DNA of 51,315 nucleotides from Nitrospirae bacterium CG02_land_8_20_14_3_00_41_53 (GTDB taxonomy: Bacteria; Nitrospirota; Thermodesulfovibrionia; Thermodesulfovibrionales; SM23-35), in the NCBI GenBank assembly GCA_002780895.1, contig PEUB01000106.1:1-51315 (forward strand), given 5' to 3'. The first letter of the stretch is position 1, and each line of letters opens with the position of its first letter. A program made the position numbers and the translations under genes. This document shows, piece by piece, positions 1 through 51,315 of this stretch. The notes under the pieces were generated by a model. The model made no database searches, was not told where the DNA came from, and saw nothing but the letters and a program-made list of their open reading frames with translations.

Positions 1-107
1 AAGCTAAAAATAGCCTCTCCTTTTCTAACCTTAATCCCCATTGATTTATATAGTTTCTGAATATTTGACCTTATCTTTTGACTTGTGGTAGTCTTTAAAC
101 AAAGGTG

Positions 108-284
108 ATGATTATGAGCGTAAAACCAAATGTCAAAAAGGCGAAAAAGCATCTTGCTAAACTGCGTGAACTTGTGTCTAAAAGGAAACACCCATTCTCT
201 GAGATGAGCGAAGAAGAAATAATTAATGCCTTGCGCAAAACAAGAGAAGAAATCTGGGATAAAAAACTTGTTACTCGTTCTTGA
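108..284 (+). CDS. Small antitoxin-like protein (VapB position)
   Basis: A 58-residue, lysine-rich and helical ORF that is too short for routine gene calling. It starts at ATG 108, or at ATG 114, which sits better after the AAAGGTG ribosome-binding site. The 3' end overlaps the start region of the PIN-domain gene, the usual coupling of type II antitoxin and toxin. Residues such as KKAKKHLAKLREL and the second half EEEIINALRKTREEIWDKK resemble antitoxin helices that wrap a PIN toxin. I do not recognise a specific family. The antitoxin role is inferred from size, order and overlap. Confidence 0.6.
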   Translation: MIMSVKPNVKKAKKHLAKLRELVSKRKHPFSEMSEEEIINALRKTREEIWDKKLVTRS

Positions 285-690
285 TTCTAATGAATATATT
301 TTTGCTTTCGGGATTTTAAAGAAACCATCTTCCAAGACGCTTATTGATACAATTCTTGATTCATTCCCTATACATTCAATACGAATCCCTCGGTTGGTAG
401 TAGAAGAAGTGGGTCGCCATTTAACACCTGAAGAATTCAGAGAATTTATTGAATTTGTAATGAACCTTGCAAGTATTGACGAGGACTTTGTTGTACCGTT
501 TGAATTAGGTGTGAGATATGAGTTAGAAGGTTTAAAGCCAGCAGATGCTTTTATTGCAGCATATGTAGAGTGGACAGGAGCTGCCGCCTTGGTAACAGAA
601 AACAGGCATTTCCTAAGCCGCCATTCAAATTTGCCATTCAAGATTCTCAATGCAGAAAAATGTCTGAAAATCATTAAATCCTCAATATAA
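268..690 (+). CDS. PIN-domain ribonuclease toxin (VapC-like)
   Basis: A PIN-fold endoribonuclease of a type II toxin-antitoxin pair, expected to be Mg-dependent and held inactive by the upstream small protein. An upstream ATG at 226 lies deep inside the antitoxin, so TTG 268 after GAAGAAATC is the better start; it gives 140 residues beginning LLLVLDSNEYIF. Acidic PIN residues are visible: Asp6 in the first strand, Glu46/47 in LVVEEV, Asp93 in PADAFIAAY and Glu111 in the VTENRHF motif, which replaces the common TRDxDF. It overlaps the antitoxin by 17 bases. RNA target unknown. Confidence 0.8.
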   Translation: MLLVLDSNEYIFAFGILKKPSSKTLIDTILDSFPIHSIRIPRLVVEEVGRHLTPEEFREFIEFVMNLASIDEDFVVPFELGVRYELEGLKPADAFIAAYVEWTGAAALVTENRHFLSRHSNLPFKILNAEKCLKIIKSSI

Positions 691-691
691 C

Positions 692-2212
692 CTACCATCT
701 CCAACTCACCCCTGCGGAGTAGAGATTTTTCCTATAATCATACAGCTCTATATTTGACGAGCTTCTCCTTCTCAGGTATTCGAGAGAAACACTCCAGCCT
801 TTTCCGATATTTTTTGAAAAAACTGTATTTACTGCCCTCTCTATATCCCTCCGCTTTTCATCGAAGTATATATTGGTATTTTTGTAACGGACCTGCTTGT
901 ATTCATAATCAACATTAAGCCTTATATCCTTTGGAAATGTGTATTGAATGCCTGCAACAAACTTATTTCCTGAATAGTCCCAGTTGCCTCCCTCGGCAAA
1001 CTCCTTATCATAGAAATAGCCTGCCTTTATGTAATGTTTGGCTTCATTGAATCTCAGGAAATGAATAAAGCCTACCTCATGGTTTAAGGCATCCCTGTTA
1101 TCCTCAAGGAATAGTGGTTTCTCTCTGAACTCTTTTGCCTGAAAGGCATACTGAAGGACGCTTAGATTTGTTGGGTTTTCCTGAAGGATAAAGACAGGTC
1201 TAATAGTATGTCTCTGAAGGAGATAACGATAGTCTGAAAGGAGATAGTCATAACTATATGTGAGCCGCATGTTAAAGGGCATGGTTTTTATATTTTCCCT
1301 TTTTGATAAATCAAGTGAAAGGATGTGGTCCTGAACATCCATATCCCTCATGGAATTGGTAATGGTCTGGTAAAAACCATAAGAGGCTGATATATCGTAG
1401 CTGGGCTGTCTTACAAGGACATATTCGCCCCTCAGGTAAAAAAGTTCTATAACACTCTTTCTGTCCTTATCTCTCAGGTTAAAGACATTGGTGGTTGGAA
1501 CAACAATGACATTGTCGTCATACTGGAGCTTTGTAGTTAATTCAATATTAATTTTCTTTTTAAGCCTTTCCTCTAATTCTATTGTTTCAAAGAGTCTCTG
1601 CGACGGAGCGGCTAAGGGAGAAGTTGGGTCGGATATGATTAATTGTTTATAAGCAATAACTGCCTCTTTTGTTTGTCCTAATTGCTGTCTGGCAAGTCCT
1701 GTGTAGTAAATAGTAAGGCTCTCAATAGTCTTGTCCTTTGTTTTTGCTTTTTCAAGATAATCTAAAGTCTTTTTATACTCACCTGTCTGATAATATGCAA
1801 ATCCAAGGAAATAACCCAAGTCTTCCCTTTCTGGTTCCTTTTTATAGACATTTTCAAGATGTGTTATAGCATCCTGATATGCCTTCTGCTGAATTAGAAC
1901 TACGCCTAATTGAAAATGGGCATCTGTATATTGCGGGTCTTTCTCAAGGGACTTTTTAAAATATTCAACAGCCTTTTCAGGTTCATTAAGTTGTAAAAAT
2001 GTAAGCCCGATATAGAATGGAATGTCAGGGTCGTCAGGGAAGATAACAATTGCTTTTTGCAAGTCCTCAAGCGCTTCTTTGTACTTACCATCCCTGTAAT
2101 GCTCCATGCCGGAGATGAGGGGCTGGTATTGAGTGTCTTGGGCAAAGGAAAAGGATTGGATGAAAATACAGGTGATTAATGCAATTAAGACAAGTCGCCA
2201 TTTGTTGAACAT
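692..2212 (-). CDS. TPR-repeat outer-membrane beta-barrel protein
   Basis: 506 residues. A signal peptide (about residues 1-24, ending SFSFA before QDT) is followed by roughly five tetratricopeptide repeats (about 28-200, with PDDPDIPFYIGL, DPQYTDAHFQLG and EREDLGYFLGFAYYQTG units). The C-terminal half (about 215-506) is rich in alternating aromatic strands and ends in SAGVSWRW, the terminal aromatic signature of outer-membrane barrels. The architecture resembles surface-lipoprotein-assembly or exopolysaccharide-export TPR-barrel proteins, but no specific function can be claimed. It is transcribed alone from a strong sigma-70-like promoter through a leader of about 130 bases. Confidence 0.8.
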   Translation of the reverse strand: MFNKWRLVLIALITCIFIQSFSFAQDTQYQPLISGMEHYRDGKYKEALEDLQKAIVIFPDDPDIPFYIGLTFLQLNEPEKAVEYFKKSLEKDPQYTDAHFQLGVVLIQQKAYQDAITHLENVYKKEPEREDLGYFLGFAYYQTGEYKKTLDYLEKAKTKDKTIESLTIYYTGLARQQLGQTKEAVIAYKQLIISDPTSPLAAPSQRLFETIELEERLKKKINIELTTKLQYDDNVIVVPTTNVFNLRDKDRKSVIELFYLRGEYVLVRQPSYDISASYGFYQTITNSMRDMDVQDHILSLDLSKRENIKTMPFNMRLTYSYDYLLSDYRYLLQRHTIRPVFILQENPTNLSVLQYAFQAKEFREKPLFLEDNRDALNHEVGFIHFLRFNEAKHYIKAGYFYDKEFAEGGNWDYSGNKFVAGIQYTFPKDIRLNVDYEYKQVRYKNTNIYFDEKRRDIERAVNTVFSKNIGKGWSVSLEYLRRRSSSNIELYDYRKNLYSAGVSWRW

Positions 2213-2219
2213 GACATGA

Positions 2220-2238
2220 CCTCCGGGCTATAAGGAGG
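2220..2238 (-). promoter_or_regulatory. Hairpin covering the ribosome-binding site of the TPR-barrel gene
   Basis: On the minus strand the Shine-Dalgarno GGAGG lies 7 bases before the ATG. A CCUCC lies 9 bases upstream of it, so the two can pair in a 5-bp stem that hides the site. A translational switch is inference; the complementarity is visible. Confidence 0.4.
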
Positions 2239-2352
2239 GCTTTACAGCTCTCCATCGAGGGTTAGAAAAATCATTATTTAATTTGAAATAAAAACTGTTT
2301 ATTGCTTAATGCCTCCTCCCCCCTGGATTAATTTTCCCTTACTTTATGCACT

Positions 2353-2381
2353 TTTATACACTTATTACATTGTATTGTCAA
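2353..2381 (-). promoter_or_regulatory. Sigma-70-type promoter of the TPR-barrel gene
   Basis: On the minus strand TTGACA (2376-2381) and TATAAA (2353-2358) are separated by exactly 17 bases. Transcription should start near 2346 and leave a leader of about 130 bases before the ATG at 2212. Confidence 0.75.
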
Positions 2382-2443
2382 GAAGAATTTTTACAATTTA
2401 AAACATTGTGGTAAGCAGAAGGTGAGGGTTGTTATAGTGGTTT

Positions 2444-2809
2444 ATGCAGAAAAAGAGGATAAAGACGAGCAAGGAAATCGGTGAGAAGATTAAAGGGCGG
2501 AGGAGGGAACTCGGGATTTCACAGGAAAGCCTTGCTGAAATATTGGGCGTTACATATCAACAAGTTCAAAGGTATGAGAATGGGACGAATAAACTTAATG
2601 TGGAAAACATCCAGAGTGTTGCAGATGCCTTAAATGTGCCTGTGTCTTATTTCTTTGAAGCTGAAAAGACATTAATGGTTGCTGAAAGGTCAGCGCCTTA
2701 TTTACCAGCTGAAGAAATCAGGCTTTTAAGACATTTTAGGAAAATCAAAAACACCGGTTCCAAAAACACGGTCATTCAGGTAGCCCGCCTCGCTGTAAAG
2801 GCAAATTAA
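2444..2809 (+). CDS. XRE-family helix-turn-helix regulator
   Basis: 121 residues. A Cro/C1-type HTH spans about residues 10-65 (EIGEKIKGRRRELGISQESL, then TYQQVQRYENGTNKLN). The C-terminal tail has a predicted short helix bundle. It is close to the HTH_3 regulators of alphaproteobacterial and Nitrospirota genomes that act on motility or envelope genes. It is divergent from the TPR-barrel gene and could control the shared intergenic region, but this is only a positional inference. There is no clear Shine-Dalgarno; a TATAGT lies just 5 bases before the ATG. Confidence 0.75.
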   Translation: MQKKRIKTSKEIGEKIKGRRRELGISQESLAEILGVTYQQVQRYENGTNKLNVENIQSVADALNVPVSYFFEAEKTLMVAERSAPYLPAEEIRLLRHFRKIKNTGSKNTVIQVARLAVKAN

Positions 2810-2815
2810 AAACCG

Positions 2816-2970
2816 CTATTCTTTAATGTAAAACTGCATCTTAATATTTGCCACATCAACTATATCGCCGTCTTTCAGTTCATGACGCCCCTCTACCAGT
2901 GCGCCGTTAATCTTAAGTTTCTTACTGCTTTCTCCCTCTCCTCCATGGCCGGCTGCGCGCGCTTCTTCTA
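2816..2970 (-). pseudogene. C-terminal remnant of an FHA-domain protein
   Basis: The minus strand encodes an open stretch ending at TAG 2816-2818 that reads INGALVEGRHELKDGDIVDV followed by ANIKMQFYIKE. This is the last part of a forkhead-associated phosphothreonine-binding domain (NG...V.G...L.DGD.V). There is no start codon or N-terminal FHA strand upstream; the frame runs into a GC-rich stretch and stops beyond about 3037. I read it as the surviving 3' end of a gene destroyed by insertion or deletion next to the trp operon. Confidence 0.55.
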
Positions 2971-3024
2971 TTGCCTGCCCTGCTTCGCGGAGCGAGGCCG
3001 TGGACGGGAGGGGATTATCGGATA

Positions 3025-3045
3025 CCCTGTAGCAAGACTACAGGG
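3025..3045. repeat. Short perfect inverted repeat upstream of trpB
   Basis: CCCTGTAG and CTACAGGG form an 8-bp perfect stem with a 5-base loop. No T-run follows, so a terminator is unlikely. It sits in the scar between the FHA remnant and the trpB promoter and may be the end of a small palindromic element. Confidence 0.5.
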
Positions 3046-3054
3046 AATAACGAG

Positions 3055-3083
3055 TTTAATATTTACAGGATATGGGCTATAAT
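3055..3083 (+). promoter_or_regulatory. Probable promoter of the trpBA operon
   Basis: TATAAT at 3078-3083 with a weak TTTAAT at 3055-3060, spaced 17 bases. The start site would be near 3090, leaving about 20 bases that carry the AGGAGG ribosome-binding site of trpB. No trp leader peptide or attenuator fits in this space. Confidence 0.5.
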
Positions 3084-3110
3084 AACTTTTTAATAAGATA
3101 GGAGGGTTTT

Positions 3111-4358
3111 ATTAAAAGATTACCTGACAGAAAAGGATATTTTGGTATTTACGGTGGACGTTTTGTCCCTGAAACTCTTATGCCTGCACTCAAAGAGCTT
3201 GAGGAGGCATTCTTTTACTCTAAAAAGGATAAAGAGTTCCAGAGGGAACTTAGACATCTCCAGAAGACATACATAGGCAGACCCACACCGCTTTATTTTG
3301 CCAGACGCCTTACAGAACATCTCGGTGGCGCAAAGATATACCTGAAGCGTGAAGACCTTGCACACACGGGTGCACATAAGATAAACAATGCTGTCGGCCA
3401 GGTATTACTCGCAAAGAAAATGGGGAAGAAAAGAGTGATTGCGGAGACAGGCGCTGGACAGCATGGTGTGGCAACTGCAACAGGGGCAGCGCTTAAGGGT
3501 CTCGAGTGTGGAATATATATGGGCACCGAGGATATGAAAAGGCAGGCTTTGAATGTGTTCAGGATGAGACTACTCGGCGCAAAAGTAACAGAAGTTCCAA
3601 CTGGCTCAAGGACATTAAAGGATGCAATTAATGAGGCATTGCGCGACTGGACTACAAACGTTCGCACAACACATTATGTTTTAGGCACGGTATTCGGGCC
3701 TCATCCATTCCCTGTTATGGTCAGGGATTTCCAGTCAGTTATCGGGAGAGAGGCAAGAAGGCAGATACTTGATGCTGAAGGTAGACTCCCTGATTATCTT
3801 ATAGCCTGTGTTGGAGGTGGAAGTAATGCCATGGGGCTTTTCTATGAATTTCTTAAGGAAGATAATCCCCCTACACCCCCCTTTAGTAAAGGGGGGAAGG
3901 AGGGATTATTGGATAAAGATATAAAAATGATTGGTGTTGAAGCAGGCGGTAAAGGCATAGAAACAGGAGAACATGCTGCAAGGTTTGCAGGCGGCTCCAT
4001 CGGTGTATTTCAGGGATGTAAGAGTTATCTCCTTCAGGACGATGATGGAAATGTCTTAGGAACACATTCTGTCTCAGCAGGTCTTGATTATGCATCTATA
4101 GGGCCTGAACATCCCTTTCTAAAAGATGCAGGACGTGTTCAGTATACATACGCAACCGATGATGAGGCATTGGCTGCATTTGAGCTTTTATCAAGGCTGG
4201 AAGGAATCATACCCGCACTTGAGTCTGCCCATGCGATTGCAGAGGTTGTAAAACTCGCTCCGAAATTGGACCAAGATAAAATTATTATAATCAACCTTTC
4301 AGGCCGCGGTGATAAGGATGTTCAGCATGTTGCAAAGATTAAAGGGATAGAGCTGTGA
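3111..4358 (+). CDS. trpB: Tryptophan synthase beta subunit
   Basis: PLP enzyme joining indole and serine to give tryptophan, working as an alpha2-beta2 complex with TrpA. The PLP lysine lies in [18 protein letters not shown] and the phosphate loop in GGGSNAMG. The first in-frame ATG (3180) would remove the conserved [15 protein letters not shown] segment. The frame opens only at 3102 and the sole near-cognate start after AGGAGG is ATT 3111, giving [12 protein letters not shown]; an ATT start or a sequencing error is implied. A palindromic element adds about 17 residues ([14 protein letters not shown]) to a loop between FYEFLKE and KMIGVEAGG. It overlaps trpA by 4 bases. Confidence 0.95.
3864..3907. 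repeat. Palindromic element (type A) inside trpB
   Basis: A 44-base two-layer inverted repeat: outer AATCCCCCT...AGGGATT, inner CCCCCCTTTAGTAAAGGGGGG. It is read in frame as [15 protein letters not shown] within TrpB. The same motif recurs in envC, manC, folC and between genes at 41.2 kb. Confidence 0.85.
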
Positions 4359-5134
4359 TTTCGAGGATTACTAAGACGTTTAAAAGATTAAAGAAGGAAG
4401 GGAAGAAGGCATTCATCCCTTATGTCATGGCTGGTGATCCCTCTCTTGAGAGGACGAAAGAAATCGTCATTTTGTTCGGGGAGTGTGGAGCTGATATTGT
4501 CGAACTGGGTGTACCTTTTTCAGACCCACTTGCTGATGGTCCAACAATCCAGCGTGCGTCTGAAAGGGCATTAAAAAATGGTGTTACCTTACGAAAAGTC
4601 ATCTCACATGTAAAAGACTTGCGGCAGATAACCCGGATACCTATAGTTCTTATGACATATTACAATCCTGTATTTAAATATGGTGAGGAGAATTTTATAA
4701 AAGATTCTAAGGATGCAGGAGTTGATGGTGTGATTATCCCTGACCTGCCGCCAGATGAGGCAGAAGATTTTATAAAACAATCAAGGAAGGCAGTCCTCGA
4801 TAGCATTTTTCTTCTTGCCCCGACATCAACAGAGGACAGGATAAAAAAGGTGACAAAGGCATCGAGTGGTTTTATATACTATGTCTCAATAACAGGGATA
4901 ACAGGAGCCAACCTTTTACTTGATGGCTCGATGGATGTATTGATATCGAAAATAAAGAAATACACAGACAAACCAATAGCAGTTGGTTTTGGGGTCTCTA
5001 CGCCAATGGAGGCATCGGCAGTTGCTGGGCTGTCTGATGGCGTTATAGTGGGAAGTGCCATAGTCAAGAGGTTACATGAGTCTCCTGATGAGCTAAAGCA
5101 TTATCTTATCAGTCTGAGAGAGGCAATAAAATAA
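4355..5134 (+). CDS. trpA: Tryptophan synthase alpha subunit
   Basis: A TIM-barrel lyase that splits indole-3-glycerol phosphate and passes indole to TrpB. 259 residues, full length. Visible are [11 protein letters not shown], the catalytic Glu in [28 protein letters not shown] and the phosphate-binding [10 protein letters not shown]. The GTG start overlaps the trpB stop (GTGA), so the pair is translationally coupled. No trpF, trpC or trpD is in the window; other trp genes must lie elsewhere. Confidence 0.95.
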
Positions 5135-5175
5135 TTTTTATTGAACTTGGTACTTGGTTGTTGGAGTTTAAATAA

Positions 5176-6009
5176 ATGGCATGGTTTAAGAAGACAAAAG
5201 GAATAAGGACGGATAAGAAAGGAAAGATACCCGAAGGTCTGTGGGTTAAGTGCGATAGCTGTAAGGAGATAGTATATAAGAAGGAGATAGATAAGAACCT
5301 CAAGGTATGCCCTAAATGCAATTATCATTTCAGGATAAGCGCACGTGAGAGACTGAAACTCCTTGTTGATGAAGGGAGCTTCGTAGAAATGGATGAGGGC
5401 ATTGTATCAGTTGACCCGCTTAATTTTAAGGATACCATCTCTTATAAAGATAGGATAAAGGAGAAACAGAAAAAAAGCGGGCTCAAAGAGGCTGCGATTT
5501 CAGGGGATGCACTTATAAAAGGTTATCCTGTAAGTCTTATTATCATGGACTTTTCCTTTATGGGTGGAAGTATGGGTTCTGTCGTTGGTGAAAAGGTATC
5601 GAGGGCAGCTGAAAGGGCCGTAGAAAAAAAACAGCCGCTTATAATTGTTTCATCATCCGGCGGTGCAAGGATGCAGGAAGGGATTTTCTCCCTTATGCAG
5701 ATGGCAAAGGTCGCTGCTGCTATAGGAAGACTGAGGGATAATGGGATTCTTTATATATCAATTATGTGTGATCCAACATTTGGCGGTGTTACTGCAAGCC
5801 TTGCTACGATAGGTGACATAATTATTGCTGAACCTAAAAGTCTGATCGGTTTTGCAGGCGCGAGGGTAATAGAACAGACCATCAAACAACCACTTCCGGA
5901 TAACTTCCAGAGAGCTGAGTTCCTCCTCGAGCACGGGTTTATAGATATAGTTGTAGGCAGAAAAAACCTGAAGGAAACACTCGCTAAGCTTTTCGAACTT
6001 CTTCTATGA
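5176..6009 (+). CDS. accD: Acetyl-CoA carboxylase carboxyltransferase beta subunit
   Basis: The beta half of the carboxyltransferase that makes malonyl-CoA, the first step of fatty-acid synthesis. 277 residues. An N-terminal zinc ribbon uses Cys pairs in VKCDSCKE and KVCPKCNYHF. The crotonase-fold domain has SSSGGARMQEG and PTFGGVTASLA. Its alpha partner accA is in this window at 23.5-24.5 kb. GGAG lies 8 bases before the ATG. It sits 41 bases after trpA and overlaps folC by 4 bases, the common trpBA-accD-folC order. Confidence 0.95.
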   Translation: MAWFKKTKGIRTDKKGKIPEGLWVKCDSCKEIVYKKEIDKNLKVCPKCNYHFRISARERLKLLVDEGSFVEMDEGIVSVDPLNFKDTISYKDRIKEKQKKSGLKEAAISGDALIKGYPVSLIIMDFSFMGGSMGSVVGEKVSRAAERAVEKKQPLIIVSSSGGARMQEGIFSLMQMAKVAAAIGRLRDNGILYISIMCDPTFGGVTASLATIGDIIIAEPKSLIGFAGARVIEQTIKQPLPDNFQRAEFLLEHGFIDIVVGRKNLKETLAKLFELLL

Positions 6010-7550
6010 GTTACAGCGAGACTGTTAATTATCTATATAATCTCCAGAAATATGGTATCAAATTCGGGCTTGATAATATAAGCAGGCTCATGTCTGCGCT
6101 CGATAACCCGCATACGTTATTTCTCTCAGTCCATGTTGCAGGCACAAACGGGAAGGGCTCGACTTCAGCAATTATTGCATCTATCTTAAAGACTGCTGGG
6201 TTCAAGGTCGGGCTTTTCACATCACCCCACATTATTAGCTTTACAGAAAGGATCAGGGTTAATGGTGAGGAGATAACCGAAAATGAAGTAGTAAGCCTTA
6301 CAGAAGAAATAAGAACCAGAATAGAGGACACCCCCTCCCTAACCCTCCCCCCTCGAGGGGGAGGGCAGGGGTGGGGGGGAGAAGTCGAACTATCACCTAC
6401 ATTCTTCGAGGTGGTAACTGCAATGGCGCTCCTGTATTTCAAAAGAAAAAAGGTAGATATAGCAGTAATAGAGGTGGGCATGGGTGGAAGACTCGATGCT
6501 ACAAACATAATTACACCTGAGATATCTATAATCACAAACATAAGCTGCGACCACAGGGAATTTCTTGGAGGTACACTTAAAGAAATAGCTCATGAGAAGG
6601 CAGGGATTATAAAAGGTGGTATACCCGTTGTAGCCTCATATCAAGAGTCTGAGGCAATGGATGTTATTGAGAAGAAGGCAGAGGAGAAAGATTCTGAGTT
6701 ATATATCTATGGGAAAGATTTTTCTTCAGTACTTAAAAGAGAAGACATTTCAGAAATATGCTTTGACTATTGGAGTAGCAGCTCTCTTATGATTAATGAT
6801 TTAATCTTACCGCTTACAGGTGAGCACCAGATGCAAAACGCCTCTGTTGCCATAAAAACTATCGAACTCCTCTCAAAAAAATTAACCTTGCACTCACTAC
6901 TTACTTCACCCTCGCTAAGCCTTCCCGTCAAGGGGGAGGAACACACCCCTACACCCCTCTCAAGAGGGGATTTACCCTCTCTCCTTGCGGGAGAGGGCAA
7001 GGGTGAGGGGTACCGTAGATTTTTGAATGCAGCTTTGTATCAATTTATCAGGAAAGGTCTCGAGAATGTTAAGTGGCCGGGAAGGCTTGAGATTATTAAA
7101 GAAGACCCGCCTATACTGATAGACGGTGCACATAACCCTGCCGCAGCAATTGCCCTTTCTAAGGCATTAAAAAAATTTTCCCCCGGAAAAAATAAAAGAA
7201 TTATACTTGTACTTGGCATAATGGGTGACAAAGATGCACGGGGAATAATGGAGCCATTATTGCCTCTCGCATCTGAAATTATACTTACTGCTCCAGCATA
7301 CAGCAGGTCAGCTTCTCCTGAAAAGCTTGCAGGTATTGCAGCATCGTTAGGATTCTTTGATGTGCGTATTGCACCTACTATGAAAGATGCTGTTGAAATG
7401 GCAATTGAAGATAGTTACAAAACCATTAATCCCCCCTTGCCCCCCTTTAATCACTCATCACTCATTGTAGTTACGGGTTCATTTTACACAATAGGTGAAG
7501 CTAAGGAAGTGCTTGGTCAGAAGGGTGTACTTACAAGGCTGAGAGAATAA
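6006..7550 (+). CDS. folC: Bifunctional folylpolyglutamate / dihydrofolate synthase
   Basis: A Mur-ligase-fold enzyme adding glutamate to folates (and to dihydropteroate in bifunctional forms). The P-loop is in HVAGTNGKGSTSAI and the metal/carbamate region in ISCDHREFLGGT with HEKAGIIK. 514 residues, against about 430 for the family. The excess is explained by palindromic elements read in frame: one after EEIRTRIEDT (about 18-20 residues, with LTLPPRGGGQGWGG), a composite of about 35 residues after LTLHSLLT, and a half-element NPPLPPF near the C-terminus. All leave the catalytic motifs intact. The ATG overlaps the accD stop. Confidence 0.93.
   Translation: MSYSETVNYLYNLQKYGIKFGLDNISRLMSALDNPHTLFLSVHVAGTNGKGSTSAIIASILKTAGFKVGLFTSPHIISFTERIRVNGEEITENEVVSLTEEIRTRIEDTPSLTLPPRGGGQGWGGEVELSPTFFEVVTAMALLYFKRKKVDIAVIEVGMGGRLDATNIITPEISIITNISCDHREFLGGTLKEIAHEKAGIIKGGIPVVASYQESEAMDVIEKKAEEKDSELYIYGKDFSSVLKREDISEICFDYWSSSSLMINDLILPLTGEHQMQNASVAIKTIELLSKKLTLHSLLTSPSLSLPVKGEEHTPTPLSRGDLPSLLAGEGKGEGYRRFLNAALYQFIRKGLENVKWPGRLEIIKEDPPILIDGAHNPAAAIALSKALKKFSPGKNKRIILVLGIMGDKDARGIMEPLLPLASEIILTAPAYSRSASPEKLAGIAASLGFFDVRIAPTMKDAVEMAIEDSYKTINPPLPPFNHSSLIVVTGSFYTIGEAKEVLGQKGVLTRLRE
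6328..6380. repeat. Palindromic element inside folC, copy 1
   Basis: A GC-rich inverted repeat centred on CTCGAG, with arms CCCTAACCCTCCCCC and GGGGGAGGGCAGGGG. It is read in frame as SLTLPPRGGGQGWGGE. Confidence 0.8.
6905..7010. repeat. Composite palindromic element inside folC, copy 2
   Basis: About 105 bases with outer arms TCACCCTCGC / GCAAGGGTGAGG and internal palindromes CCGTCAAGGGGG and CCCCTCTCAAGAGGGG. It is read in frame as about 35 extra residues, including TPTPLSRGDLPSLLAGEG. Confidence 0.8.
7427..7449. repeat. Half palindromic element near the folC 3' end
   Basis: AATCCCCCCTTGCCCCCCTT is the left arm of the type A element without its right arm; it encodes NPPLPPF. A truncated or decayed copy. 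Confidence 0.6.
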
Positions 7551-7553
7551 CAA

Positions 7554-7656
7554 CAGTGAACAGTAATCAGTTGTCAGTGAACAGTAAGAAATATAAAAGA
7601 ATTATCCTTGTCATTTTGCTATTCACTATTCACTATTCACTATTCACTATTCACTG
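7554..7656. repeat. Imperfect inverted repeat spanning the lptD start and signal peptide
   Basis: The left arm (7554-7590) has CAGTGAACAGT twice. The right arm (7619-7656) is four tandem copies of the heptamer CTATTCA followed by CTG, roughly the reverse complement of the left arm. The right arm encodes the hydrophobic core of the LptD signal peptide. Confidence 0.75.
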
Positions 7657-9520
7657 TTTTGCGGAGGAACAGACAATCATAACCTCCGACACCCTCGAGT
7701 ATAGCAAGGATACAGCCACATATGTTGCAAAAGGGAATGTGAAGTTTCAGAAAGCTGATAAGGTTATCGAAGCCAATGAGATGAGATATAATGAGCAGAC
7801 ATCGGATGTCATCGCATCAGGGGCTGTAAGATATAATGACACTGACACATCATTCACAGCAAGCAGGGCAGAGTTAAATCTCGAAACAGAAACTGGCATA
7901 CTCTACGATGCAGAAATCCTTTTCAAAAAAGATAATTACCATATTTCAGGGAAAGAAATTGAAAAGAAGGGTGAGAAATATTACTTCAGCCCTGAGGCGA
8001 CATTCACAACCTGTGATGGCCCGGTGCCTGCATGGTGTTTCAGAGGCAAGAATATAGATGCTGTGGGCGGAGAGGAGTTAAAGGCAAAGGATGTATCTTT
8101 TCGTATAAAGGATATCCCTGTTTTCTATACCCCCTATTTCCGGGCGCCGCTTCTTACTGAAAGACAGGCTGGATTTCTAACGCCGGTTATAGGGTATAGT
8201 AATTTAAGGGGAGCACACTTGAATACGCCTTTTTTCTGGGCGATATCAGAAAATCGTGATGCAACTATTAGCCTTGATCTATACTCGAAGAGGGGTATTG
8301 GAGAAGGCATGGAATACAGGTATATAGAGCCCGGGGACATTAAAGGTAAATGGTGGCTTTATCACATAAGAGATACGGAACTCAATAAGAATTTCTACGA
8401 AGTAAAGGCCTTGCACGAACAGAGATCTGCAAATGGAATCGGTGGTTTTCTGAATCTGAACTTTGTAAACGAAAAAGACTTTTATAGAGAGTTCAGCCCT
8501 CATTTAGAGGTGCGCACGAACCGCTTCCTTGAGTCAACAGGAGAGATATCGCTTCCTCTTACTAATTCCCGTGTTTACCTTTTATCACAGTACTGGGTTG
8601 ACCTGAGGGATGAAACCAAACTTGTTCCTCAGAGGCTGCCTGAGGCAGGATATGTTTTGAACCCTGCAAAGGTCGGTAATCTCTGGTTTTCTGCAATGGC
8701 GACAGTCTCCAATTTCTGGAGGGATGAAGGTGTAAATGGTCAGAGACTTGATATCTATCCAAGGGTGCTGCATAAGTTCGGGAGCGATGTCGTGGTTTTA
8801 CAGACGCTGGGTTTACGGGAAACAGCCTATTCGTTGCAGAAGGGTGAGGATGATTCCCTTCATAGAGAAGCTATTGAATACAGCATAGTAGCCCATACAA
8901 GGCTTTTGAAAAGATACGAGTCATTCACGCATGTATTAGAACCTTCCATAGGATATACTCTTATTACAGATTCTGAGGATCTGCCGCTATTTGATTCAAC
9001 AGAGCTTTTTAAAAAAACATCCACGGTAGAGCTTTCCTTACTTAACAGGTTTATAAATAATGGTGGGGAGTTTATGGTTCTCAGGGCTTCACAGGGCTTT
9101 GATTCATATAAGGGAGACAGGGCATTCCTGCCATTCAGGCTTGAGGTGGGGATAAGAAGACCTGTCTCGCTGCGCCTTGATACAAGCTATGATGTAAATA
9201 CAGGTAAACTTGAGAGTATAAATTCTGACCTGTGGATGAAGATATCTGAGGCTACAATCTCTGCTGGACAGAGATATAACAGGCTGAATGACACACACTT
9301 CTATACCGCGAGCATCGGGTTATATCCCTATAAACCATTGTATACGGAGGCGAGACTCTGGTATGATGCCAAGGAAAAGAAGTCAAAGGAAATCGCCATG
9401 AATATAAAATATACAAGTCAATGCTGGGGTGTAAATATGCAATTTATTAAAAGGCCAGGCGACTTTACTGCAGCATTATTGTTTGAGTTAAAAGGGATTT
9501 CTAAAGGCCTTAAGATTTAA
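7556..9520 (+). CDS. lptD: LPS-assembly outer-membrane protein LptD
   Basis: The outer-membrane translocon that places lipopolysaccharide at the cell surface. 654 residues: a signal peptide (about 1-36, ending CFAEEQ), a periplasmic OstA/LptA-like domain (about 38-125, TITSDTLEYSKDTATYVAKG), then a large barrel ending before ELKGISKGLKI. Cysteines in TTCDGPVPAWCF and SQCWGVNMQF could form the disulfides typical of LptD. The start is GTG 7556, only 5 bases after folC and without a good ribosome-binding site. The signal-peptide core LFTIHYSLFTIH is encoded by a 7-base tandem repeat. It converges on the cysC-like gene with an 11-base overlap. Confidence 0.92.
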   Translation: MNSNQLSVNSKKYKRIILVILLFTIHYSLFTIHCFAEEQTIITSDTLEYSKDTATYVAKGNVKFQKADKVIEANEMRYNEQTSDVIASGAVRYNDTDTSFTASRAELNLETETGILYDAEILFKKDNYHISGKEIEKKGEKYYFSPEATFTTCDGPVPAWCFRGKNIDAVGGEELKAKDVSFRIKDIPVFYTPYFRAPLLTERQAGFLTPVIGYSNLRGAHLNTPFFWAISENRDATISLDLYSKRGIGEGMEYRYIEPGDIKGKWWLYHIRDTELNKNFYEVKALHEQRSANGIGGFLNLNFVNEKDFYREFSPHLEVRTNRFLESTGEISLPLTNSRVYLLSQYWVDLRDETKLVPQRLPEAGYVLNPAKVGNLWFSAMATVSNFWRDEGVNGQRLDIYPRVLHKFGSDVVVLQTLGLRETAYSLQKGEDDSLHREAIEYSIVAHTRLLKRYESFTHVLEPSIGYTLITDSEDLPLFDSTELFKKTSTVELSLLNRFINNGGEFMVLRASQGFDSYKGDRAFLPFRLEVGIRRPVSLRLDTSYDVNTGKLESINSDLWMKISEATISAGQRYNRLNDTHFYTASIGLYPYKPLYTEARLWYDAKEKKSKEIAMNIKYTSQCWGVNMQFIKRPGDFTAALLFELKGISKGLKI

Positions 9521-10037
9521 GCCTTGCTATCTCCATCCTTATTCTCGCAATTATATCTTCTACAGAAGTCTTATCTGTGTCCATTACAATCTCTGGATTC
9601 ATTGGTTCTTCATAAGGCACAACAATACCAGGCACGGGCCAACCCGCAGCCCCTTTTTTATAAATATCCTTTGGTGCCTCATGAGCCTCTAACCTCTGTT
9701 TCTCGCGCTCGATGCACCACTCAATAGGGCATCTGAGATATACCTCTACATATATAGGTATAAGTTGTCTTGCGAGTTCACGCCATCTCCTAAGGTTTCC
9801 TGTAGCATCTATGATTATATTGTGTCCGAGTTCTGTCAGCGTTTTTGCAAGGTAAACGAGTGACCTGTAAACTATTTCTCTTTCAGAGTCAGAATAAGTT
9901 GGATCAGGGGTAACGATCTTCCTCAGCTCATCCATTCTTAGGATTACGAATTCAGGATGCGCTTTTTTTAGTGCGTCAGCAACTGTGCTCTTCCCGCTCC
10001 CCGGAAGCCCTGTTATCCATATCGCAATGCCAGACAT
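9510..10037 (-). CDS. cysC: Adenylylsulfate (APS) kinase-like protein
   Basis: A P-loop kinase of the CysC family, which phosphorylates APS to PAPS. The start at 10037 (MSGIAIWITGLPGSGKST) follows AGGAAGGGAT at good spacing; longer versions run into the palindrome array. 175 residues. Walker A is GLPGSGKST, and the family C-terminus VPYEEPMNPEIVMDTDKTS is clear. The usual DGD near residue 35 is RMDE, and the KGLY segment is replaced by a longer stretch, so true APS specificity is uncertain. No sulfate-assimilation partner is adjacent. It is divergent from the transketolase operon. Confidence 0.75.
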   Translation of the reverse strand: MSGIAIWITGLPGSGKSTVADALKKAHPEFVILRMDELRKIVTPDPTYSDSEREIVYRSLVYLAKTLTELGHNIIIDATGNLRRWRELARQLIPIYVEVYLRCPIEWCIEREKQRLEAHEAPKDIYKKGAAGWPVPGIVVPYEEPMNPEIVMDTDKTSVEDIIARIRMEIARLKS

Positions 10038-10086
10038 ATCCCTTCCTCTACCACTTTCTTTTTTCCCCTTCTGGTATATATAATAC

Positions 10087-10345
10087 CTAAATTGAGCGAT
10101 TCTTAATAATATAATCATGGAACTTGTTGAATTTATTATCAAACACCCCCACCCTAACCCTCCCCCGTCAAGGGGGAGGGGATAGAGAAAACCCCCCGTC
10201 AAGGGGGAGGGGATAGAGAAAACCCCCCGTCAAGGGGGAGGGGATATCTATATAAATCCCCTCTTGAGAGGGGTGTAGGGGTGTGTTATCCCCCCTCCCC
10301 TGGCGGGAGGGGCAAGGGGAGGGGGATTATAATCGCTCAATTTAG
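10087..10345. promoter_or_regulatory. Mirrored 15-base boxes in the cysC / transketolase divergent region
   Basis: AATCGCTCAATTTAG occurs as the reverse complement at 10087-10101, facing cysC, and directly at 10331-10345, facing tktN. Both copies are followed by an AT-rich -10-like segment (GTATTATATATA towards cysC, ATAATATATAAT towards tkt). Either each gene has the same promoter/operator or the boxes are terminal inverted repeats of an inserted unit holding the palindrome array. The two explanations cannot be separated here. Confidence 0.6.
10143..10326. repeat. Intergenic array of GC-rich palindromes
   Basis: Three tandem units of 31 bases, each with CCCCCGTCAAGGGGGAGGGG followed by ATAGAGAAAAC (the last is partial). 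These are followed by CCCCTCTTGAGAGGGG and CCCCTCCCCTGGCGGGAGGGG palindromes. They are the same families as the copies inside folC. The gene-free gap 10038-10368 holds this array plus the two mirrored boxes. Confidence 0.8.
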
Positions 10346-10377
10346 ATAATATATAATTAAATAAGGAAATGAAACAG

Positions 10378-11220
10378 ATGAAGTCAGATATTACTACCAG
10401 GGATATAGACTTTCTGAAGGAAAAGGCAAGGATCATAAGGATAGAAATCCTTAAGATGCTTACTGAGGCAGGCTCTGGCCATACAGGTGGTTCTCTGTCA
10501 ACAGCCGATATTGTTACAGCACTATATTTCTACAAAATGAGGCACAAACCCAAAGATCCGAAATGGAGGGAAAGGGACAGGTTCATCCTTTCAAAAGGCC
10601 ATGCAGCACCTGTACTGTATGCAGCCCTTGCACTTTCAGGATATTTTGATAAATCATTGCTTAATACATTACGCAAACTCGGAAGCCCCCTTCAAGGACA
10701 TCCATGCTCAAAGATGCTTCAGGGGGTCGAGATATCAACAGGTTCTTTAGGGCAGGGCTTGTCTATTGCAAATGGGATTGCTATAGGGCTTAAGCTGGAT
10801 GGGTTGGCTTCACGTGTCTATTGCCTTCTTGGGGATGGTGAGACTCAGGAAGGACAGGTCTGGGAGGCTGCCATGACTGCTGCACATTACAGGCTTGATA
10901 ACTTATGTGCGATTATTGATAATAACGGCCTTCAGATAGACGGATATTGCAGTGATGTTATGTGCATTGAGCCGATTGTAGATAAATGGGAGGCATTTGG
11001 ATGGTATGTTATTGACATTAACGGGCATGATATGGAAGCTATAGTAAATGCCTTTAATGAGGCAGAGACAGTAAAGAATAAACCGACAATGATAGTCGCA
11101 CGGACAGTAAAGGGTAAAGGCGTTTCCTTTTTTGAAGGGAAAGTTCAGTATCATGGAATAACACCTACACGCGAAGAGCTCGAGAGGGCATTAAAGGAGT
11201 TAGGAGGAGATGGAGGGTAA
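10378..11220 (+). CDS. Transketolase N-terminal (TPP-binding) subunit
   Basis: First half of a split transketolase (pentose-phosphate or DXS-like carbon transfer). It carries the thiamine-pyrophosphate motif in LLGDGETQEGQVWEAAMTAA and ends with a family TPP-domain tail. ATG 10369 lies one base from AAGGA, so ATG 10378 (MKSDITTRDIDFLKEKA) is the better start. About 280 residues, normal for the N-terminal subunit of two-gene transketolases in archaea, thermophiles and Nitrospirota. It overlaps its partner by 11 bases, which implies coupled translation of the heteromer. Confidence 0.9.
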   Translation: MKSDITTRDIDFLKEKARIIRIEILKMLTEAGSGHTGGSLSTADIVTALYFYKMRHKPKDPKWRERDRFILSKGHAAPVLYAALALSGYFDKSLLNTLRKLGSPLQGHPCSKMLQGVEISTGSLGQGLSIANGIAIGLKLDGLASRVYCLLGDGETQEGQVWEAAMTAAHYRLDNLCAIIDNNGLQIDGYCSDVMCIEPIVDKWEAFGWYVIDINGHDMEAIVNAFNEAETVKNKPTMIVARTVKGKGVSFFEGKVQYHGITPTREELERALKELGGDGG

Positions 11221-12151
11221 AGGACAAGGTATCGCCACAAGGGACGCCTATGGAGAGGCACTCCTTGAACTCGGCAAGAAAAGGGCTGAAGTTGTTGTTC
11301 TTGATGCAGACCTTTCAGGTTCTACAAAGACAGGGAAATTTGCAAAGGCATTTCCTGAGAGATTCTATAACTTAGGCGTTTCAGAACAGGATTTGATAGG
11401 CACAGCAAGCGGCCTTTCCCTCACAGGCAAGCTGCCGTTTGCCTCGACATTTGCAGTTTTTGAGACAGGGAGGGCATGGGAGCAGATAAGGCAGACTGTC
11501 TGCTACTCAAACCTTAATGTGAAACTTGTGGCAACGCACAGTGGCATTACTGTTGGTGAAGATGGTGCATCTCATCAGGCAATAGAAGATGTTGCACTTA
11601 TGAGGGTTCTTCCAAACATGACAGTCATAGTGCCTTCGGATGGTAATGAGACAAGGCAAGTTGTTAATGTCATATCAGATTATAGGGGTCCTGTTTATGT
11701 AAGGCTCGGCAGAACTAAGGTTTTAGATGTGATGCCTGATGATTATGAATTTAAAATAGGCAAGGCTTACATATTCAATATAGGAAAGGATGCTAATATA
11801 GTGGCTATGGGGATTATGGTATCCATGGCGATTGAGGCTGCAAGAGTCCTTAAGCGTGATGGTATAGATACCGGCGTTGTAAATATGTCTACTGTAAAAC
11901 CACTCGACACGAAGACCTTACTAAAGGCTTCAAGGGCATGTAAACTCATTGTTACTGCTGAAGAACATTCGATTATAGGTGGTCTTGGGGGCGCTGTAAG
12001 TGAATTTCTTTCTGAAAACTACCCTGTTAAGATTCGCCGGATAGGGCTAATGGACGACTTTGGATGCTCAGGCCCACCAGAGGAATTATTAAAATTTTAT
12101 GGCCTTACCCCTGAGAATATCGTAAAGACGATTAAAGAGGTACTAACATAA
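11210..12151 (+). CDS. Transketolase C-terminal (pyrimidine-binding) subunit
   Basis: Second half of the split transketolase: the pyrimidine-binding domain followed by the C-terminal domain. 313 residues. The glutamate that activates TPP is in FYNLGVSEQDLIGTASGL. THSGITVGEDGASHQ and YVRLGRTKV are family motifs, and TAEEHSIIGGLGGAVSE marks the C-terminal domain. ATG 11210 sits in GGAGGAGATGG, overlapping the end of the first subunit. Confidence 0.92.
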   Translation: MEGKGQGIATRDAYGEALLELGKKRAEVVVLDADLSGSTKTGKFAKAFPERFYNLGVSEQDLIGTASGLSLTGKLPFASTFAVFETGRAWEQIRQTVCYSNLNVKLVATHSGITVGEDGASHQAIEDVALMRVLPNMTVIVPSDGNETRQVVNVISDYRGPVYVRLGRTKVLDVMPDDYEFKIGKAYIFNIGKDANIVAMGIMVSMAIEAARVLKRDGIDTGVVNMSTVKPLDTKTLLKASRACKLIVTAEEHSIIGGLGGAVSEFLSENYPVKIRRIGLMDDFGCSGPPEELLKFYGLTPENIVKTIKEVLT

Positions 12152-12175
12152 ATTCAAGGTTTAAAATTTTTTGAG

Positions 12176-12838
12176 ATGATACACTTCCACGACGTATCAA
12201 AACACTATGATAATCAGACAGCTTTGAGAAAAATAACCTTTTCCATTGATAAAGGGGAGATGGTATTTGTAACCGGGCTGAGTGGTTCAGGGAAGACAAC
12301 ACTCCTGAAGTTAATATATCTTGCAGAAAAACCAGACGAGGGCAATATTTCGGTAGCAGAATGGGAAATAGATAAGCTGGAGGAATCAAGCATACCGTTA
12401 CTGAGGCGGCATATCGGTGTCGTGTTTCAGGATTTCAGGCTCCTCAATAACAGAAATGTATTTGACAACGTTGCACTTGCCCTGAGGATAAGGGGAGTAA
12501 ACGAGAAAGAGTTGAAGACACGTGTATTCGACTCGCTTAAGATAGTAAACCTGAGACATAGGGCAGACAGCTACCCTCATGCCCTGTCAGGAGGAGAGCA
12601 GCAGAGAGTTGCTATTGCAAGGGCTATTGTTTCTGACCCGACAATTATCCTTGCTGATGAGCCAACCGGCAATGTTGACCCTGATACCTCAGCAGGTATA
12701 ATAAGGACATTTAAGGATATCAATGCAAGAGGCGCGACGATCCTGATTGCCACACACGACAGAGCGCTTTTCAAAAACACAGGCAGAAGGGTACTGAGAC
12801 TTGATAGCGGTAATCTTACCGGAGAGGAGATTGGTTAA
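12176..12838 (+). CDS. ftsE: Cell-division ATP-binding protein FtsE
   Basis: ABC-type ATPase that pairs with FtsX at the septum and drives EnvC-dependent activation of murein amidases. 220 residues, usual length. Walker A GLSGSGKTT (about 34-42), Q-loop VVFQDFRLL, signature LSGGEQQRVAIARA and Walker B ILADEPTGNVD are present. It lies 24 bases after the transketolase gene and abuts ftsX with no gap, so ftsEX-envC form one transcription unit. Confidence 0.95.
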   Translation: MIHFHDVSKHYDNQTALRKITFSIDKGEMVFVTGLSGSGKTTLLKLIYLAEKPDEGNISVAEWEIDKLEESSIPLLRRHIGVVFQDFRLLNNRNVFDNVALALRIRGVNEKELKTRVFDSLKIVNLRHRADSYPHALSGGEQQRVAIARAIVSDPTIILADEPTGNVDPDTSAGIIRTFKDINARGATILIATHDRALFKNTGRRVLRLDSGNLTGEEIG

Positions 12839-13714
12839 ATGGCTTTTCCATATGCATTCAGGCTTGCAGCCCGCAGCATATTATACGAGAAGTGGATAAA
12901 TCTACTTTCCATCCTGACAATAGCAGCAGGTCTCCTCTTTATAGCCATTACCGCCCTATCTGTATACAATATTGATGTAACAACAAAAAGGCTCCCTGAG
13001 AAGTTTTCTGTGATGCTTTACCTGAGGGATAATCTCTCAGGTAAAGAATTAGAAAATATAATAAATACTGTCAGGAAAGACGATACTGTAAAGAGAGTAA
13101 AATATATCTCGAGAGATGAGGCGATGAAGGAACTTAAAACTACGTTAAAGGATACAAAGTATGTACTCGATGGCCTCGGAGAAAATCCTCTCCCTGATTC
13201 AATAGAGGTGAAACTTAAGGATGAAGCAGTAAGCCCTGACACTGTAAAAAGGCTTACAGCAAAGTTAAGGGAGATAAAGGGAGTGGACGAGATAGAGTAT
13301 GGCGAAAAATTCCTGTCCTCTATATATTCCTTAAAAGTCGGGATGAATACTATAGGCATAGTATTTGTCATTATAATGTCTGCTGGAATGATATTTGTTT
13401 GCTACAGCACTGTGAAGATACTTTTTTACAGGAAGAGTGAGGAGATAGAGACCTACAAACTTTTAGGCGCCACAAAAGGATTTATAAGGGCACCGTTCAT
13501 TATAGAAGGCGCTGTTATGGGCTTTATCGGGGGGCTTTTGAGTCTCATTGGTATTTTATCATTATATTACACAGTTATTTTCAGGCTTAGCTATACAATC
13601 CCTCTCTTTAAGACGATCATCTTTCCGATTAATATATCCCTTTATCTTCCTCTGGCAGGACTTTTCCTCGGGATGACAGGCGCTGTTATAGCTATCGGGA
13701 GGATCAGATACTGA
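12839..13714 (+). CDS. ftsX: Cell-division permease-like protein FtsX
   Basis: Inner-membrane partner of FtsE. 291 residues with four membrane segments: one near the N-terminus (about 22-45), three in the C-terminal half. Between the first two lies the periplasmic domain (about 50-165) that contacts EnvC. It starts directly after the ftsE stop codon. Although it shares the ABC permease fold, FtsX is a transmembrane signal relay rather than a transporter. Confidence 0.93.
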   Translation: MAFPYAFRLAARSILYEKWINLLSILTIAAGLLFIAITALSVYNIDVTTKRLPEKFSVMLYLRDNLSGKELENIINTVRKDDTVKRVKYISRDEAMKELKTTLKDTKYVLDGLGENPLPDSIEVKLKDEAVSPDTVKRLTAKLREIKGVDEIEYGEKFLSSIYSLKVGMNTIGIVFVIIMSAGMIFVCYSTVKILFYRKSEEIETYKLLGATKGFIRAPFIIEGAVMGFIGGLLSLIGILSLYYTVIFRLSYTIPLFKTIIFPINISLYLPLAGLFLGMTGAVIAIGRIRY

Positions 13715-13716
13715 GC

Positions 13717-13838
13717 AAAGTGCAAATAGTAAAGTGCAAAGAGCTAAAAGTTAAGAAACTTAGTGCCATGCGTTCTTTGCTGCATACTCTTAGTTACATA
13801 CTAATAGTTACATGCCCTTTGCTATTTGTTTCATCTGA
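13717..13838. repeat. Imperfect inverted repeat over the envC start and signal peptide
   Basis: The left part carries AAGTGCAAATAGTAAAGTGC and the right part GCCCTTTGCTATTTG; CAAATAGTAAAGTGC matches the reverse complement CAAATAGCAAAGGGC at 13 of 15 positions. GTTACATACTAATAGTTACA lies between. The start and signal-peptide codons of envC fall inside it. Confidence 0.5.
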
Positions 13839-14970
13839 AAATCCCCCCATCCCCCCTTTACTAAAGGGGGGTGAGGGGGGATTACTTTCAATCTGTTATG
13901 CTGCTACACCGCATGAAGAATATAAAAGGATACAGAAAGAGATAGATTCGCACAAGGGAAAACTCAAAAAAGTAAAAAGGCGTGAATCCTCGATCCTAAA
14001 TGATATCGAGAAGACCAACATGCAGCTCAATATAGTAGAGGCTGAACTCAGAAAATACAGGAAGAAACTTATGGACACAGAATCAAATATATCGAAGGTA
14101 GAGGCTGAAATTTCTCAAAATAAAAGCAGTATCGAGAAGCGCAGGGAGTGGATAAAGAGAAAACTCAGGGCTATGCAGAAATATGGGCATACCGCAGACA
14201 TAGTTCTGTTATTTTTGAGCGCTGATGATGTCTCTCAGATGATGAGAAGCGGGAAATCCCTGCAATATATTGCTTCTTACGAACACAGGGTACTGAACAC
14301 CTATAAAGAGAACCTGGAAGGCCTTCAAGAGAAAGATAGTCAGCTCATGGCGCTCAAGACAGAACTGATAAAGAATAAAGAGAAGGTCAGGGCAGATGAG
14401 GCATCCCTTGCGGAAAAGAAGAAGAACAAAGAAGTAATTCTTACATCTGTAAGAAAAGAGGAATCCTCTTATACAAAGATGTTAAGGGAGTTAAAGGATG
14501 CCTCAAAAAGGCTGTTAGAGGTTATTAGAGAGGCTGAGAAGACAGATACGTTCTCCGCAAAGGGTCTTTCAAGACTTAAGGGAAAACTTCCCTGGCCTGT
14601 TGAGGGAAAGGTGGCAATCCCGTACGGCTCTCAAAAGGATCTCCAGTTTAATACGCCGATTTTCAGAAGCGGCGCATACATACAGTCAGGTGCTGATCCT
14701 TTTGCAAAGGCCGTATATAATGGCAAGGTTGTTTTTGCAGAGTGGTTTAAGGGTTACGGCCAGCTCGTGATTATAAACCATGGTGATGGATATCATACGC
14801 TATATGGAAGTCTTTCCGAGATTTTTACTAAAGTTGGAGATATAATAAAGATAAAGCAGATAATTGGACGAGTGGGAAATTCTGGCATCCTCAATACGCC
14901 TGGGCTTTATTTTGAACTGCGATATAAGGGCAAGCCCCTTGATCCAATACAGTGGCTGAAAAAGAGATAA
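13768..14970 (+). CDS. envC: EnvC-like murein hydrolase activator
   Basis: Periplasmic coiled-coil protein with a LytM (M23) domain, expected to be pulled by FtsEX to switch on septal amidases. ATG 13768 gives a plausible signal peptide (MRSLLHTLSYILIV...). A GTG at 13720 would give a longer, poorer N-terminus. A long coiled coil (about 45-250) is followed by the LytM domain (about 285-400). The metal ligands are degenerate: the first His is replaced in IQSGADPF, and GLYFELR stands where catalytic M23 enzymes have HLHFE. This fits an activator, not an enzyme. A type A palindrome adds NPPIPPLLKGGEGG just after the signal peptide. Confidence 0.88.
   Translation: MRSLLHTLSYILIVTCPLLFVSSENPPIPPLLKGGEGGLLSICYAATPHEEYKRIQKEIDSHKGKLKKVKRRESSILNDIEKTNMQLNIVEAELRKYRKKLMDTESNISKVEAEISQNKSSIEKRREWIKRKLRAMQKYGHTADIVLLFLSADDVSQMMRSGKSLQYIASYEHRVLNTYKENLEGLQEKDSQLMALKTELIKNKEKVRADEASLAEKKKNKEVILTSVRKEESSYTKMLRELKDASKRLLEVIREAEKTDTFSAKGLSRLKGKLPWPVEGKVAIPYGSQKDLQFNTPIFRSGAYIQSGADPFAKAVYNGKVVFAEWFKGYGQLVIINHGDGYHTLYGSLSEIFTKVGDIIKIKQIIGRVGNSGILNTPGLYFELRYKGKPLDPIQWLKKR
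13840..13882. repeat. Palindromic element (type A) inside envC
   Basis: AATCCCCCCATCCCCCC, TTTACTAAA, then GGGGGGTGAGGGGGGATT: a near-perfect two-layer palindrome in frame as NPPIPPLLKGGEGGL. Confidence 0.85.
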
Positions 14971-15008
14971 ATCCACCTATGGCGGATAAATTCTGGAGGA
15001 TAAAAAAA

Positions 15009-16325
15009 ATGAATAAGAAGATGACTAAGAAAAGGATAATCCTGACGATAATTCTCATATTTACTATTACCTCAGCAGGTATCCTTATCGGAAGATGGAC
15101 CATAAACAGTGTGGGTGCAGAAGTCGAGGGATATGAAGAACTAAAGGTCTTTACAGAGGCCATCTCAGTTATCAGGAAGAACTATGTAGAAGATGTAAAA
15201 CCAAAGAACCTGATATATAGTGCGATTAAAGGGATGCTGGGCGCCCTCGACCCTCATTCCGGTTTTATGACACCTGAGATGTACAAAGAGATGCAGGTGG
15301 ACACAAAAGGAGAGTTCGGAGGTCTCGGTATTCAGATAGGAATAAAAGAAGGGTTTTTGACAGTGATAGCTCCGATAGAGGATACCCCTGCTTACAAGGC
15401 TGGCATAAAGGCAGGCGATAAGATAATAAAGATAAACAATGAGGCTACGAAAGACATGGGTCTTCATGACGCTGTCAGTAAGATGAGAGGAGTTCCATCA
15501 ACGTTTGTTAAATTAACTATACTCAGGGAGGGATGGAAAGAGTCAAAGGAATTTACTATAGTACGGGAGATAATAAAGATAAAGAGTGTTAAATCAAAGC
15601 TCCTTGAAGATGGTATAGGGTATATAAAGATAACCCAGTTTCAGGAGCAGACAGCAGATGACCTTTCTAATGCAATGGAGAAGCTGATGCAGGAAAAGAT
15701 GAATTCGCTTATACTTGACCTCAGAAACAATCCGGGAGGGCTCCTGAACAGCGCAGTGGATGTATCAGGCCAGTTCTTGCCATCTGGGAAGTTAGTGGTA
15801 TATATAAAAGGCAAAAAGGGTGAAAGGCAGGAGTATCGCAGCAATGAGACCAAGTCAAATTACACATTACCGATGGTCGTCCTTGTTAATCAGGGCAGTG
15901 CAAGTGCCTCAGAAATCGTTGCCGGTGCATTAAAGGACTGGAATAGGGCTGTTATTATCGGCACTCAGACCTTTGGTAAGGGGTCTGTACAATCAGTGGT
16001 CCCGCTTAGTGATGGTTCAGCCCTGAGGCTTACAACAGCAAGATATTACACACCGAAAGAAATATCTATACAGTCAACCGGGATTACACCTGATATCGTG
16101 GTAAAACCTGTAATAAAGGAAGGAGAGAAGGGACATCCTGCAATAAGAGAGAAAGACCTCGAGAGACATCTAAAGAATGGAGAGATAGAGATGGAAGAAA
16201 AACCAAAAGAGCCTGATGAGATAATACCCGTAGAGGTTGAAGAAAAAGAAGATATTCAGCTTCAAAAGGCTGTAGACCTTTTGAAGACTTGGAGAGTGTT
16301 TAAAGAACTGCCGAAGGCATCGTAG
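15009..16325 (+). CDS. ctpA: C-terminal processing serine protease (S41, PDZ)
   Basis: Membrane-anchored periplasmic protease that trims C-termini of envelope proteins, often murein hydrolases. ATG 15009 is preferred because GGAGGA lies 8 bases upstream; longer in-frame starts overlap envC. 438 residues: a membrane anchor (about 8-28), PDZ domain (about 85-165, GGLGIQIGIKEG) and S41 core. The catalytic Ser is in NQGSASASEIVAGAL and the Lys in GTQTFGKGSVQS. Placement directly after ftsEX-envC suggests turnover of division-linked hydrolases. Confidence 0.92.
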   Translation: MNKKMTKKRIILTIILIFTITSAGILIGRWTINSVGAEVEGYEELKVFTEAISVIRKNYVEDVKPKNLIYSAIKGMLGALDPHSGFMTPEMYKEMQVDTKGEFGGLGIQIGIKEGFLTVIAPIEDTPAYKAGIKAGDKIIKINNEATKDMGLHDAVSKMRGVPSTFVKLTILREGWKESKEFTIVREIIKIKSVKSKLLEDGIGYIKITQFQEQTADDLSNAMEKLMQEKMNSLILDLRNNPGGLLNSAVDVSGQFLPSGKLVVYIKGKKGERQEYRSNETKSNYTLPMVVLVNQGSASASEIVAGALKDWNRAVIIGTQTFGKGSVQSVVPLSDGSALRLTTARYYTPKEISIQSTGITPDIVVKPVIKEGEKGHPAIREKDLERHLKNGEIEMEEKPKEPDEIIPVEVEEKEDIQLQKAVDLLKTWRVFKELPKAS

Positions 16326-16326
16326 G

Positions 16327-17001
16327 GTGTCCAGAATTGTAGTTGACATAGAGACGGTTGGAAAGGATTTTGAGTCTCTCGATAAAACAACTCAGGAATA
16401 TCTTCTGAGGTATGCAGAGACAGAGGATGAAAAAGAGGGGATAAAAGACCGTCTCTCTTTTTATCCGCTGACAGCCGAAATCGTTACAATAGGATTACTC
16501 AATCCTGATACTCAGAAGGGCATTGTATTTTTTCAGAACGCAGGTGATCCACTTCTTCCATTCGAAGAAGATAACGTGAGATATGAAACAGGGACAGAGA
16601 AGGAGATTCTTGAGAAATTCTGGGATGTCATTAAGGGCCATGACAAATTTATAACCTTTAATGGCAGGGGTTTTGACTGTCCTTTTATTTTAATCCGTTC
16701 TGCCGTCCATAAAATAAGGCCAAAGAAGGATTTAATGCCGAATAGATATAATGATACGCATATAGACCTGCTCGATCAGCTTACATTTTATGGCGCCTCG
16801 CGCAGGAGGTTTAGTCTTGATATGTGGTGCAGGACATTCGGTATAAAAAGCCCTAAAGAAGACGGCATTACAGGGTATGAGGTTAAAGATCTCTTCAAGA
16901 CCGGAAGATACATAGATATTGCGAGATACTGTGTCGGTGACCTCAGGGCAACTAAGGAGCTTTTAAACTACTGGGAGAAATATATAAAGTTTTCACCTTA
17001 A
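16327..17001 (+). CDS. Predicted 3'-5' exonuclease (PolB-like, RNase H fold)
   Basis: A DEDD-type exonuclease domain standing alone. 224 residues, GTG start one base after ctpA. The DxE of Exo I is in RIVVDIETVGKDF, Exo II in FNGRGFDCPFIL and the Exo III Asp in YCVGDLRATKELL. It matches the family of stand-alone PolB exonuclease-like proteins of unknown substrate. It is the last gene of the ftsEX operon and converges on the APH-fold kinase gene with a 9-base overlap. Confidence 0.8.
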   Translation: MSRIVVDIETVGKDFESLDKTTQEYLLRYAETEDEKEGIKDRLSFYPLTAEIVTIGLLNPDTQKGIVFFQNAGDPLLPFEEDNVRYETGTEKEILEKFWDVIKGHDKFITFNGRGFDCPFILIRSAVHKIRPKKDLMPNRYNDTHIDLLDQLTFYGASRRRFSLDMWCRTFGIKSPKEDGITGYEVKDLFKTGRYIDIARYCVGDLRATKELLNYWEKYIKFSP

Positions 17002-18135
17002 ATAATCATTAATCTTTTTAAGTTCAAACCTTTCATTATCAAGAACATTATTAACAAACCTAAAAATAAACTTTCTCTGTTCTGAGGTAATCTCTGGATA
17101 AAAAATAGGGTTTGCAACGACAGCTCCTCTGAAGGCAAAAAAAGGTGCAACAACTTCGTTTATCTCTGTATCTCCGGATGCTTTTATATATTCATCAAAA
17201 AACAAATTCAATCCTTCTAAATATGCTCCCCTGACATCACCGTGATTCTTAATTGAAAAAAATATGTAATTTATTGTAATCGCTGTTACATCATCAGCAG
17301 GTTCTCCCCACGGGCCCCTGCTCCTGTCGAGTAGGATGAAATCTACTACCCCCCCATTCCCCCCCTTGACAAGGGGGGGTATAGAGGGGGTAGAGTCCTT
17401 GCTAAGAGAAGGTGAAGGGGAGGGTGAGTCATGACTTCTAACTTCTTTAAACCAGATATTGCCTGGATGAAAATCTCCATGTATCTGTGACAGCCTATTG
17501 TGTTTGGGTTTTAATTTATAAATCCAGTCAACTGACTTTTTGATTATCTCCGTTATTTCATCATAACTCAAGGTTCCATCAGGATATGTATCAAAAACCC
17601 CCATCAGACATTCGCCATGTCCCACAGTATCTCTTAATTTCCTCCAGTAAAGTGTTTTGGAATGTTTCTTAACAGAATGAATTTCTGCAAGATATGATGT
17701 CATTGCTTTTATCTTCTTGATATCAGAATTTTCAAGCCTGTCTTTATGAGAAAATTCAGTTAGATCATTAAAATAATGTTTGCCCGATCCTTTTTCCATC
17801 AACAAATAATATTCTTTTCCACCGCCGATGGACTTTATCGAACCGTCCTCCATCTCAGAGAGCACATCAACAGCCTTAATATGCCTGGGCAGGTTTTTGT
17901 ACTCATCAAGGTCAAGAAGGAATACTGAAGCCCTGTCTGAGGGATAGTCATGCCCCAAACCTTCTGAAAGAAGAGTCTTTACAACATATGATCTAATGCC
18001 ATGCGGGGTTTTCATTTCTATAAGGAAGCCAGAGCCCTGAACACCTGAGCCGAGCTTTCTGATATCCACTTGAATTACATCACTGAATTTTTTCAGAAGG
18101 TAGGCTTTTAATGTTTCTTCATTGATCATATTCAC
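16993..18135 (-). CDS. APH-fold phosphotransferase (substrate unknown)
   Basis: 380 residues with an aminoglycoside-phosphotransferase/choline-kinase fold. The catalytic loop is IHGDFHPGNIWF. The metal Asp lies in FILLDRSRGPWGEPADDVTA, an LDRSRG variant of the usual IDF. Between the two a palindromic insertion adds about 25 residues (SPSPSPSLSKDSTPSIPPLV and following), exactly in the loop joining two active-site motifs. Overlap of 4 bases with the upstream PfkB kinase gene suggests the two act on the same small molecule. The substrate cannot be told. Confidence 0.75.
   Translation of the reverse strand: MNMINEETLKAYLLKKFSDVIQVDIRKLGSGVQGSGFLIEMKTPHGIRSYVVKTLLSEGLGHDYPSDRASVFLLDLDEYKNLPRHIKAVDVLSEMEDGSIKSIGGGKEYYLLMEKGSGKHYFNDLTEFSHKDRLENSDIKKIKAMTSYLAEIHSVKKHSKTLYWRKLRDTVGHGECLMGVFDTYPDGTLSYDEITEIIKKSVDWIYKLKPKHNRLSQIHGDFHPGNIWFKEVRSHDSPSPSPSLSKDSTPSIPPLVKGGNGGVVDFILLDRSRGPWGEPADDVTAITINYIFFSIKNHGDVRGAYLEGLNLFFDEYIKASGDTEINEVVAPFFAFRGAVVANPIFYPEITSEQRKFIFRFVNNVLDNERFELKKINDYLR
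17345..17430. repeat. Palindromic elements inside the APH-fold kinase gene
   Basis: CTACCCCCCC...CCCCCCCTTGACAAGGGGGGG...GGGGGTAG (17345-17391) is a two-layer palindrome. It is followed by half of a second element (GCTAAGAGAAGGTGAAGGGG). Read in frame on the minus strand. Confidence 0.8.
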
Positions 18136-19064
18136 AACTCTCCGAAATTGCTTTTATATCTTTCAACAAAATCTTCGTACGTATACTGATGTTCCTGAGT
18201 CCCGTATTTCTCTAATGCATATGCAGCCGCAACAGTTCCCATCTTTGCGGCAGTTTCAATATTCCTGCCTATAACAATTCCCTTCAGCAGCCCTGCCCTG
18301 AAAGCATCACCTGCGCCTGTAGGGTCAACGACATCGTGAACTTTTGGTGCCGGGATGCTCACATCAAAATCAGGATTGCTTATAAGAGAGCCTTTTTCTC
18401 CAAGGGTTGTTATAATAATCTTTGTCAGACCTTTCAGTCTTTTTTTGTCCATACCCGTTATTTTCATAATCATCTCAAGTTCATAATCATTGGAGATTAG
18501 CAACATCGAACCATCAAGCCACTCTATAAGAGGTTTTCCTTCCCATTGTGTGAGAGACTGTCCCGGGTCGCAGATATAATTTATGCCTTTATCCTTGCAT
18601 ATCCTTGCATATTTGATCATATCCTGAAGGTTTCCCGGGCCAATCACGCCAATTGAGGTTCCAGGGTCAGCGTTTTCGAACTTGTATTCGGATGGATATT
18701 TCATTGCACCAGGATTGAATCCTGTTATCTGATTGTCAGTCTTGTCGGTTATTATATATGCCCCGGCAGTGAACTCTTCATTAATTATCTTTATCCCCTC
18801 TTCCGAAATATTGTTCCTCTTCAGCCAATCGAAATAGATTTGGTAATCTTTACCTATGGTTGCAATTATAACCGCCCTCTCATTAAGGAGGCTGAGTGAA
18901 TAAGCTATGTTTCCGGCAGTACCGCCAAATTTTTCTACCATCCCGTTAACAGTAAAACATACATTCAGGATGTGTATCTTATCCGGCAGAATGTGGTCTG
19001 ATAATTTTCCTGGAAAGTCCATGATCCTGTCGTATGCCATTGAACCTGAGATATATATATTCAT
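18132..19064 (-). CDS. PfkB-family carbohydrate/nucleoside kinase
   Basis: Ribokinase-fold kinase, 310 residues. The N-terminal MNIYISGSMAYDRIMDFPGK and FGGTAGNIAYSLSLL bind substrate. PTGAGDAFRAGLLKG (about 250-265) holds the catalytic Asp and anion hole. Closest in style to the adenosine-kinase-like PfkB proteins of bacteria; substrate not assignable from sequence alone. It is followed with an ATGA overlap by the APH-fold kinase and lies 11 bases after uvrC. Confidence 0.85.
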   Translation of the reverse strand: MNIYISGSMAYDRIMDFPGKLSDHILPDKIHILNVCFTVNGMVEKFGGTAGNIAYSLSLLNERAVIIATIGKDYQIYFDWLKRNNISEEGIKIINEEFTAGAYIITDKTDNQITGFNPGAMKYPSEYKFENADPGTSIGVIGPGNLQDMIKYARICKDKGINYICDPGQSLTQWEGKPLIEWLDGSMLLISNDYELEMIMKITGMDKKRLKGLTKIIITTLGEKGSLISNPDFDVSIPAPKVHDVVDPTGAGDAFRAGLLKGIVIGRNIETAAKMGTVAAAYALEKYGTQEHQYTYEDFVERYKSNFGEL

Positions 19065-19075
19065 AACCTCTCTAC

Positions 19076-20857
19076 TTATAACCTCCTCAATTCACTTAAA
19101 AGATTTTCAGCAACCTTCTTATTAAACCCTTTAATCTTCGCTATTTCATCAATGGTAGCATTTCTTATATCTTCTATACTACCAAAAACCCTTAAAAGTT
19201 CAAGCCTACGCTTCTTGCCTATGCCAGGAATTGTTTCAAGGGGTGATTGCAAAAGCCCCTTCTCCCTTAACTTCCTGTGATATCCTACCGCAAACCTGTG
19301 CGCCTCATCCCTTATTTTCTTGAGCAGTAAAGATGACGGTCTCCTGTCTTCAAGGTTTATGGAGGTTTCAGATGTTGTCAGGTATGCCCTGTCAGGGTCT
19401 TTAGCAATGGCAATTAGCATGGGCGGTTCTTTAAATGCTGCTATATTTTTATCTGTAACCTTTTTAGCTATTTTAAGCTGCCCTTTACCTCCATCAATGA
19501 TAATGAGGTCGGGCAATTTGCCTTCAAGATTTCCAATGATTCTCTCGATTATCTCTTCCATCATCGAATAATCATTAACCCCTTGAACTGTTTTAATCTT
19601 CAGCCTTCTATACATATCCTTCTCAAATTCACCACCCGACCAGTAAACGAATGCACCTACAGATTCATTTCCTGAGATAGTCGAAACATCAAAAGCACCT
19701 ATATCCTCGGGAGGTTTTTCAAACTTCAATCTTTCCTTTAAATCATTTAACAGCTCATGTATCCCTGGTTCCTTTCTATTTCTGTATGCGTGGAATGCAT
19801 TCTCCGATGCCATATTAATAAGCTCCTTTTTCTTTCCCCTCTTCGGAGACATTATTTTCACAGCAGCTCCTTTCCGCTGACCGAGCCAGTTTTCAAGCGG
19901 TTTTAATTCCTCAGGCAACACCGGTGTTGTGATTTTAGATGGAGGTATAATCTCCTTTGAATAAAACTGTGTAATAAAGGTATGCATTAATTCTTTATCT
20001 GAAACATTTTCAATATTCCTAATGAAAAGATCTTTCGACCCGATCATAATCCCATTTCTTATAAAGAAGATCTCAAATGATACTACGCTGCCTTCTCTAT
20101 AAAACCCGATTATATCTATGTTTCCGAGTTCAGGGGCAACGGCTTTCTGTGATTCCCATGCCTTTTCGAGTGCCTTAATCCTGTCCCTTAGTTTGGCAGC
20201 CTCCTCGAACATCATTTCCTCTGAGAGCTTTATCATCTTTTCCTCGAGCCCATCGATCAGCTCTTTTTTCTCACTGTTTAAAAAGAGCCTTATCTCCTCA
20301 ATTAGTTTCAGATATTCTTCCCTGCTTATAAGTCCTGCACAGGGTGCAGGACATCTTCCCATCTGATGCTGGATGCATGGCCGCATTGGTTTATCGAATG
20401 AATAACGGCAGTTCATTATCTGGAAGTTTCTCCTTATAAAGGAAAGGATTTCCCACATGGGGCCTGCCGGTACATAGGGACCAAAATATAATGCGCCATC
20501 CTTCTTAATCCTTCTTACGACCTCAAGCCTTGGCCACGCTTCATTAACAGTCAGTTTCAGATATGGATAGTTTTTATCATCCCTCAGTATTACATTAAAT
20601 CTGGGTTTGTATTGTTTTATAAGATTTGCCTCGAGCACGAGGGCCTCGAGTTCGTTGCCAGTGACTACATAAGTGAAGTCCCTTGTGTCTCTCATCATGG
20701 CTATTTTGCGGGCCTCGAGTCCTGATGACTTTTGAAAGTAACTCCTCAGACGATTCCTGAGGTTTTTTGCCTTGCCTACGTAAAGCACCCGTTCCTTCGC
20801 ATTTTTAAAAATATAAACACCTGATTTTGATGGCACACTGGAGAGCTTTGTAAGCAT
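19076..20857 (-). CDS. uvrC: Excinuclease ABC subunit C
   Basis: Nuclease that makes both incisions in nucleotide-excision repair with UvrA and UvrB. 593 residues. The N-terminal GIY-YIG domain (GVYIFKNAKERVLYVGKAKN) makes the 3' cut. A Cys cluster is in CRYSFDKPMRPCIQHQMGRC, a UVR motif in MMFEEAAKLRDRIKALE (about 205-225), the RNase H-like domain with DVSTISG in the middle, and a C-terminal HhH at IPGIGKKRRLELL. Starts at ATG 20857. Confidence 0.95.
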   Translation of the reverse strand: MLTKLSSVPSKSGVYIFKNAKERVLYVGKAKNLRNRLRSYFQKSSGLEARKIAMMRDTRDFTYVVTGNELEALVLEANLIKQYKPRFNVILRDDKNYPYLKLTVNEAWPRLEVVRRIKKDGALYFGPYVPAGPMWEILSFIRRNFQIMNCRYSFDKPMRPCIQHQMGRCPAPCAGLISREEYLKLIEEIRLFLNSEKKELIDGLEEKMIKLSEEMMFEEAAKLRDRIKALEKAWESQKAVAPELGNIDIIGFYREGSVVSFEIFFIRNGIMIGSKDLFIRNIENVSDKELMHTFITQFYSKEIIPPSKITTPVLPEELKPLENWLGQRKGAAVKIMSPKRGKKKELINMASENAFHAYRNRKEPGIHELLNDLKERLKFEKPPEDIGAFDVSTISGNESVGAFVYWSGGEFEKDMYRRLKIKTVQGVNDYSMMEEIIERIIGNLEGKLPDLIIIDGGKGQLKIAKKVTDKNIAAFKEPPMLIAIAKDPDRAYLTTSETSINLEDRRPSSLLLKKIRDEAHRFAVGYHRKLREKGLLQSPLETIPGIGKKRRLELLRVFGSIEDIRNATIDEIAKIKGFNKKVAENLLSELRRL

Positions 20858-21129
20858 GATTATTTAGCTGCCTTCAGCCTCGCTATCTCCTGTTTAAGAT
20901 GTTGTATTTATTTTAACAGATTTAAATTGTATTGATAAGGCATGTTTATCCTGACTTAAGCTGTGTAAAAACAAAAAAGTTGTCTTAAAGCCCTAATGTA
21001 ACTACCTGTGTGGCAGCTCTTACGAGAGACCCTCCCTCTCAGCCTTGATTCAAAATTCTGCTCAAGGTTGCCAAGCAGTGGCTTTAAAACAACCTTCATT
21101 AAATTTAGAAGCAACTATCATGCCAGTTA

Positions 21130-21300
21130 CTAAGATGGCTATAAGTAAGGATACATTGTCTGTCATTCCCGCTTGTCGGGAATCTTTCTTTAACAACCCC
21201 CTGTATCCCCCTTTTCTAAGGGGGACTAAGAAGGATTCTGGACAAGCCAGAATGACAACATGCATTGGGAATGTTGTCTTACTTATGGCCGACTTAGTAA
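21130..21300. repeat. Three-layer nested palindrome between uvrC and recD2
   Basis: Outer arms are CTAAGATGGCTATAAGTAAG (from about 21130) and the matching CTTACTTATGGCCGACTTAG (ending about 21298). Middle arms are TGTCATTCCCGCTTGTCGGG (21161-21180) and GACAAGCCAGAATGACA (21241-21257). The inner core is CCCCCTTTTCTAAGGGGG. Each layer belongs to a different repeat family. In the rest of the 507-base gap (20858-21364) I see no gene, only a 13-residue open remnant just upstream of uvrC and a TATAAT about 17 bases before recD2. Confidence 0.7.
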
Positions 21301-21364
21301 ATTATTAAGGAGGCTAAGCAGTAATTTATAAGGGATAAGAAGTATAATAATTTCATTAATAGAT

Positions 21365-23539
21365 ATGCATATAGAAATTCAGGGTCAATTAGAAAAAATC
21401 AGCTATATCAATGAAGAAAATGGCTACACAATTGCCAAAATGAAGGTTAAAGGTCATAGGGAGCTTATTACAATCACAGGTAATCTGCTCTCTGTGACTC
21501 CAGGGGAAATATTAAAGCTCAACGGTATATGGTATAACCACCCTAAATATGGCGAGCAAATTAAAGTTACCGCTTACGAATCTGTTATCCCTGCTACTGT
21601 TAAAGGCATAGAACGGTATCTTGGTTCTGGTTTAATCAAAGGAATAGGTCCTATTATGGCAAAACGGATTGTTACTAAGTTTGGAGTTGAAACACTTGAT
21701 GTTATTGAAAATTCAATATTACGACTAAAAGAAGCGGACGGTATCGGAGATAAACGCATCGAGATGATCCAAAAGGCCTGGGCTGAACAGAAGGAGATAA
21801 AGGAAGTAATGCTTTTTCTTCAGGGTCATGGGGTAAGCTCATCTTATGCTACAAAGATTTTTAAACAATACGGTCAGAAAACTATAAAGATAGTCAAAGA
21901 AAATCCTTATCAACTGGCAACAGATATTTTTGGCATCGGGTTCATTACTGCTGACAAGATTGCTGAAAATCTGGGAATAGCTAAAGACTCCCAGATAAGG
22001 GCAGAGGCCGGAGTTCTTTATGTCCTTCAACAATTATCTAACGAAGGTCATGTCTATTATCCGTATGAACTCCTGGTAGAAGAATGCAAGAAAGTCTTAA
22101 ACCTTGAAAGGGATATTATTGTAAGGGCCTTTGGCAAGATTGCCTTAGAAAGGAAAATAGTTATCGAGGATATAAACGAAGAAGAGATTGAGAAGAACAA
22201 TAAGGCTGTTTATCTCACAGAATTTTACGTATCTGAAGTAGGTATTTCTGATAGCTTAAAAAAGTTGTTGAATACTAAAAAGATGTTGCGGCTCTTTGAC
22301 ATCGAAAAAGCCTTGGAATGGGTTCAAAAGGAACTCGGCATTATATTGGCAGAAAATCAAATTAAAGCAGTGAAAGAATCTATCCGGCAGAAAGTAATGG
22401 TAATCACCGGAGGACCCGGCACCGGGAAGACTACAATTATTAATTCCATCATAAAGATATATAAGAGGTTAGGACAAAGGGTTCTCCTTGCAGCACCAAC
22501 TGGAAGGGCATCAAAAAGAATGACGGAAGCAACAGGCCATGAAGCAAAAACCATACATCGTCTTCTGGGATTCAGCCCTGTGGAAGGACGCTTCAAAAGG
22601 AACGAACAGAACCCTCTGGAAGCTGATTTGATAGTAATCGATGAAACTTCGATGGTTGATACTATCTTGATGTATCACTTCTTAAAGGCAGTACCGATCA
22701 CTGCTACCTTAATTCTCGTGGGAGATGCGGATCAACTCCCATCCGTTGGAGCTGGGAATGTCCTGAAAGATATTATCGAGTCTGGTGTAATACATACGGT
22801 GAAGTTACATGAGATATTCAGACAGTCCGGAGAAAGCCTGATTATCACAAACGCCCATAAAGTAAATAATGGAGAAATGCCAATACTTACGCATAATAAA
22901 GATAGAATACAGGATTTCTATTTCTTTCAAATTGAAGAACCCGAGAAAATTCTTGAGAGGATAATCAGCCTTTGTAAAGAAAAAATACCTGAGAAATTTA
23001 AATTTGACCCTGTAAAAGATATTCAGGTTTTAACAGCGATGCATAAAGGAATAATAGGGACTTCAAATCTTAACATAGAACTACAGAAGGCATTAAATCC
23101 TTCAACCGATGAATTAGTCAGAGGCAGTAAGGTTTTCAAACCAGGCGATAAGGTGATGCAGATTATAAATAACTATGACAAAGATGTTTATAATGGTGAC
23201 ATTGGTGTAATAACACGTATAGATAAAGAAGAACAGGAGATTACCGTTGATTATGACGGAAAGAGTGTAATCTATGATTATAAGGATTTAGATGAAATTG
23301 TCTTAGCCTACTGTATATCGGTACATAAGTCACAGGGCAGCGAATATTTAGCAGTTGTGATGCCTGTCCATACACAACACTATATGCTTTTACAGAGGAA
23401 TTTGTTATACACAGGGATAACAAGAGGGAAAAGGCTTGTTGTATTAATAGGAACAAAAAAAGCCCTGGCAATAGCTATCAGAAATAACAAACCTCAAAAA
23501 AGGTATACGTATTTGAAAAATAGATTAATGAAACCTTAG
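21365..23539 (+). CDS. recD2: RecD2-type 5'-3' DNA helicase
   Basis: Superfamily 1B helicase, 724 residues, of the RecD2 type that works without RecBC. The N-terminal OB-like region (1-90) and HhH repeats (GIGPIMAKRIVTKFG, DGIGDKRIEMI, DIFGIGFITADKIAENLGI) precede the motor. Walker A is TGGPGTGKTTI (about 343), Walker B LIVIDETSMVD, motif III GDADQLPSVGAG, and the C-terminal UvrD-like motif AYCISVHKSQGSEY. It is monocistronic with a short leader and no evident Shine-Dalgarno. Its stop abuts accA on the opposite strand with no gap. Confidence 0.93.
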   Translation: MHIEIQGQLEKISYINEENGYTIAKMKVKGHRELITITGNLLSVTPGEILKLNGIWYNHPKYGEQIKVTAYESVIPATVKGIERYLGSGLIKGIGPIMAKRIVTKFGVETLDVIENSILRLKEADGIGDKRIEMIQKAWAEQKEIKEVMLFLQGHGVSSSYATKIFKQYGQKTIKIVKENPYQLATDIFGIGFITADKIAENLGIAKDSQIRAEAGVLYVLQQLSNEGHVYYPYELLVEECKKVLNLERDIIVRAFGKIALERKIVIEDINEEEIEKNNKAVYLTEFYVSEVGISDSLKKLLNTKKMLRLFDIEKALEWVQKELGIILAENQIKAVKESIRQKVMVITGGPGTGKTTIINSIIKIYKRLGQRVLLAAPTGRASKRMTEATGHEAKTIHRLLGFSPVEGRFKRNEQNPLEADLIVIDETSMVDTILMYHFLKAVPITATLILVGDADQLPSVGAGNVLKDIIESGVIHTVKLHEIFRQSGESLIITNAHKVNNGEMPILTHNKDRIQDFYFFQIEEPEKILERIISLCKEKIPEKFKFDPVKDIQVLTAMHKGIIGTSNLNIELQKALNPSTDELVRGSKVFKPGDKVMQIINNYDKDVYNGDIGVITRIDKEEQEITVDYDGKSVIYDYKDLDEIVLAYCISVHKSQGSEYLAVVMPVHTQHYMLLQRNLLYTGITRGKRLVVLIGTKKALAIAIRNNKPQKRYTYLKNRLMKP

Positions 23540-24520
23540 CTATTCTGTCTCCTCTTTAAAACTCCCTATTTTCCTGAATTTTTTGTATCTTTCTTCTATA
23601 AGTTTACCAGGTGTTTTTGTTTTAAGCTCCTCGATAGCTGTTAGAATGAATTCAGATATCTTTTTTGCTATCCCCTCAGGGTCCCTATGTGCTCCTCCGA
23701 GTGGTTCAGGGATTATGCCATCTATTATCTTGAAACTCAGCAGGTCCTGAGCAGTAAGCTTAAGCGCATCTGCTGCTTTTGAAAAGTCCTCACTGCTGAA
23801 GTCGCCATTCTTTTTCCAGAGTATTGCAGCACACCCTTCAGGAGAGATTACAGAATAGATAGAATGTTCAAGCATAAATAATCGATCTGCAACACCGAGG
23901 GCAAGGGCTCCCCCGCTTCCACCCTCTCCAATAACTATAGAGATTATTGGCGTTCTCAACCTTGCCATTTCCATCAGGTTAACTGCAATAGCTTCTGCCT
24001 GACCTCTCTCCTCTGCACCGATTCCAGGGTACGCACCCGGAGTGTCGATAAAAGTTATCACTGGTCTTTTAAATTTCTCTGCGAGTTTCATTAACCTGAG
24101 CGCCTTTCTGTATCCTTCCGGATGTGGCTGTCCGAAATTACGGTATATCCTTTCCTTTGTTCCCCGCCCCTTCTGATGACCAACGATTATTACAGGTATA
24201 TCATTAATCTTTGCTACGCCTCCAACAATTGCAGGGTCGTCAGAAAATCTCCTGTCCCCATGCAATTCAATAAAGTCACTCGTTATCAGGTTTATATAAT
24301 CGAGTGTATATGGCCTCTCAGGGTGCCTTGCTATGAGTGTTTTCTGCCAGGGTTTCAGTTTTGAAAAAATCTCTGAACGGAGTTCCTTTACCTTCTTTTC
24401 AAGTTTCTTTATCTCGCTTGATATATCAATGTCTTTCCCGTCAGATATCCTTTTGAGCTCCTCTATCTTCAGCTCGAGCTCCTCGATAGTTTTCTCGAAT
24501 TCAAGGTAATATCTGATCAT
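23540..24520 (-). CDS. accA: Acetyl-CoA carboxylase carboxyltransferase alpha subunit
   Basis: Partner of AccD (at 5.2-6.0 kb) in malonyl-CoA synthesis. 326 residues. An N-terminal coiled coil (about 5-45) leads to the carboxyltransferase domain, with [36 protein letters not shown] and [13 protein letters not shown]. The start overlaps the dnaE stop by 4 bases, as in the dnaE-accA pairing of many bacteria. Confidence 0.95.
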
Positions 24521-27500
24521 TGGAATGTCACAGCCCCTTTACCTGTTATTTCTTCTATCTTGCTTATTATCTCGCTATCAGGAGATAGCCTTATCCCTGT
24601 AGCTATCAATGTCTCTGTGTCTTTAAGGAATATTCTCAGATAAAGAGGATATTCACCTTTGCCATTTGATGTTATAACAGACTTTAGCTTTTCGAGGCTT
24701 ATGTTATTTGATGATGGATACCTCAGACTTATTTCAACCTTGTAATCCTTTTTTGTTCCAAGCGCATCTAACCTTGATATCTCTGTAGAGACGATTTTTA
24801 TTCCCTTTTCTGTTTTATCCAAAGTGCCTTTTACGAGAAGCGGTGTGTCTTTTTGCAAAATGGGCAGGCTGTTTCTGTAAAGTTCGGGGAATACTATTCC
24901 CTCTATGTTACCCTCAGGGTCTTCGAGTGTAAAATACGCCATTATCTCTGCCTTTGATTTTGTCTGAATCCTTTTGATGCTTATCAAAATACCGCCTATC
25001 TTAATCTCTTCCCCCTCTGGTAATTCTTCAAGTTCGGATGTCTTTTTTGCGCCGATCTTTTTGAGCTGTCTGTAGTATTTTGTTAATGGGTGGCCTGTTA
25101 TATAAAAACCAAGTGCCTCCTTTTCGCATTTCAAAAGTTCTTCTTCGCCCCACTCCGCAAGATTTTCTGTAGTTTCCTCAGTGATGTTGCCGAAGATGCT
25201 CTGTTGGCCAAATACTCGTGCAGTATGAATCCTTGAACTTTCGTTAAGAATCCTGTTCATCAACTCCATCGCTTTCGCTCTCGTCGTACCGAGTGAGTCA
25301 AAGGCACCTGCCTTTGTAAGGCTCTCTACGACCTTTTTGTTTACCTTCCTCGGATCTATTCTCTCGAGAAAATTTGGTACAGAAATAAACGGCCCGTCTG
25401 TATTTCTCGATTCAATTATGGACTCTATCGTAGATGCGCCGACCCCTTTTACTGCCTCAAGTCCAAAGCGTATTGAGTTACCTATTACCTTGAATTCCTG
25501 TCCGGATTGATTAATATCAGGCGGGAGTATTGCTATCCCCATCTCACGGCACTCGGTTATTGATTTGACTATCTTGTCTGTATTATCCATATCAGCACTC
25601 AGGGTGGCAGCCATGAACTCCACAGGGTAGTGTGCTTTTAGATAAGCTGTCTGGTAAGCAAGGTATGCATATGCTGTTGAGTGCGACTTATTAAAGCCGT
25701 ATTCTGCAAAGAAAGCCATTAAATCAAAAATCCTTGTTGCCTTTTTCTCCGAGATGCTGTTTGCATGAGCGCCCCGTATAAATACCTCTTTTAGTTTTTC
25801 CATCTCTTCCGGCCTTTTTTTGCCCATAGCCTTTCTAAGAATATCTGCCTGTCCCATGGTAAAGTTTGCAAGCTTATTTGCTATCCGCATGACCTGCTCC
25901 TGATAGAGGATAACACCGTATGTCTCGTCTAAGATTTCCTTTAGTTGAGGCAGGTCGTGTTTGACAGGTATCTTCCCCTTTTTTCTTTTTATGAAGTCAT
26001 CTATCATGCCGCTTCCCATAGGGCCTGGTCTGTGAAGGGCGACTATCGCTATAAGGTCTCCAAACCTGTTTGGAGAAATCTTAATAAGCAGGTCCCTCAT
26101 GCCGGCACTTTCAAGCTGGAATATACCTGTGGTATGTCCTGAACTCAGAAGTTCATATGTCTTTTTGTCTTCGAATGAGATATCTTTGAGTGATACGTCT
26201 TTACCATTATCTCCGATATATTTCAGGGCATTGTCAATTATTGTAAGGGTCTTTAGCCCTAAAAAATCGAATTTTAATAAGCCGATTTTTTCTATTGAGC
26301 CCATATCAAACTGGGTCATAATGCTTCCATCTGAAGGATTTTTATAAAGTGGTGTGTAGTCTGTTAAAGGGGTTGGAGAGATTACAAGACCTGCAGCATG
26401 GGTTGATGCGTGCCTGCAGAGCCCTTCGAGTCGCATGGCGATATTAATCAATTCTTTTATCCTCGGATTGCTATCATAAAGGGCTTTTAATTGCGGCTCA
26501 ACCTTTAATGTATCTTCGATCGTGATATTCAATGTGTTGGGCACCAGCTTTGCAATCCTGTCTACCTCTATATAAGGGAAATCAAGTGCCCTGCCAACAT
26601 CTCTTATCGCTGCCTTTGCAGCCATTGTGCCGAATGTAATTATTTGTGCAACATGATCTTTTCCGTATTTTTCTGCAACGTATGAGATAACCTCTGACCT
26701 TCTATCTTTGCAAAAGTCCACATCTATGTCAGGCATGCTTATCCTTTCAGGATTGAGAAATCGCTCAAAAAGGAGATTATATTTAACAGGGTCAATATCT
26801 GTGATACCGAGGCAGTATGATACCAGACTTCCGGCTGCCGAGCCTCTACCAGGGCCAACGGGAATCCCTTTCTTTTTTGCGTATCTTATAAAGTCCCAGA
26901 CGATAAGGAAGTATGATGAATAACCCATCTTTTTTATTATATCGAGTTCTCTGCTGAGTCTTTCTGTATAGAGGGTATTTGGATCAGCCCCAAATCTATG
27001 TAACATTCCTTCAATAGCAAGTTTCTCGAGCAGTGCATTAGGTGTCTGACCATTTTCAAGTTCGTATATCGGCAGCATGTTAGCCCCTAACTTAAATTCA
27101 ACATTACACCTCTCTGCAATGGCCCTTGTATTCAGGATTGCTTCTGGAATATCTTTGAATGCATTTTTTATTTCCTCGGGTGATTTGAAATAGAAACCAT
27201 CGGAACTGAACTGGAGACGGTTTTTATCCTTTACTGTCTTGCCTGTCTGGATACAGAGCAGGATATCATGTGCCCTTGAATCTTCCTTTTTCATATAGTG
27301 GCAGTCATTTGTGGCCACTAAATTAATATGTAACTCACTTGCAAGTTCGATAAGCCTCCTGTTCGCCTCCTCTTGTTCGGGCAGGTTATTATCCTGCAAC
27401 TCTATATAAAAATTTTCCGGGCCGAGTATATGTTTGTATTCAAGTGCCTTCTCCCTTGCCTTATCAATCATTCCCCTCTGCAGATAATACGGTACCTCTC

Positions 27501-27936
27501 CTTTAAGACATGATGTTAGTCCGATCAGGCCTCCGCTGTATTGGCCGAGCAGATCCATATCTATTCTCGGTTTGTAGTAGAAACCCTCAGTATATGCCTT
27601 TGTCACGAGTGAGACAAGGTTTCGGTACCCATTGTTATCTTTTGCGAGCAGGATGAGATGAAAGGATGCCTCCCCTACATCAGCAGCAAGCCTCTTCTCA
27701 AAACGGTTCTCTGGTGCTACATAGACCTCACAGCCGATTATAGGTTTTATCCCTGCTTTTGTGGCGTGCCTGTAAAACTCTACTGCACCAAATAAGTTGC
27801 CATGGTCTGTTATTGCCACTGCAGGCATCCTGAAGGCAGCAGCCTGCTCGACAAGCTCTTTTATCCTGATAGCTCCGTCCAGCAGGCTGTATTCTGTATG
27901 CAGATGAAGGGGGACGTAATCTGAATGCTGATGCAT
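24517..27936 (-). CDS. dnaE: DNA polymerase III alpha subunit
   Basis: Replicative polymerase, 1139 residues, full DnaE1 length. A PHP domain starts at [15 protein letters not shown]. The palm holds [17 protein letters not shown] and the catalytic PDIDVDF (about 397-404). The C-terminal part carries HhH and the OB fold (about 965-1040). The start at 27936 fits the conserved N-terminus. There is no Shine-Dalgarno; a consensus-like promoter places the transcription start on or next to the A of the ATG. Confidence 0.96.
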
Positions 27937-27942
27937 AATAAA

Positions 27943-27972
27943 ATATTAACCTTATGGGTAGTTTCAAGTCAA
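27943..27972 (-). promoter_or_regulatory. dnaE promoter giving a leaderless transcript
   Basis: On the minus strand TTGACT (27967-27972) and TAATAT (27943-27948) are 18 bases apart. Six bases separate the -10 box from the dnaE ATG, so +1 should fall on that ATG. No ribosome-binding site is present. Confidence 0.6.
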
Positions 27973-27992
27973 TGCAAACAGCGATGAAGATT

Positions 27993-28022
27993 TTGACACA
28001 TCTTCTACATCAAAGGTATAAT
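27993..28022 (+). promoter_or_regulatory. PBP1A-gene promoter giving a leaderless transcript
   Basis: Perfect TTGACA (27993-27998) and perfect TATAAT (28017-28022), spacer 18. Six bases later is ATG 28029. It is divergent from the dnaE promoter with the two -35 boxes 20 bases apart. Confidence 0.7.
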
Positions 28023-28028
28023 GCAAAA

Positions 28029-30338
28029 ATGCGACTGAAACTTATTATTATCTTCACTGTCTTCTCAATTATAGTCGGTACCTTTACTGGAGGCTATCTT
28101 GCTATAAGCAGGGGGATACCTTCTATTGAGGAGATGAAGCAATATAAACCTGAAACAGGCACAAAGATATATGCTGACGATGATGTGCTTATAGGAGAGC
28201 TTAAAGTAGAAAAAGGTATATTTGTCCCGATAAATAAAATACCAGAACACATGATAAATTCCGTTATAGCTGTTGAGGATTCGAGGTTCTGGAGGCATAA
28301 AGGTATTGATTATCTTGCCATAGCAAGGGCAGTTATAAAGGACATTCTTTATGTAGGACTCAAGGAGGGCGGAAGCACAATAACCCAGCAGCTCGCAAAG
28401 GTGATGTTCCTTACCCCTGAAAAAACTCTTAAAAGAAAGCTCAGGGAGGCGGCACTTGCTATAAAGATTGAAAAGAGCCTCGATAAAAAAGAGATACTCG
28501 AACTCTACCTGAATAAGATTTATTTCGGCCATGGTGCGTATGGTGTTGAGATGGCCTCCAGGATATATTTTGGTAAATCAGTAAAGGATATAACACTGCC
28601 TGAGGCTGCACTCATTGCAGGTCTCATAAAAGCGCCTTCATTATATTCTCCATACAACGACCTGACAAAGGCAAAAGAAAGGCAGCAAATCGTGCTTTCG
28701 CGCATGGAAGAAGAAGGCTTTATTAAAATGTCTGAAAAGGATGATGCATTAAAACAGCCTGTTTATCTTTCAAGCATGAGGAAGGGTATAGAGGCAAACA
28801 ACTACTTCATAGAATACGTAAGAAAATACCTCGAAGAGAAATATGGTGAAGAGACTGTATATAAAGAGGGTTTGAAGGTATATACAACATTAGATAGAAA
28901 GGCACAATTATCAGGAGCGAAAGCCCTGCAGGAAGGGCTAAAGGAGCTCGATAAAAGAAGGGGATGGCGTGGGCCGTTAGAACATAAAAAAGACATTGAT
29001 ATTGAAAGAGAGATGAAGAGTAAAGAATTCACAACCTCGGTTGTTACAACTCCCGGATATAGTGCTTCAGGACTTGTTCTAAAGGTTAGCAACACCGAAG
29101 CCCTGATAAAGACAAGAGGTATTATGGGGAAGCTTTCCATCGGGGATGCAAGATGGGCCTCAAACGTCATCGGCCTAAAGAAGGGCACTGGTAAGGTTTT
29201 AAAAGATTTTAAGTTGACGCAGATACTTAAGCCTGGAGATATAGTGAAGGTGAGCATAAAAAGTATACGCGGCAGCGATGTCCGCCTTTCGCTTGAGCAG
29301 GAACCAGAAGTAGAAGGAGCCTTAGTGGCTTTAGAGCCTGATACCGGATTCATCAGGGCAATTGTTGGCGGGTACGATTTTGTGAAAAGCGACTTTAACA
29401 GGGCTTTATATGCAAAAAGACAGCCAGGTTCTGCATTTAAACCGATTATATATGCAGCTGCTCTGGATCACGGTTTTACCCCTGCAAGCACAATAGTAGA
29501 TGAACCTATAACCTATCATGGAGGGCCAAAGGGTGAATGGAGCCCTGAAAACTATGACCATAAATTTTATGGACCTACGCGGCTGAGAGAGGCATTGACT
29601 TATTCAAGAAATGTAGTCACAGTAAAATTGGTCGAGGCATTAGGAGTAAATAACGTGATTGATTTTGCAAGGACTATTGGCATTCAGGGAGATATACCGA
29701 CAGACCTGACCCTTGCACTTGGTTCGCTGAGTATTAGTCCACTTGACCTTGCCTTATGTTACACCGTATTTGCAAGTAATGGCATGAAGGTAAAACCTGT
29801 TGCAATTAAATATATCACAGATTCAAGAGGCAGGGTTCTTGAAAGTAATGAACCAGAGGCAGAAGAGGTTATAAGTCCCCAGACTGCATTCCTGATAACC
29901 TCGATGATGGAAGACGTTGTAAGGAATGGCACAGGGTGGAGGGCAAAGGCTCTTGGCAGGCCTGTTGCCGGAAAGACAGGGACAACAAACGAATATAGAG
30001 ATGCATGGTTTGTAGGCTATACACCTGATTTAGTCTCTGCTGTCTGGGTTGGTTTTGACGATATGAGACCTCTTGGTCATCTGGAGACAGGTGCACGCGC
30101 AGCATCTCCTATCTGGGTGTCTTTCATGAAGGATTTTCTGAGTGGAGAAATCGAAGATTTTACTGTACCTGAAGGTATAGTCAGTTATACTATAGATCCT
30201 GCAACAGGACTTTTATCAAAGGACGAATCTATAGGTGTTAAAGAATATTTTGAGGAAGGTACAGAGCCAAAAAAATTTGCACCATCCACCTCTATTCGGG
30301 AACCAAAAGAAAATCCCGTAAACCTTAATTTTGATTAG
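28029..30338 (+). CDS. mrcA: Class A penicillin-binding protein (PBP1A type)
   Basis: Bifunctional peptidoglycan glycosyltransferase and transpeptidase anchored in the inner membrane. ATG 28029 (MRLKLIIIFTVFSI) gives a proper membrane anchor; a longer frame from 27954 would read through the promoter. 769 residues. GT51 motifs are EDSRFWRHKGID and GGSTITQQLAK. The transpeptidase has the SxxK serine in PGSAFKPIIY, SRN in TYSRNVVTVKL and KTGT in AGKTGTTNEYRDAW. It stands alone in its orientation next to dnaE. Confidence 0.94.
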   Translation: MRLKLIIIFTVFSIIVGTFTGGYLAISRGIPSIEEMKQYKPETGTKIYADDDVLIGELKVEKGIFVPINKIPEHMINSVIAVEDSRFWRHKGIDYLAIARAVIKDILYVGLKEGGSTITQQLAKVMFLTPEKTLKRKLREAALAIKIEKSLDKKEILELYLNKIYFGHGAYGVEMASRIYFGKSVKDITLPEAALIAGLIKAPSLYSPYNDLTKAKERQQIVLSRMEEEGFIKMSEKDDALKQPVYLSSMRKGIEANNYFIEYVRKYLEEKYGEETVYKEGLKVYTTLDRKAQLSGAKALQEGLKELDKRRGWRGPLEHKKDIDIEREMKSKEFTTSVVTTPGYSASGLVLKVSNTEALIKTRGIMGKLSIGDARWASNVIGLKKGTGKVLKDFKLTQILKPGDIVKVSIKSIRGSDVRLSLEQEPEVEGALVALEPDTGFIRAIVGGYDFVKSDFNRALYAKRQPGSAFKPIIYAAALDHGFTPASTIVDEPITYHGGPKGEWSPENYDHKFYGPTRLREALTYSRNVVTVKLVEALGVNNVIDFARTIGIQGDIPTDLTLALGSLSISPLDLALCYTVFASNGMKVKPVAIKYITDSRGRVLESNEPEAEEVISPQTAFLITSMMEDVVRNGTGWRAKALGRPVAGKTGTTNEYRDAWFVGYTPDLVSAVWVGFDDMRPLGHLETGARAASPIWVSFMKDFLSGEIEDFTVPEGIVSYTIDPATGLLSKDESIGVKEYFEEGTEPKKFAPSTSIREPKENPVNLNFD

Positions 30339-30350
30339 GAGGATTGCTAT

Positions 30351-30386
30351 ATGTCCTCGACCAAATTTTTCGCCTTTTTTTGTTAA
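30351..30386 (+). other. Tiny ORF with strong ribosome-binding site, or hairpin, before atpB
   Basis: AGGAGG 8 bases before an ATG opens an 11-codon frame, MSSTKFFAFFC. The same bases form a GAGGA/TCCTC hairpin followed by T-rich runs, so it may be a weak terminator of the PBP1A gene. It could also be the stub of an atpI-like gene. Neither reading is secure. Confidence 0.25.
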
Positions 30387-30428
30387 GAAATAGTAATAGA
30401 AAAAATTTTACAATCTTATTTTATCTTC

Positions 30429-30457
30429 TTGACATTTCAGGACTGCCTGTGTAATAT
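30429..30457 (+). promoter_or_regulatory. atpB-atpE promoter
   Basis: TTGACA (30429-30434) and TAATAT (30452-30457) at spacer 17; an overlapping TATAAT is at 30455-30460. It gives a leader of about 20 bases containing AGAGGAGG. Confidence 0.65.
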
Positions 30458-30486
30458 AATATTGATTTTTTCTAGAGGAGGTACCG

Positions 30487-31182
30487 ATGGCAGCTGGTAT
30501 TGAAGAGAAACTTTTAATGGATATTATTATTAATCCTGAAGTAATTCCACATTATGTTTCATATGCCTTCCTTGCATCAGCAATCCTGATTGTTGTGGCC
30601 CTTGTAATAAGAAAGTCTGCAAAGCTTGTGCCTACAGGTATTCAAAACTTCGTTGAGATTATAGCAGAGACCATGCTGAAATTGTCAGAGGACACTATAG
30701 GACATCATTGGGGAAGGACGTTCTTCCCTCTTATCAGTACCATCTTTATATTCATACTTACCTGTAACATGATGGGGCTTATCCCCGGGTTTGATTGCCC
30801 TACAGCCAATATAAATACAAACGCAGCGATGGCGGTACCTGTCTTTCTTATATATCAATTTTACGGATTAAGGATTCATGGTATTAAGTACATAAATCAT
30901 TATCTTGGGCCGATGCGTTCTTTGCCAGCCCTCCCGCTTATGATAATGATGTTTTTTATAGAATTAATTGGACATTTTGTAAGGCCGGTTACTCTCACAA
31001 TCCGACTTTTTGGCAATATGACAGCCAAACATATGCTACTCTTCGTCCTCGGTTTGATGGTGCCTGCTGTTATCCCAGTCTTAATACTTGTTCTCGGTCT
31101 TCTGGTGAGCGTTATCCAGGCATATGTATTTGCCCTGTTGACTACTGCATATATTGCTGGTGCTGTTGAAGAAGCACATTAA
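30487..31182 (+). CDS. atpB: ATP synthase F0 subunit a
   Basis: Membrane stator subunit carrying the ion half-channels. 231 residues, five to six membrane helices. The essential arginine is in [16 protein letters not shown], and the C-terminal helix ends [26 protein letters not shown] precedes the ATG. Only subunits a and c are encoded here; b, delta and F1 genes must be elsewhere, a split seen in several lineages. Confidence 0.94.
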
Positions 31183-31216
31183 TTTTGAAATTTTGTTAAG
31201 GAAAGGAGGAAGCGAA

Positions 31217-31576
31217 ATGAAAAAGCTGACAGCAGTGATACTACTTTCGTTTGTTATGCTCTGTTTGCTGGCTCCGCTTGTACTTGCTGAGGAAGCTGCT
31301 GCCCCCGAAGCCCAAGGTGGCGCCCAAACGAAGATGTTTTATTATGGATTGGCGGCACTCGGCTGTAGTATTGCTATCGGACTCGGAGCACTCGGCGCAG
31401 GCATTGGACAGGGTATCAGTACAAGCAAGGCATGTGAAGGCATTGCCAGAAATCCAGCCACAGCAGGAAAGGTCACAACAACCCTTATCATCGGTCTCGC
31501 AATGATGGAATCTCTTACAATTTACGCCCTTGTTGTGGCCCTGATAATCCTTTTTGTGAATCCATTCAAGATTTAA
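31217..31576 (+). CDS. atpE: ATP synthase F0 subunit c
   Basis: Rotor-ring proteolipid. ATG 31217 follows GGAAAGGAGG at good spacing. 119 residues, about 35-40 longer than usual, because a signal-peptide-like N-terminus ([18 protein letters not shown]...LAEEAAA) precedes the two ring helices. Helix 1 has [16 protein letters not shown], helix 2 the ion-binding Glu in [15 protein letters not shown] Gln in helix 1 with Glu-Ser in helix 2 is part of the pattern of sodium-binding rings, though the rest resembles proton-type rings. Confidence 0.93.
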
Positions 31577-31598
31577 GGCGTACAATATTTCTTAAAGT

Positions 31599-31630
31599 AA
31601 AAGGGCAGATATTCTGCCCTTTTATTTTTC
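31599..31630 (+). terminator. Rho-independent terminator after atpE
   Basis: AAAAGGGCAG and CTGCCCTTTT form a perfect 10-bp stem with a 5-base loop, followed by TATTTTTC. It ends the atpBE unit. Confidence 0.9.
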
Positions 31631-31714
31631 TGTGGTCTTCCTCCCGGTTTTTAGAAAAGAATAAATAGTCTTGACATCAGAGGGTCATTAGCGGGTAAGC
31701 TAAAACGAGCAACA

Positions 31715-32482
31715 ATGACAGTTGAGAATATTTACTCAAGACTAAGACAGACGGCTATAAGAACCGCAGAGTCACTGGGCGAGCTATCTTTTTATCCCAA
31801 TCACAAAGTCGAATTAGAGATATCACGTGAATCGTTTAAAACAGACATGCTCATAAAAAAAAGCCTCTCTTATATTGATGAGGCGTCTCTGAACGCTGGA
31901 CACGGTCTATCACATGCCGAGGCAGTAGCGCTTGATGCAGGGACTGTTATACAAGTCGAAGGCAGGCTTCAGAACATTAGCAGCAGCATGATACGCGAAC
32001 TAGTCGTTTATGTGCAGATAGCAGCTCTCCTTCACGACATAAAGCGTAAGGAAAAAGATCATACCATCGCTGGAAGCAATGAGGCAAGGAGGATACTGAA
32101 TGATTTTCTGATAGATGACAGCTATAAACGGTACATAGTTGCAGCCATCAGAAATCATGAGGCGTTTAAAGAGGTTTTAGAATCCGAAGATGAGAAGGCA
32201 GAACTAATCAGCAACTCATTGTATGATGCGGATAAGTTCAGATGGGGACCTGATAACTTTACCACCACGCTATGGCTGATGCTGGATTCTAATGATATGC
32301 CTGTGGAGATGTTATACAAAAATTTTTCAGGAAACTTAAAATATATAGAAAGAGTCAAGGCTACTTTCAGAACCCAGATCGGTAAAAAGTATGGCCCGGA
32401 GTTTATTGATATGGGTATTATAATTGGTCAGGCCATTTATAAAGAGATGTCTGCAATAATAGGCACTCAGTCAAAAATCTAA
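31715..32482 (+). CDS. HD-domain phosphohydrolase family protein
   Basis: 255 residues. An HD metal site is visible: His in GHGLSHAEAVALD, His-Asp in ALLHDIKRKEKDH, a further His in AIRNHEAF and the last Asp in SLYDADKFRWG. It resembles stand-alone HD hydrolases of unknown substrate. TTGACA at 31671 may be its -35 element; the matching -10 is poor, and no Shine-Dalgarno precedes the ATG. Confidence 0.75.
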   Translation: MTVENIYSRLRQTAIRTAESLGELSFYPNHKVELEISRESFKTDMLIKKSLSYIDEASLNAGHGLSHAEAVALDAGTVIQVEGRLQNISSSMIRELVVYVQIAALLHDIKRKEKDHTIAGSNEARRILNDFLIDDSYKRYIVAAIRNHEAFKEVLESEDEKAELISNSLYDADKFRWGPDNFTTTLWLMLDSNDMPVEMLYKNFSGNLKYIERVKATFRTQIGKKYGPEFIDMGIIIGQAIYKEMSAIIGTQSKI

Positions 32483-32569
32483 TACTGCATATTAGCTGAG
32501 GCAAACAGGACAGCCCACAATTCTTTATTGCAAAATTAGGTCTCTTATGATAAAGTCATTTATAGTTTG

Positions 32570-32605
32570 AGGGCGCTGGGGGTTGCTTTTCCCCTTGTGA
32601 GCCCT
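32570..32605 (+). promoter_or_regulatory. Stem-loop upstream of the sigma-54 activator gene
   Basis: AGGGC/GCCCT outer and GGGG/CCCC inner pairing with a loop rich in T, about 40 bases before the ATG. It may be a leader structure or a poor terminator of the HD gene. Confidence 0.25.
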
Positions 32606-32646
32606 AAGTTTACCCTCTTATCAAATATTATAGTTAATAAATTAGA

Positions 32647-33666
32647 ATGGAGTTCCCTGTAGATACAGATATTTTGATCCAGCCTCCCCAGATTATGGGG
32701 AAAAGCCCAAAGATGCTTAAAGTTTTCAAGGGTATCGGGCGGGTTGCCATAAAAGACCTGGCAGTTCTTATATCGGGGGAGAGTGGAACATATAAGGAAC
32801 TGGTTGCAAAGGCGATACACTATAACAGCCTGCGCCTTAATGGTCCTTTTATTGCGGTCAGCTTCGTATCTATCCCCAAGGACATTATCGAGGCGGAGTT
32901 ATTTGGATATGAAAAAGGTGCATTCACAGGGGCGACTGAAAAAAGAACCGGTAAGATAGAGGAGGCAAATAAAGGAACACTCTTTCTCGATGAGATATTA
33001 GAGGTAGACTTAAAGCTCCAGGCAAAGATCCTGCGTTTTATACGGGAAAAGGAATTTAATCCTCTCAACAGTAATAATTCATTTAAGGCAGATGTCAGGA
33101 TAATTGCTGCAACCAACAAGGACATGAAAGAGGCTGTATCTAACGGGAAATTTATAGAAGACCTTTTTAATAGTTTCAATCATTTACATATCAAGCTACC
33201 TCCCCTCAGAGAAAGAAAAGAGGATATACTGCCCATTGCAAAACATTTCCTGAAAGAAGCTATCAGGAAATTTGAAACAGAACCGAAGGAACTCTCTAAA
33301 GATGCAAAGGATTTTCTTGTAAGATACGAGTGGCCAGGGAACGTGCGCGAGCTGGAGAATACTATAAAAAGAGCTGCCGTGCTTTCAAGAGGTGCAGTTA
33401 TAGGAAAAAAGGACCTCCTGCTTGAAGACGTCGGTTCTTACTCGATTAAGGAGTTCCTCGAGGAAAAACTTAGACGTTATTTAAAAGAAATGACAAAACT
33501 TGAAAACTGTTACCTCTATGAGACTGTGCTTTCGGAGGTAGAAAGTTCGCTTATTACGATAGTCCTTAAAGAGACTGGAGGCAACCAGCTCAAGGCTGCA
33601 AAAACTCTTGGTATAAATAGAAATACCTTAAGGGCAAAGATAAAAAAATACAAAATCCGCATATAA
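32647..33666 (+). CDS. PspF-like sigma-54 activator with degenerate ATPase site
   Basis: 339 residues: an AAA+ domain from the N-terminus, no receiver domain, and a Fis-type HTH (QLKAAKTLGINRNTLRAKIK) at the end. The sigma-54 contact loop GAFTGA and Walker B GTLFLDEI are intact, but Walker A reads GESGTYKE (Tyr for the second Gly). The arginine-finger segment, normally FREDLYYRL, reads FIEDLFNSF, losing both arginines. Binding to sigma-54 and DNA may remain while ATP hydrolysis is doubtful. The rest of the fold, including LPPLRERKEDI and YEWPGNVRELEN, is well kept, so this is not random decay. Confidence 0.85.
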   Translation: MEFPVDTDILIQPPQIMGKSPKMLKVFKGIGRVAIKDLAVLISGESGTYKELVAKAIHYNSLRLNGPFIAVSFVSIPKDIIEAELFGYEKGAFTGATEKRTGKIEEANKGTLFLDEILEVDLKLQAKILRFIREKEFNPLNSNNSFKADVRIIAATNKDMKEAVSNGKFIEDLFNSFNHLHIKLPPLRERKEDILPIAKHFLKEAIRKFETEPKELSKDAKDFLVRYEWPGNVRELENTIKRAAVLSRGAVIGKKDLLLEDVGSYSIKEFLEEKLRRYLKEMTKLENCYLYETVLSEVESSLITIVLKETGGNQLKAAKTLGINRNTLRAKIKKYKIRI

Positions 33667-33748
33667 TTGCTACTCCCATGAGCCTTGAGGGCAATGGAGA
33701 ATGTCAAACCTGATCTTTCAATCTCAGCAGGTGATATCACCTTCTTTC

Positions 33749-33919
33749 TCAAATCGAACCCCGACTGTAGGTGAAACGATAACCATCTAATCTCTCTTTC
33801 TTTAATGTTTTTTCAATGAGCTTGCTCTTTTTAGATGGTATAAGTTTCCCCTTTAAATATGATACTGGAATCCTATCTCTGGATGCTTTTTTAAGTAATT
33901 TTACTGTTTTTCTTTTCAT
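33749..33919 (-). CDS. Small basic hypothetical protein
   Basis: A 56-residue, lysine/arginine-rich frame from ATG 33919 (MKRKTVKLLKKASRDRIPV) to TGA 33749, at the edge of the decayed island. No Shine-Dalgarno is seen and no family recognised. A second open frame (LRKKVISPAEIERSGLTFSI) starts with TTG overlapping its stop, so this may be a pair or the remains of one gene. Low confidence that it is expressed. Confidence 0.3.
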   Translation of the reverse strand: MKRKTVKLLKKASRDRIPVSYLKGKLIPSKKSKLIEKTLKKERLDGYRFTYSRGSI

Positions 33920-33948
33920 TTGAAAGCATTGTTTATCTTTTGTTTATA

Positions 33949-34608
33949 TTATATGCCAGTGTATTTCGGTTCAGTAATAAAATACTTTTTGAACCATTCC
34001 GCAGCAAGGCGCGCGACTTCCTCCAACGCTCCAGGCTCTTCGAAAAGGTGTGTGGCGCCAGGAATTATCTTCATTTGTTTTTTCGCCTTTACCATGTCGT
34101 ATGCCTTTTTGTTAAGTTCTATAACTACGTGGTCTTCGCCTCCTGCAATGAGAAGTATAGGGGCGATGACTTTTCCAATCGCATCCTTTGCGAGGTCCGG
34201 TCTTCCACCTCTTGAGACGATAGCCTTGATCTCTTTGCCGAAGTCTGCAGCCGCAACCAAAGCAACCGCTGTTCCGGTGCTAGCGCCGAAGTAGCCTATC
34301 TTCAGATTCGCAGTCTCGGGCTGCCCCTTGACCCACAGCGTAGCGGCCTTCAGACGACCGGTGAGCAGGGGGATATTGAAGCGGTTCTCATAGACCTCAT
34401 CCTCCTTTGTGGTCAAGAGGTCAAAAAGCAGTGTGCCCATGCCTGCCTTTTGCAAAACACCTGCCACGAACCTGTTTCTCGGGCTCAACCGGCTGCTGCC
34501 GCTGCCGTGAGCGAATATTACCAACACTATTGCATCCTTTGGAATTGTAAGAATGCCTTCAAGTTTCACGGAATCAACTGGAATCTTTACCTGTCTCTCT
34601 TCAGCCAT
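33949..34608 (-). CDS. Dienelactone-hydrolase-like alpha/beta hydrolase
   Basis: 219 residues, complete. The nucleophile Ser is in GYFGASTGTAVAL, the Asp in LLIAGGEDHVV and the His in PGATHLFEEPG; the oxyanion region is FAHGSGSSRLSPRN. This family is commonly encoded after a ComF-like phosphoribosyltransferase, and the collapsed remains of just such a gene overlap its start here. It is the only full-length gene left in the 33.7-36.4 kb island. Biological substrate unknown. Confidence 0.85.
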   Translation of the reverse strand: MAEERQVKIPVDSVKLEGILTIPKDAIVLVIFAHGSGSSRLSPRNRFVAGVLQKAGMGTLLFDLLTTKEDEVYENRFNIPLLTGRLKAATLWVKGQPETANLKIGYFGASTGTAVALVAAADFGKEIKAIVSRGGRPDLAKDAIGKVIAPILLIAGGEDHVVIELNKKAYDMVKAKKQMKIIPGATHLFEEPGALEEVARLAAEWFKKYFITEPKYTGI

Positions 34609-34774
34609 GTTATCCCCCTCATTGGAGCCCCCGATTCTTTTAGAATCTCTGCCACTTCCTCATCAGTAACCTGAGTAAAATCCTGATAATAGTTCCCTAC
34701 AGCCATGAAATCTGACGGCGTGTAGAGGCAGATGAACTCAGTTGTAAACCTACATCTCTTCTATCAGTGAACAT
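34587..34774 (-). pseudogene. Phosphoribosyltransferase gene with its middle deleted
   Basis: Minus strand. ATG 34774 opens MFTDRRDVGLQLS, the standard N-terminus of PRTases paired with dienelactone hydrolases. About 13 codons later another frame gives FICLYTPSDFMAVGNYYQDF and TQVTDEEVAEILKES, the standard C-terminus, ending at TAA 34587 inside the hydrolase start. About 150 codons are missing, including the PRPP loop. Total length 188 bases, not a multiple of three. Confidence 0.75.
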
Positions 34775-34790
34775 ATTAACTCCAAGTTAG

Positions 34791-34997
34791 ATAAAAAAAA
34801 CATCTTACAAGTGTCCCGGCTGCCAGAACTGGGAGATAGCGCATTGGAAAGAAGGGACAATGTATTCAGAATATCTCTCTCCTGAGGAATGGGAGATATC
34901 TTTTCATTCTCGAAATGTTGAAGAAAGGCTCAAAAAACTCGGCATTACATACTACACTGCCCATAGACCTGACAATATTCCATCTGAGCAAATATAA
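34791..34997 (+). pseudogene. Partial gene with a CPGC zinc-type motif
   Basis: An open frame after TAG 34788-34790 without a normal start codon. It reads SYKCPGCQNWEIAHWKEG and continues to SEQI before TAA 34995. The composition looks like real protein and the end looks natural; the N-terminus is gone. Family not recognised. Confidence 0.45.
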
Positions 34998-35012
34998 AGC
35001 TACTCGCGGCAA

Positions 35013-35230
35013 TTATTCCTTAATCCCTCTGCATTCACATTTCATGGGGCATCGATCGCAGAAGCCTTTTCCACAGTAATCCTTGCCGAGCCTTAAAAGG
35101 GCTGCCTCGAAATAAGGAACCACTTGAAGATTTCTTCTGGATTCTGTAAAGAAAGATCGATACCCAGGGCAACAGAAAACCTCCCCCCAACACTTTCGAT
35201 AAGTTTTTTTAGAATCCTTCTGTCATCCAT
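35013..35230 (-). pseudogene. HhH-GPD type DNA glycosylase/endonuclease with its middle deleted
   Basis: Minus strand. ATG 35230 opens MDDRRILKKLIESVGGRFSV...EEIFKWFLISRQPF then stops. An overlapping second frame continues RLGKDYCGKGFCDRCPMKCEC to TAA 35013, the cysteine-rich (Fe-S type) C-terminus of endonuclease III-like proteins. The catalytic helix-hairpin-helix core between the two is missing. 218 bases, out of frame. Confidence 0.6.
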
Positions 35231-35320
35231 TTCTCCCTTCCCTTACTCCGTACTTTCCCTTCAAAATTCCTCTCGGCTTTTTTCCGGCTTTTTTGGCGGC
35301 GGCACTATCCAACCTTGCAT
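35223..35320 (-). pseudogene. Short collapsed gene of unknown family
   Basis: With AAGGAGAGG before ATG 35320 it opens MQGWIVPPPKKPEKSREEF then TGA. A second frame reads KGKYGVREGRNG and stops at TGA 35223, overlapping the next ATG. The pattern of intact start, intact overlap with the downstream gene and changed frame matches its neighbours. Confidence 0.4.
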
Positions 35321-35444
35321 TTTTACCTCTCCTTATATTTTGCTCAAGTAGAAAGTTGTAGACGGAGGGGTCACATTTTTTCCATGCAAGTCAATAACAG
35401 GTTAACACACTATATGCCATTTTCCTAACCTCCCTTCCTGTGTA

Positions 35445-35534
35445 TTATTCAATCATTACTTTTTTCTCTTTTTTCTTAGCTTCTTCAGTCTTTGGTATTC
35501 TTATCTCCAGTACCCCATCTTTAAATTTTGCAGA
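35445..35534 (-). pseudogene. C-terminal remnant of an Hsp20 small heat-shock protein
   Basis: Minus strand, open frame SAKFKDGVLEIRIPKTEEAK then KKEKKVMIE and TAA. This is the last strand and tail of the alpha-crystallin domain (KDGVLEI..PK). A stop lies just upstream; the N-terminal arm and most of the domain are absent. Confidence 0.65.
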
Positions 35535-35743
35535 TTATCCCGTCCTGAGTATCGCAATTCCTTTTCTTAAATATAAGAATACTCTCTTAATAATATATTT
35601 CAATAGGTGATTAGATCGATAAAAAGAATGCCTTAGCCGATTTCATTATGGTAATTAGTTTTTATCTATTATTTTTTCTCGAAATCAATAATATTTAAGC
35701 TTTTTCATGAACAATAACAATAATAACCAGAAAAAATAATTCG

Positions 35744-36093
35744 ATGATTATTAAAGTGGAATCTTTAAAAGATTTAAAAAAATTGATAAATGGGAAAAAG
35801 AATCAAGATATCAATGTGATACAACTTAATACCATTGCAAAAGAAGTTCAGAATGAATATAAGCGAGCTGCATCAGAGGTGGGAATCAAGATTGACGAAT
35901 TGAAAGCCATGTGGGATAGGATAACCAAGGCAAAAACCCTTATCAGCGAAGCAAAGAATGAATTAATAACCCGTAACCTGAGATTGGTAGTGAATGTTGC
36001 TAAGAATTATATTGGAAGAGGTCTTTCCTTGCTTGACCTTGAAAACTTAAACATTCAAAGAGGCGCAGTGCATTGAAGGTCTTAATCGGTTAA
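35744..36093 (+). pseudogene. RpoD/RpoH-type sigma factor gene with its middle deleted
   Basis: ATG 35744 opens about 95 residues of a sigma-70 family protein: AKNELITRNLRLVVNVAK and NYIGRGLSLLDL are region 1.2/2.1-2.2. The frame then shifts. From about 36049 a second frame reads KLKHSKRRSALKVLIG and stops at TAA 36091, the typical end of region 4. Core-binding region 2.2 onwards, region 3 and most of region 4 are lost. 350 bases, out of frame. The stop overlaps the converging HPF remnant. Confidence 0.65.
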
Positions 36094-36324
36094 CTTTCTA
36101 TTACTGTCACAGTACTGGCCTGCGGTCCCTTTTCACCCTGTTCTTCCACAAAACGCACCTCCATTCCGACCTTCAGGTGCTTAAAGGGGAACTTCCACCA
36201 CGATTCTGCATCTCATGATTTGGTCGTAATATTTATCTAAGTTCTCCGCCTTCTTGCGGATGTCTTCCCTGAAAGTTTCGGGAAGATCAAAATTGCGGGC
36301 AGTAATTTGCAGCGGAAGTCTCAT
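36090..36324 (-). pseudogene. HPF/RaiA-cold-shock fusion gene with its middle deleted
   Basis: ATG 36324, preceded by GGAGG, opens MRLPLQITARNFDLPETF then ENLDKYYDQIMRCRIVVEVP, the N-terminus of a ribosome-hibernation (sigma-54 modulation/S30AE) protein. In another frame follow KHLKVGMEVRFVEEQGEKG and PQASTVTVI, the end of a cold-shock domain. Full-length proteins with S30AE then CSD are known, so this is one gene that lost about 100 codons. 235 bases, out of frame. Confidence 0.75.
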
Positions 36325-36462
36325 ATTATTTCCTCCATCAAACAACTTCAATATTAATGTTTCCATACTAACAATCAATGAAGCTCAAGTCAATACGTAA
36401 CTAAACAAATAAAGGGATCATGAGGTGTTGCTTGTTTCTAACTTATTGATTATACTATAAAT

Positions 36463-36497
36463 GCGTGGGGCTCATAACCCGAAGGTCAGAGGGTCAA
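36463..36497 (+). tRNA. tRNA-fMet/Met fragment (anticodon arm to T arm)
   Basis: GGGGCTCATAACCCGAAGGT is followed by CAGAGGGTCAA: a complete anticodon stem-loop with CAT, the variable loop and the first T-stem bases of an initiator-type tRNA. No D arm lies 5' and no acceptor stem 3'. Tyrosine integrases often recombine in this part of tRNA genes, so this may be an attachment-site remnant at the edge of the decayed island. Not a functional tRNA. Confidence 0.6.
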
Positions 36498-36506
36498 TAT
36501 GCTATA

Positions 36507-36535
36507 GGCTATCAGGACAAAAAGTCTTGATAGCC
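36507..36535. repeat. 12-bp stem-loop next to the tRNA fragment
   Basis: GGCTATCAGGAC and GTCTTGATAGCC pair over 12 positions (one wobble) around AAAAA. No T-run follows. It may be part of a recombination site. The remaining gap 36325-36641 shows no gene. Confidence 0.5.
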
Positions 36536-36629
36536 TGAGTTACTTTAACAGGACAAATGCAGGGCAGAAAATCCGAAATTGTCCCCGCCGCCGATAATGA
36601 AGGAATATGGAAATAGAAAAAAAGATTAA

Positions 36630-37610
<981 letters not shown>

Positions 37611-37618
37611 ACTTTCCC

Positions 37619-39133
37619 ATGCTAAATAATTATGCAACTAATTCAAACCCTTTGGAAAAAAAATTATACCAGCTTATTATCAGCAGGCTTAATGGTGAAG
37701 GCATCAGTTCAGTATCTTATCAGGGAGAAATATTTAAACTCGTAAGAAAGGGGATTGGTGGATTTATAATCTTTGGTGGTAAAAAAGATGAGGTAAGACA
37801 TTTCATTGAAAAAATCCAGTCGATCTCGGAGACGAGCCTGTTTATAGCATCGGACATCGAACGGGGGGTATCGCAGCAAATACAAAAAAGCACCATATTC
37901 CCATGCCAGATGGCTATCGCAGCAGCCATTGAGAAAAATAGACCTGAAGATGTTACGGTCATCGAAAGTGCGGTAAAGGCAATAGCAGATGAGGCGAAGG
38001 ATATCGGAATAAACATGCCCCTCATCCCTGTTCTTGATATAAATCAAAATCCTGATAATCCCATTATTTGCACGAGGGCATTCTCTGACAACCCTGGAGA
38101 TGTGGCATGGTTCGGCTCAAAATATATAAAAACATTAGAGAGTTCAGGACTTATAAGTTGTGCCAAGCATTTTCCAGGACATGGGGATACATCCACAGAC
38201 TCGCATATCTTGCTCCCTGTCATCAACAAATCTTACGAAGACTTGATGAATATGGATATAATGCCATTCAGAGAGGCCATTAAAACAGGTGTCAGCAGTA
38301 TCATGATTGGACATTTAAGTATTCCGGCCATTGATTATAAACCTGCAAGCTTATCAAAAAAGATAATCAGCGGTATATTGAGGGAAAAGCTTGGATTTGA
38401 GGGTCTTGTACTGACAGATGCCCTGAACATGAATGCCTTGAAAGACATCAAGAATGTCTCTGTACAGTGCATAAAGGCAGGTGCTGACATATTGCTGCAC
38501 CCTGTTAAAGCTGATTTAACGGTTAAAGAACTCATATCAGCTGTTAGAACAGGTGTTATTGCAGAGGAACAGATAGATTCAACAATAAACCGCATATTAA
38601 AAATAAAGGAAAAAATTAAATATGATAAACAACATTTTAGTTATGAAAACCATGAAAAACTTTCCTATCTTATCACTGAAATGTCCATAACCATTGTAAA
38701 GAATACCGCAGGAATATTGCCAACTTCTGAGGGGAATAAGACCCATTTAGTTTTTTGCGGGGATAATAAATTTTTTGAATCATCTCCATTAAAGACATAT
38801 TTCAAAGATATCTCAACAATTACCGATACGCTGGAGTTAAAAAATAAAATCGCCATATTTGCCATATTTACAAGTGTCGCTGCATGGAGAGGAAGTTCAG
38901 GGATAGATGAGGATGAAAAGGATAGGATTAATGAACTCATTGGAAAGGCTGAGAATTCCATTGTCATTTCCTTCGGTAATCCTTATATTTTGCGGTATTT
39001 TAAGAGAGCTGATGTACTTATTGCTGCTTATGAGCCAACTGAGCAGGCACAAAAGGCTGTCATAAAGTGTTTAACAGGAGAAATGGATTTTAAAGGCCGA
39101 CTTCCTGTGAAACTTGATATTTATGCGATTTGA
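37619..39133 (+). CDS. nagZ: Beta-N-acetylhexosaminidase NagZ (GH3)
   Basis: Cytoplasmic glycosidase removing GlcNAc from recycled anhydro-muropeptides. The His of the NagZ catalytic dyad is in AKHFPGHGDTSTDSH and the nucleophile Asp in LVLTDALNMNAL. About 504 residues from ATG 37619 (an in-frame ATG at 37586 is inside galE). It is longer than the 340-residue E. coli enzyme because a C-terminal GH3 domain is kept, as in Gram-positive NagZ. No signal peptide. It overlaps ampG. Confidence 0.9.
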   Translation: MLNNYATNSNPLEKKLYQLIISRLNGEGISSVSYQGEIFKLVRKGIGGFIIFGGKKDEVRHFIEKIQSISETSLFIASDIERGVSQQIQKSTIFPCQMAIAAAIEKNRPEDVTVIESAVKAIADEAKDIGINMPLIPVLDINQNPDNPIICTRAFSDNPGDVAWFGSKYIKTLESSGLISCAKHFPGHGDTSTDSHILLPVINKSYEDLMNMDIMPFREAIKTGVSSIMIGHLSIPAIDYKPASLSKKIISGILREKLGFEGLVLTDALNMNALKDIKNVSVQCIKAGADILLHPVKADLTVKELISAVRTGVIAEEQIDSTINRILKIKEKIKYDKQHFSYENHEKLSYLITEMSITIVKNTAGILPTSEGNKTHLVFCGDNKFFESSPLKTYFKDISTITDTLELKNKIAIFAIFTSVAAWRGSSGIDEDEKDRINELIGKAENSIVISFGNPYILRYFKRADVLIAAYEPTEQAQKAVIKCLTGEMDFKGRLPVKLDIYAI

Positions 39134-40373
39134 TATTTCTCCATATCTTCAGGTATTCCGCAGCCCGAGTATTGCTGTAGTGACATTTCTTGGTTTTTCC
39201 TCGGGGCTTCCTTTAGCCCTGACCAGCGGTACTTTACAGGCATGGATGACAGTGGCCGGCATAGATTTGCGCACTATCGGTATATTTGCACTTGTGGGAT
39301 TGCCTTATACATTGAAATTCCTTTGGTCACCGTTTATGGATCGTTTTATTCCTCCATGGCTGGGAAGACGTCGAGGCTGGATAATCATAACTCAATTTAG
39401 TCTTATTATTGGTATTTCAGCCATGGCTTTTAGCTCCCCACATCAAGCTCCATTGCTGTTAGCTGCACTTGCCATGATGGTAGCTTTTAGTTCTGCCTCT
39501 CAGGATATTGTGATTGATGCATACCGTACCGATGTTTTACAGGAACAACAGCGTGGGGTAGGGGCTGCCGTGTTTGTAATGGGCTATCGAATTGCAATGC
39601 TCGTCTCAGGGGCGCTGGCGCTTGTTCTATCCGATTATATAGGCTGGCGGAACACTTATTTATTAATGGCCGGAATAATGGGAGTAGGAATAATAACAAC
39701 ACTATTAGGGACCGAGCCTGACACAAGGATAGTGCCTCCTCAAGGCATTCGAGAGGCTGTATGGGGGCCTTTAAGAGATTACTTTTCGAGAAACTCTGCC
39801 ATTTGGCTTTTATTTTTAATAGTACTCTATAAGTTAGGAGATGCTTATGCAAGCTCGCTGACTACTGCGTTTCTTATCAGGGGGGTGGGCTTTTCTGTAA
39901 GCGATGTGGGTACCATAAATAAGGGACTTGGTGTCGTCTCACTGATTGTGGGTGCAATGTTTGGAGGCACTTTAATGATCAGGCTGGGGCTTTTCCGCTC
40001 CCTGGTAATCTTTGGTATACTTCAGGCTGTATCAAATCTTTCATTCATGGTTTTAGCATGGATGGGTAAAAGTTATGGTATGTTGATTTTTGCTATCGCC
40101 TTTGAAAACATGAGCGGTGGTATGGGTACCGCAGCCTTTGTCTCACTTCTAATGGCGTTGTGTAATCATCGCTACACTGCAACACAGTACGCACTATTGT
40201 CATCGATTGCTGCTCTTGGTCGGATATTTATATCACCAACATCAGGCTATCTGGTGGAGTCAATAGGCTGGGCCAGTTTCTTTTTTATAACCTTTCTTGT
40301 TGCCCTGCCTGGATTGTTGCTTTTGTGGTGGCTGCGACATAAAATTGACGGGTTGAAAAGCGAGGCCAGTTGA
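39123..40373 (+). CDS. ampG: AmpG-type muropeptide permease (MFS)
   Basis: Inner-membrane importer of GlcNAc-anhydroMurNAc peptides. ATG 39123 (MRFDISPYLQVFRSP) is preferred over TTG 39114; it overlaps nagZ by 11 bases. About 416 residues, 12 membrane helices. AmpG family features include FLGFSSGLPLALTSGTLQAW, LKFLWSPFMDRF and SASQDIVIDAYRTDVL. Together with nagZ it forms the import and first-cleavage steps of peptidoglycan recycling. Confidence 0.9.
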   Translation: MRFDISPYLQVFRSPSIAVVTFLGFSSGLPLALTSGTLQAWMTVAGIDLRTIGIFALVGLPYTLKFLWSPFMDRFIPPWLGRRRGWIIITQFSLIIGISAMAFSSPHQAPLLLAALAMMVAFSSASQDIVIDAYRTDVLQEQQRGVGAAVFVMGYRIAMLVSGALALVLSDYIGWRNTYLLMAGIMGVGIITTLLGTEPDTRIVPPQGIREAVWGPLRDYFSRNSAIWLLFLIVLYKLGDAYASSLTTAFLIRGVGFSVSDVGTINKGLGVVSLIVGAMFGGTLMIRLGLFRSLVIFGILQAVSNLSFMVLAWMGKSYGMLIFAIAFENMSGGMGTAAFVSLLMALCNHRYTATQYALLSSIAALGRIFISPTSGYLVESIGWASFFFITFLVALPGLLLLWWLRHKIDGLKSEAS

Positions 40374-40374
40374 T

Positions 40375-41118
40375 TTAAATTGGTCTGAAAACAATTATAC
40401 CTGGTTTGCCAACTATATAATTTTTAAAATCCTGATCAACTACTTTTCTATGTTTTTTTAGAGAAGAAGCATGACGTAAATAAATTTTATCTCCATCTTC
40501 GATAATAATTCCTACATGCGAAACGTCTAAACCCTTTAATGTGGAATATATGCCGACATAATCCCCTGTTCTCAGTTTATTCAAAACTGAAACATCAATC
40601 GCATCTGAAGGAATATATATGATTTCTCGCTGCACAGGGCGAATCCCAGGCAGAAAACATGTCCTGTCTTCCTTAACATTCAGCGTTTTTTGTACTCTTA
40701 TGGTCTTTTTAGCACGGATTTTTTCAGTAACGTCATTAACAAAGTCAGGATTAAAATCCCGCCAATCAGTGAAGAAGTGATTTCTATTCTCAAAGGCAAC
40801 TATTCCTGATTTGTATCTTACCTTTCTTAAATTTACCTTAAATTCGGGAAAAGAGCCTGATAACCGCATTGCCTCTATGTAATCGATAAAGGTAAAACAA
40901 TCAACTCCTTTCAGATTTATCATGAAAACCTCTGGTATGTTTATATCTCCAATTAAAGTTGATTCGACATAATCTAAATCCAGAAAATTTCTGGAAAGAA
41001 AGTCTATCCGGCTGGCAACATCCTTAATTTTAGATGATTTTTGTATGATACGATCTAATCCTTCCTGCAAAAATTTACCTAAAATGATGATCTCTTCGGT
41101 ACGGAATGTTTTAAACAT
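40375..41118 (-). CDS. DUF1460 amidase (NlpC/P60-like, AmpD-type role)
   Basis: Start at ATG 41118 (MFKTFRTEEIIILGKFLQ); longer frames run through a palindrome. 247 residues with no signal peptide, so cytoplasmic. The nucleophile Cys is in LKGVDCFTFIDYIEAMRLS and the His in DVSHVGIIIEDG. Characterised DUF1460 members are N-acetylmuramoyl-L-alanine amidases acting on anhydro-muropeptides. The position between ampG and nagA fits the AmpD step of recycling. Converges on ampG with one base between stops. Confidence 0.8.
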   Translation of the reverse strand: MFKTFRTEEIIILGKFLQEGLDRIIQKSSKIKDVASRIDFLSRNFLDLDYVESTLIGDINIPEVFMINLKGVDCFTFIDYIEAMRLSGSFPEFKVNLRKVRYKSGIVAFENRNHFFTDWRDFNPDFVNDVTEKIRAKKTIRVQKTLNVKEDRTCFLPGIRPVQREIIYIPSDAIDVSVLNKLRTGDYVGIYSTLKGLDVSHVGIIIEDGDKIYLRHASSLKKHRKVVDQDFKNYIVGKPGIIVFRPI

Positions 41119-41214
41119 AGTATTTTTCTGTGGTATGATAACAAAAATTCTCAATGTCAATAAAATAATGAAACATTCATGTCTTAAAAGACACAAAATA
41201 TAATGAAAATTTGT

Positions 41215-41260
41215 AATCCCCCTATACCCCCCCTTTAGAAAAGGGGGGCGAGGGGGGATT
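41215..41260. repeat. Palindromic element (type A) between the DUF1460 gene and nagA
   Basis: AATCCCCCTATACCCCCCC, TTTAGAAAA, then GGGGGGCGAGGGGGGATT. An intergenic copy of the element found inside trpB, envC and manC; it ends 15 bases before the nagA start. Confidence 0.85.
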
Positions 41261-41274
41261 TGAGGTATTTTCAG

Positions 41275-42132
41275 GTGAAGATTATTGATATACATACCCA
41301 TGGCATAGGTGGTTACGATACAAGGACAACAGCCGAAGGCGATATCCTCAAAATAGCTGGAATACATGGCTCATATGGAATTTCGGAAATTATACTTTCA
41401 GTATATTCAGCTCCTATACCAATCATGAGAGAAAATATGGATACAGTCAGAAAGGCAATGGAAATGCAAGATGTAGAACCTGCGAAAATCATCGGAGTTC
41501 ATCTCGAAGGTCCATTCCTCAATCCATCAAAATGCGGTGCCCTGAGTGCATCGTCATTCGTTGAACCAACAGAGGATAACTTCAAAGAACTCATTGAGGG
41601 GTTTGAAGATATAGTAAAGATAATCACCATTGCACCTGAGATAAATGAGGCTATAGGGCTTATCAAGAAGATGTCTGGCATGGGAATCATTGTCAGCATG
41701 GGACATTCTGATGCAACATATAATGAGGCAAAAGCTGGTTTTAATGCAGGTGCTAAGGGAATTACACACATCTTCAATGCAATGCGTTTTCATCACAGGG
41801 AGCCGGGACTTGCAGGGTTTGGACTTTTAAATCAGGATATTTATATTGAGCTTATTGCAGACCCCTGTCACCTCCATTCAAAAACACTTGAATTGATATT
41901 CAAAACAAAAAATCCTGACAGGATAATAATAGTGTCAGATACAGTAAAAGAGACAAAAGTGAGGGGAGGAGGGGGGAGGGAACAAGGTATTACCGATATC
42001 CACGGCAGACTTTCGGGGGGCTGCATGACCATTACAGAATCTTCAAAAAGGCTTATTGAGATAGGATATAATAAAAATTCTATAATGAGGTGCATAACTA
42101 AAAATCCTAAAATGTATCTCAGTTCTTTCTAA
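41275..42132 (+). CDS. nagA: N-acetylglucosamine-6-phosphate deacetylase (short form)
   Basis: Amidohydrolase converting GlcNAc-6-P to GlcN-6-P. GTG 41275 follows GAGG at 9 bases. Motifs: IIDIHTHGIGGYD, the metal Glu in GVHLEGPFLNPSKCGA, MGHSDATY, THIFNAMRFHHREPG and the catalytic Asp in IIIVSDTVKE. Only 285 residues against about 380: the protein starts at the first metal strand, so the N-terminal part of the beta-sandwich domain and much of the C-terminus are missing. All catalytic residues remain. It completes a recycling set with nagZ, ampG and the DUF1460 amidase. Confidence 0.85.
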   Translation: MKIIDIHTHGIGGYDTRTTAEGDILKIAGIHGSYGISEIILSVYSAPIPIMRENMDTVRKAMEMQDVEPAKIIGVHLEGPFLNPSKCGALSASSFVEPTEDNFKELIEGFEDIVKIITIAPEINEAIGLIKKMSGMGIIVSMGHSDATYNEAKAGFNAGAKGITHIFNAMRFHHREPGLAGFGLLNQDIYIELIADPCHLHSKTLELIFKTKNPDRIIIVSDTVKETKVRGGGGREQGITDIHGRLSGGCMTITESSKRLIEIGYNKNSIMRCITKNPKMYLSSF

Positions 42133-42154
42133 TCTTATTATCTATAACTTCTGC

Positions 42155-42230
42155 TGTCATTGCGAGTGAAACAAAGCAATCTCGTCTTTCTCAGTGAGAT
42201 TGCCACGGTCGATGCAACCTCGCAATGACA
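42155..42230. repeat. REP-like palindrome (TCATTGCGAG family)
   Basis: TGTCATTGCGAG ... CTCGCAATGACA terminal arms enclose GCAATCTC and GAGATTGC inner arms. It belongs to the widespread REP/MITE family with these ends. It lies between nagA and the NusG-like gene. Confidence 0.85.
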
Positions 42231-42249
42231 GATACGGCAATCGCCACTA

Positions 42250-42276
42250 TTGTTATAACCGGATTTGGGTTATAAT
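42250..42276 (+). promoter_or_regulatory. Promoter of the polysaccharide operon
   Basis: TTGTTA (42250-42255) and a perfect TATAAT (42271-42276), spacer 15. The transcription start would be 1-2 bases before the ATG at 42285, with no ribosome-binding site. Confidence 0.5.
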
Positions 42277-42284
42277 GTTTATAA

Positions 42285-42767
42285 ATGTGGTATGCCATTT
42301 ATACAAAGCCGGGGAAAGAGGATTCAATTGCCTATCGCCTTGAAGGTATAGGCATTGAGGTCATGAACCCGAAAATAAAGTTCAAGAAATATAGGCGCAA
42401 TAAACTTATTGAGGTCATAGAACCTCTCTTTCCTTCTTACCTATTTGCAAGCTTCGAGAAAGAGAAATATTCCCATCTCATCACTTACACAAGGGGTGTG
42501 AGATACATAGTAGGTAAAGGCAATCCTATTGTTGTTTATGATGAGATTATTAACACAATAAAAGAAGGCATGGGAGATGACAACATAGTGGTTATCAAAC
42601 CCAGGAGATTCGAAAAAGGAGACAGGATTTTAATAAAGGATGGACCGTTTAGAGATTTTTATGGAATTTTTGAAAAAGAGACCAGAGGCACTGAGAGGGT
42701 AATGATCCTTCTTGAAATGATTCATTACAGGCTTGAACTCGATAGTTGTTTTCTGACTAAAATATAG
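42285..42767 (+). CDS. NusG-family specialised antiterminator (RfaH/UpxY-like)
   Basis: 160 residues. The NGN domain (MWYAIYTKPGKEDSIAYRLE, EPLFPSYLFASFE) is followed by a KOW domain (FEKGDRILIKDGPFRDFYGI). As first gene of a polysaccharide operon it probably binds RNA polymerase and suppresses pausing or termination through the 7-kb rfb-man unit, as RfaH, UpxY and LoaP do for theirs. It is followed 24 bases later by rfbA. The mRNA appears nearly leaderless. Confidence 0.85.
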   Translation: MWYAIYTKPGKEDSIAYRLEGIGIEVMNPKIKFKKYRRNKLIEVIEPLFPSYLFASFEKEKYSHLITYTRGVRYIVGKGNPIVVYDEIINTIKEGMGDDNIVVIKPRRFEKGDRILIKDGPFRDFYGIFEKETRGTERVMILLEMIHYRLELDSCFLTKI

Positions 42768-42791
42768 TATAGCTTTTTGGAGGGTTTCTAA

Positions 42792-43664
42792 ATGAAAGGC
42801 ATAATCTTAGCAGGTGGCATCGGGACAAGGCTTTATCCGGTAACAATAGGTATTTGTAAACAGTTATTGCCTATTTATGATAAGCCGATGATTTATTACC
42901 CCCTGTCTGTACTTATGCTTGCAGGGATAAAGGATATCCTGATAATTTCCACGCCACAGGATTTACAGCGTTTTATGAATATATTCAATGACGGCTCTCA
43001 TTTAGGGCTTAGTTTTTCTTACAGGGAACAGTCTCACCCGGGCGGCATTGCAGAAGCCTTTATCCTGGGTGAGAAATTTATAGGCAGTGATGATGTTTGT
43101 CTTGTGCTGGGGGATAATATTTTTTATGGCCACGGTCTTACAGGTTTATTGGAGAAGGCGGTAGATGATGTAAAAACAAAGGGTGGTGCGACAATATTTG
43201 GTTATTATGTCAATGACCCTGAAAGATATGGAGTAGTCGAATTTGATGAGAAGGGCAATGTCCTGTCTTTAGAGGAAAAGCCCAAAATACCAAAATCGAG
43301 ATATGCGGTAACAGGCCTGTATTTCTATAACAACGAAGTAGTAAAGATTTCTAAAAATATAAAGCCGTCGCGAAGGGGTGAGCTCGAGATAACAGATGTA
43401 AATAGAGAATATCTTAAAAGGAGAAAACTCAGGGTTGAACTGATGGGCAGAGGCTATGCCTGGCTTGATACAGGTACTCATAAGAGCCTTTTAGAAGCCG
43501 GTGAGTTTATATCAACTATTGAAAAAAGACAGGGGTTAAAAATAGCCTGCATAGAAGAAATAGCATACAAATTAGGTTATATTGATAAAAAGCAATTGTT
43601 AAAACTTGCACAGGCCTTAAATCATAATGAATACGGAAAATATCTTTTGAGGGTGATAAAATAA
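42792..43664 (+). CDS. rfbA: Glucose-1-phosphate thymidylyltransferase
   Basis: First step of dTDP-L-rhamnose synthesis: dTTP plus glucose-1-P gives dTDP-glucose. 290 residues. The nucleotide signature is [12 protein letters not shown], with [20 protein letters not shown] and the metal Asp in [15 protein letters not shown] lies 9 bases before the ATG. First enzyme gene of the operon. Confidence 0.95.
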
Positions 43665-43700
43665 CAGCAGGCAAAGGCCTTTTTTCTAAGCTTTTTAGTT

Positions 43701-44318
43701 ATGCCATTTATTTTTAAAAAATTATCAATACCGGAAGTTATCCTAATAGAACCAAAGGTTTTCAGGGACAGACGGGGACTCTTTCTGGAAACTTACAAAT
43801 ATTCAGACTTTGCTCAGTCGGGCATAAAAGAGCAGTTTGTTCAGGATAATTATTCAAAATCTGTAAAAGGCGTATTGAGAGGACTTCACTTTCAGAAAAA
43901 TCCCAATGCACAGGGCAAATTAGTCCAGTGTGTAAAGGGAAAGATATTTGATGTAGCGGTAGATATAAGAAAAGGTTCTCCCACCTTTAGACATTGGGTT
44001 AGTGTTGAACTGTCTGAAGAAAATAATCTTATGCTTTATGTCCCTTCTGCCTTTGCTCATGGTTTTGTTGTCCTGAGTGAAACAGCTGATGTTATATATA
44101 AGTGTAATAGAGAATATTCGCCAGAAGACGATAGGGGGATTATCTGGAATGACCCTGATATAAATATCAACTGGCCGATCAAAGACCCGGTTCTCTCAGA
44201 AAAAGATAAAAAACATCCAGCATTATATAATGCTGATATTAATTTTGAATACCCTTTTATATCCCCCCTTGCCAGGGGGGTTAGGGGTGTGTTTAAAAAG
44301 GGAGGCAGGCTGATTTAA
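43701..44318 (+). CDS. rfbC: dTDP-4-dehydrorhamnose 3,5-epimerase
   Basis: Cupin-fold epimerase, third step of dTDP-rhamnose synthesis. The catalytic His is in VLRGLHFQKNP and the Tyr region in LYVPSAFAHGFVVLSE. 205 residues; the normal C-terminus should end near HPALYNADINFEYPF. A palindromic element then supplies a new tail (ISPLARGVRGVFKKGG) and the stop. The active site is untouched. Confidence 0.93.
   Translation: MPFIFKKLSIPEVILIEPKVFRDRRGLFLETYKYSDFAQSGIKEQFVQDNYSKSVKGVLRGLHFQKNPNAQGKLVQCVKGKIFDVAVDIRKGSPTFRHWVSVELSEENNLMLYVPSAFAHGFVVLSETADVIYKCNREYSPEDDRGIIWNDPDININWPIKDPVLSEKDKKHPALYNADINFEYPFISPLARGVRGVFKKGGRLI
44260..44293. repeat. Palindromic element forming the rfbC tail
   Basis: ATCCCCCCTTGCCAGGGGGG followed by TTAGGGGTGTGTT. 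The palindrome reads in frame as ISPLARGVRGV and changes the C-terminus of RfbC. Confidence 0.7.
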
Positions 44319-44403
44319 AACAATATGTTGAAAAATAAAGGATATTTTAAGAATTTACTAAAAAACTTTTGACAATATGGTTGTTTAATACAGGAGGTGT
44401 AAT

Positions 44404-45261
44404 ATGAAGATTTTAATTACAGGTGCAAACGGCCAGCTTGCAAGGGAATTTCAAAAGGCGTTAGAAAACTATGAATATACAGTAGGGGCTTTAGATAAAG
44501 AAAGTCTGGATATATCTGATTTGAATGTCGTTATAGAAGCTTTTTCAAAATATAATCCTGATATTATTTTAAACTGTGCTGCTTATAATTTTGTAGATAA
44601 GGCTGAAAAGGATTTTGATACTGCATACAAAGTAAACGCCGCAGGAGTGAGAAACCTGGCGGTTGCGTGCAAAAAAAATAATGCCCTGTTAGTTCACTAC
44701 AGCACTGATTACATATTTAATGGAACAAAGGAAGATTTTTATACAGAGGAAGATGAACCAGATCCAATTAACAATTACGGTAAAAGCAAATTAATGGGTG
44801 AAAAGATTTTAACAGAAGAGACTGATAATTTTTTATTATTCAGGGTTAGCTGGGTATTTGGAGAAGGCAAACAAAACTTTCTTTATAAATTGTCCGAATT
44901 GGCAAGGAAGAATATGGTTTTAAAAATTGTTTGCGACCAGACCTCGGTGCCGACCTTTACAAAGGACATTATAACTTTAACAATGCTTGCAATAGAAAAA
45001 GGTCTGAGAGGGGTTTACCATCTGACCAACAGCGGATATGTTACAAGATATGAAGTCGCACGCTATTTTATTGATAGGCTTGGTCTGGATAACCTGATAT
45101 TGCCTGTAAACTCAGATTATTTTCCTTCACCTGTCAAGAGGCCATATTTCTCTGCAATGTCAAATCATAAGCTTTCGAGAGCCCTGGGCGTTAATATACC
45201 TGACTGGAGGATCGGCATTGACAGGTACATAGAAGAAATGTTTAAACAAGAGGAAATCTAA
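44404..45261 (+). CDS. rfbD: dTDP-4-dehydrorhamnose reductase
   Basis: Last step of dTDP-L-rhamnose synthesis. 285 residues, SDR fold. The NAD(P) loop is TGANGQLAREF. Catalytic Thr and Tyr-Lys are in VHYSTDYIFNG and NNYGKSKLMGE. CAGGAGGTG precedes the ATG. Its last base is shared with the rfbB ATG (TAATG). Confidence 0.94.
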   Translation: MKILITGANGQLAREFQKALENYEYTVGALDKESLDISDLNVVIEAFSKYNPDIILNCAAYNFVDKAEKDFDTAYKVNAAGVRNLAVACKKNNALLVHYSTDYIFNGTKEDFYTEEDEPDPINNYGKSKLMGEKILTEETDNFLLFRVSWVFGEGKQNFLYKLSELARKNMVLKIVCDQTSVPTFTKDIITLTMLAIEKGLRGVYHLTNSGYVTRYEVARYFIDRLGLDNLILPVNSDYFPSPVKRPYFSAMSNHKLSRALGVNIPDWRIGIDRYIEEMFKQEEI

Positions 45262-46229
45262 TGAAAAAACTTTTAGTCACAGGTGGGGCCGGATTTATAG
45301 GAAGCGAATTTGTCAGACAGGGCGCAGAAAAAAGTTACAGGATAGCAGTTGTTGATAAACTCAGTTATGCCGGTGATTTAAAGAGATTAAAAGAATTTAA
45401 GAAAGAAATTACTTTTTACAGGAAAAACATAACTGATAAAGACTCTCTGGAACATATCTTCAAGACAGAAAAACCAGATATCGTTGTTCACTTTGCAGCA
45501 GAAAGCCATGTCGATAGGAGCATAGCTGATCCATCTCCTTTTTTGGATACAAATATAAAAGGGACACAGGTACTTCTTGATATCTCAAAACACTATGGGA
45601 TCGAAAGATTCATAAATATATCGACCGATGAGATATATGGTGAACTAACAGGGAAAGGACAATTTTATGAAACAACACCCCTGAACCCCAATTCTCCATA
45701 TTCGGTTAGCAAAGCTGCTGCCGATATGCTCGGAAGGGCATATCACAGGACATACGGCATACCTGTAATAACAATAAGACCATCTAATAATTATGGTCCA
45801 TGGCAGTATCCGGAAAAACTTATTCCGGTAGTTATACTCAAGGCATTGAGCAATAAAAAGGTTCCTGTTTATGGAAAAGGGCAAAACATCAGGGAATGGT
45901 TATTTGTATCTGATTGTGTAGATGCAGTATTTGGAATATCAGAAAAAGGCAAAATTGGAGAGATATACAATGTCGGGAGCGGAGAAGAGAAGAGGAATAT
46001 AGATGTGGTCAAAACTGTTTTAAAGCTGTTAGGGAAACCAGAAGATTTAATAGAGTTTACGAAAGACAGATTAGGGCATGATTTCAGATATTCTTTAAAT
46101 TCGAATAAAATATGCAAGCAGATTGGCTGGAAGAGCAAAATACATTTTCATGAAGGCATAGAAAAAACTGTAAAGTGGTATGTGGATAATATGAAATGGA
46201 CAAAAAGCAAAAAGACAGGCTTAGGTTGA
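45261..46229 (+). CDS. rfbB: dTDP-glucose 4,6-dehydratase
   Basis: Second step of dTDP-rhamnose synthesis. 322 residues. The NAD loop is TGGAGFIGSEFVRQ, the catalytic Asp-Glu in STDEIYGELTG, and Tyr-Lys in SPYSVSKAAADML. It follows rfbD directly. The last few codons and the stop lie in the left arm of the 46.2-kb inverted repeat. Confidence 0.94.
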   Translation: MKKLLVTGGAGFIGSEFVRQGAEKSYRIAVVDKLSYAGDLKRLKEFKKEITFYRKNITDKDSLEHIFKTEKPDIVVHFAAESHVDRSIADPSPFLDTNIKGTQVLLDISKHYGIERFINISTDEIYGELTGKGQFYETTPLNPNSPYSVSKAAADMLGRAYHRTYGIPVITIRPSNNYGPWQYPEKLIPVVILKALSNKKVPVYGKGQNIREWLFVSDCVDAVFGISEKGKIGEIYNVGSGEEKRNIDVVKTVLKLLGKPEDLIEFTKDRLGHDFRYSLNSNKICKQIGWKSKIHFHEGIEKTVKWYVDNMKWTKSKKTGLG

Positions 46230-46282
46230 GGCCGAGGTTAAGTAAAGACTCAATCTTAGCCTCAGCCTTGACCTTAACCTTG
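46220..46282. repeat. Imperfect inverted repeat between rfbB and manB
   Basis: The left arm GGTTGAGGCCGAGGTTAAG and the right arm CTTAGCCTCAGCCTTGACC with AACC are near reverse complements (GAGGTTAAG-type units). The element covers the rfbB stop and ends 8 bases before the manB ATG. Confidence 0.65.
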
Positions 46283-46289
46283 TATTCCT

Positions 46290-47702
46290 ATGTTGAACGA
46301 TAAGATATTCCGGGAATACGATATACGGGGGATTGTCGGAAGGGACCTCAACGAAAACTTTGCCTTTTCTTTAGGGAAGGCATTTGGCACCCTCATAAAA
46401 AATATAAAAAAAAATGGAAACAGGGTAAGTGTAGGAAGAGATGGGAGAATAAGTTCTGAAAGACTTGCTGCGAACATTATTAAAGGAATAATATCAACGG
46501 GTATCGATGTTTATGACATAGGTCTCTGCCCGACTCCCTTGCAGTATTTTTCCATCCACCATCTCAATCTGGACGGCGGCATCATGGTTACAGGAAGCCA
46601 TAACCCGCCTGAATATAATGGGTTTAAGCTGAGTATCGGGAAAGAGACGATTTTTGGAGAAGAGATACAAAAACTTAAAGATATCATAGAAAAAAGGTCA
46701 TGGTCTGAAAGCCCAGAAAACGGGCATCTGGAGCATTATGATATACTCGGTGCATATAAAGATATCATGGTAAACAGGTTTTCCTATTTATCAAATAAAG
46801 GCTACAGGAGATTGAAGGTGGTGGTCGATGCTGGAAACGGCACTGGGGGGATAGTAGCTCCCGGAATATTAGAGGCTATGGGATGTGAAGTGATACCCCT
46901 TTGTTGTGAGCCTGATGGACGATTCCCAAACCACCATCCAGACCCGACAGTGGTAGAAAATCTCAAGGGACTCATAAAGGTGACAAAAGAAGAAGGGGCT
47001 GATATAGGGGTTGGATACGATGGAGATGCAGATAGGATAGGCATAATTGACAGTTTTGGGGATATTGTATGGGGTGATCAGATTATGGTCATCCTTGCCA
47101 GGGACATCCTGAAGAGGAAACCTGATGCAATCATCATCGGGGACGTAAAGTGTTCCCATACAATGTTTGACGACATAGAGAGGCACGGCGGCAAACCCAT
47201 CATGTGGAAGACAGGACACTCCCTTATAAAAGACAAGATGAGAAAAGAGGGCGCCCTCCTTGCAGGCGAATTCAGCGGCCATATCTTTGTTTCAGACGGG
47301 TATTTTGGTTTTGACGACGCAATCTATACTACATTCCGGCTCATAGAGATTATGAAGACCACAGCCCTTGGAATAAACGAATTGCTTTCAGACATCCCGC
47401 GTATGTGCTCCACACCCGAAATACACATAGACTGCCCGGAGGATCAAAAGAAGATGGTTGTGGAAAGATTGGTGCACCGTTGTAAAGAGTATAATATATC
47501 CGGCAATTGCCCTTTCCCAATAAAGAAGATCTATGACATAGATGGAGCGAGGGTTGTTTTTGAAAAAGGATGGGGACTCATAAGATCGAGCAATACCCAG
47601 CCGGTGGTCGTAATGCGATTCGAGGCAGAAGATGAAAAAAGTCTCAACGAATACAGGAACTTTTTGGAGAGAGAGCTGAAAGAGGCAATGGAGTTATTAT
47701 GA
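46290..47702 (+). CDS. manB: Phosphomannomutase / phosphoglucomutase
   Basis: Alpha-D-phosphohexomutase converting mannose-6-P to mannose-1-P (and often the glucose forms). 470 residues. The phosphoserine is in MVTGSHNPPEYNG, the metal site is GYDGDADRIGI, and the sugar loop is GEFSGHIFV. The C-terminal phosphate loop is RSSNTQPVVVMRFEA. It has no good Shine-Dalgarno after the repeat. It overlaps manC by 4 bases. Confidence 0.94.
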   Translation: MLNDKIFREYDIRGIVGRDLNENFAFSLGKAFGTLIKNIKKNGNRVSVGRDGRISSERLAANIIKGIISTGIDVYDIGLCPTPLQYFSIHHLNLDGGIMVTGSHNPPEYNGFKLSIGKETIFGEEIQKLKDIIEKRSWSESPENGHLEHYDILGAYKDIMVNRFSYLSNKGYRRLKVVVDAGNGTGGIVAPGILEAMGCEVIPLCCEPDGRFPNHHPDPTVVENLKGLIKVTKEEGADIGVGYDGDADRIGIIDSFGDIVWGDQIMVILARDILKRKPDAIIIGDVKCSHTMFDDIERHGGKPIMWKTGHSLIKDKMRKEGALLAGEFSGHIFVSDGYFGFDDAIYTTFRLIEIMKTTALGINELLSDIPRMCSTPEIHIDCPEDQKKMVVERLVHRCKEYNISGNCPFPIKKIYDIDGARVVFEKGWGLIRSSNTQPVVVMRFEAEDEKSLNEYRNFLERELKEAMELL

Positions 47703-49240
47703 AAGCACTTATCCTCGCAGGTGGTTCTGGAACAAGGCTTTGGCCTCTCAGCAGAAGGAATTATCCGAAACAATTTCTGAAGCTGAATGGTAAAAGCTCT
47801 TTTTTACAAAAGACCGCGGAAAGGCTTTTAAAAGTGATTTCTATTGATGACATTATTGTGATGACGAACAGTGAATATAAATTCCACGTCTTAGCCGACC
47901 TTAATGTCATGTTCAACAACCAGCATTTAATATCCAACCCTAACCATTCGCCTTTTGCCAATATCATACTTGAACCTGTAAGCAGGAATACAGCACCTGC
48001 CATAGCTCTTGGGATAAAATACTGTGTGGAAAAACTTGGATGTAAAAAAGATGAAGTATTATTTATCTCTCCTTCAGACCATGTCATAAAACCTGCTGAC
48101 AAATTTGCTGAATATATTAAACTTTCAGAGGAGATAGCTAAAAAAGGCTATATGGTGGCATTTGGCATAAAACCGACAAGATCTGAGACAGGTTATGGAT
48201 ATATACAAGTCAGTAAGGAGTCAGCAGCAGACAGTAAGCACCATGGGACAAACATGGAGCACGACAACATAACAGACAATGAAAATAATCCCCTCTTGCC
48301 CCCCTTTAGTAAAGGGGGGATGGGGGGATTTCCTGGCGAGATCGTCAAAAATAACTATTTCAAAGTAGAAGAGTTTACTGAAAAACCGGATACGGAGACT
48401 GCAAAAAAATATATTGGTGAAGGCAATTATTACTGGAATTCAGGTATGTTTGCCTTTTGCATAGGCACCATAATAGAAGAATTCAGCAAACACGCACCGA
48501 AGATAAGCGAGATGCTTGATATGAGTTTTGATGAGATGGTAGCAAACTTTAAGCAAATGCCTGACATCTCATTGGACTATGCTGTGGCTGAGAAATCAGA
48601 AAGGATAGTAATCCTGCCGCTCGATTTATACTGGAATGACATAGGCTCATGGGACTCGATATACGATGTATTAGATAAAAATGGCAGGGGGAATATCAAG
48701 ATGGGTGATGTTGTCGCAATAGATACCAAAGATACCCTTATAATCAGTGATAAAAGGTTTGTCGCTACAATAGGGTTAGATGATTGTTTGATAGTTGATA
48801 CAGATGATGCACTATTAATTGCAAAAAGGGGAGAGACACAAAAGGTAAGGGAGATAGTAAATAAATTAAGGGAAGATGACCGCAAAGAGGCCTTGGAACA
48901 TGTAACCATTTACAGACCATGGGGAAGCTATACAGTTCTTGGAGAAGGCGAACGATACAAGATCAAACGGGTTGTCGTAAACCCGCGTGAGAGACTGAGT
49001 CTGCAATTACACCATCACAGGTCAGAGCACTGGGTAGTGGTAAAAGGGAAAGCAAAGGTGACCATAGGAGATCGCGAAACCTTCGTGCACGAAAACGAAT
49101 CAGTATATATCCCCGAGTTAACCCGCCACAGGCTTGAAAATCCCGGCAAGGTTCCGCTGGAGATAATCGAGGTTCAAAACGGCGAATATGTAGGTGAGGA
49201 TGATATTGAAAGAATAGATGACGCATATGGAAGGGAATAA
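47699..49240 (+). CDS. manC: Mannose-1-phosphate guanylyltransferase / mannose-6-P isomerase
   Basis: Makes GDP-mannose; a C-terminal cupin domain of PMI type (RPWGSYTVLGEGERYKIKRV, LQLHHHRSEHWVV) is fused. 513 residues. The nucleotidyltransferase signature is AGGSGTRLWPLSRRNYPKQF, with FISPSDHVI. Between YGYIQVSKES and YFKVEEFTEKPD about 45 residues have been added, including a low-complexity stretch and the type A palindrome (NPLLPPFSKGGMGGF). The site is a surface loop near the sugar pocket. Confidence 0.94.
   Translation: MKALILAGGSGTRLWPLSRRNYPKQFLKLNGKSSFLQKTAERLLKVISIDDIIVMTNSEYKFHVLADLNVMFNNQHLISNPNHSPFANIILEPVSRNTAPAIALGIKYCVEKLGCKKDEVLFISPSDHVIKPADKFAEYIKLSEEIAKKGYMVAFGIKPTRSETGYGYIQVSKESAADSKHHGTNMEHDNITDNENNPLLPPFSKGGMGGFPGEIVKNNYFKVEEFTEKPDTETAKKYIGEGNYYWNSGMFAFCIGTIIEEFSKHAPKISEMLDMSFDEMVANFKQMPDISLDYAVAEKSERIVILPLDLYWNDIGSWDSIYDVLDKNGRGNIKMGDVVAIDTKDTLIISDKRFVATIGLDDCLIVDTDDALLIAKRGETQKVREIVNKLREDDRKEALEHVTIYRPWGSYTVLGEGERYKIKRVVVNPRERLSLQLHHHRSEHWVVVKGKAKVTIGDRETFVHENESVYIPELTRHRLENPGKVPLEIIEVQNGEYVGEDDIERIDDAYGRE
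48287..48330. repeat. Palindromic element (type A) inside manC
   Basis: AATCCCCTCTTGCCCCCC, TTTAGTAAA, then GGGGGGATGGGGGGATT, in frame as NPLLPPFSKGGMGGF. The core CCCTTTAGTAAAGGG is identical to that in trpB. Confidence 0.85.
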
Positions 49241-49312
49241 AACTGAAGAGGGGCAACTTGGGGTCAAAATCTCAATAGTCAAGAGGCTGTTTAAATCGTT
49301 GCTGTATTAAAT

Positions 49313-49347
49313 ATGCTGTTTGATGAAATAAAAACCATAAACAGCAT
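49313..49347. repeat. Inverted repeat after manC
   Basis: ATGCTGTTT and AAACAGCAT (9 bp) are separated by 17 bases, then TTTTC. It may be a weak terminator of the manB-manC unit. Just upstream (49259-49270) is a GGGGTCAAAAT motif also seen near 50.8 and 51.2 kb. Confidence 0.35.
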
Positions 49348-49421
49348 TTTCCTAAGTTTAAGAAATTATTTTGACTTGCACATCCGTAAAAGAATAGATG
49401 ACAAATCTATCTGAGGAAAAA

Positions 49422-49783
49422 ATGAAAACAAAAATCATTTTGGGTTTGACGGTTACAATTTCGTATATGGCTTTGATATTTTATTTCTCATCTCTTTCAA
49501 AACCGATTAAATATGAACTGCCGTATGGAGTGGATAAGGTTATTCACCTTATAGAGTATGCGATTTTAGGCTTTTTAATTGGATATAGCTTGAAGAACTC
49601 AGGAATCAGGCGCTATGTTCTGGTTGGGTGGATTGCTGCATCGGTTTATGGGATTACAGACGAGATACATCAGTCATTTGTGCTGATGAGGGATGCATCG
49701 GTGTTTGATGTTTTTGCTGATGGATTAGGTTCTTTTGCAGGGGTTTATTGCAATAAGTATTTCAGTTTAAAGGAGATTTTGAG

Positions 49784-49787
<4 letters not shown>
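49422..49787 (+). CDS. VanZ-family membrane protein
   Basis: 121 residues from ATG 49422, which follows TGAGGA; an in-frame ATG at 49398 has no site. Three to four membrane segments with the VanZ pattern: [20 protein letters not shown], then [20 protein letters not shown] and FADGLGS. Family role uncertain. It overlaps the gmd remnant by 4 bases and is common in polysaccharide clusters. Confidence 0.8.
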
Positions 49788-50384
<597 letters not shown>

Positions 50385-50457
50385 TCACCTTTCACGCTTC
50401 ACCGTTCACGGTCTTACGATCTACGCTTGTCAGCTTGTTGGCTCAGGAAATTGTCAA

Positions 50458-50541
50458 ATGTCTCTTGCTTTTACATATGCTACAATTGATTTGAAGGCAA
50501 ACTGGGAGAAATATAGAGAAGACTTTGAGAGAGGAGATTAA
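50458..50541 (+). pseudogene. Short C-terminal remnant before the DUF5647 gene
   Basis: An open frame continuing from upstream ends TYATIDLKANWEKYREDFER then GD and TAA, with a possible ATG at 50458. It looks like the natural end of a protein whose N-terminus was replaced by repeat sequence. Family not recognised. Confidence 0.3.
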
Positions 50542-50543
50542 AA

Positions 50544-50837
50544 ATGACGAAAGATGAAATAATCAAAAAAAACTTAGACCTTCATGCTGAATGGATGAAG
50601 TACGTTTTTGAACATCCCGATGTGCTTGACAGAATCCCTAAAGGAGCGGTTCTTGTAATACTTCCTGAAGATGATAAAGATCTGTATAATAAAAATTACA
50701 GGGTTTTAGAGGAAAATAAAAAGAAAGGGATACCTGTGTTTGTAGTAACAATGAAGATGCCAAAACCTCAGATTTCAAATATTGAGATTATAGCAGCTGT
50801 CAAGATGCGACCCCAAAATTTGAACTTACGGGATTAG
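50544..50837 (+). CDS. DUF5647-type hypothetical protein
   Basis: 97 residues after AGAGGAGAT. The body KKNLDLHAEWMKYVFEHPDV with IPKGAVLVILPEDDKDLYNK and GIPVFVVTMK resembles small DUF5647 proteins found in toxin-antitoxin-rich regions. The last dozen codons (MRPQNLNLRD) arise from a GACCCCAAAATTT motif and may replace the original end. Function unknown. Confidence 0.55.
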   Translation: MTKDEIIKKNLDLHAEWMKYVFEHPDVLDRIPKGAVLVILPEDDKDLYNKNYRVLEENKKKGIPVFVVTMKMPKPQISNIEIIAAVKMRPQNLNLRD

Positions 50838-50917
50838 AACTCCTCTTGTATGGTATAATTTAATCTGTACGAGTATATAGTTTGATAAAAGGAACTAAAA
50901 ATGGAGGTTAGGATATA

Positions 50918-51166
50918 ATGAAAGACGAGGAGTTTTTAAATCGCATTACCATTAATCCTTCAATCTTTGGCGGTAAACCAATCATTCGGGGGATGCGGAT
51001 AGCCGTTGAGCACATTCTTGGGATGCTTGCCGCTGGCTCTACTGTTGAAGAACTGTTAGAAGGTTATCCTTTTCTGGAAAAAGAAGATATACAAGCATGT
51101 CTGGTTTATGCTCACCGAATAGTTGCACACGAAAGGATTGAGCCGGCTTTAGTTACATGTAGATAG
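50918..51166 (+). CDS. DUF433-family antitoxin-like protein
   Basis: 82 residues. The family HTH-like pattern is INPSIFGGKPIIRGMRI, then HILGMLAAGSTVEELLEGYP and LEKEDIQACLVYAHRIVAHE. These proteins usually precede a DUF5615 PIN-like toxin. After the stop at 51166 only TTGACCCC-type repeat sequence is seen to the window end, so no partner is visible. It may be an orphan, or the partner may be displaced beyond the window. Confidence 0.75.
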   Translation: MKDEEFLNRITINPSIFGGKPIIRGMRIAVEHILGMLAAGSTVEELLEGYPFLEKEDIQACLVYAHRIVAHERIEPALVTCR

Positions 51167-51171
51167 TCAAC

Positions 51172-51209
51172 ACATTTGACCCCTTTTCTGCAAATAAAAT
51201 TGACCCCCC
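51172..51209. repeat. TTGACCCC direct repeats, possible insertion-sequence end
   Basis: CATTTGACCCCTTTT and AAATTGACCCCCC occur 20 bases apart directly after the DUF433 gene. Related GGGGTCAAAAT (49259) and GACCCCAAAATTT (50810) flank the collapsed gmd-fcl segment. This looks like ends of an IS21/IS481-style element; no transposase is present. Confidence 0.35.
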
Positions 51210-51315
51210 TCGTAATATACCCTTTTAGATACTTTTAGTGCTCTAAAAGGTGTAAGTGTTTTATCTGTTTCAAAAACGGCTTCGCCAAATCGCCTTAGAG
51301 ACATTTTTAAAAGCC

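Follow-up and report, generated by a model that had tools for sequence, protein, structure and literature searches.

Fis is a major chromosome-organising protein, and to our knowledge no intermediates between it and NtrC are known. Morett and Bork put forward the descent of Fis from NtrC in 1998 (cited in PMC7166090). Members of the activator family that have parted from sigma-54 have been described. The NtrC of Caulobacter lacks GAFTGA, acts at sigma-70 promoters, shares sites with nucleoid proteins and requires its ATP site (PMC10274813), so NtrC can adopt such a role. The NtrC of Rhodobacter capsulatus, as cited in the same paper, has an oligomeric state at sigma-70 promoters that depends on nucleotide. 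TyrR, HupR, DhaR and VpsR are pseudo-activators without GAFTGA (PMC3162934). In PspF, substituting either arginine of the RxDxxxR motif drastically reduces ATPase activity (PMC3419264). A graded series of reductions down to a stand-alone helix-turn-helix (HTH) is not reported for the TyrR-type activator relatives in the literature we examined, and we found no paper on a reduced NtrC or Fis in the Nitrospirota, in a search that missed most subscription journals. We believe the Thermodesulfovibrionales contain such a series, and we begin with a member of it that still has GAFTGA.

The window, the whole stretch of 51,315 nucleotides analysed here, comes from a draft Nitrospirota genome of 2.0 Mb in 159 contigs. 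It encodes an NtrC-like protein whose features are collected in the table below. An earlier note on this DNA had claimed an altered Walker A motif, the loss of both arginine-finger positions and of the receiver, and the retention of GAFTGA, Walker B and the Fis HTH. All of this holds. Walker A reads GESGTYKE as stated, the RxDxxxR motif reads IEDLFNS with only the aspartate retained, Pfam finds no Response_reg match, and the retained elements are present by sequence and by Pfam, which places HTH_8 at residues 295-335. The start codon is common to close relatives (MEFPVD.., MGFHVD..).

Features of the NtrC-like gene and of two neighbouring open reading frames in the window
Feature	Position	Strand	Basis or remark
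Receiver-less, ATPase-dead NtrC orthologue, 339 aa	32647..33666	+	ORF with ATG start
AAA+ core (Sigma54_activat), residues 16-182	32692..33192	+	Pfam, 196 bits
Degenerate Walker A GESGTYKE (canonical GESGTGKE), residues 44-51	32776..32799	+	Sequence
Intact GAFTGA loop, residues 91-96	32917..32934	+	Sequence
Intact Walker B LFLDEI, residues 112-117	32980..32997	+	Sequence
FIEDLFNSF replacing FREDLYYRF, residues 169-177	33151..33177	+	Both RxDxxxR Arg lost
AAA+ lid (AAA_lid_14), residues 188-258	33208..33420	+	Pfam
Fis-type dimerisation and HTH domain, residues 266-339	33442..33663	+	Match to E. coli Fis
255-aa protein	31715..32482	+	No Pfam match
110-aa ORF resembling part of RpoD	35744..36076	+	Groups with the full-length RpoD proteins of relatives

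The best NCBIfam model for the protein is the NtrC model TIGR01818, at 352 bits against a cut-off of 558.6; an intact relative has the same best model and also misses the cut-off, at 474 bits. The C-terminal domain matches E. coli Fis at 8.8e-12 (phmmer), and the predicted fold of the AAA+ domain matches NtrC1 (1ny5) with an rmsd of 1.3 A over 238 aligned columns. The same genome (G000) encodes sigma-54 (PF04552, E 2.2e-56) and seven other sigma-54 activators, all of them canonical (GESG(T/S)GKE, F-R-x-D-L-x-x-R-L). Chance or sequencing error behind the Walker A change can be rejected, since the tyrosine stands in nine independently assembled genomes and the seven other activators are intact.

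Compared with NtrC (NR-I), the window protein is orthologous by descent and has the same order of AAA+ core, lid and Fis HTH, but it has no receiver and no NtrB, and its Walker A and RxDxxxR motifs are degenerate. It resembles the Caulobacter and Rhodobacter capsulatus proteins in being an NtrC that has departed from sigma-54. In those proteins receiver and kinase are retained and the ATP site is required, whereas the window protein has lost receiver, kinase and ATP site and keeps GAFTGA. It shares with TyrR, HupR, DhaR, VpsR and other activator relatives with altered motifs an AAA+ fold of the activator type that has ceased to work with sigma-54; these are, as far as we know, not NtrC orthologues by descent.

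We searched 60 relatives with the window protein, then the whole family (20 genomes), and, using a profile built from the C-terminal domain, 176 genomes across the order; most of the genomes compared are drafts. On an rpoB tree the window falls in a clade of 12 members (SH-aLRT 98) within the order Thermodesulfovibrionales of the Nitrospirota. All 12 carry an orthologue of about 340 aa that has no receiver and a damaged ATPase site. The earlier note had suggested looking for orthologues with the same substitutions, and they are found: the Walker A glycine is tyrosine in nine of the 12, cysteine in one, and retained in two in which the lysine has become arginine, a change that occurs in three members in total. 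The second arginine of RxDxxxR is absent throughout the clade. The window alone has an exact GAFTGA, which is altered or absent in the other 11. Together with its sister G009 it forms the earliest branch, and by its motifs it is the least eroded member. The P-loop residues G44, E45, G47 and T48 do not vary among the 12 dead members, and mean conservation in this set is 0.83 for the P-loop against 0.59 for the entire AAA+ core.

Most sister families encode a complete NtrC next to NtrB, with the receiver in place and the motifs GESGTGKE, GAFTGA and FREDLYYRF. The window protein is about 60-74% identical to these receiver-containing proteins and 50-72% identical to its orthologues within the family. 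On a gene tree of the Fis domain the proteins group by family, so descent is vertical, although the tree is built on 88 columns, has little resolution inside families, and leaves the stand-alone form of G006 unplaced. In three genomes of genus g2, two of them only 80-86% complete, no orthologue was found, so the protein can be dispensable.

The loss is not peculiar to this clade. The orthologue is a receiver and HTH with the AAA+ domain missing in family f7 and in G087, and the HTH alone in f8 and in G077. The f7 proteins (L205-L209, L219) join receiver and Fis HTH in about 220 aa, and the acidic pair of the receiver is partly lost. In family f10 the orthologue is receiver-less with a shortened AAA+ domain; its proteins (L201-L204) have about 300 aa, lack receiver, GAFTGA and Walker B, and retain lid and HTH. 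This family includes complete genomes and is presumably a cultured genus. Genus g39 of f3 has a receiver-less orthologue with a degenerate P-loop, while in f4, f9, parts of f3 and G139 the orthologue is full-length with every motif ruined. If loss is irreversible, the activation half broke down at least eight times on the rpoB tree, from which the very long-branched genome G057 was excluded for this count; unordered parsimony, which permits regain, needs six changes.

The kinase goes with the activator. We searched 78 genomes for the NtrB-type kinase whose gene adjoins intact NtrC, accepting matches with E below 1e-45. It is present in all 29 genomes with an intact orthologue and in none of the 46 in which the orthologue is broken or reduced, nor in the single borderline case (G051, GAFPGA) or the two genomes that have no orthologue. 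The rule holds in all breakdowns, though genomes of the same family are not independent. This tally treats as intact two f6 genomes in which GAFS(E/D)A replaces GAFTGA; their proteins (L036, L037) are full NtrCs with kinase and ATP site intact, possibly sigma-54-independent forms that retain their ATPase. In G051 the kinase is gone while few motif residues have changed, a hint that the kinase is lost early. No NtrB kinase orthologue was found in the genome of the window, and no credible remnant of a receiver or kinase was found upstream of the window gene.

In another four genera of the window's family (G003, G004, G006, G011) all that is left is a short ORF corresponding to the C-terminal domain, 79-107 aa after the start codon. 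In three of the four it directly precedes one and the same gene, which we identify from its sequence as tgt. This gene also comes after the long form in G008, G009, G010, G014 and G017, and is close to it in G007. We found no credible remnant of an AAA+ domain upstream of the stand-alone forms. It might be argued that these genera acquired a foreign Fis. This can be rejected because one stand-alone form is 61-80% identical to the C-termini of the local degenerate NtrCs and about 40% identical to Fis, and because three of these forms sit at the same locus. Their genomes branch outside the dead-AAA+ clade on the rpoB tree, so the stand-alone forms need not have passed through the tyrosine stage.

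The likeness of the short proteins to Fis is close. The region from helix A to the HTH matches the Fis of gamma- and betaproteobacteria without gaps over 70-77 aa, and the length is similar to the 98 aa of Fis. The best NCBIfam model of the stand-alone relatives is the Fis model NF001659 (69.6-71.4 bits, below the cut-off of 99). Their best PDB match in a profile search is Fis as well (6.8e-17, ungapped over 77 positions), and Foldseek places Fis at the top for one predicted structure, with modest TM-scores of 0.52-0.58. Even the gene neighbourhood is reminiscent, as the Fis gene also adjoins a tRNA-modification gene, dusB in E. coli, where these relatives have tgt. There are differences too. 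The match begins at Fis residue 20-27 and leaves most of the invertase-stimulating N-terminal hairpin region uncovered, and the window protein still has its AAA+ domain attached and has an origin that can be traced to the local NtrC. Outside the phylum, an alphaproteobacterial MAG of the Holosporaceae also has a stand-alone Fis-like ORF of 87 aa (L132), perhaps another reduction of the same kind.

Selection has treated the two halves of the protein differently. We estimated omega by the method of Nei and Gojobori, a simple model applied to few pairs. For the AAA+ domain it is 0.23-0.31 in dead pairs within genera of the window's family; the pair of the window and G009, which is distant and has a dS near saturation, gives 0.13. 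The corresponding values in intact pairs are 0.015-0.035. For the Fis domain it is 0.03-0.06 in the window's family against 0.014-0.044 in intact pairs. For those pairs of stand-alone forms that allowed an estimate of dS, omega is 0.11-0.16. Mean pairwise identities in the clade are 0.43 for the AAA+ domain, 0.62 for the lid and 0.80 for the Fis domain; in intact sister families they are 0.76, 0.72 and 0.77. Judged by these values, constraint on the dead AAA+ domain is relaxed, yet present, and constraint on the Fis domain is at the intact level.

The simplest objection to a function is that the gene is merely on its way to being lost and encodes a protein that selection no longer sees. The earlier note had held that canonical orthologues together with relaxed selection would indicate simple decay. 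Both were found, in that the AAA+ domain is relaxed, its motifs were lost stepwise, and genus g2 has no detected orthologue, but the DNA-binding domain is not relaxed. Its low omega and its 80% mean identity between genera do not fit a protein without selected function, nor does its retention through eight independent breakdowns, and the reading frames are open in all 12 long and four short members. We regard decay of the whole gene as very improbable. The contrast between a relaxed AAA+ domain and a constrained DNA-binding domain argues instead for erosion of one half of the protein.

The other objections concern the AAA+ domain. The window protein itself retains GAFTGA and Walker B, which counts against the reading that we prefer below. 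GAFTGA might let a dead protein act as a sigma-54 decoy or poison by blocking the holoenzyme or entering mixed rings. The genome has sigma-54 and seven canonical activators with which to do so, the fold is predicted to be intact, and some PspF variants at R162 and R168 bind sigma-54 without productive remodelling (PMC3419264). However, the PspF-sigma-54 complex was trapped with ADP-AlF, so it depends on a bound nucleotide, and the altered Walker A of the window protein should make such binding harder. In relatives the AAA+ domain is also under relaxed selection, and the gene persists in the 11 clade members that lost GAFTGA and in four more genera without any AAA+ domain. For the last reason the mixed-hexamer role put forward in the earlier note is not supported as a conserved function, and we consider the decoy in general unlikely. 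That note had also proposed DNA binding without remodelling. DNA binding without ATP-driven remodelling is indeed to be expected of a DNA-binding domain under purifying selection as in intact NtrC, but the holding of sigma-54 as a conserved function is unsupported, since the Fis domain persists while GAFTGA or the whole AAA+ domain is lost. Alternatively, the P-loop may bind a ligand without hydrolysis and so set the oligomeric state of a regulator at ordinary sigma-70 promoters. The precedent is Rhodobacter capsulatus NtrC (cited in PMC10274813), and the four invariant residues, the higher conservation of the P-loop and an AAA+ omega below 1 leave room for some nucleotide- or scaffold-dependent role. 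Against it, the glycine before the lysine has become tyrosine, three members have arginine for the lysine, and sister genera that retain the DNA-binding part have no AAA+ domain at all. We doubt that nucleotide sensing is what keeps this protein.

We think it probable that the window protein is a kinase-independent, Fis-like DNA-binding protein, part-way from NtrC to a Fis-like form, in which the AAA+ domain is at most a scaffold. By sequence comparison it is descended from NtrC, the damage to its ATP site is shared with its orthologues, receiver and kinase are lost, selection centres on the C-terminal dimerisation and HTH domain, and the end state is a stand-alone protein. The NtrC orthologue of this lineage would have lost its activation half. 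With the NtrB-type kinase and the receiver gone it would not be switched by phosphorylation. With the P-loop glycine and both RxDxxxR arginines lost, neither ATP hydrolysis nor opening of sigma-54 promoters is expected. We infer that the window protein has lost its ATPase and binds DNA constitutively as a dimer, independently of phosphorylation, most likely as a repressor or an architectural co-regulator. The AAA+ fold would survive at most for oligomerisation or ligand sensing. The window protein would then be one stage of a reduction that other genera of the family have carried through to a stand-alone Fis-like protein.

We looked for its operators with the pattern TGCAC-N5-9-GTGCA in 12 genomes, having discarded the reversed pattern as a control because it is not composition-matched for a palindrome. 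The pattern occurs in 3-21 places per genome, and the E. coli spacing is not in excess in the genome of the window. No NtrC-type operator was found in the 12 genomes, as each palindrome examined sits inside coding sequence, and two of the matches fall in one stretch of a single conserved gene.

Two neighbours in the window deserve mention. In relatives rpoD-dnaG-yqeY adjoins the degenerate NtrC gene, and for this reason the 110-aa RpoD-like ORF may be what is left of the former locus. The 255-aa protein has an HD-phosphohydrolase-like motif by eye and follows atpB-atpE in G009 too.

Pseudo-activators and the idea that Fis came from NtrC are already known, so it is the series that is of more interest than the single protein. 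It is still living, from intact NtrC through kinase-less or ATPase-dead proteins and receiver-HTH forms to a bare Fis-like protein, and the loss occurred at least eight times. The order of events would be loss of the kinase, then of the receiver or the ATPase, and then of the AAA+ domain. Living intermediates and repeated loss make the proposed route from NtrC to Fis directly testable. A practical consequence is that counts of sigma-54 activators based on Pfam include dead ones. The evidence also hints at a selected function of NtrC DNA-binding domains for which phosphorylation and sigma-54 are both dispensable. We are evenly divided on the widest reading, that in the Thermodesulfovibrionales NtrC has turned naturally, repeatedly and by graded steps into Fis-like architectural DNA-binding proteins, re-running the proposed origin of proteobacterial Fis, and that their NtrC already had a DNA-binding role independent of sigma-54 and kinase. 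If this is true, selection would have kept that role whenever the activator half failed.
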